DNA of 33,036 nucleotides from Verrucomicrobiaceae bacterium (GTDB lineage: Bacteria; Verrucomicrobiota; Verrucomicrobiia; Verrucomicrobiales; DEV007), in NCBI GenBank assembly GCA_009936795.1, contig JAACDM010000665.1:1-33036 (forward strand), given 5' to 3'. The notes under the pieces are model-generated. The model was not told the origin of the DNA, did no database searches, and was given only the letters and a program-made list of their open reading frames with translations. A program made the translations under genes and the position numbers. The first letter of the stretch is position 1; every line of letters begins with the position of its first letter. Positions 1 through 33,036 of this stretch are shown here, piece after piece.

Positions 1-303
1 AATCGGCACCTGTTCACGAAAGCGCTTCTCGGCACGCACATGATTGAGTGCCGCGTTCGTCGCCATGCGTGACAGCCAGTTTTCAAAGGGTGCTTTCAAT
101 GGGTCGAATTTCTTCAGGTGCCGCCAAGCTTTGACAAAGACGTCCTGCGCCATGTCCTCCACCCGGCCGCGGTCACGCTCGTAGCGCGAAAGGATGGCAA
201 AGACACGATCCTAGTACCGCTCGACCAGCTCGCGGAATCGCTCAGGGCGACCCGCTAGGATCGAACGCACGCAGGCGGCGTCTTCTTCGGCTATGGCAGA
301 CAC
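1..303 (-). pseudogene. ECF sigma factor, 5' part, interrupted by an in-frame amber codon
   Basis: This is the N-terminal part of an extracytoplasmic-function sigma-70 factor that runs off the left edge of the window. The translation shows a typical region 2: RFRELVERY, then DRVFAILSRYERD, VEDMAQDVFVKAWRHL and FENWLSRMATNAALNHVR. A TAG at 213-211 falls between VERY and DRVF, where family members usually have Gln or another polar residue, so a CAG-to-TAG change is the simplest explanation. The frame is otherwise open to position 1. The best start is GTG at 303, giving VSAIAEEDAACVRSILAG and preceded by GAGGGA at 310-315; an ATG at 402 in the same frame is less family-like. It could be a true nonsense mutation or a sequencing error. 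Region 4 lies outside the window. Confidence 0.8.
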
Positions 304-309
304 GTTTCG

Positions 310-315
310 TCCCTC
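310..315 (-). promoter_or_regulatory. Shine-Dalgarno site deciding a GTG start
   Basis: GAGGGA on the minus strand lies six bases upstream of the GTG at 303. It supports that codon rather than the ATG at 402 as the start of the broken sigma gene. The protein beginning at the GTG also matches the usual short N-terminus of ECF sigma factors. Confidence 0.5.
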
Positions 316-408
316 ATACACGGTAGAATTCTGAAGCGTTACAACAAATCTTTGCTCCCTGAGGGGCTGGTGCGACAAGATCACCACCTCGACCTTGGCC
401 ACCCACTC

Positions 409-739
409 ATGATGTTATTCATCGGCATTATTCTGTAGGTCGCAGCCGTGGTGCAAGGCCTGATCGGATTCGCCATGGCAATCGTAGCGATTCCCCTGCT
501 CGTCTGGATCGGACTTCCTCTGAGCGGAGCCATCGCCATCAACATGGCGTCAACCATGGTTCAGGCCCTAAAGGGAATGTTCAAACTTCGCCATGCCATT
601 CCTCGGAGTATTGTTAGATCCTCTCTAGCCGTGCGTTCGCTTAGTTTGCCAATCGGTATTCTCATCATGGTTCAATTGGATGGAATCGAGACATCAGAAG
701 CTCATCGCAATGGGCATAGCCTCAATCGTGATGGCTTAG
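409..739 (+). pseudogene. TauE/SafE-type membrane permease remnant
   Basis: The translation from 448 starts VQGLIGFAMAIVAIPLLVW and continues with GAIAINMASTMVQALKGM and LSLPIGILIMVQLDGI. This hydrophobic pattern fits the first transmembrane segments of TauE/SafE (DUF81) permeases, which are usually about 250 residues long. Only about 85-100 residues survive. The natural start seems to be the ATG at 409 or 412 (MMLFIGIIL), but a TAG at 436-438 separates it from the rest. Near 685-695 the permease-like reading moves to another frame (HQKLIAMGIASIVMA) and stops at 737-739. The gene therefore has at least one nonsense codon, one frameshift and a missing C-terminal half. It is divergent from the broken sigma gene. 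The substrate cannot be inferred. Confidence 0.65.
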
Positions 740-869
740 GCGTCTGCAAAAAATGCCTCAGCACCCTTGAGCACCGCGTGGTCCCCAAGCTCGGTGACAT
801 TCAGTCGCCGCCGACTCTTAATATGACGAACATGAAAGCCACCTTTCCACCTCGACCTAGGCGCTCAAA

Positions 870-3524
870 ATGCCAAACTATCTCAAAGATAGCATGCGCA
901 CTTCCTCAAAATCATCTTGGCGATGGACGCTGGTCCTGGCAGTTCTTGTCTTCGCGTCCACCACACAAGCTCAGACTCCGCCTACCGAGGCAAATAACTT
1001 CCAAAATGGAATCCAACCCCTGCTTGAAAAGCATTGCTACGACTGTCACGGGCGGCAGAAGACCAAGGGCAAGGTCGATCTCACCTCCTATGCCTTTTGG
1101 TCAGATCTAGAGGCAAATCCAGAGCTGATCGAAAAACTGCTAGAGGTATTAACCAAGAACGAAATGCCTCCCGAAGACGAAGCGCAGCCCAGCGACGATC
1201 AGCGCACGTTCATGCTATCGGAGCTGAACAGTGCCTTTGACAGAGCCACAGCCAATCACCAGGCCCTGGTCCCAATGCGGTTGCGGCGTATGAATCGCTT
1301 TGAGTACGGGAACGCCGTTCGGGACCTCTTCGATCTGGAATGCTGGGTCTATTCCATCAGCGATCGGGTCATCAGGGATGACAACAACTACTTCAGACCA
1401 GAAACAGGCCAGATGCCCAAGGTCGCGAAGGTCGGCAATCGCGTGATGGGACTTCAGCAAATGCTAGAAAATCGATTGTTAGGGGTGATGGCCTTTCCCA
1501 AGGATCCTCCGGCCGAGAATGGATTCAACAATCGTGGTGATCACCTAAGCCTGTCACCAGTCCTCATGCAGTCCTTCATGGACCTCAGCCGATCTATCGT
1601 TCATGCCGAGAACTTCGACCAGCACTGCGGCGTTTGGGATGACTTATTCCAAGACCCCCTGAGCACCAAAACCAGGCCCCGGCCGGCGTCCATCACCATC
1701 GACAAGTCGGTCGCCACGCGCAGCACCGGGCTCACCATCAGTGCCTGGATCCAACCCTCCAAAGTGACAGACCATTGGCAGACCATCGTGCGCCGTGAAG
1801 ACGGATGGCGTCGCCAACTACTAGCCATTGGCCGCACCGGCGACACCTGGGGCCTCTGGATCGGCGCCGGAATCTCTGGCAACTACGAAGAATTTGGCGC
1901 CTCGGTCGACCCCAAATCGCTAATCGACGGCAACTGGCATCACCTGGCCGGGACCTACGACGGCAAACAAATCACCCTCTACATCGACGGCAAACAGGTC
2001 GGCAGCAAAGCGCTAGAGGGCAAGATCCAAATGGAAAGCACCGGCCCAATGGCCATCGGCGCACACGGAGCAGAGCCCTTCCACGGAAGCTTGAACGACA
2101 TCCGCCTCTACCGCTCAGGCCTCACGAGAACTCAGATCGAAAGCCTCGCAGCAAGCAAAGAAAGCGGCGCCGAAGATCAGATGGTAGGCAGTTGGAAACA
2201 ACCCACGGTAGCCAAGCTAAAACTGGAACAGCCCGTCGAAGAAATCGCCCACGAGCGCATTGAGCGCTTTCTCCTCAAAGCCTTCCATTCACCTCCCGAC
2301 GAAAAAACACGAGCGCTCTACCAGCGATACTTCGATAAACAATTCCAGAAGAGCGGTAACTTCACCCAAAGCATGAAAGCCGTCGTCTCGGCCGCCCTCG
2401 CCTCCCCGAGATTCATGCTCGTCCACAACGAAACGGACGAAGCCTCGCAAAACCAAAACGCCTTCAATCTAGCGGCCAGACTCGCCCTATTTCTCTGGAG
2501 CTCCATTCCTGACGACGAATTGCTTGCGCTAGCCGGCCAAGGAAATCTCAATAATTCCGACGTGTTAGAATCACAAGTCGATCGCATGCTCAACCATCGT
2601 CGCGTGAAAAACTTCTGCGACAGCTTCGCACCCCAATGGCTGAAACTGAACAGCCTTGTCTCGGCACAACCCGACTTCAAAACCTACCGGGAATACTACT
2701 TCGGAGGGGACGATAAGATCTCCTACAAACGTGGCATGCACATGATGTTAGAGCCGCTCTTGAATTTCGAAACCGTCTTCATTGAGAACAGACCGATCTC
2801 GGAACTGGTAGACGCCGACTTTACCTACCGCAGTCACTTGTTAGCGGAATGGTACGAAGGCCGCTCAGCCACCTACGCAATAAACGTCAACCTACGCGAC
2901 ATCGAATTCACCCGCACTCAACTCAGTGATCGCAGATACGGCGGGGTCATCACCACCGCCGCCGTCATGACCATGACCTCTGGCCCCTTCCGCTCGCTCC
3001 CCATCACGCGAGGCTCCTGGGTCTCCGCCGTCGTCTTCAATGATCCTCCCGAGCCTCCGCCAGACGACATCCCCGACTTGCGAGCAGACGACAACACGCT
3101 GCAACGCGAAGGCCTGACCGTTCGACAAAAGCTCCAACAACACAGCAGCGAGCCCCAGTGTGCCGGCTGCCATGCCAAGATCGATCCGTTAGGCTTTGCC
3201 CTGGAAAACTTCGACTTGCTGGGCCGCTGGAGAGACGATTACCGAACCGGCTTAAAGGTGGATGCTAGCGGAACTCTGTTTGGCCGGCATCAGTTCGAGG
3301 ACGTCGTTGGATTCAAGGACGCCGTCCTGGCCGAAAAGGACACCTTCGCCAAAGCCTTCATCGGCCATCTCCTCTCCTACGCGCTGGGGAGAGAGCTGAC
3401 CCTGGCAGATCGCGTGGCGGTCGGTGAAATCACGGCAGCGAGCAAAGAAGGAAGCTACCGCATGCGCGACGTCATCAAAAACATTGCCGTTCACCCCATC
3501 TTCACCCAGACTAGTAAGCCATGA
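870..3524 (+). CDS. DUF1592-family cytochrome-like protein with internal LamG domain
   Basis: Exported protein of 884 residues with a hydrophobic signal near residues 17-35. It has an N-terminal heme c motif CYDCH at 56-60, followed by EMPPEDE, whose Met is a plausible distal heme ligand. DUF1587 begins about residue 139 (RRMNRFEYGNAVRDLF). A LamG/concanavalin-like domain at about 270-430 (LTISAWIQPS, GNWHHLAGTYDGKQITLYIDG, DIRLYRSGLT) sits before the DUF1595 and DUF1592 regions (FNLAARLALFLWSSIPDDEL). DUF1588 carries the second heme motif CAGCH at 764-768, followed by KIDPLGFALENFD, and a DUF1585 tail ends the protein. The stop overlaps the next gene as ATGA, so the two are probably translationally coupled. 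Family function is unsettled; an exported redox role is inference. The start could also be Met9 at 894. Confidence 0.9.
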   Translation: MPNYLKDSMRTSSKSSWRWTLVLAVLVFASTTQAQTPPTEANNFQNGIQPLLEKHCYDCHGRQKTKGKVDLTSYAFWSDLEANPELIEKLLEVLTKNEMPPEDEAQPSDDQRTFMLSELNSAFDRATANHQALVPMRLRRMNRFEYGNAVRDLFDLECWVYSISDRVIRDDNNYFRPETGQMPKVAKVGNRVMGLQQMLENRLLGVMAFPKDPPAENGFNNRGDHLSLSPVLMQSFMDLSRSIVHAENFDQHCGVWDDLFQDPLSTKTRPRPASITIDKSVATRSTGLTISAWIQPSKVTDHWQTIVRREDGWRRQLLAIGRTGDTWGLWIGAGISGNYEEFGASVDPKSLIDGNWHHLAGTYDGKQITLYIDGKQVGSKALEGKIQMESTGPMAIGAHGAEPFHGSLNDIRLYRSGLTRTQIESLAASKESGAEDQMVGSWKQPTVAKLKLEQPVEEIAHERIERFLLKAFHSPPDEKTRALYQRYFDKQFQKSGNFTQSMKAVVSAALASPRFMLVHNETDEASQNQNAFNLAARLALFLWSSIPDDELLALAGQGNLNNSDVLESQVDRMLNHRRVKNFCDSFAPQWLKLNSLVSAQPDFKTYREYYFGGDDKISYKRGMHMMLEPLLNFETVFIENRPISELVDADFTYRSHLLAEWYEGRSATYAINVNLRDIEFTRTQLSDRRYGGVITTAAVMTMTSGPFRSLPITRGSWVSAVVFNDPPEPPPDDIPDLRADDNTLQREGLTVRQKLQQHSSEPQCAGCHAKIDPLGFALENFDLLGRWRDDYRTGLKVDASGTLFGRHQFEDVVGFKDAVLAEKDTFAKAFIGHLLSYALGRELTLADRVAVGEITAASKEGSYRMRDVIKNIAVHPIFTQTSKP

Positions 3525-4797
3525 AATCTATGGATCGACGGAAGTTTCTCCTTGGAGCCAGCGGCAGCGCCATGGCCCTCCCGTGGCTCGAAATCAACGC
3601 CGCCGGCCCGAGCAAGAAGAAGCTCAAAGAGCCGCCTCTAAGGTTCGCATCCTTCTACTCGCCTATGGGCTTCGTGCGAGATCACTTCTTCCCGGAAAGG
3701 GCAACAAGGACTTTCTCTCCATGCCCACCTTGAGCCCGCTCAAGAACGTCGGCGAAAAGATTTCCCTGATCACCGGCTTAGCCACCGTCAAAGTCAACGG
3801 GGTCGATGTGCACAATCAGGCCAGTTCCTGTTTCCTCTCATCGGCTAATGCACAAGGAGAGTTCAAGTCGGCCTACCCCATGGACCGCACGCTCGACCAC
3901 CTCATCGCGGACAAGGTTAGTCATCGCACGCCAATTCGATCCCTGGAGTTGAACTGCAACAGTTTCAAAGACCTCAAAGAATCGATCTACCTCGACAACA
4001 TTTCCTGGTACGGCCCGGAGCATGTCGCGACCTCCATGAAGGACCCGAGGAAAGTCTACGAACGCCTCTTCAAAACAAAGAAAGCCGACAAAGACATCAC
4101 CGATTTGATTCTAGAAGACGCCTCCAACTTCAAGAGGAACCTGTCCTATCAGGACAAAGAAAAGTTGGATGAATACTTTGATTCCGTTAGGGAAATCGAA
4201 AGGCAGATCGAGAAGCTGAACCAGTACTACAGCATGCGGGAGAAGGCCGATGTGCCCGAGCCTGAAGAAGGCCCCATGACCCGCGGCGAGTACATCCGGT
4301 TGATGGGTAAATTGCTAGTAGTGGCCTTTCAAGGTGACCTCACGCACGTCGCCACCTTCATGCTCGCGCCCGAACGTTGGGGTTCCCCGCAAGAATACCA
4401 CGAGTTGAAGTTCACCAAATCGCACCACGGCCTCACCCACGGCCAAGACAACGAGAGCGTGAAGAACTTACTCGTTCAGGTCGACCGCTTCTACATGGAA
4501 CTGTTTGCCGAAGTGCTAGAACAAATGGACGCTATCAATGAAGGAGAAGGCACCCTCCTCGACCACTCCATCGTCACCCTAGGATCAGGATTAGGAGACG
4601 GCAAAGACCACACCATGAACGAACTTCCCGTCGTCGTCGCCGGTTCTGCCAACGGAAGAATCAAGACGGGTCGCGTGCTCAATTGTCCCAAAGACACCCC
4701 CCTAGCCAACCTCTGGCTAACCCAAGCCCAGCTAATGGGCACCGGCATGACCGAGTTCGGGGACAGCACTGGCCCGCTCAGCGGCTTCCTCGCATAG
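3521..4797 (+). pseudogene. DUF1552 family protein, interrupted by a one-base frameshift
   Basis: The first 59 codons encode a Tat-like leader (DRRKFLLGASGSAMALPWLE) and the conserved FASFYSPMGF region. The frame then ends at a TGA near 3731-3733. The rest of the family sequence (KGNKDFLSMPTLSPLKNV, ISLITGLATV, then to LWLTQAQLMG and DSTGPLSGFLA) continues in the +1 frame to the TAG at 4797. One missing base around 3695-3700, in the string CCGGAAAGGG, restores the full protein of about 425 residues. It overlaps the upstream DUF1592 gene by ATGA, the usual operon partner arrangement. The clean downstream frame suggests either a very recent mutation or an assembly indel. DUF1552 function is unknown; the leader implies export in folded form. 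Confidence 0.85.
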
Positions 4798-4813
4798 CAG
4801 CAGGGTAATGTCG

Positions 4814-4832
4814 TGGATTTCTCCGAAATCCA
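4814..4832. repeat. Intergenic palindrome, copy 1 of 3
   Basis: TGGATTTC and GAAATCCA pair perfectly around a TCC loop, 16 bases after the DUF1552 stop. The same core with a GGA or TCC loop recurs at 5451-5467 and 30743-30765. No T-run follows, so this is listed as a repeat and not a terminator. Confidence 0.7.
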
Positions 4833-5090
4833 ACTCCGAATGACCTGCTAGGCATAGAATTTCGTAACTATCCACGACGCTCAGGATAACCCTCCTGCTG
4901 GGCGCGCCGACGTCCCCTTCGGCCTGCCATGGTCAAGACATCTCTATGCCGTGGAGCGCCCGAAATACCATGTCCTTTCGAACCAAAATCGAAGCTTGGG
5001 CTTCTAGCGCGGACGAATCGGCGAACTTGCCTTCTTCGGATAAACTCACCCCAAGAGTTTGAACCTGAAAAAGAATCCTGAATAGTCACC

Positions 5091-5234
5091 ATGAGACTTC
5101 GACACCTACTGAAAGCACTGATCCTTAGTCTGATCGGAATGGCCTCCATCGTCTTGGCGGAAGAAAAGACTAACATCGTCATTATTCTCACAGACGACCA
5201 AGGCTATGCTGATGTCAGCTACAATCCGCACTGA
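5091..5234 (+). pseudogene. Sulfatase 5' fragment
   Basis: An ATG at 5091 opens a frame with a signal peptide (MRLRHLLKALILSLIGMAS, cleavage probably after VLA) followed by TNIVIILTDDQGYADVSYNP, the first metal-binding motif of type I sulfatases. It ends at TGA 5232-5234 after 47 residues, against about 450-520 in the family. The formylglycine motif and all downstream catalytic residues are absent. Directly after YNP the DNA switches to the 3' end of an unrelated PIN-domain gene, so this is a truncated relic fused at a recombination junction and not a short functional gene. Confidence 0.85.
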
Positions 5235-5362
5235 AAGCCAAGAAGGCACCCATCCCCACCAATGACGTCTGGAATGCCACCCATGCGATGGATCGGGGCG
5301 CCGCGCTAGCCACCTTTGATAAACACTTTCACCACGTCGACGGCCTGCGCCGGTGGAAGTGA
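5228..5362 (+). pseudogene. VapC-like PIN-domain toxin, 3' fragment
   Basis: In the frame beginning at 5228 the translation is ALKAKKAPIPTNDVWNATHA followed by MDRGAALATFDKHFHHVDGL and RRWK, ending at TGA 5360-5362. This matches the C-terminal signature of VapC-type PIN-domain RNases: G-x-P-I-P-x-N-D-x-W-x-A, then A-T-x-D-x-H-F-x-x-V-x-G-L, where the Asp residues take part in metal binding. Only the last 44 codons survive; the N-terminal part and any antitoxin gene are missing. It is joined directly to the sulfatase 5' fragment. Assignment rests on motif recognition. Confidence 0.7.
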
Positions 5363-5450
5363 GTCTGATGAGTTTATCCAAACAACGGCAAGGGCTGCCA
5401 TATGGTCGCCCCCTCCGAAAGGGAGCGTTGCTGATCCATTTGAGGGCACT

Positions 5451-5467
5451 CGATTTCGGAGAAATCG
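5451..5467. repeat. Intergenic palindrome, copy 2 of 3
   Basis: CGATTTC and GAAATCG form a seven-base stem around GGA. The core ATTTC-GGA-GAAAT is the same as in the copies at 4814-4832 and 30743-30765, while the flanking bases differ. Confidence 0.6.
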
Positions 5468-5489
5468 GCGCCCATGCAACCAGCTCTGA

Positions 5490-5514
5490 CAGACTCACCC
5501 ATAGGGTGAGTCTG
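5490..5514. repeat. Perfect 11-bp stem-loop
   Basis: CAGACTCACCC is followed by ATA and then GGGTGAGTCTG, a perfect 11-base inverted repeat with a three-base loop. No T-tract follows. It belongs to the cluster of palindromes behind the VapC relic and resembles a REP-type element. Confidence 0.7.
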
Positions 5515-5554
5515 CTAGCCCGCATTTCGCACACTTTGCAAATTGGTTGACACT

Positions 5555-5620
5555 CGTAGCGGTGACTTTCCAGTCGCCGACCTGTTATGATAGGGGTGGC
5601 GACTGAAAGTCACCACTACG
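5555..5620. repeat. Long imperfect hairpin, possible small palindromic element
   Basis: The left arm CGTAGCGGTGACTTTC-C-AGTCGCC and the right arm GGCGACTGAAAGTCACCACTACG are complementary over about 23 bases, with one mismatch and one bulged C. The centre is about 20 bases and AT-richer. The size and the outward CGTAG/CTACG ends suggest a REP doublet or a tiny MITE-like element; it encodes nothing. Confidence 0.75.
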
Positions 5621-5687
5621 ATTCTAACTGAATGGCCATTCAAGGTTTTCGACGTTTGCGAGAACCATGAGATTCTTTGTCCTCTTT

Positions 5688-8393
5688 CTACTTCGATTTG
5701 AAGGCTTCGTTCTGAACCAGCGCGTGTAGGAATTCACTGACGGCGAATTCATTCTCTTCTGCGCTTGCCATGATATGGTTGGCGAGAGGTTCGTCGGTGA
5801 AACCGTAAGGGCGACCGAGGGCGTAGGCGATGAGGTGTTCGGTGAAGCCGCGGGCGAAATCCTCCTCATGCGCAGCGATCAAATTGCGCATCTCGCCATA
5901 GTCTGCGAACTCGGGGCCGTTGTGGAACGCGCCTGAGGCGTCGATTTCCCAGGTCTTCCCTTCTTTCCAGCCTCTTTTGAGCCGTGTTCTATGACTGTTA
6001 GTAGTGCGCCACTTGCCGGCGGCGTCGAAGTTTTCCAGGCCGAAGCCGATGGGATCGATCTTGCGGTGGCAACTGGCGCACTGGGCTTCTTCCATGTGGG
6101 CAGCAAGGCGCTCGCGGGTGGTGAGCGGTTTGTCTGCCAAACGCGATAGTTGTGGGACGTTCGGTGGAGCGGGCGGCGGTGGGTCGTGCAGGAGATGACG
6201 CAGCACCCAGGCTCCGCGCTCGATGGGGCTGCTCTCGACGCCGTCACTGCCCATGGCGTGAATGGCTGCCATGCCCAAGAGGCCGCCGCGTGGGGAGTCG
6301 GCAGGCAGGGGGACTTCGCGAAAGTCATCGCCGGTGACACCTTCGATCCCGTAGTAAGTGGCGAGCAGGCCATTGACGAAGACGGAGTCACTTTTCAGAA
6401 GCTTGCCGAGTCTGCCACTTTCCCTATGGCGAAGCTGGTGGGCGAAGGTTTGGTAGACTTCTTCGCGGGCAGCGCCACGGGTGTTCTCATCGAACTCGCG
6501 ATGGAGGCTCACGTCGAATTGGAAGAAGTCCAATCGCTCCATGTCGAGCCACTGGTGGACGAAGCCGGAGACGAATTCATCGGAGCGTGGGTCGGCGATG
6601 AGGCGATCGACTTGTTGGCGGAGGGTAATCGGTTGGTGCAGTTCGTGGCGTTCTGCGAGATCCAGCAGTTCTTGATCCGGTGGGGCACTCCAGAGGAAGT
6701 AGGAAAGGCGCACGGCCAGCTCACGGTCTGTTAGGGGGCGCGGTGCCGATTCATCACCCGGCTCATTGAAGTAGAGGAATCCGGGTGAGGCGAGAATGAC
6801 GCTGAGGGGTGTTCGAATGGCGACGTCGAAGGACTCTCCAGCGCTGCGGCCGGATTGGTAAAGCGTCAGGATTTGATCGATGAACTTGGGAGCGGGTTCG
6901 ACCCGTCGAAGAGCGGCACGGGCGAAGTCGGCGAGGATAGCGCGGGCGGCTTCGGAAGCGTCGTCGTTGTCCGCGTGCTTGGCGAATAGCTGCTGGAGTA
7001 CGGATGAAGGTCCGGGCGGGGGCAGCGGGCCTTCGAGTTCGATCCAGTCGATCCAGATCGCTGGCGGCGTGCCGTAGCCGTTGGCGCGTTTGTCTCGATT
7101 GTAGGCATCTCGTAGACGCTTGCGATCGGTCGGCTGTCGCTCCTGGATGCCAAACTCCCGTTGGGTGTGGAGGCCGACCTCCACTTGCGTTTCGATGATC
7201 TCTGGGTGTTTGATAGTTCCGGTGACCTGGTGGCTGCTGATGGGGAAACCAGCGAATCCCCCAGGCACCCTGTTCACGCGCTGCGGGTGCCCGATCTCGA
7301 TGAAGTGACGATAGGCCGGTGAGCCGTCTACAGTACCGGCACGCACTCGCATGCGGTAGTTTCCGGGTGGCAGATTATTTGGCTTGGGTGTGACATCGAT
7401 GCGTTGGATCGCCCACGTGAGCTTCAGATAGGTGCCTCGATCACTGTCAGGGAGCTCGGCGTAGTGCTTCATGTAGGCATAGGTCCGACCGTAGCCGCCT
7501 TGATGCGAAAAGGAGGCGGCGTTGGCATCTTTAAAACCGAACTCTTTGGCGTCGGGGCCATTGTTCAGACGGTCAGCATTCTGATAGAGCCGGAGGCGCA
7601 ACCGGTCATCGATCCCAGGAAACTTCTCGCGAAGTTGAGCCATGACCTCCCGATTTTCAGGAGCGAGCGCTGCTTTATCCACCTCGGCTTTCCAAAGAAG
7701 GTAGCGCTCGTTGGTTTCCTCCATTCTCCGCATGTTCTTTTCACTCTGAACATTGACGGTGGTTTCCGGCTCCACGCGAAATACGCGTGCGTCCTCTTTC
7801 AAAGCCGCCTGTCGCTCTAACATTTCATTGATCGCGCTTCGCCCGAGTTTTAGATACTGCTCGAACTGGTCGCTCGAAATGAATTGCGATGCGCCCACGG
7901 TGTCGAAGGTACCAGCTCCGCCATCGTTTGGCAGGGATGCGACAGCGACCCGCACGCCGGTGAGGTGCTCGATGGTGTTCTGGTATTCCCGCCGGTTCAG
8001 CCGACGCATGGTGATCTTGCCACCCGAGTCGGAAAGAACCTTGCGCGCCGCGACCATGGTCTGGGCGAGGGCCTCGAGAAAGTCGGCCTTCGCCGATTTG
8101 TCAGGCTGGCGTTTGTCCTCCGGCGGCATCTCACCGGCGTTCATGGCGTTAAGCACCTTCTGCCAGAGTTCGGCCTGCCGTAGGGGGGTAATTTCAAGCG
8201 GCAGGGCTTCCAAGTTGATCTTGCCCTTCTGCGTTTCCGCGTCGTGGCAGTCGAAGCAATAGTTTTGGAAGAGGGTTAGGTGTTTCTTGGGGAGCTGGGG
8301 GTTGGGTTCGGCGGCAATGGAAAGAGCCGGGGCGCCCGCAATCAGCAGCGCGCCAAGGATCAGACTTATGGTTTTCGTCTTGGACAACATCAT
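5688..8393 (-). CDS. DUF1592-family exported c-type cytochrome-like protein
   Basis: Protein of 901 residues with a signal peptide (ISLILGALLIAGAPALSIAA, cleaved near residue 28). The first heme motif CFDCH is at 46-50 and is followed by the EMPPEDK loop. DUF1587 is represented by RRLNRREYQNTIEHLTG. A beta-rich insert follows and includes a carbohydrate-binding-like stretch (GNYRMRVRAGTVDGSPAYRH). DUF1595/1592 (RELAVRLSYFLWSAPPDQEL), DUF1588 with a second heme motif CASCH at 772-776 followed by RKIDPIGFGLENFD, and a DUF1585 tail complete the usual architecture. It is the last gene of a minus-strand series beginning with a sigma factor at 12126, but a RAYT element separates it from the DUF1552 gene upstream. 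A role in extracytoplasmic electron transfer is inferred from the motifs only. Confidence 0.92.
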   Translation of the reverse strand: MMLSKTKTISLILGALLIAGAPALSIAAEPNPQLPKKHLTLFQNYCFDCHDAETQKGKINLEALPLEITPLRQAELWQKVLNAMNAGEMPPEDKRQPDKSAKADFLEALAQTMVAARKVLSDSGGKITMRRLNRREYQNTIEHLTGVRVAVASLPNDGGAGTFDTVGASQFISSDQFEQYLKLGRSAINEMLERQAALKEDARVFRVEPETTVNVQSEKNMRRMEETNERYLLWKAEVDKAALAPENREVMAQLREKFPGIDDRLRLRLYQNADRLNNGPDAKEFGFKDANAASFSHQGGYGRTYAYMKHYAELPDSDRGTYLKLTWAIQRIDVTPKPNNLPPGNYRMRVRAGTVDGSPAYRHFIEIGHPQRVNRVPGGFAGFPISSHQVTGTIKHPEIIETQVEVGLHTQREFGIQERQPTDRKRLRDAYNRDKRANGYGTPPAIWIDWIELEGPLPPPGPSSVLQQLFAKHADNDDASEAARAILADFARAALRRVEPAPKFIDQILTLYQSGRSAGESFDVAIRTPLSVILASPGFLYFNEPGDESAPRPLTDRELAVRLSYFLWSAPPDQELLDLAERHELHQPITLRQQVDRLIADPRSDEFVSGFVHQWLDMERLDFFQFDVSLHREFDENTRGAAREEVYQTFAHQLRHRESGRLGKLLKSDSVFVNGLLATYYGIEGVTGDDFREVPLPADSPRGGLLGMAAIHAMGSDGVESSPIERGAWVLRHLLHDPPPPAPPNVPQLSRLADKPLTTRERLAAHMEEAQCASCHRKIDPIGFGLENFDAAGKWRTTNSHRTRLKRGWKEGKTWEIDASGAFHNGPEFADYGEMRNLIAAHEEDFARGFTEHLIAYALGRPYGFTDEPLANHIMASAEENEFAVSEFLHALVQNEAFKSK

Positions 8394-8408
8394 ATCGATT
8401 CAATCCTG

Positions 8409-8534
8409 GAGCCCAACGGGCTCAATGCATGCTAGCCCAGGGCAACGCCCTGGGACCGAGGTCGTAAAACAGAATGCAGGCTGAAGGCCTGCGGCATAAA
8501 GGTTTCCAATCGGTTTCATTTCAATCCCAGACGT
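8409..8534. repeat. REP-like array, tandem unit 1
   Basis: Three different palindromes follow each other: GAGCCCAACGGGCTC (8409-8423), CCCAGGGCAACGCCCTGGG (8436-8454) and GCAGGCTGAAGGCCTGC (8476-8492). The unit ends with ATTTCAATCCCAGACGT, a copy of the last codons of the adjacent transposase gene. The whole unit recurs about 132 bases downstream. Confidence 0.85.
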
Positions 8535-8540
8535 TTAACC

Positions 8541-8667
8541 GAGCCCAACGGGCTCAACGCAGACTAGCCCAGGGCAACGCCCTGGGAATAGGGTCACAGA
8601 ACAACGGGCAGGCTGAAGGCCTGCTGCATAGAGGTTTCCAAAGAGGTTTCATTTCAATCCCAGACGT
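8541..8667. repeat. REP-like array, tandem unit 2
   Basis: The same three palindromes appear in the same order at 8541-8555, 8568-8586 and 8608-8624, each shifted by 132 bases from unit 1. The ATTTCAATCCCAGACGT tail here is the genuine 3' end of the transposase gene (stop at 8654-8656), so unit 2 overlaps that gene by a few codons. Confidence 0.85.
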
Positions 8668-9114
8668 ATCGCTCATCGTATTCGATGTTGTACTTTTGCA
8701 GTAGCTTCCGAAACTCATCCTGAAAGCTGACCTTCTTGTGATGTTCTTCCTGGTTGTCGATGTATCGGATGAGTTGATCCAGTTGCGACGGGCTACCGAA
8801 AAATTACCGTACCCGTTTTGCCAATAGAACTCGCTGTATTGAGGTCCCTGCTTCTTGATCCAACTGGACGACTCCTTTTTCACGATCTCGAACAGCTTCG
8901 CGATCGTGACGGTGCGCGGGAGCGTTGCAGCGATGTGAACGTGGTCGGCCACACCGCCAACGCGGTAGGCTTGGGATTGTGGTGGTTCGATATCGCGTAT
9001 GATCTCCGCCATGTAGGCGTGGAGTCGCGGGCGAATGCCCGAATCAATCAACGGTCGGCGATCCTTCGTGCTAAACACCATGTGAAGGATGACTTTGTTG
9101 AGGGATTGAGGCAT
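8654..9114 (-). pseudogene. REP-associated tyrosine transposase (RAYT, Y1_Tnp), one-base frameshift
   Basis: IS200-like HUH transposase with MPQSLNKVILHMVFSTKDRR at the start and the HUH motif DHVHIA (His58, His60). It remains in frame up to FYWQNGYGNFSV. One base is missing near 8800: in the neighbouring frame the gene continues SPSQLDQLIRYIDNQEEHHK, then VSFQDEFRKLLQKYNIEYDE and RYVWD-stop at 8654, a normal length of about 153 residues. The probable nucleophile Tyr of IRYIDNQEEHH lies after the shift, so the unrepaired reading frame would be inactive. It is bounded by palindrome arrays in opposite order, the hallmark of RAYT domestication of REP sequences. The single clean indel could also be an assembly error. 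Confidence 0.88.
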
Positions 9115-9138
9115 TGGTTAGTTAGGTGGGCTTATGAA

Positions 9139-9220
9139 GCAGGCCTTCAGCCTGCATTGGTTTGGCTACGCATCCCCAGGGCGTTGCCCTGGGCTAGGAT
9201 GAGACGAGCCCCTTGGGCTC
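9139..9220. repeat. REP-like array, inverted copy upstream of the RAYT gene
   Basis: The three palindrome types seen at 8409-8624 recur in reverse order and orientation: GCAGGCCTTCAGCCTGC (9139-9155), CCCAGGGCGTTGCCCTGGG (9175-9193) and GAGCCCCTTGGGCTC (9206-9220). The transposase gene is therefore bracketed by inverted arrays, forming an element of roughly 8409-9220. Confidence 0.87.
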
Positions 9221-9285
9221 TGATGTTAGAATCCGCCATTTTTCGAATGCCATTCTTTGCTGCCATTTCTCTGCCTGAATCGTCT

Positions 9286-10578
9286 TCATGCCCGCAATTG
9301 CTTCACCACCCCGGAGCTGTCCCCATGACGTTCGACAGAGATTCCCATGCCGTGAAGCATCGTTAGCCAGACGTTGCATAGTGGCGTGTCATTCGGCAGA
9401 ACGAGATGCTGCCCCAGCTTCAGATTCGCTCCACCGCCGGTGAGAAGGGTCGGGCAATTGTCGAGGTAGTGGATCGAGCTGATGTTAGACCCGAAGGCCA
9501 GTGCGGTATGATCGAACAGGCTCGACCCGTCGGATTCTTTGGTCGCCTTGAGTTTGTCGATCAAGCCGGCCAGCAATTCGCTGTGGGTCTTGTCTCGGGT
9601 CTGGCTCGCCTGCTTGCGCTCACCCTGGGAGTAGTGGCTCACGTTGTGAGCGCTCAACGAAATGCCCATGCTTTGCAGGAGCGCCTGGCCGGGCATGCGG
9701 TAGGTCAGCGCCCGGGTGCTGTCAGTCTGTAGGGCGGCGACGATGAGATCGTACATCACCTTGATTTCTTCCCTTCCTTTCAGGCCTGGTTCGGGTTCTG
9801 CAATGGGCGCTTCGGCCTTGGGAATGTCGAGCCAGGTTTCGTCTTCCCCCAGTCGTGTCTCGATGTCACGGATGCCTTGGAAATACTCGTCCAACTTGTC
9901 GGTGTCGGTCTTGGATAGGCCGCGCTGAACGCGTTTGGCTTCGGTGAGGACAGCGTCTAGCACGCTGCGATTCTCAGCGATGGCAGCCTGACGTTGTTCC
10001 AGAGGCAAATCATCGGCAGAGAACAGTTTATGGAAGACCTGAACCGGATCGTTCTGCCCCGCCACCGGTTTGCCACGCTGATCCCAGGCCAGTGATAGTC
10101 CTGGACCATGTCCCGAGGCGTTGCCATCCGTGCTGTTGAGCTGGATCGAGGTGAAGCGAGTGTCCTGACCAAGTTGCTGGGCGACGACCTGATCGGCGGA
10201 AATGCTATTGGCCATGCTCTGGCCGGGCAGGGCAAAGCGATTCGCCCCGCTGAGCCAGAAGGTGCTGCCCCAGTGGGCTTCGTTGCTGTATTGGTTAGAG
10301 CACCCCTGCACCACCGTGAGATCTGACTGGTGACGCACCAGCGGAACGAGGCCTTCGGGGAGGTTGTAATCCGTACCCGGTTGATGGATGTCAGGAAACC
10401 ACGTTTCTTTCGTCACTCCAAAACCGATGCCCATAAATACAGCGCGTTTTGGCGGTGTGCTAGGTGCCGGGGAAGCGGCCGATACGAAACGGCGAAACCC
10501 GATGGATTCTAGCGCGGGTAGCGCCACGAGCGCTCCCGTTCCGCGGAGGAAGTGGCGGCGGTTGAATAAAGATTTCAT
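9286..10578 (-). CDS. DUF1552 family exported protein
   Basis: Intact protein of 430 residues starting MKSLFNRRHFLRGTGALVAL, a Tat-like signal with Arg7-Arg8. Conserved family landmarks include RAVFMGIGFG, DLTVVQGCSN and SNEAHWGSTFWLSGA near the start, then KLDEYFQGIRDIETRL, YDLIVAALQTDSTRALTYR, HTALAFGSNI and the C-terminal LCNVWLTMLHGMGI. Function is unknown; members are found next to DUF1592 cytochrome-like genes, and here the partner lies 890 bases downstream beyond the RAYT element. The start lies 36 bases after the anti-sigma-like gene, consistent with one transcript from the sigma gene. Confidence 0.9.
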   Translation of the reverse strand: MKSLFNRRHFLRGTGALVALPALESIGFRRFVSAASPAPSTPPKRAVFMGIGFGVTKETWFPDIHQPGTDYNLPEGLVPLVRHQSDLTVVQGCSNQYSNEAHWGSTFWLSGANRFALPGQSMANSISADQVVAQQLGQDTRFTSIQLNSTDGNASGHGPGLSLAWDQRGKPVAGQNDPVQVFHKLFSADDLPLEQRQAAIAENRSVLDAVLTEAKRVQRGLSKTDTDKLDEYFQGIRDIETRLGEDETWLDIPKAEAPIAEPEPGLKGREEIKVMYDLIVAALQTDSTRALTYRMPGQALLQSMGISLSAHNVSHYSQGERKQASQTRDKTHSELLAGLIDKLKATKESDGSSLFDHTALAFGSNISSIHYLDNCPTLLTGGGANLKLGQHLVLPNDTPLCNVWLTMLHGMGISVERHGDSSGVVKQLRA

Positions 10579-10614
10579 GGAAGATGGATGAATGAAGTTC
10601 TAGGGGCAGACGGT

Positions 10615-11595
10615 TCACTTCACGATGCGAACCGGTAGTTTCGGACTGCTAGTCACGGTCAATTCCACATCGTCGGCATAGTAGTTCCCCAGTGCGATTG
10701 GCGTGTTGCTTTCCATGCCCACGCCGGCGCCCAGGGTGATCAGCGCCACCGTGGCTTCGGGTTCCAGCAGGCAGACTGCCGAGATTTCTCCGGATGTTTC
10801 CCCGGGCTCGAGCCGGACCACTTTCTTGCCGGCCGTAATGACATCGGCTAGCACATGGGGCCAGCCCTCGGCGATGATGTCTGGGTCGGCTTCGAACAAG
10901 TAGATGCGAAGAGTCGCCCGGAGTTTCGGAAACGCTTCATCGATTGAGGAGGGCTTCCGCTCAAACGTTGCGGAAAGCTCGAGGGTCTGCCGGGCATTCG
11001 AATCGCTCGCTTGCCACTGGTGACGCAGGGCAGCCAGGTCGATGAATTGAAACGCGTTACAGGCAGAGGCTCCACCTTTGGGAACTCCCTTCACATTGCC
11101 GGTCTCCATAAAGCGCAGTCGCCTGTTGCCATCCGACTCTTCAACCACCTCGACCGGATCCCCGCTCCATTCGCCGAACCGGGAGGAGAAACCCCTCACA
11201 ATGAGGCCTGGTAGGAGGGAGTCAAAGGTGCCGTGGGCGACGTTCAAGGAGGACACTTCTGCCCTCGGCTTGCCAATCGCCCAAGCGGCGCCAATGCCTA
11301 GCAGGCCCACGAACGCTCCGGCTACAATCGCGGCCGCAAGTTGCTGCGGCCAACAAGCAAAGGAGCGGATGGGCTTGTTCTTCTCCATCGATGCCACGCC
11401 AACCTTCGGATCATCCCCGAGGCCGAGCGCGAGCACTTCATCCGCGAGGGCGCCGTGGACCTGGCCGGCCTGAAGGTAGCGTGCACGAATCCCGGCGTCG
11501 GCCACGATTCGTGAAGAGAGTGCCTCGGCCTCTTCGGCATTCGTTTGCCCGTCGAGGTGTTTCTGAATAAGGGAATCCCAGTCCATGGTGTCCAT
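10615..11595 (-). CDS. Membrane anti-sigma-factor-like protein
   Basis: Protein of 326 residues. The N-terminal 60 residues (WDSLIQKHLDGQTNAEEAEA, RARYLQAGQVHGALAD) resemble the cytoplasmic sigma-binding part of FecR-like regulators in this phylum. A single transmembrane segment spans about residues 84-108 (QQLAAAIVAGAFVGLLGIGA). The remaining 220 residues form a beta-rich exported domain without an obvious FecR or LamG signature. Its ATG directly abuts the TAA of the ECF sigma gene, so the two are almost certainly coupled. The likely role is to hold the sigma factor at the membrane until an external cue arrives; this is inferred from position and topology. Confidence 0.72.
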   Translation of the reverse strand: MDTMDWDSLIQKHLDGQTNAEEAEALSSRIVADAGIRARYLQAGQVHGALADEVLALGLGDDPKVGVASMEKNKPIRSFACWPQQLAAAIVAGAFVGLLGIGAAWAIGKPRAEVSSLNVAHGTFDSLLPGLIVRGFSSRFGEWSGDPVEVVEESDGNRRLRFMETGNVKGVPKGGASACNAFQFIDLAALRHQWQASDSNARQTLELSATFERKPSSIDEAFPKLRATLRIYLFEADPDIIAEGWPHVLADVITAGKKVVRLEPGETSGEISAVCLLEPEATVALITLGAGVGMESNTPIALGNYYADDVELTVTSSPKLPVRIVK

Positions 11596-12126
11596 TTAGG
11601 CGAGTTCCTTTCTCATCTGGCTTTCGATGCAGGTTTGGAGGTCGGCCCGAATGCGTTGGATCGCCTTGTAGATCGCTTCGATGGTCCGGCCCTCTTGTTC
11701 GGAGAGCCACTGTGGGCTGCGGCCGTCATGGTAATAGCCCCGAATGAGCCGGCGCTGATTTTCGGGCAGTTTGCCCAGGCAGGTGGTGAGATGCCGCTCG
11801 ATCGCTGCCACGAATCCCGGATCCTGTTCCATTTCCTCCTGGAGCACCTCCATGGCCTTCTCAGTGAGCTGCGCCCGCCGCTGCTGGCGGGCCAGGAAGC
11901 GCCGCGTTTCGATCCGCGCAAACCCCATTGCCCAGTGGAGGAACGGGCGCTCCGGATCGTAGGAATCGAACTGCCGCCAGAGGGCAACCGCCGTTTCCTG
12001 CACGATCTCCCGCGCATCGGCCCGGTTGGGGACAAGAACGAGAGTGGAGCGCAACATCACCGGCTCACTCTCGAGGAGGAGGCGGGTAAAACGCTCGTGA
12101 GCGTCGTTCTGGTCGGTCAGGGACAT
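11596..12126 (-). CDS. ECF sigma factor of the Rhodopirellula/Verrucomicrobium type
   Basis: The protein from Met at 12126 has 176 residues. Region 2 is visible as FTRLLLESEPVMLRSTLVLV, NRADAREIVQETAVALWRQF and PFLHWAMGFARIETRRFLAR. Region 4 has LTTCLGKLPENQRRLIRGYY, then SPQWLSEQEGRTIEAIYKAI and QRIRADLQTCIE. An in-frame ATG at 12201 would add 25 residues without family resemblance, so the shorter form is preferred; neither has a strong ribosome site. It leads a minus-strand series with an anti-sigma-like gene, a DUF1552 gene and, after a RAYT insertion, a DUF1592 gene, which are its likely targets. The upstream DNA carries a divergent sulfatase relic. Confidence 0.87.
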   Translation of the reverse strand: MSLTDQNDAHERFTRLLLESEPVMLRSTLVLVPNRADAREIVQETAVALWRQFDSYDPERPFLHWAMGFARIETRRFLARQQRRAQLTEKAMEVLQEEMEQDPGFVAAIERHLTTCLGKLPENQRRLIRGYYHDGRSPQWLSEQEGRTIEAIYKAIQRIRADLQTCIESQMRKELA

Positions 12127-12224
12127 TGGCGAAACGATCGAATCTACTACAGGTCCACGCCAGGCGAGATTTATGGACAAATAAGTCGGATTTTTGCTCA
12201 TCCCAGCGGTGGTACGGAAGCGCG

Positions 12225-12347
12225 ATGCGTTTGCTTCGGCCTACGGTATCGACAGCATTTGCCGTTGATTACATCCAGAACTCAAACATCGTCATCATCA
12301 GGGCTGATGATCTCGGCTAAAGAGATGGCGGTTGCTATGGAGCCTGA
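12225..12347 (+). pseudogene. Sulfatase 5' relic with in-frame stops
   Basis: From ATG 12225 the frame gives MRLLRPTVSTAFAVDYIQ and then NSNIVIIRADDLG before TAA at 12318-12320. Reading on in the same frame gives RDGGCYGA, then TGA at 12345. Compared with the sulfatase consensus ADDLGYGDVGCYGA, the sequence is ADDLG-stop-RDGGCYGA, so point changes (TAT to TAA, GGA to AGA, GTC to GGC) account for the decay without any indel. Nothing beyond this point is recognisable as sulfatase. It is divergent from the sigma gene and lies within its probable promoter region. Confidence 0.7.
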
Positions 12348-12419
12348 TCAAATGCAGCCAAGCCTTCGAGTGGAGAGTCACGGCTGAGGTGAAGAGCGAA
12401 TGAACTTGGAATAACAATG

Positions 12420-12569
12420 ATGCGAAAAATCACAGATTTGGTCTTGTTCCTGAAGCTTAGCTCTCTGTTAGCGAGTTTGAGTCATGGCCAGGACGAGAGC
12501 CTTGATCCAAAGAAGGCTGATCGCCCAGTCAATGATCGCAGTTCGATCGGCCCAGCCCAACACAACTGA
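12420..12569 (+). other. Small ORF with signal-peptide-like start, possible sulfatase leader relic
   Basis: The 49-residue frame starts MRKITDLVLFLKLSSLLASL and continues SHGQDESLDPKKADRP before losing any recognisable pattern. The first 24 residues look like a Sec leader, and ADRP is the kind of linker that precedes the PNI(V/I) start of mature sulfatases. It sits between a clear sulfatase relic and an intact sulfatase in the same orientation, so it may be another leader remnant. It could also be chance or a small exported peptide. Confidence 0.3.
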
Positions 12570-12611
12570 GTTACAATTCCAGCAAACACAATCCCCTAAC
12601 AAGCACCTACA

Positions 12612-14120
12612 ATGATTCTACGCCTGCTGACATTACTCCTCCTGCCGCACCTGGTCATGGCGGCCGACAAGCCAAACATCATCATCGTCCTGGCTGACGA
12701 CATGGGCATCGGCGACCTGACACCTGGCAATCCCGACTGCAAGATCAAGACCCCACACCTGCAAACGATGGCCGACGAAGGCATCCACTTCTTGGACGCC
12801 CACAGTACCAGCGCCGTCTGCACTCCTACCCGCTACGGTCTGCTCACCGGCCGTTACAATTGGCGTTCCGTCAAAGCTCGCGGCGTCCTCAGCGGTACCA
12901 GCCCTCACCTGATCCCAGCGGATCGGCCAACGATCGCGCACATGTTGCGCAAGGCCGGCTACACCACCCAGATGATCGGTAAGTGGCACCTCGGCTGGGA
13001 CTGGCACAAGGACGGTGAGAAGATCGACTTCACCAAGCCAGTCAACAACGGACCAGACATCAATGGGTTCGACGGCTACTACGGTCACTGCGGCTCCCTC
13101 GACATGCCGCCCTACGTCTGGGTCGATACTGGCAAGTGCACCGCTGTCCCTGACCGCGAGGAAGGCGTCACAAAGAAGCAAGATCCCTACGGTTGGTACC
13201 GCAAAGGTCCCATCAGTCCCGACTTCAAAATCGACGACGTGCTCCCTCACCTTTTCGCCAAGTCGGTGGCGTATATCAACGAGAAAGCTCCCGCTGCCAA
13301 GGAGGGCAAGCCCTTCTTCCTCTATCTGCCGCTGCCCGCGCCGCATACCCCGATCGTTCCGGTGCCTCCCTTCAAGGACGCTAGCGGCATCAATTCCTAC
13401 GCGGACTTTGTCATGCAGTGCGATCATCACATGGGTCAGCTTTTCACCGCGCTGAAGGAGAACAGCATCGACGAGAACACCCTCGTCGTCTTCACCACCG
13501 ACAACGGCTGTTCACCCGAAGGCAACTTCAAGGTCCTCAAAGAGCACAGTCACGATCCCAGCGGCGGCTTCCGTGGCCACAAGGCCGACATCTACGAAGG
13601 CGGTCACCGCGTCCCCTTCATCGTTCGTTGGCCCAAGGGCATCAAGGCCGGCCAGAAGACCAGTGCCATCGCCTGCCACACCGATCTCTATCCTACCATG
13701 GAAGCCATCACTGGTCAGATACGCCAGGATGTCGGCGGCGAAGACGGCTACAACCTCGTCCCAGTCTTCAACGGCGAGTCCACGACCACTGGCCGCAATA
13801 CCCTCATCAGCCACTCGATCAGCGGCCACTTCGCCATCCGTCAAGGCGACTGGAAGCTCTGCCTGTCCGCTGGCAGTGGCGGCTGGAGCGCCCCCCGCGA
13901 AAGAGATGCCCAGAAACGAGGCCTACCATCCATGCAGCTCTTCAACCTCGCCGAGGACAAAGCCGAGCAGAAGAACCTGGTCGAGACGCACCCCGAACGT
14001 GCTCAAGAACTCCTCAAGATCCTGCAGTCGGAAGTCGACAACGGTCGTTGCACCCCCGGGAGCAAGATCCCCAACGACCGCAAGGTCACCTTCCTCCCCA
14101 AGGGCGTGACGATCGAGTGA
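12612..14120 (+). CDS. Type I (formylglycine-dependent) sulfatase, exported
   Basis: Protein of 502 residues with a short signal peptide (MILRLLTLLLLPHLVMA). The mature protein starts ADKPNIIIVLADDMGIGD, with Asp29-Asp30 as metal ligands. The formylglycine motif CTPTRYGLLTGR starts at Cys70, so activation needs a formylglycine-generating enzyme; none is in the window. IGKWHLGW, FTTDNGCSPEG and the C-terminal FNLAEDKAEQKNL region are all present, and the length is normal. It should hydrolyse sulfate esters, probably on a carbohydrate, in the periplasm; the substrate cannot be told. No clear Shine-Dalgarno is visible. It is surrounded by sulfatase relics on both sides. Confidence 0.93.
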   Translation: MILRLLTLLLLPHLVMAADKPNIIIVLADDMGIGDLTPGNPDCKIKTPHLQTMADEGIHFLDAHSTSAVCTPTRYGLLTGRYNWRSVKARGVLSGTSPHLIPADRPTIAHMLRKAGYTTQMIGKWHLGWDWHKDGEKIDFTKPVNNGPDINGFDGYYGHCGSLDMPPYVWVDTGKCTAVPDREEGVTKKQDPYGWYRKGPISPDFKIDDVLPHLFAKSVAYINEKAPAAKEGKPFFLYLPLPAPHTPIVPVPPFKDASGINSYADFVMQCDHHMGQLFTALKENSIDENTLVVFTTDNGCSPEGNFKVLKEHSHDPSGGFRGHKADIYEGGHRVPFIVRWPKGIKAGQKTSAIACHTDLYPTMEAITGQIRQDVGGEDGYNLVPVFNGESTTTGRNTLISHSISGHFAIRQGDWKLCLSAGSGGWSAPRERDAQKRGLPSMQLFNLAEDKAEQKNLVETHPERAQELLKILQSEVDNGRCTPGSKIPNDRKVTFLPKGVTIE

Positions 14121-14260
14121 AGGCATAAAGGTAATGCTTATCACCATCCGATACGGAACACACGTTGGACGTCCTTGAAGAAATCTAACGAAACCTGTTT
14201 TAATTGAGTCATTTCCTGGTGTCGTCGATCCCGAACGATACAGGCCGACACGTTTCACGG

Positions 14261-14496
14261 ATGCCTAACATGCTTACAATTGAACGTATTCTTTGCCTTC
14301 TTCTGACTCTGGCAGCAATTTCCAACGCAGCAGCTCAGAACCCCAAAACCTCATCCTAGCCAACGATCACGGCTGGGCAGACACCGCGCTGTACGAGACG
14401 CCGAACATACAGCGGCTCGCCGCCCGAGGAATGACGTTTTCCAGTGCGTATGCTAGTCCGATCTGCTCACCAACGCGGGCCAGCATCATGACGGGC
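14261..14496 (+). pseudogene. Sulfatase 5' relic with frameshift
   Basis: ATGs at 14261 and 14270 lead a signal peptide ([20 protein letters not shown]), then AAQNPKTSS and a TAG. In the neighbouring frame the sulfatase sequence resumes: [50 protein letters not shown], which includes a CSPTR formylglycine motif. A small deletion around 14335-14350 explains the break. Homology stops after MTG near 14496 and the DNA turns into an antisense DUF1592 relic, so three quarters of the gene is missing. Confidence 0.82.
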
Positions 14497-14720
14497 TCGC
14501 TCAGCGCACCGGCCAGTTCCAGACAGACTGCGGTAAAGCCAGCTTCCTTGAGCGACGGACAGAGCCGCACTCGGCATGGACGATTTTCCCCAGCGAGGTC
14601 GGCAAGGCGGACGTTGACGGTGTTCTCGGGTTCGACGACGCGGAAGACTTTTGTATCCTGGCCTGCAGCGGCTCAGCGTTTGAACCATTCGTCGATCGCA
14701 CTTTGTCCGAGTTTTCTTTC
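14497..14720 (-). pseudogene. DUF1592-family internal fragment with in-frame stop
   Basis: Read on the minus strand from 14720, the frame gives [13 protein letters not shown], a [23 protein letters not shown], then [14 protein letters not shown]. The intact DUF1592 protein at 5688-8393 has KLGRSAINEMLERQ and DARVFRVEPETTVNV at the matching place, so this is a fragment from the region after DUF1587. Both ends are missing and one in-frame stop is present. It lies just downstream of a beta-propeller and a DUF1552 gene on the same strand, so it may be what remains of that locus's DUF1592 partner. Confidence 0.68.
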
Positions 14721-14772
14721 TGACCGGACTCGTTGTCGATCATGGGTGTGCTGGCCCGCGCGTCAATCCTGA

Positions 14773-16059
14773 TCACTTCGCCTTTCCCAGCGAGTACAAA
14801 CGCGATTGGGTGCGCAAATACATGACGCCACCGGCGATGGCTGGAGTCGCGAAGGTCTTTTCACAGAGATCCACCCTGCCCAGCTCTTCAAACTCCCTGC
14901 TGGCCGCGAGGACGACAACTTCGCCGCGCTTGCTGATGCCGTAGATACGCCGATCGATCCAGAGGGGAGAACTGTAGCAACTGCGGCCAACCCGCTCCCG
15001 CCAATGCACTTCGCCGGTCGACGCCTCAAGGCAAGTGACTATGCCTCCGTCCGTCCACAAGAAGAGGAGGTCATCTTTGACCACGAAGCTGGGAACCAAG
15101 GGCACGCTTTTAGTGACATCGTAAACGAGCTCGCCCTTCGCACCGCCGGCCTTATTGGGACGGACCGCGACGAGACGTTGCCCGGACAGACCCTGACCGA
15201 AACTGCCGAGAACGAGGTCATCATGCAGCTGCGGGGAGCTGACCGTGCGGTCATCCCAGAGTTGGTCGATCTCCCAACTGATCTGGCCACTTTTTAGGTC
15301 GACCGCTGTGATACCGTGAGCCGTGCTGGTGAAGATGGCTTCCGCTCGATCACCGATTCGCCGGATACAGGGCGTCGCATAACCAGCCAGCTCGGACTTT
15401 CGATCGATCTTCCAGCGCGTCTTGCCGGTTGTTCGTTCGAGCGCAATCAGAAAGCTCTTCCCCGGATCCCAATCTGTATCCTCGGGAAGGTAGAAGGAGA
15501 AGCGCTTGGGATTCATCTGGTCGTTCGCTAGCAGAACCAACCCGTCAGCGATGATCGGCGAACTGGCCGAGCCGTGCAATCCTCGGAATGGGCCGAGGTC
15601 CCGACGCCACTTTTCTTTCCCGTCCAGGCCGAGGGCGATCATGAGAACCTGTTTCGGCGTTGACCAGACGACGATCACTCCGTCCTGATCGACACAGGGG
15701 GTGGCGGAGGCGAAGTCGTTGTCACGGTGCAGGTAGAAATCGTCAAAGGTGTAGTCGCGGCGCCACTGAACGCGACCGCTGTCCGCATCGATGCAGAGAA
15801 TGCTGCGGCGCTTCTTCTCGGGGTCATCCCCGGTGAGAAAGATCTGGCTGCCCCACAATACCGGTGAACTGCTCCCCTTAACCGGAAGGTCGATCTTCCA
15901 GTTGTAGTCGCTATCTGTCCAGGTGACGGGGATTCCGGTCGCCTTACTGATGCCCGAACCATTCGGTCCGCGAAAGCGCGTCCATTCCTGAGCTTCGGAA
16001 TCGGCGCACCATAGAACCTGAACCAGGATCAGTAGGGAAAGTACGGGCACTGTGCGCAT
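14773..16059 (-). CDS. Exported PQQ-like (BamB-type) beta-propeller protein
   Basis: From Met at 16059 the protein has 428 residues and a signal peptide (MRTVPVLSLLILVQVLWC, cleaved near SEAQ). The mature part starts EWTRFRGPNGSGIS, common in planctomycete/verrucomicrobial PQQ-repeat proteins. Repeats show blade signatures: SSPVLWGSQIFLTGDD, LCIDADSGRVQWRRD, ALGLDGKEKWRRDLGPF, TAVDLKSGQISWEID, TCLEASTGEVHWRERVG. No enzyme signature is visible and such proteins often act as scaffolds or bind unknown ligands. It follows the DUF1552 gene on the same strand after about 70 bases. A longer form starting at 16095 adds 12 residues without family support. Confidence 0.85.
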   Translation of the reverse strand: MRTVPVLSLLILVQVLWCADSEAQEWTRFRGPNGSGISKATGIPVTWTDSDYNWKIDLPVKGSSSPVLWGSQIFLTGDDPEKKRRSILCIDADSGRVQWRRDYTFDDFYLHRDNDFASATPCVDQDGVIVVWSTPKQVLMIALGLDGKEKWRRDLGPFRGLHGSASSPIIADGLVLLANDQMNPKRFSFYLPEDTDWDPGKSFLIALERTTGKTRWKIDRKSELAGYATPCIRRIGDRAEAIFTSTAHGITAVDLKSGQISWEIDQLWDDRTVSSPQLHDDLVLGSFGQGLSGQRLVAVRPNKAGGAKGELVYDVTKSVPLVPSFVVKDDLLFLWTDGGIVTCLEASTGEVHWRERVGRSCYSSPLWIDRRIYGISKRGEVVVLAASREFEELGRVDLCEKTFATPAIAGGVMYLRTQSRLYSLGKAK

Positions 16060-16131
16060 GCCGGCGACCCTACGCCTAAAAGGGGCGCTGCTCAACGCGG
16101 TGGGGTTGGAAGTATGCTGTCCGGCCTAACG

Positions 16132-17526
16132 CTAGACTCCGCTTAAGGGTTCGGTGCTGCCACCGAAGCTGTCGGTTTCTACGCCGAGCTTGTGGAGCAT
16201 GGTTAGATAGAGATTGGAGAGTGGGAGCTCGGTGCCGCCCATTTCGGCTCGCCAGCCGGAGTCGTTGGCGATGCCGGAGGTGGCTTGATTGCTTGTGTTG
16301 TAGCGGCGGTAGTGACCGTGATTGAAGCCGAGGTGGCCGCCGCCGAAGAGCATGAGCGGATAGTTGCGCGATAGATGGAAGGCGCTGGAAGCGGAGCCGA
16401 ACAAGACTGCCGTATTGTCTAGCATGTTCCCGTCTCCGCCGGGTTCGGGCGTGGCCTTGAGCTTGCTGACAAAGCGGCCTAACTCATCGTTGATGAACCG
16501 GCAATAGGTGCCGAAGTTTTTGTAGCCTTCGGGTTTCTTGGTTTCGTGAGATAGCTGATGTGTTAGTTTGAAGCCGACGGCGCGACCGAGATAATCGCTG
16601 ATGCCGACGCCGTTCTCACGGCCGAGCTGGTAGGTGGCCACGCGCGTGGAGTCGGCCTTAAACGCCAGGTAGATCAACTCGTACATGGTCCGCAGATAAT
16701 TGCGTGGATCATCTGGGGTGACGTCGAGCTGGAGATGATCGACCTCAACCTGCGGAAGCGGGATATTCAGCCAACGCTTGGCTTTCTCCACCTTCACTTC
16801 AGTATCCCTGACAGACTGCAAATACTCAGCAAGAGTTTCCTGATCGTGCTGGGAGAGCGAACGCTTCAGAGAACGGGCGTCCGCCATCAAGTCATCGAGC
16901 GCGCTCTTGCTGAGGGCAAGTTGGCGCGCGGCGTCCGGGCCACTCTTGACGAAGAGCATGTCGAAGATGCGCTTGGGCTTGTGCTCGGCTGGGATGGGTC
17001 TGCCGTTCCGGTTGTAGGACATGGTCTGTGCGCCACGGGGCGAACCGGTGCCGCCGTCGGTGGACATCACGAGGGAGGCATGTCGGGTATGCTTGCCGGC
17101 TTCGGCGGCAAACGCCTGATCAAGCGAAATGGCATTCTGATAATCGCCATCCGCACCAGTATCTGCGCCGGTCAGAAACTGGTCGGCGTTGGAATGGCCA
17201 TGCACGCGCCGCACAGCGGGGTGCGACAAGCCGGAGAAGACGGTGAGTTCATCGCGCAGGGGCTCCAGCGTCTCCATGCATTTGGTTAATGTGTAGTCTT
17301 TCCCACTGCCGTGTGGGAACCAGCTCCAGTCCGCAAAACTGGGATCCGCTTCCAGGGGCATGGGGACTCCATCCGGCATGTAGAAGCAGGCCAAGCGTTT
17401 GCGCCTCGCCGTTTGTAAAGCCGCTGACGAGGTGTCGGCAAAGGATTCGAACCACGGCAAGGCAAGCGCCAGGCCTGTGCCCCGGAGAAACTTCCGGCGA
17501 TCTAGTGTAGAGAAGCTGGTGTTCAT
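16132..17526 (-). CDS. DUF1552 family exported protein
   Basis: Intact protein of 464 residues starting MNTSFSTLDRRKFLRGTGLA, with a Tat-like Arg10-Arg11 motif. Landmarks are RLACFYMPDGVPMP, DELTVFSGLSHPAVRRVHGH, a NADQFLTGAD block, SLVMSTDGGTGSPRGAQTMS, TLAEYLQSVRDTEVKVEKAK, YELIYLAFKADSTRVATYQL, TAVLFGSASSAFHLSRNYPL and LSNLYLTMLHKLGVETDSFG. Two other DUF1552 genes are in the window (3521-4797, broken, and 9286-10578). Here the expected intact DUF1592 partner is absent; only a short relic at 14497-14720 remains downstream. Function unknown. Confidence 0.9.
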   Translation of the reverse strand: MNTSFSTLDRRKFLRGTGLALALPWFESFADTSSAALQTARRKRLACFYMPDGVPMPLEADPSFADWSWFPHGSGKDYTLTKCMETLEPLRDELTVFSGLSHPAVRRVHGHSNADQFLTGADTGADGDYQNAISLDQAFAAEAGKHTRHASLVMSTDGGTGSPRGAQTMSYNRNGRPIPAEHKPKRIFDMLFVKSGPDAARQLALSKSALDDLMADARSLKRSLSQHDQETLAEYLQSVRDTEVKVEKAKRWLNIPLPQVEVDHLQLDVTPDDPRNYLRTMYELIYLAFKADSTRVATYQLGRENGVGISDYLGRAVGFKLTHQLSHETKKPEGYKNFGTYCRFINDELGRFVSKLKATPEPGGDGNMLDNTAVLFGSASSAFHLSRNYPLMLFGGGHLGFNHGHYRRYNTSNQATSGIANDSGWRAEMGGTELPLSNLYLTMLHKLGVETDSFGGSTEPLSGV

Positions 17527-17669
17527 GGCCTTGGTCCTGAAATCGTCATTCTAGCTCAATCAAATCATGTCTCACAACCAAGAAAAGAACTATCAAGTCT
17601 CTGCCATCTGCGAGCAAGCTTGCACCTCGCCATATAAGCCGGTGGCCTGCATTCAGTGTCATCCAGCTT

Positions 17670-20600
17670 TTAGGTATTCGTTCGTCGAACGTCGCAGTTT
17701 CTGACGTTGAATCTTTCAACCAGCCGAAGCAACGTCACCAAGAGACAGGGCAGAAAGGTTAGGGTCACAAGCGCTGTGAAAGCGAGGCCGAAAAGGACGA
17801 TGGCGCCGAGGCCGCGGTAGAGCTCGGTTCCCGCTCCTGATAGGAACACCAGGGGTGATAGACCCATGAGTGTGGTGGCGGTGGTCATGAGTACAGGACG
17901 TAGGCGCATGGCGAGGGCATCCTTCACGGCCGTGATAGCGTCGAGGCCTTTGTCGCGGAAGTTTCGCATGGTGCGATCGACGATGAGGATGGGATTATTT
18001 ACCGCCGTGCCTAACAAGACCAGAAAGCCTAGCATAGTAATAATGTCGAAGGGTTGCTGGATGACGTCCATGCCGAAGCGAGGGAGGAAGCCGCCGCCGA
18101 AATTGAGTAGCCATAGCCCGACGATACCTCCGCCGATTCCCAGGGGGACTGTTAGGAGGATGAGGAAGGGGTAGCCCCAGTGGCGGTAGAGGATGACGAG
18201 TTGCAGGTAGCAGAGCACGACGGCGATCCAGAGGTTCTGGCCGAGCGAGGTTCGTGTGGCGTCGAGTTGATCGCTTGCACCTGTGAGATCGATGGTGACG
18301 CCTGGAGGGAGGCGGCCTTCGCTGCGCATGGGTCGAATGATTTCGTTGCGAACTTGTTCGACAGCGGTCTCCAAAGCAATGGATCGCGGGGGGATGACGT
18401 AGAGGGTGACGGTGCGTTGGGCGTCGACACGGCGGATGTCGGCGGCGTCAACGGTTTCTTCAATCTTGGCGATCGAGCCTAACGGAATAACGGTTCCTTG
18501 AGGTGAGTAGATGGGTAGCGTTTCAAGGCGGTCGAGGGATTGGGCGTTGCCGACGTCGCTGTAGAGGAAAATGTCGATCTTGTCGTCGCCTGTGTAGAAC
18601 TCGTCGACGAAGGCGCCGTCGCTCATGGCCGCGGCAGCGAAGCCGAACTCTTGCGTGCTAAATCCGAGTTCGCGGAGGCGTTCCCAATTGGGTTGAATCT
18701 CGAGCAGCGGTTGACCAAGAACGAGTGAACCAGGATCGGAATCGATCTGCGCGCCCTCGATGAGGACTTCGGCTTCCCGATAAACTTCCTGCGCCGTCGC
18801 GTAAACTTCGGGCAGATCAGGGCCACTGATATCAAGCGCCACAGCACGGGTGCCGCCGTCGTTGCTGGAAATGATAGAGCCGCGCGAAGAGAAGGCGCGC
18901 ATACCAGGGTAGGCTCTATAGCGGCGGTTGATCAGTTCCATGTATTCATCGATATGATCGTAATCTTTGGTCACGGCGATGGTGAACACTGAGCCGGCCG
19001 AGACGATGATGTCCACCCGATCGAGCGCGGGCACTTCGGTCTCGCCGCGTTCGAATATCTCTGGTTCTTCATCGAGGGCGGGGAGCAGACCGGCCTCGAT
19101 TTCTTTGGCGATGCGGTCCATTTCTTTCAGCGTGTAACCGGGCGGCGCGGTCATGCCGGAGAAGGCTTTGGCTTCCTCGCCTTCGGGCAGGTATTCGGCA
19201 GGCGGCGTGAGCCAGATGAAGATGGAGGCGACGGCAGCGAGCGTGGCGGCGATGCAAAGAGGACGGCCTAGAGGAGAAGCTAACAGTTTCTGTAAGAGGC
19301 GGAGCAGACGCGATGGTTTGGGCGACTGGGAAGTAGCTTTCTTCTTTCTGCCTGGCAGATTCGCTGAGGCGACCGGCACGACTGCAATGGCGACGATCAT
19401 GGAGACGATGATCGAGGAGGAGATGGCGATGCCGATGTCGGAGAAGAGTTGGCCGGCTTCCTCACGGATGAACAAGATAGGCAGGAAGACGAGGACGGTG
19501 GTCATGGTGCCTGACAAGACGGCGGACCAGACATTCTTCACGCCATCACGTGCGGCCTCAAAGGCGCGTTTCCCAGCTTGTCTTTCCTGGGCGATGCTTT
19601 CAAGGACGACGATCGTGTTGTCTATCGTCATGCCGATGGCGAAGGCGATCCCCGCTAGTGAAATGACGTTGATCGTGCGTCCGAGCAGGAGCAGTCCGAT
19701 GAATCCTGCCACAATGCAAATGGGCATGCCTAACATGCCAATTAAGGTAGCGGAGCCGGACCGGAGAAAGAGAAACATCACGAGGGCGGCGAGGGCGGCG
19801 CCGAGGATGATGTTCTGGACAACGTTGCGGACTGAGGCTTCGACATAGGCGACGTCATCGCTACTCAAGGACATTTCCAGACCGGCGGGATTCAGGACGT
19901 CTTCGTTGAGCTGCTCGACGAGTGGGAGGATCTTCTTCTTGATTTCGATGACGTTCGATCCGGTTTGGCGAACGACGCTTACCCAGATATTCGGGGCACC
20001 GTTGGAGTAATTGTGGCGACGTGTTTCAGCATGATCGAGCTTCACGGTGGCCACGTCTTTCAGACGCGTGATGGCGTCGCCACGTCGCACAACAATCAAG
20101 TCGCGGAGGTCGTCGAGGTCTTTGAAACGGCCGACCGTGCGCATGAGGTAACGCCGTTTGCCACTGTCCAGATCGCCGGCGGAGATGTCAGTATTGCGCT
20201 GGCGAATGGCCGTGCGCAATTGTGTGAGTGAAATGTCACGCTCGGCCAATCTCGCAGGGTCGACTTCGATGCGGATTTGGCGTGCCGCGCCGCCGCTGAT
20301 TCTGACCCGGGAGACGCCTTCGACGCGCTCCATGGGTGGCCGGATATCGTCGGCAATGAAGTCCCGCATCATTTCTAAATCAATGCCCTTTGGATTTCCC
20401 GGCAGGGGCACGGTGCGGAAATAGAGAAACGGCGCGTAGGAGAAAGAACTGGTGCGAATGATAGGCTCATCCACGTTCTCCGGATAGGATGGCACCTGGC
20501 TGAGGGCGTTGTTGACCTCAATGAGCGCTTTCTGAGTGTCGGTTCCGTAGGGAAACTCGAGCTCGATTTCTGCTCGGCCGGTAGTGGCTACCGAGGTCAT

Positions 20601-20831
20601 CCGTTGTAGGTTTGGCAGGGTGCGGAGGTAGAGCTCCTGCTCGATGAGGATCTCTTTCTCGATGTCTTGTGGCGTGGCTCCGGGCCAGGCGGTGTCGACG
20701 GAAATGATACGTGTTTCCAGATCAGGAATCATCTGCACGGGCACCCGAGTGGCCGCCACGATGCCTAACAGAAGAATCATCGCCACGACGACCGCGACGA
20801 GGGTGCCTCGTTTTAAGAGCGCGTCGATCAT
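17670..20831 (-). CDS. RND-family efflux permease
   Basis: Inner-membrane permease of 1053 residues, full length for the AcrB/HAE group. It starts MIDALLKRGTLVAVVVAMIL and shows VPVQMIPDLETRIISVDTAW-PGATPQDIE, the porter-domain motif RVRISGGAARQIRIEVDPAR, and 12 expected transmembrane segments in two sets around two large periplasmic loops. In TM4 the motif is FAIGMTIDNTIVVLES, so the usual Asp-Asp pair is Asp-Asn, as in SwrC-like members. The second half contains LGFLVLLGTAVNNPILIVDR. Its start overlaps the adaptor gene's stop as ATGA. With the adaptor and outer-membrane factor it forms a tripartite proton-driven exporter; the substrate is unknown. Confidence 0.95.
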   Translation of the reverse strand: MIDALLKRGTLVAVVVAMILLLGIVAATRVPVQMIPDLETRIISVDTAWPGATPQDIEKEILIEQELYLRTLPNLQRMTSVATTGRAEIELEFPYGTDTQKALIEVNNALSQVPSYPENVDEPIIRTSSFSYAPFLYFRTVPLPGNPKGIDLEMMRDFIADDIRPPMERVEGVSRVRISGGAARQIRIEVDPARLAERDISLTQLRTAIRQRNTDISAGDLDSGKRRYLMRTVGRFKDLDDLRDLIVVRRGDAITRLKDVATVKLDHAETRRHNYSNGAPNIWVSVVRQTGSNVIEIKKKILPLVEQLNEDVLNPAGLEMSLSSDDVAYVEASVRNVVQNIILGAALAALVMFLFLRSGSATLIGMLGMPICIVAGFIGLLLLGRTINVISLAGIAFAIGMTIDNTIVVLESIAQERQAGKRAFEAARDGVKNVWSAVLSGTMTTVLVFLPILFIREEAGQLFSDIGIAISSSIIVSMIVAIAVVPVASANLPGRKKKATSQSPKPSRLLRLLQKLLASPLGRPLCIAATLAAVASIFIWLTPPAEYLPEGEEAKAFSGMTAPPGYTLKEMDRIAKEIEAGLLPALDEEPEIFERGETEVPALDRVDIIVSAGSVFTIAVTKDYDHIDEYMELINRRYRAYPGMRAFSSRGSIISSNDGGTRAVALDISGPDLPEVYATAQEVYREAEVLIEGAQIDSDPGSLVLGQPLLEIQPNWERLRELGFSTQEFGFAAAAMSDGAFVDEFYTGDDKIDIFLYSDVGNAQSLDRLETLPIYSPQGTVIPLGSIAKIEETVDAADIRRVDAQRTVTLYVIPPRSIALETAVEQVRNEIIRPMRSEGRLPPGVTIDLTGASDQLDATRTSLGQNLWIAVVLCYLQLVILYRHWGYPFLILLTVPLGIGGGIVGLWLLNFGGGFLPRFGMDVIQQPFDIITMLGFLVLLGTAVNNPILIVDRTMRNFRDKGLDAITAVKDALAMRLRPVLMTTATTLMGLSPLVFLSGAGTELYRGLGAIVLFGLAFTALVTLTFLPCLLVTLLRLVERFNVRNCDVRRTNT

Positions 20832-21964
20832 CGTAAGGTCGACTCACTCGCCGGGTCGTGTTGCTGTACTGAAACCGTCTGGCCTTCAGTGAGTCCCTCG
20901 TTTCCGCGCACCACGACCTTCTCTCCTCCTTGCAAGCCTTCGATCACTTCGACCACTTTGCCCAAGCTGCCTGCCGTGCGAATGGTCACCGGGCGAACCG
21001 TCGTTTGGGCGTTGGTTTCGGTCACTATCCAAACGGTAGCGGTGCCATCTGCTGTGCGCACCACCGCATCACGCGGCACGACGGTCGCCGATTCATTGCG
21101 TGGGCGATAGAAGAGGGTTGCGCTGCCGGACATGCCTGGCGAAGCGAGCTTTTCGCCATCTTTGAAAGTCAGCCGAGTGAGAAAGGTGCGCGAGACGGGA
21201 TCTTTCACTGGCACAATCATTTCGACCTCGGCTTCCAAGGCACGACCCGGATAGGAGTCCAAGGTCACCTCGGCCCTTTCCGCGCCACGTATGGCGGCGA
21301 CGAATTCCTGGGCGATCTGCAGGTCGAACCACAAGGCTTCCGTTTCCACCAATTCAAGAACCATCGTGCCCGTGTCCACCCATTCGCCCGACTCGGTCGC
21401 TTTCCTTGCGATGATTCCAGAGAACGGCGCCACCAGCTGATGCCGCTCGATCCGTTCTTGCGCCTGTTGTTCCTTCACTTTGAGAACCTTCAAATCGGCT
21501 TCGCTGATCGCCGCGCTGGCTTGCAACGTTCCCGCTTCTGTCTTGGCAAAGGCGCCATCGTCGATCAGCTCTTTCACTTCGTCGAAACGCCGAATGGCAT
21601 CCTTGCGCTGAATTTCCGCCGTTTCAATCTGCGCACGGACTAGTTCGAGTTCGATCTCTGCCAGTCTAGAATCCATCCGTAGCAGCGTGTCGCCCTTCTC
21701 CACCTCATCACCCGCGTCGACTTTGACCGATTCCACCAAACCGACCAAGCGCGGTGACAAACGCGCGCGCCGCTGCGAGGATACCGTGCCGGTCAGTCTG
21801 ATTTCCTCCACCACCTCGTCTGACCGCAAGACGGTCATGACCTCGACCGGGACAGCGCGCTCTTCATCTGCGAAGGCCAGGCCCACGAGGGCGAGCAGAA
21901 TAGGCACCGTTGGCCGATACAGCGGGAATGGGTGGGCAACGGCTTGAGATCGAGGCATGCTCAT
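20828..21964 (-). CDS. RND efflux periplasmic adaptor (membrane fusion protein)
   Basis: From Met at 21964 the protein has 378 residues with a signal segment (PLYRPTVPILLALVGLAFAD). The order of parts is typical: a barrel/lipoyl start VEVMTVLRSDEVVEEIRLTG, the lipoyl motif VKVDAGDEVEKGDTLLRMDS, a coiled-coil hairpin of about 90 residues (LVRAQIETAEIQRKDAIRRF to VKEQQAQERIERH), the second lipoyl half QLVAPFSGIIARKATESGEW, then beta-barrel and proximal domains ending with VIEGLQGGEKVVVRGNEGL. AGGAG lies about 14 bases upstream of this start. A longer form from 22072 would run into the divergent outer-membrane gene. It links the permease to the outer-membrane factor. Confidence 0.92.
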   Translation of the reverse strand: MSMPRSQAVAHPFPLYRPTVPILLALVGLAFADEERAVPVEVMTVLRSDEVVEEIRLTGTVSSQRRARLSPRLVGLVESVKVDAGDEVEKGDTLLRMDSRLAEIELELVRAQIETAEIQRKDAIRRFDEVKELIDDGAFAKTEAGTLQASAAISEADLKVLKVKEQQAQERIERHQLVAPFSGIIARKATESGEWVDTGTMVLELVETEALWFDLQIAQEFVAAIRGAERAEVTLDSYPGRALEAEVEMIVPVKDPVSRTFLTRLTFKDGEKLASPGMSGSATLFYRPRNESATVVPRDAVVRTADGTATVWIVTETNAQTTVRPVTIRTAGSLGKVVEVIEGLQGGEKVVVRGNEGLTEGQTVSVQQHDPASESTLR

Positions 21965-22048
21965 GGATAAAAGTTGATCTCCTGCTCGGCAAGACGCAAC
22001 GATCCCTGTCTTGCACCACCATCGATCCATAATCCCTCTTTTACGAGC
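21965..22048. promoter_or_regulatory. Divergent promoter region of the efflux genes
   Basis: The adaptor gene (minus, start 21964) and the outer-membrane factor gene (plus, start 22049) face away from each other across 84 bases, so both promoters and any operator must lie here or overlap the 5' ends. No clear -10/-35 pair or operator palindrome was recognised, and no regulator gene is adjacent. Confidence 0.5.
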
Positions 22049-23437
22049 ATGAAGCCGTCTTCTACCATACATGCGGCTCTGATCGCGACTCTATTGGTAG
22101 GCTGCCAGATGACGCCCGACCTGCGGATGCCTGAGGCGGCCAACCCAGCGGCCTTCAAAGACCAGAGTCAAGGTGCAGGGGAAGCGCTGCGGCCAGATTG
22201 GTGGCAGGGCTTTCAAGACAGTGAATTAAACCAACTCATCAAGCACATCGACGGTGGCAATCTTGAACTGCAGATGGCCGTGGCGCGTGCTGATCAGGCT
22301 TACGCCGCATTGGGCTTCGTGCGTGCCGAACGTTATCCCTCCCTGGATGGCCGAGGCTCCGTGCAACGACGACGACGCTCCGGCGATGATCGTGGTGGAT
22401 TCTCTTCCAATCCCTCGACCGAGTACCGCGGTGAGCTGGCGTTCGGGTGGGAAATCGATCTCTGGGGGCGGGTGCGAAAGCTCGTGGAGGCCGGCCAAGC
22501 GGAAGCGACCGCTGCGGACGCGCTTACTGAAGATGTCCGACTCGCGCTTCGCGGTCTGCTCGCACGCAACTACTTCGCTCTGCGGACGCTCGATCAGGAG
22601 CGCCTAGTGTTAGAAGAAGCCGTCGTCACTCGCGAGGACAACTTGAAGTTCGCGCAGAGGCGCTTTGCCGCTGGAATCACGCCGGAACTCGATGTCGCGA
22701 GAGCCGACACTGAACTCGCGACCACACGGTCGGAGCTGGCTAGCTTGCATGGGCCAAGGACACGTCTGGAGAATGCCATCGCTGTGCTCACTGGTCGTGC
22801 CCCCTCTGATTTCCAGTTGGCGGCGCGTGCCTTCGACGCACGGCTTCCCATGATCCGTGCCGGGGTTCCCATGGAGAGGTTGGCGGCCCGTCCTGACGTC
22901 GCCGCTGCCAAGGCCGAACTCGTGGCTGCCTACGCCCGAATCGGTGTAGCCCGTGCGGAGTATTTCCCGCAGGTGACTCTGATTGGAAGCGGAGGGTATT
23001 CTAACATAAAATCGAGTGACTTCCTGAAATGGAGCAGTCGAACGTTTGCCATCGGTCCGGAAGTCACCCTGCCGATTTTTCAAGGCGGCCGCCTTCGGGC
23101 GAACGAGAAACGAGCCCGGGCTGAGTTTGCGGAAGCAGTGGCGCAGTACCGCCAGGCCGTTCTCAATGCCCTGCGCGAGGTGGAGAATGCCTTGGCCGAT
23201 TTGACCGCAGCGCGCGATCAGACCGGTGCCCAGGATCGGGCGGTCGAGGCGGCTGGCCGGGCCTTGGAGCTTTCCAGTAAGCGCTACCGGGCCGGACTCG
23301 TCAGTTCTCTTGAAGTTGTCGATGCAGTGCGGGAACAGCTCGATGCCAAGCGCCGCTCCGTGCAAATTCGCGGCCAGCAATTCGAAGCCACGGTGCAATT
23401 GATTCAGGGCCTTGGCGGCGGTCTCTCCATCCGATAA
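22049..23437 (+). CDS. Outer-membrane efflux lipoprotein (TolC/OprM-like, NodT family)
   Basis: From Met at 22049 the protein has 462 residues. The leader MKPSSTIHAALIATLLVGCQ ends in a lipobox LVGC, so Cys19 is probably lipidated. Two outer-membrane-efflux repeats follow: GEALRPDWWQGFQDSELNQL, then AVARADQAYAALGFVRAERY-PSLDGRGSV in the first, and PMIRAGVPMERLAARPDVAA plus GVARAEYFPQVTLIGSGGYS in the second, closing with YRAGLVSSLEVVDAVREQLD. It forms the outer-membrane channel for the divergent adaptor and permease. The extended frame from 21974 adds 25 residues and would place the leader internally, so the shorter start is preferred. Its end is 25 bases from the convergent DUF1592 gene. Confidence 0.93.
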   Translation: MKPSSTIHAALIATLLVGCQMTPDLRMPEAANPAAFKDQSQGAGEALRPDWWQGFQDSELNQLIKHIDGGNLELQMAVARADQAYAALGFVRAERYPSLDGRGSVQRRRRSGDDRGGFSSNPSTEYRGELAFGWEIDLWGRVRKLVEAGQAEATAADALTEDVRLALRGLLARNYFALRTLDQERLVLEEAVVTREDNLKFAQRRFAAGITPELDVARADTELATTRSELASLHGPRTRLENAIAVLTGRAPSDFQLAARAFDARLPMIRAGVPMERLAARPDVAAAKAELVAAYARIGVARAEYFPQVTLIGSGGYSNIKSSDFLKWSSRTFAIGPEVTLPIFQGGRLRANEKRARAEFAEAVAQYRQAVLNALREVENALADLTAARDQTGAQDRAVEAAGRALELSSKRYRAGLVSSLEVVDAVREQLDAKRRSVQIRGQQFEATVQLIQGLGGGLSIR

Positions 23438-23462
23438 CAAGAACCCAACCGAGTCAAAGCAG

Positions 23463-26027
23463 TTAATTCCGTCTGAATAGATCGCTCTTAACAATCAGAA
23501 CGATCAGGTCTCTTAAACCTTCGCCCTGATTTCGGAGATCACCTGCAATGCGGTCAATCTCCGAGCGGTCGCCAAACGTTAACGGACGGCCCAGTGCATA
23601 GGCCGCCATCTTGTGGGCGAGCCCACGCGCAAACTGTTCCTGCCGATTGCTCAAGAGATAGTCCTTCAATCCCTGGATGCCATGCAGCTCATGTTTGTTG
23701 AACAGCTTGCTTGTCGCATCAACCGGCGACTTGCCAATCTTATCGCGCCATCGGCCGACCGCATCGAAGTTCTCAAAGGCAATGCCCCAAGGATCGATCT
23801 TTGCGTGGCACGAATGGCAGGCAGGATCGTTGCGGTGATCCTCCATGCGTTGTTTCAGCGTGAGCTTGAGGATTTCGGGATCTGCTAGATCGATCTCCGG
23901 CACCGCCGGTGGTGGCGGTGGTGGCGGATCATTGAGAATTCTCTCCAGCAACCAAATGCCACGCTTGAGTGGATGCGAATCCTTGCCATCCGAGTTCATT
24001 GCCAATAATCCCGCCTGGGTGAGGAGTCCGCCTCGTCGATGGCCCGGCAGCAGGTTGACCCGCTGCAACCCAACGCCCATGACCTCCGGCAATCTGTAAT
24101 GCCGCGCTAACCGGTCGTTCACCATCGCGTAGTCAGCATGGAGAAAATCCATCACGCTGCGATTCTGCTCGAGCACGTGGCCAAAGAATGCGACCGGTTC
24201 GTCGCGCATGGCCTCCATGAGAATGGGATCGAACTTTCCGTGGGCCTTGGCATCCACTTTTAAAAAATCTAGCAGTTCCATGCCCAGCCACTGTCGCGTG
24301 AAGTGCTTGGCGAACCGTTGAGCTTTGGGATGATCTAACAGGCGCTGAATCTGCCCTTCCAGGACTGCCGGGTCGTGCAGCTTACCCTCAGCGGCGAGGT
24401 TCAGAAGGTCGTCGTCCGGTGTACTGCTCCACAGGAAAAAGGTCAGACGGCTGGCCAGCTCGAAATCCGAAATCCCCTGCCCGTCCTCTTGGCCTGCCCT
24501 CACAAGGTAGAGAAACTTTGGCGAGGATAGCACCGTGGCAAGCACTTCGATCATGGCCTCTTGAAAACTCTCACATTGCGGTCGCAGTTTGGCCAAGAGC
24601 GCCATCTTCTGGTCGAGTTCCGCTGCCATCGCTGGACGCCGCCAGGCGCGGCGCATGAATCTGTTGAGTATTTCGTGGGCGTAGGTTTCCTCATCCGCCT
24701 GGTTGACGCTCTCAAAGAAGATCCGTGTATGCGAGGCTGGTGGCCACTGATCGAAAGTCGGAGCAGTGACCTCAACGTAATCCATCTGCGCCGCCGCCTT
24801 CGAGCTTGAAATGTTTTGGAAATAAAGGAACTCCGCAGGGTTCGGTAGATCGCCGAGCTTGGTAATGTGCCGATAGGCATTGCGGGCGATCTCGCTGAGC
24901 CGCACGTCCCAGTGATAGAACGCCGGTTCGTCTGGTGAGGCGGTAACGGTAATGTCATTTTCGCCCGCGCGCACCGCGACACGGGAGTCGTTGCTCGCCT
25001 GGTTGCCGAAGAACAATCGCAACGTTGGCGGGTTCTTGTCCTCCGTGGAGTAGCGCGCGGCGCGAATGCGTACCCGCATGTTGCCACTATCCGGCAAGCC
25101 ATCGCCGACATCGATGATGTACTTCGCGTTCTTCGGAATCACCACAATGTCAGGCGACACCGGCGGCAACTCCGGTTTGGTTAGGGTCGGCGTCCACGCA
25201 TACTTGGCGCCACCATAACTCCACCTGGGACCAATGCCCTGGCCGGTCACGAGATCGCGAAAATGCAGCCCTTTGTGATCGCGCGGGAATTTCTCGCCCT
25301 GTTGCTCAAAAGCGTCCTCAACCGCGAGCCCTTCCTCCGCGATCCTCTGCCGCGTTCCTTCGACGTTGGCCGTGTACTTTGGATTGATCGCTTGGGCCGC
25401 CTCCCTCATCGAGATGCCATAGTAGACGGGCTCAGGTTGTTCCCCACGCACCGTCGCCAGCTTCAGCGCCTTCCGCGCCAGCTGTCGGTATTGCTCAAAC
25501 TGGACCACAGTCATTTGCAGCATCTCAGAACTGTTTTGAAAGCCATCCTCCGACGCCGTCTCGGGTGGCAAATCACGCGAGAGGTCATGCGGCAAGCCTA
25601 ACAAATCCTGCAGCGTATACTTATACTCATAACGCGTCATCCTTCGAAACGACGTGTTCCCCTGCTCACTTCGTCGCACCTGCGACGCTCGCTGAATTTC
25701 GCCCGCCAACCAATCGACCAACTGCGACTTCTCGATGTCCAGGAGCGGCTCGTCGGCATCCTCAGGCGGCATCTCGCCATTACTGATCACATCAAACACT
25801 TCCAGCCACCAACTGGTATCGTTTCCCGTCACCAGATCAGGATCCAACGTGTCTAAGCGAAATTTCCCTTTCTGTTTGTCCGGTCCATGGCCCCCCACAC
25901 AGACCCGCTTGAGCACCGGCTCCATCTCTCCGTGGAATGCAGCCATCCGAGCCTCAGGTTCCTCCTCGGCGGCGGCCAAGTTGGCGACTGCGAAAACAGT
26001 CGCGATGATCGAGTAATAGCGCTTCAT
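23463..26027 (-). CDS. DUF1592-family protein with degraded N-terminal heme motif
   Basis: From Met at 26027 the protein has 854 residues; the leader is MKRYYSIIATVFAVANLAAA. The first heme c motif reads CVGGH at 43-47: the second Cys is Gly (codon GGC at 25892-25890, one base from TGC), while His47 and the following GEMPPED loop are kept. DUF1587 (FRRMTRYEYKYTLQDLLGLP) and a beta-rich insert (ARYSTEDKNPPTLRLFFGNQ) precede DUF1595/1592 (FELASRLTFFLWSSTPDDDL). The second heme motif CHSCH at 737-741 is intact and followed by AKIDPWGIAFENFD, then a DUF1585 tail. No DUF1552 partner is adjacent. It is divergent from the AbgT operon with 70 bases between starts. Confidence 0.92.
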   Translation of the reverse strand: MKRYYSIIATVFAVANLAAAEEEPEARMAAFHGEMEPVLKRVCVGGHGPDKQKGKFRLDTLDPDLVTGNDTSWWLEVFDVISNGEMPPEDADEPLLDIEKSQLVDWLAGEIQRASQVRRSEQGNTSFRRMTRYEYKYTLQDLLGLPHDLSRDLPPETASEDGFQNSSEMLQMTVVQFEQYRQLARKALKLATVRGEQPEPVYYGISMREAAQAINPKYTANVEGTRQRIAEEGLAVEDAFEQQGEKFPRDHKGLHFRDLVTGQGIGPRWSYGGAKYAWTPTLTKPELPPVSPDIVVIPKNAKYIIDVGDGLPDSGNMRVRIRAARYSTEDKNPPTLRLFFGNQASNDSRVAVRAGENDITVTASPDEPAFYHWDVRLSEIARNAYRHITKLGDLPNPAEFLYFQNISSSKAAAQMDYVEVTAPTFDQWPPASHTRIFFESVNQADEETYAHEILNRFMRRAWRRPAMAAELDQKMALLAKLRPQCESFQEAMIEVLATVLSSPKFLYLVRAGQEDGQGISDFELASRLTFFLWSSTPDDDLLNLAAEGKLHDPAVLEGQIQRLLDHPKAQRFAKHFTRQWLGMELLDFLKVDAKAHGKFDPILMEAMRDEPVAFFGHVLEQNRSVMDFLHADYAMVNDRLARHYRLPEVMGVGLQRVNLLPGHRRGGLLTQAGLLAMNSDGKDSHPLKRGIWLLERILNDPPPPPPPAVPEIDLADPEILKLTLKQRMEDHRNDPACHSCHAKIDPWGIAFENFDAVGRWRDKIGKSPVDATSKLFNKHELHGIQGLKDYLLSNRQEQFARGLAHKMAAYALGRPLTFGDRSEIDRIAGDLRNQGEGLRDLIVLIVKSDLFRRN

Positions 26028-26097
26028 GAGCACGAAGATCGATACCACAATCGTTGAAGTACGCGAGTCGATTTGCTGTACGATGAAGCTACACGCC
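26028..26097. promoter_or_regulatory. Short divergent intergenic region, DUF1592 and AbgT operon
   Basis: Only 70 bases separate the DUF1592 start at 26027 (minus) from the preferred AbgT start at 26098 (plus), so the two transcripts must share or overlap their control sequences. A TTGAAG box at about 26054 and TACGAT at about 26079 are spaced 19 bases apart, too loosely to call a promoter with confidence. Confidence 0.4.
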
Positions 26098-27714
26098 ATG
26101 AATGAATCCAAGAACAACGCCAATGATGACGCCGCCCGAACAAAGAGAAGACAGCCTCAAGGCACCGCACTGACGCGCTTGCTCAACACCGTGGAGTGGC
26201 TCGGGAATCTGCTTCCGCACCCCGTGACGCTGTTCGCCATCTTTACGCTGGGCATCCTCCTACTCTCGGGCCTGCTTGGAGCCTTCGATCTCAGCGTGCT
26301 CGATCCAAGACCTGAGGGTGCTGCAGGTCGCTCCGAAGACGGAAGAATCACGGCAATTAGTCTTCTTAATGCCGAAGGTTTGCGGCGGATCGTTGAGAAC
26401 CTCGTCACCAATTTCACGGGATTCGTACCACTTGGAACCGTTCTTGTCGCCTTGCTCGGTGTTGGGGGCGCCGAGCACTCGGGACTGCTTGGCGCCGCCA
26501 TTCGGGCGATGGTGCTCAAGGCATCGAAGAACACCGTGACGATGACGATCGTCTGTGGCGGAGTGCTTTCAAACACGGCCTCTGAGATGGGGTACGTGGT
26601 GCTGATACCACTAGCCGCTGTCGTGTTTCATTCCTTTGGAAGGCATCCGCTTGCGGGAGTCGCAGCGGCGTTCGCCGGCGTCTCCGGAGGCTATAGTGCA
26701 AACCTACTACTGGGTACCGTGGATCCACTGCTTGCGGGCATCACGCAGGAAGCAGCTCAACTCATCGATCCGAGCTATATCGTCGATCCTTCAGCAAACT
26801 GGTATTTCATGATCGTGAGCACGTTCATGATCACCGCACTCGGCACTTGGATCACCACGTCCATCGTCGAGCCGAAGCTCGGTTCGTACGATCCGGCGAA
26901 TGCATCGGGGAGCCTCTCCGAACAGAAACTTGAGCCGCTCGATCGCATTGAGAAGCGTGCGCTACTCTGGGCGGCACTGGCGGGTCTTGCCGTCGCCACA
27001 TTGATAGCCCTGACAGTTGTGCCATCGTGGGGGCCGCTTCGTAATCCCGAAACGGGCAAAGTCGCCAACTCTCCGTTTCTGCGTGGAATCGTGGCGCTCA
27101 TCTTTGTGTTCTTCTTCGTCCCCGGTATCGTCTATGGCTGGGTTCGCGGAACGTTCAAATCAGATCGCGATGTCATCAATGCGATGGCAACCGCCATGAG
27201 CACGCTCGGGCTTTACATTGTACTCGTGTTTTTCGCCGCCCAATTTGTCGCCTACTTCGGTTGGACCAATCTAGGCGCGATTACTGCGGTCACGGGTGCC
27301 GACTTCCTAAGCTCGATAGGATTGACCGGACCGTTGATCTTTGTGCTCTTCATTCTGATGTGCGCGTTCATCAATCTGATGTTGGGTTCCGCCTCGGCGC
27401 AATGGGCTGTCACCGCACCCATCTTTGTTCCCATGCTGATGCTCATCGGCTACAGCCCGGAAGTCATTCAGGCCGCGTATCGGATAGGTGACTCGACCAC
27501 AAACATCATCACGCCGATGATGAGTTATTTCGGCTTGATACTCGCTTTCGTGACGCGCTACGAGAAGAATGCGGGGGTCGGCACGATGATTGCGATGATG
27601 CTTCCCTACTCCATCGCCTTCATGATTGGCTGGACTGTTCTCTTCTATCTCTGGGTATTCGTCTTCGGCCTGCCTGTGGGCCCGACTTCGCCGACTTACT
27701 ATGATGGATCGTAG
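26098..27714 (+). CDS. abgT: AbgT-family transporter
   Basis: Integral membrane protein of 538 residues. It shows LNTVEWLGNLLPHPVTLFAI near the start, FTGFVPLGTVLVALLGVGGA, TIVCGGVLSNTASEMGYVVL, AAFAGVSGGYSANLLLGTVD, SANWYFMIVSTFMITALGTW and, near the end, YRIGDSTTNIITPMMSYFGL. These are characteristic of the AbgT family, known for p-aminobenzoyl-glutamate uptake (E. coli AbgT) and antimetabolite efflux (MtrF-like). The start at 26098 (MNESKNNANDD) is preferred over 26083 or 26026 because the extra residues are not family-like. The sulfatase gene overlaps its 3' end by 14 bases, so they are co-transcribed. No aminobenzoyl-glutamate hydrolase gene is nearby; the substrate here is open. Confidence 0.93.
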   Translation: MNESKNNANDDAARTKRRQPQGTALTRLLNTVEWLGNLLPHPVTLFAIFTLGILLLSGLLGAFDLSVLDPRPEGAAGRSEDGRITAISLLNAEGLRRIVENLVTNFTGFVPLGTVLVALLGVGGAEHSGLLGAAIRAMVLKASKNTVTMTIVCGGVLSNTASEMGYVVLIPLAAVVFHSFGRHPLAGVAAAFAGVSGGYSANLLLGTVDPLLAGITQEAAQLIDPSYIVDPSANWYFMIVSTFMITALGTWITTSIVEPKLGSYDPANASGSLSEQKLEPLDRIEKRALLWAALAGLAVATLIALTVVPSWGPLRNPETGKVANSPFLRGIVALIFVFFFVPGIVYGWVRGTFKSDRDVINAMATAMSTLGLYIVLVFFAAQFVAYFGWTNLGAITAVTGADFLSSIGLTGPLIFVLFILMCAFINLMLGSASAQWAVTAPIFVPMLMLIGYSPEVIQAAYRIGDSTTNIITPMMSYFGLILAFVTRYEKNAGVGTMIAMMLPYSIAFMIGWTVLFYLWVFVFGLPVGPTSPTYYDGS

Positions 27715-29179
27715 TCGCCTCGCCCTCTTGATTCCGGCTATTCTCGTTTCGGTTGGCCTTGCCTTTAGTCAGGCTGCAGCCTCTCCGCGCAAGCCGAACT
27801 TCATCGTCGTCTTCTGCGACAACCTTGGTTACGGGGACATCGAGCCGTTTGGATCGACGCTTCATCGGACGCCTCACCTGAATCGCATGGCAAAGGAAGG
27901 CCGGAAGTTCACGCACTTCTGCGTCACGGCTGGCGTCTGCACGCCGTCCCGAGCCAGTCTGATGACGGGCTGCTACGCGCAGCGGGTCGGCATGCATTTC
28001 AACGAACGAGACGGCTGGGTGCTGAGGCCGGTTTCGCGGCATGGGCTTCACCCTGACGAAGTCACGATCGCGGAAGTTCTCAAAGAGCAGGGTTATGCCA
28101 CGGCGATTGTCGGCAAATGGCATCTCGGCGATCAGCCTGAGTTTCTCCCGATTCGGCAGGGCTTTGACTGGTTCTTCGGCGTGCCCTACTCAGACGACAT
28201 GACCGAGCGCGTGTGGAAGAAAGACGGCTCAAAGTGGCCGCCTCTTCCACTCATGGAGAACGAAGAAGTCATCGAGGCTCCCTGCGATCGCAATGGCCTA
28301 ACGAAGCGCTACACCGAGCGGGCCATGAAGTGGATCGCCGAACACAAAGATGAGCCATTCTTTCTCTACTTCCCGCAGGCCATGCCCGGCAGCACGTCGA
28401 CGCCGTTTTCCAGTCCGGAATTCAAAGGCAAGAGCAGAAACGGTCCCTGGGGAGACGCTATCGAGGAGCTCGACTGGTCGATAGGCGTAATGCTAGATCT
28501 ACTTCAAGAGTTGGGAATCGCCGAGAACACGTTTGTCATCTGGACCTCTGACAACGGGGCTCCGATCAATCGCGATTCCAATGATCTTAACCGAGGTTCC
28601 AACCGCCCCCTTCACGGTCGCGGTTACACGACCAGCGAAGGCGCGTTCCGAGTCCCCACGATAGTCTGGCAGCCTAGAAAAGTTCCAGCCGGAACGGTCT
28701 GCCACGAACTGGCAACAACGATGGACCTGCTACCCACCTTTTCAAAGCTTGCCGGAGCGAACGCGCAAAGATACCGACAAGCTGATGGCCACGATATTTC
28801 GTCACTTTTGTTTGAGGACGGCCTGACAAAGTCTTCTTACGAGGCTTTCTACTATTACCACCAGGACCAGTTACAAGCCGTCCGGTCCGGTCCGTGGAAG
28901 ATATTTCTCCCCGTGACACCCTCCGGTGCGCATCCCCACTTTAACGAGACACAGCAACCGGAGACGTTGCTCTTCCACCTGACGGACGACATTGGTTGCG
29001 CGAAGAATATTGCCAGTGAGCATTCGGGCGTCATCGCCAGGCTGACGGAGATGGCAGAAGCAGCCCGCAAGGACTTGGGAGACAAAGGGCGTCGCGGATC
29101 CGGCCAACGAGAACGAGGACAAATCGATCGCGAACCTCAACCGCAACGCCTTCAGAAACTGAAACAGGGGTCACGTTGA
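27701..29179 (+). CDS. Type I sulfatase, exported
   Basis: From Met at 27701 (or 27704) the protein has 492 residues and a signal peptide (LALLIPAILVSVGLAFSQAA). The metal-site motif reads KPNFIVVFCDNLGYGDIEPF, with Asp-Asn in place of the more common Asp-Asp. The formylglycine motif is CTPSRASLMTG with Cys80. IVGKWHLGD, WTSDNGAPINRDSNDLNRGS and the tail FHLTDDIGCAKNIASEHSG are present. The gene starts inside the 3' end of the AbgT gene, so translation is probably coupled. It should cleave a sulfate ester in the periplasm or outside; the substrate is unknown. The last 35 residues are highly charged (RRGSGQRERGQIDREPQPQR) and unlike the rest, perhaps extended by loss of an earlier stop. Confidence 0.93.
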   Translation: MMDRSRLALLIPAILVSVGLAFSQAAASPRKPNFIVVFCDNLGYGDIEPFGSTLHRTPHLNRMAKEGRKFTHFCVTAGVCTPSRASLMTGCYAQRVGMHFNERDGWVLRPVSRHGLHPDEVTIAEVLKEQGYATAIVGKWHLGDQPEFLPIRQGFDWFFGVPYSDDMTERVWKKDGSKWPPLPLMENEEVIEAPCDRNGLTKRYTERAMKWIAEHKDEPFFLYFPQAMPGSTSTPFSSPEFKGKSRNGPWGDAIEELDWSIGVMLDLLQELGIAENTFVIWTSDNGAPINRDSNDLNRGSNRPLHGRGYTTSEGAFRVPTIVWQPRKVPAGTVCHELATTMDLLPTFSKLAGANAQRYRQADGHDISSLLFEDGLTKSSYEAFYYYHQDQLQAVRSGPWKIFLPVTPSGAHPHFNETQQPETLLFHLTDDIGCAKNIASEHSGVIARLTEMAEAARKDLGDKGRRGSGQRERGQIDREPQPQRLQKLKQGSR

Positions 29180-29283
29180 ACCAGAGATCACGTCAGCAGC
29201 CACTCGATCGGTCTCGACGGTCATCAACGCGTGACTATAATACACGCTTACCAGATAAACAGATGAACAGCAACGAGGTGACC

Positions 29284-30723
29284 ATGCGAGTAGCGAAACC
29301 ACGAACGGATGTGCGGAAAGAAACGTCGATTGCCGTTCTGGCCATGGCGATGCTGAGTCTGTGCGCTCATCACTCTATCATTGAGGCTGCCGATAACGAA
29401 GGTGGCGCGTCCCTGGACCTCGCGCGTGGACTGGTAGGTCGCTGGACGTTTGATGAAGGCATGGGAACGATCGCACGCGATGTCTCGGGTCGAGACAACC
29501 ACGGCATGGTCATGGGCGGCGCGACATGGACCGAGGGAATCATTGGTGGTGCCCTGCACCTCGACGGCACGGATGACTTCGTGTCGATTCCTAATGAGAG
29601 CATGTTCGACCTTACGGGCAGCGTCACGGTGTCGGCCTGGATACAAGTCGAGTCCTTCACGAAGCCGTGGCAATCGATCGTGACGAAGGGCGATCGCGCT
29701 TGGAGACTGCACAGAGCTAACGAAACGAAATGCGCGGGCTTCGCCTGCTCGGATCTCTCGCGTGACCAGGTCGGTGATCTCTATGGCAAACGAGATGTCG
29801 ATGACGGCAAGTGGCACCACGTCGCTGGCGTTCTCGACGAGACCAAGATGTCAATCTTCGTGGATGGTGCTCTCGACGCGTCGATGAACGCTTCGACTAA
29901 CATCAGCGTCAACGATTACGCCGTGCTCATTGGCGCGAACGCGCAGGCCATGGGAAGGCTCTTTCATGGCCTCCTCGACGATGTCCGCATCTACGACCGA
30001 GCGCTCTCCGTCGCTGAACTGCGAGCGCTCGTCAACGAAGGGGGCGCCGCGGCACCCGTTGCCCAAAAACTGCCAACGGCCTCTCCTCCGCCAAGTCTCC
30101 CTTCGGGCGAATTTCAAAAGATTTTCGACGGTAAAACGTTAGAAGGCTGGAACGCCCTCGACATGAGTTACTGGTCCGTTCGCGACGGCGCCATTACCGG
30201 CGAGTCGACGGACGAGCACCCTTGTAAGCAGAATCAATTCATGGTTTGGCAGGGCGGCGATGTGGCCGACTTCGAAGTCAAACTGAAGTTTCGAGTCGAG
30301 GGGAACGGCTGCAACTCCGGAGTGCAGTTTCGTAGCAAGATGCGCGAGGACGGTCTGGCGATCGGCTACCAAGCCGACATCTACCAGTCCGGAGTATACC
30401 TTGGTGGGGTCTGTGATGAGATCCACACGCGCGACGGCCCGGAACTCCTCAGCGCCAACGGTTCCAAGACAGTGATCGACAAGGACGGCAGACGCACGCG
30501 AACCCCATTCGACACGGAGGCGACCTTCAAGAAGTGGCCCGAGTGGAATGACTATCACATTTACGCCAAGGGCCACCGAATGGTCTTGCGGATCAATGGC
30601 GTGGCGGCGTCGGAGCTCATCGACAACGAAGAGGCTCATTTCGATCTTCAAGGAATCCTCGGTTTGCAGCTACGCTCGGGCAAACCGATGACGGTACAGT
30701 TCAAGGACATCTACTTGAAGTAG
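29284..30723 (+). CDS. LamG plus DUF1080 (3-keto-disaccharide hydrolase-type) protein
   Basis: From Met at 29284, preceded by GAGGTG, the protein has 479 residues; an ATG at 29263 is an alternative. A leader (ETSIAVLAMAMLSLCAHHS) ends near EAADNEGG. The first half is a LamG domain (LVGRWTFDEGMGTIARDVSG, LHLDGTDDFVSIPNE, VTVSAWIQVESFTKPWQS, KWHHVAGVLDETKMSIFVDG, GLLDDVRIYDRALSVAELRA). A Pro-rich linker (TASPPPSLPSG) leads to DUF1080 (FQKIFDGKTLEGWNALDMSY, GNGCNSGVQFRSKMREDG, WNDYHIYAKGHRMVLRINGV). Some DUF1080 proteins hydrolyse 3-keto glycosides; LamG may tether a glycan. It lies about 100 bases after the sulfatase on the same strand. Confidence 0.9.
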   Translation: MRVAKPRTDVRKETSIAVLAMAMLSLCAHHSIIEAADNEGGASLDLARGLVGRWTFDEGMGTIARDVSGRDNHGMVMGGATWTEGIIGGALHLDGTDDFVSIPNESMFDLTGSVTVSAWIQVESFTKPWQSIVTKGDRAWRLHRANETKCAGFACSDLSRDQVGDLYGKRDVDDGKWHHVAGVLDETKMSIFVDGALDASMNASTNISVNDYAVLIGANAQAMGRLFHGLLDDVRIYDRALSVAELRALVNEGGAAAPVAQKLPTASPPPSLPSGEFQKIFDGKTLEGWNALDMSYWSVRDGAITGESTDEHPCKQNQFMVWQGGDVADFEVKLKFRVEGNGCNSGVQFRSKMREDGLAIGYQADIYQSGVYLGGVCDEIHTRDGPELLSANGSKTVIDKDGRRTRTPFDTEATFKKWPEWNDYHIYAKGHRMVLRINGVAASELIDNEEAHFDLQGILGLQLRSGKPMTVQFKDIYLK

Positions 30724-30742
30724 CTGGAGGTGGTGTGTTTGT

Positions 30743-30765
30743 CGTGGATTTCGGAGAAATCCACG
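30743..30765. repeat. Intergenic palindrome, copy 3 of 3
   Basis: CGTGGATTTC and GAAATCCACG form a perfect ten-base stem around GGA, 19 bases after the stop of the LamG-DUF1080 gene. It shares TCGTGGATTTC with the copy at 4811-4832 and sits in the same place relative to a stop codon. No T-run follows, so rho-independent termination is not supported. Confidence 0.72.
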
Positions 30766-30871
30766 GCGATCTGACAGTGTTTTATAGGCGAAAGACAAAC
30801 CCAAGAGCATTGCTAGTTTCAAATGGAGGATTCTTCTGGCCGACCGAATGCCGTTTCCCTAAATTCGCTGT

Positions 30872-31522
30872 ATGAGAACCTTCCTGATCATCACCGCCAT
30901 CGCCGCCACAGCCCTCGTCCAGCTCACTGCCAAAGATGCAGACACACCTGAGGCCAAGACAGCATGGCAGAAGCTCTTCGATGGCCAGGACCTGAAAGGC
31001 TGGCATGAGAACCGATTCAAACATGCGCCCGAATGGAAGGTCGTCGATGGCGTCCTCATGGGTCATGGCGGCCAAGGCTACCTATCAACTGTCGAAGACT
31101 ACGACGACTTCGAACTCGTCGTGGAAGCACGCATCAGCGACACTGGTAGTGGTCGTGGCAACAGCGGCGTCTATTTCCGCTGCGCCCCGCATACCGACAA
31201 GACACAAGAATTCCCTCGTGGCTACGAAGCCCAACTCGATCACGGGGATGGCAACAACCCCACTGGCAGCATCTACAATCTGGGCACCAAAGGGGCCAAG
31301 GCTCCAAAGTTCGCTGACTTGAAAGATGGCGAATGGGTGACTCTGCGTATCCGAGTGGTTGGCGATCACGTCCAAACCTGGGTCAACAACAAGCCCGCAG
31401 CCGATTGCAAACTTCCCGAGAAAGATCGCCTGCTGAAAGGGAGCATTTTATTACAAATGCACCATAAGACCGGCAAGGTAGAATTCCGCAAGGTAGAGAT
31501 CCGAAAGCTAAAGGCAATGTAG
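30872..31522 (+). CDS. DUF1080 domain protein, exported
   Basis: Protein of 216 residues with a leader (MRTFLIITAIAATALVQLTA) and a single DUF1080 domain: AWQKLFDGQDLKGWHENRFK, APEWKVVDGVLMGHGGQGYL, YDDFELVVEARISDTGSGRG-NSGVYFR, GYEAQLDHGDGNNPTGSIYN and LLKGSILLQMHHKTGKVEFR. The family has a concanavalin-like fold and includes 3-keto-disaccharide hydrolases. It follows the LamG-DUF1080 gene by 148 bases with a palindrome between, so it may belong to the same operon or have its own promoter. No strong ribosome site is visible. It converges with the deacetylase gene, leaving 49 bases between stops. Confidence 0.92.
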   Translation: MRTFLIITAIAATALVQLTAKDADTPEAKTAWQKLFDGQDLKGWHENRFKHAPEWKVVDGVLMGHGGQGYLSTVEDYDDFELVVEARISDTGSGRGNSGVYFRCAPHTDKTQEFPRGYEAQLDHGDGNNPTGSIYNLGTKGAKAPKFADLKDGEWVTLRIRVVGDHVQTWVNNKPAADCKLPEKDRLLKGSILLQMHHKTGKVEFRKVEIRKLKAM

Positions 31523-31571
31523 AGTGGCTCGGAAATAGATTCTTTGGTGTGGCTTCCAATCCCTGAGTTGC

Positions 31572-32417
31572 CTACCTCTGCTTCCGCTGCTCAATTTGCG
31601 CATAAGGATCTTCTGGTCGGTTCGTGGGATCAACGTATTTCTTGAGATCACGCATCGCGATGACGGTGCAGCCATGGTCCTTGAGGAATTGGAGCTGCTC
31701 TTTGAAAACTTCTGGATCGGTGTTGACCCAAGGGTGCTCGATGGCGGGCACTCCGTGATAGCATAACACAGTGATCTTCCCGTCCTTGGCCTTGGCCACG
31801 GCCTTCTTCAAATCATCCGTCCCAGACTCCGGGCCGGAATACCAGGTCGTGGGAACGAGGAGCGGGTGATCGAGCTTCGGGTTGTAGGCGGGGCCGAGCC
31901 CACCGCGGCCGCCATCCTCGAATTCCGGTCGGATGCCGCGCCTGGCGAAGGTGAAGACCTTCTTGGTCATGAGAACTTCGACAGCACTTAGATTGTGGGA
32001 GAAGCCGGGGAAGCAGAATGTGATAGGGCGAGGGATGCCGTTCTCCGCGCAGCGCGTGTCAATGTGATCAAGGGACTTGGAGAGCGCTTCTTTTGTCAGC
32101 TTGGTGACGTTGCGGTGTGCCTTCGTGTGGTTGCCAATCTCGAATCCCATGTCATGCAGTTCGCGGATTTCTTTCCATGTCATGTAGTTCTCTTTGCTCT
32201 TCAGGAAGCCGAGCCCCTCCGTGATGTAGAAGGTCGCGCCAAAGGCGTGTTCTTTGACCAAGTCTGCGACGAACGTACGATCGGATTTGTTGCAGTCGTC
32301 GAAGGTGAGAACGACGAGCTTGTCAGGGATAGGTAGAAGTTTGGGCGTTTCGGAATCGTCCGCTAATGCTAGAGTGGCACAAAGATGGAGCAAGATGAAG
32401 GGGAGGAGTGGACGCAT
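31572..32417 (-). CDS. Polysaccharide deacetylase (NodB/CE4-like), exported
   Basis: Protein of 281 residues with a signal peptide (MRPLLPFILLHLCATLALAD). Motif 1 is VVLTFDDCNKSD (the usual TFDDG has Cys in place of Gly), and motif 2 is GNHTKAHRNV, giving the His-x3-His metal pair. At motif 3 the sequence is FCFPGFSHN, lacking the Arg of the usual RxPxG. The late motif is ITVLCYHGVP. The catalytic Asp and metal ligands are kept, so it is probably an enzyme of a divergent subgroup that removes N- or O-acetyl groups from a polysaccharide outside the cytoplasm. It converges with the DUF1080 gene. Confidence 0.88.
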   Translation of the reverse strand: MRPLLPFILLHLCATLALADDSETPKLLPIPDKLVVLTFDDCNKSDRTFVADLVKEHAFGATFYITEGLGFLKSKENYMTWKEIRELHDMGFEIGNHTKAHRNVTKLTKEALSKSLDHIDTRCAENGIPRPITFCFPGFSHNLSAVEVLMTKKVFTFARRGIRPEFEDGGRGGLGPAYNPKLDHPLLVPTTWYSGPESGTDDLKKAVAKAKDGKITVLCYHGVPAIEHPWVNTDPEVFKEQLQFLKDHGCTVIAMRDLKKYVDPTNRPEDPYAQIEQRKQR

Positions 32418-32611
32418 ATCAGAAAGCCTAGGAGTCTATGGGATTTCGGGCACGGCTAAATTACGGTTGTCAGGCAGGAATCTCTTTCGCCTAGAAGCGC
32501 CCATGTATTACAGAATAGGAGCAACACTGATTATGGATAAAGCCATTACCCGCAGGAGATACAACAATCTTCCTCCATCGGTAATACTTAAGCCATTCAT
32601 CAGAACAGATT
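32418..32611. other. Intergenic stretch without recognised features
   Basis: This region upstream of the deacetylase gene and before the IS91 remnant presumably contains the deacetylase promoter. No repeat, RNA or gene was recognised; an open frame from 32533 exists only because it runs into the transposase remnant. Confidence 0.4.
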
Positions 32612-33036
32612 GTGTCGCCACCCATCTACCGCCCGCGTGCTTTACCCCTTTGGCAGATCGTCCACCACGCCTGGCACGATTTCCTCGCCCACTACGAGTC
32701 CCGTCATCGCCGGATCCACGGCCCCTCCTAGCCGCTTTCGCGATGGCCTGCCATCCCTCAACATTTTACCACCGACCACCGACCTCCGCCCAAAGCGCCC
32801 GTGCTCTGCGGCCTCTTTGGCGCGATCTCATGCCGCGCGCTTGGGGTGTCGACCCTCTTTTTTGTCCTTGCTATAAGGGAACGATGAAGTTCATCAACAA
32901 ACTGATCCGACCGGAAGAAGTTGAGTTTTTCCTCTTTCTCCTCGACCTGAGGGAAAGCGCCATTGCTCTGCCTCCACCACCCCGTCCACTCTTCGGCATC
33001 GAATCCGTAGAGCCGCTTTACGCCACGGAAAAGACC
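32612..33036 (+). pseudogene. IS91-type transposase remnant, internally deleted, cut by window end
   Basis: One frame at 32618-32728 reads PPIYRPRALPLWQIVHHAWH and DFLAHYESRHRRIHGP, then TAG; this resembles the N-terminus of IS91-family transposases. From about 32782, in another frame, the translation is ALRPLWRDLMPRAWGVDPLF, CPCYKGTMKFINKLIRPEEV and EFFLFLLDLRE, matching the family's C-terminal signature (W-x-x-L-x-x-x-x-x-x-V-D-P-L-x-C-P-x-C-x-G-x-M-K). The large catalytic core between is missing, leaving about 50 bases of unrelated sequence. The second frame stays open to the window edge and happens to be open back to an ATG at 32533. This is a collapsed insertion sequence, not a functional gene. 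Confidence 0.7.

Follow-up and report, generated by a model that had tools for sequence, protein, structure and literature searches.

A probable REPIN/RAYT-like mobile element with inverted triple-hairpin ends, apparently dead, in a Verrucomicrobiaceae bacterium

We analyzed a 33,036-nucleotide stretch of DNA from a Verrucomicrobiaceae bacterium (contig JAACDM010000665.1; hereafter, the window). Positions 8405-9224 probably form a compact mobile element, apparently dead, in which a Y1 HUH transposase gene (tnpA) lies between inverted ends of approximately 95 nt. Each end consists of three palindromes in the order A-B-C, and the element resembles REPIN/RAYT systems, with the triple hairpin as the likely recognition unit. 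This reading draws on the layout of the element, co-variation, dispersal, and one insertion polymorphism, all of which we observed. The features of the window that bear on it, read from the upstream to the downstream side of tnpA, are:

9286..10578, minus strand: flanking gene upstream of the element, encoding a DUF1552 (HXXSHH) protein (PF07586, E=1.6e-72)
9130..9224, minus strand: upstream triple-hairpin unit (end 1), an inverted repeat of the downstream triple, with C at 9139-9155, B at 9175-9193, and A at 9206-9220
8654..9114, minus strand: tnpA, Y1 HUH transposase gene of approximately 150 codons (PF01797), with a one-base frameshift around 8786-8799
8537..8633, plus strand: downstream triple, gene-proximal (end 2), with A at 8541-8555, B at 8568-8586, and C at 8608-8624
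8503..8534, minus strand: duplicated tnpA 3' end beside the second triple (partner 8636-8667; repeat family D2, 88%)
8405..8501, plus strand: second downstream triple, a tandem duplicate of the first (repeat family D1), with A at 8409-8423, B at 8436-8454, and C at 8476-8492
5688..8393, minus strand: flanking gene downstream of the element, encoding a PSD/DUF1592-DUF1588 protein (PF07631, PF07627, and others)

The preliminary description had reported three palindrome types mirrored around an HUH transposase, and inverted-repeat analysis reproduced both their coordinates and their order. Palindrome A is GAGCCCAACGGGCTC, B is CCCAGGGCAACGCCCTGGG, and C is GCAGGCTGAAGGCCTGC. Each set has C nearest the gene, then B, then A; there is one set upstream and two downstream. 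The extra downstream triple is a tandem duplication and not a separate design feature: 101 nt recur at 84% identity with a spacing of 132-133 nt, and the duplicated segment also takes along the last codons of tnpA. Exact B occurs at three places in the 6.6-Mb genome, all at the window gene, and its reversed control at none, which argues that the triple arrangement did not arise by chance. The window element is likewise the sole location of exact C. Beside the DUF1552 and DUF1592-type genes, the surrounding neighborhood (5688-14120) also encodes a sigma-70-type factor at 11596-12201 and, at 12612-14120, a sulfatase.

The same layout recurs in relatives. Of the 96 related genomes, 54 contain genes homologous to tnpA. 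Near 70 homologs, palindromes whose stems reach 7 bp or more were 10- to 18-fold enriched relative to the gene interior (3.7-7.0 per kb within 200 nt versus 0.38 per kb inside). When the upstream flank was compared with inverted downstream flanks, the median score was 67 for the flank of the same locus versus 20 for those of other loci, and the locus's own flank ranked as the best of 69 in 33 loci. Stems vary from locus to locus, and loop motifs recur (CCAACGG in A and CTGAAGG in C). Stems that differ between elements and match at the two ends of one element are expected if one enzyme reads both ends.

We built a covariance model with three helices (R1) from 40 aligned ABC units, in which both-side changes numbered 137 versus 52 in shuffles. 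The window units scored 77.0 bits (end 1; E 9.1e-16, R1 E-values being rough), 77.7 bits (end 2), and 77.2 bits (second downstream triple), scores that are not independent because R1 was itself built partly from these units. In a first set of loci, from relatives in the order Verrucomicrobiales, R1 matched 61 of 69, with units on both sides in 49 and in mirrored arrangement in 40; in a second, made up of contigs gathered by protein similarity alone, in 50 of 70 usable loci the upstream unit was in plus and the downstream unit in minus orientation, with some loci of both sets matching by construction because they also contributed to R1. In the second collection, the median gap between unit and gene was 26 nt at the start codon and 6 nt at the stop codon. 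Judged by record titles, its phyla include Verrucomicrobiota, Planctomycetota, Acidobacteriota, Armatimonadota, Bacteroidota, Sumerlaeota, Hydrogenedentota, and others. At one further locus (L058, G076:C63, 2400-4650), some 15 triple units with alternating orientations form an array on the kilobase scale, which surrounds a single transposase gene and extends downstream of it.

The genome-wide dispersal predicted in the preliminary description is absent from the window's own genome. Searches for dispersed triples with the exact pattern, a two-mismatch pattern, BLAST with the whole 121-nt unit, and the covariance model returned only the element and one decayed copy on contig C11, in an assembly of 739 contigs where repeats may have collapsed. 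R1 detected three full units, all at the frameshifted gene. Beyond these, BLAST returned a 77% fragment on C11, with further rows at chance level. The C11 copy (G000, L011, 1-600) contains a broken transposase gene with 39% identity to the window gene and degenerate C-B-A remnants upstream of it. Given the frameshifted gene, the decayed second copy, and the lack of satellites, the system in this genome looks dead or dying. The DUF1552/DUF1592 gene pair occurs without the element in G012 and G021 (80% and 79% identity for the first gene), which fits an insertion in the window lineage; the intergenic DNA of these two genomes is too diverged to give exact element boundaries. A close ortholog of the flanking DUF1552 gene, sought in the window's own genus for an empty site, was not found.

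Dispersal is evident in related genomes. R1 units, for which the high counts are lower bounds, numbered at least 143 in G095, at least 134 in G018, and at least 102 in G063, followed by 89 in G083, 52 in G096, 51 in G079, and 42 in G001. Whole-genome searches of G059 and G070, both without the gene, returned 0 units. Among other groups, each of the 20 gene-bearing genomes sampled (20/20) contained 2-128 units. Triples in unit-rich genomes are mostly gene-free and often form inverted ABC-CBA doublets of approximately 215 bp, and such REPIN-like doublets are dispersed in G095, G018, and G096. Those of G095 (e.g., 1239810-1240024 and 4535003-4535217) belong to families with up to 99.7% identity at scattered sites, where the shared stretch often exceeds the doublet (383 bp between L259 and L260, for example). 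In G096, the genome of the closest relative, a gene-free A-B-C/C-B-A doublet is present (L195, 1395-1598), as is an array about 1 kb from the gene. The earlier suggestion of the entire ordered triple as the recognition unit finds support in relatives, which show the same order, mirrored ends, and dispersed gene-free triples and doublets; the window's own genome, without dispersal, lends it none.

A comparison of G095 with its sister species G074 revealed one case of an insertion polymorphism that includes a doublet. At L299, approximately 480 bp with the doublet are present in G095 and absent in G074, which reads straight across the site; the flanks are 90-94% identical between the two species. 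The segment at 168-566 of L299 also has 97-98% identical copies at several other places in G074. The polymorphic segment (about 400-480 bp) is larger than the bare doublet and contains outer GTCCCGCATGCGGGAC palindromes. The G074 assembly repeatedly breaks at this repeat of approximately 400 bp (L299, 151-566), in which the outer palindromes surround the ABC-CBA doublet, and contigs C174, C111, C145, C19, and C162 end there. At the gene-bearing locus L025 of G095, the corresponding G074 contigs break within the repeat array. A clean presence/absence difference of approximately 1.2 kb was also seen at L319 (15339-16535 in G095 versus G074:C44:26525/26526); this segment has no listed triple unit and is probably another mobile element.

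These comparisons bear on the possibility that the protein is a Y1 endonuclease that has become resident (domesticated), with flanking hairpins that control its own gene or label sites for some other function, and with units amplified by recombination or slippage and not by transposition. In favor of it are the window's tandem duplication, long local arrays (L058, for example), and the low copy number and low identity among the genes of one genome. However, near-identical copies at scattered sites in G095, and an insertion that is absent in G074 with its flanks intact, argue against it, and we consider this explanation unlikely. With one copy per site and low identity between gene copies, the genes do look less like an active insertion sequence than like a REP-type system that is resident.

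We then turn to the class of the transposase. tnpA runs on the minus strand from 9114 down to the TGA at 8654-8656, and its product matches PF01797 (Y1_Tnp) with E=2e-16 (60.6 bits versus a curated cut-off of 23). The gene is one base short at the frameshift, and the remaining 46 or so codons are stop-free in another frame; the closest relative, L110 (80% identical), reads uninterrupted through this region. The window gene is therefore either freshly broken or affected by a sequencing error. Its product contains DHVH, WQ, and YIDNQEEHH, the last read across the frameshift. Judged by sequence motifs (DH[IV]H, WQ, Y---Q--HH; about 148 aa), the protein fits TnpA-Y1 subclass 1.2, which it also resembles in length (~150 aa) and in low copy number per genome (PMC6006769). 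Y[IVL]--Q--HH is present in about 62 of 70 relatives, mostly of 148-152 aa. The gene had been described as a RAYT, a label that needs correction: the Y---NP motif of RAYT/TnpA-REP proteins (class 2) is missing from the window protein, which has Y---Q--HH in its place, as most relatives do, and the gene is not a classical RAYT. The window's genome contains three more Y1_Tnp genes or gene remnants (L005, L006, and L007), all from other branches.

A classical IS200/IS605 insertion sequence, with the usual subterminal hairpins, would share the PF01797 domain, and the nearest solved structures are IS608 and ISDra2-type TnpA (E about 0.02). Some relatives also exceed the NCBIfam IS200 cut-off (67.4 versus 55 bits). 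In contrast, the window protein and L110 fall below that cut-off (NF033573, subclass 1.1; 44.1 and 46.2 versus 55 bits), and the inverted-triple ends differ from known IS200/IS605 members, which are described as lacking terminal inverted repeats (PMC2817692). Near-identical multi-copy genes were not found in the genome, where the window-type gene is present once, plus one decayed copy. An ordinary IS200/IS605 element is accordingly quite unlikely.

The probable mobile element has closer counterparts among the systems built on RAYT/TnpA-REP proteins, REPs, and REPINs (Nunvar 2010, PMC2817692; Bertels and Rainey 2011, PMC3116915). As in class 2 RAYT systems, the Y1 gene is present in one copy between inverted hairpins, inverted doublets without the gene are dispersed (here in relatives), and the ends co-vary with gene lineage. 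Unlike RAYT/REP systems, which have a single palindrome of 20-40 bp, it has an ordered hairpin triple (~95 nt), and the Y---NP motif is replaced by Y---Q--HH. The foot departs from a strict GT[AG]G in part: B is preceded by [ACG]TAG or CCAG, and some members do have GTAG. TnpA-Y1 subclass 1.2 was reported to lack REP-like structures (Quentin et al. 2018, PMC6006769), whereas most M[PA]QSL-type members examined here have triples. In a quick tree, triples are found throughout the M[PA]QSL type and are missing in L321, in the outgroup L322, and in most MPST/MPNT-type members. L321 is a Bernardetia member in which we looked for a triple and found none; the Persicobacter member L320 has a mirrored triple pair. 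The cyanobacterial plasmid matches L322 and L323 were set aside as a different branch without triples. The sister Y1 branch of the MPST/MPNT type (L082, L084, L086, L088, and L089) is mostly without R1 matches, and the flanks of L082, L084, L086, and L088 contain simpler matched palindromes such as gatgccGAAggcatc.

Two other groups also share parts of this layout. TnpA-Y1 class 3 (Quentin et al. 2018) occurs in Planctomycetes and Acidobacteria, and several atypical hairpins flank its gene and are repeated in the genome, but its own features (Y----Q motif, ~178 aa, CnGA foot) are not matched here. TIRYTs (Di Nocera 2013, PMC3733652) likewise have inverted repeats at the borders of a Y1 gene, and some of these repeats form dispersed families; they differ in that most were assigned to subclass 2.1 and have HTH tails and GGGGWSAS repeats (PMC6006769).

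Part of the triple has been cataloged before. Weinberg et al. (2010, PMC2864571) listed the Acido-Lenti-1 motif (RF01687) from Acidobacteria and Lentisphaerae and considered it probably a non-cis-regulatory RNA, and a 2026 paper (PMC13298647) still treats it as an ncRNA about whose function little is known and which lies near protease genes of Tannerella. Its structure of two hairpins and a 12-nt linker corresponds to the B-A part of the triple. Beside the transposase genes of relatives, RF01687 matches exceed the gathering score of 37 bits (38-48 bits, and up to 56 bits genome-wide), and 25 of 28 best matches, one per genome, overlap a full triple. The window copies gave no RF01687 match at E<=1 and do not reach the gathering score, so they lie outside the curated family, and the identity holds at the level of the wider family. 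Among the 96 genomes, 47 contain both the gene and RF01687, 7 the gene only, 8 RF01687 only, and 34 neither (Fisher p=1.3e-11, Spearman 0.71, in a test that ignores genome kinship). Other Rfam matches, to miRNA families, were dismissed as weak chance matches to long inverted repeats.

The triples could instead be structured RNA elements, for example signals for transcript processing or stability, that lie beside transposase genes by coincidence. RF01687 is curated as an sRNA family, recent papers keep treating it as ncRNA, and the stems covary. However, helices 1 and 2 in alignment A2, a model-fitted alignment of the best RF01687 matches, show 145 both-side changes and only 12 one-side G-U intermediates, a scarcity that favors selection on DNA palindromes over RNA stems. 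We dropped the same argument from alignment A1, whose units had been chosen as perfect palindromes, and used A2 instead. Three further observations count against an RNA: in many phyla the triples sit in mirrored positions around members of one gene family, the stems of an element match from one end to the other, and inverted doublets occur without the gene. We regard this explanation as very improbable. Acido-Lenti-1 would then be the outer hairpin pair (B-A) of the triple, and so a DNA end rather than primarily an RNA: although cataloged as an RNA of unknown function, it is here part of inverted transposase ends.

Intrinsic terminators or unrelated repeats clustered by chance would explain G+C-rich hairpins between genes, but palindromes that are ordered, oriented, mirrored, stem-matched between ends, and enriched near the gene over its interior, together with the genome-wide unit counts, already contradict this explanation, to which we give almost no credence.

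If the probable mobile element works by analogy with known Y1 enzymes, TnpA would bind, cut, and move its ends. A TnpA dimer may recognize the triple folded in single-stranded DNA, perhaps at a replication fork. The anchor would probably be B with its [ACG]TAG or CCAG foot, with A and C as auxiliary hairpins, and cleavage is predicted at the outer edges of the triple. The cargo moved could be either the gene-bearing element or the gene-free doublets, as proposed for RAYT and REPIN.

On balance, and judged against the open-licence literature, we lean toward an unrecognized, phylum-spanning REP/REPIN-type system in which a branch of subclass 1.2 reads a three-hairpin unit and mobilizes ABC-CBA doublets, and which accounts for Acido-Lenti-1 as transposon ends. 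An orphan Rfam "RNA" of 2010 would thereby become a testable DNA-end hypothesis, and annotation pipelines that report RF01687 may be detecting repeats instead of regulatory RNAs. A Y1 subclass reported without REP-like hairpins would gain a predicted cognate DNA substrate. Because this REPIN-like system would have an ordered triple as its unit instead of one hairpin, how Y1 transposases choose among hairpins would become directly testable.
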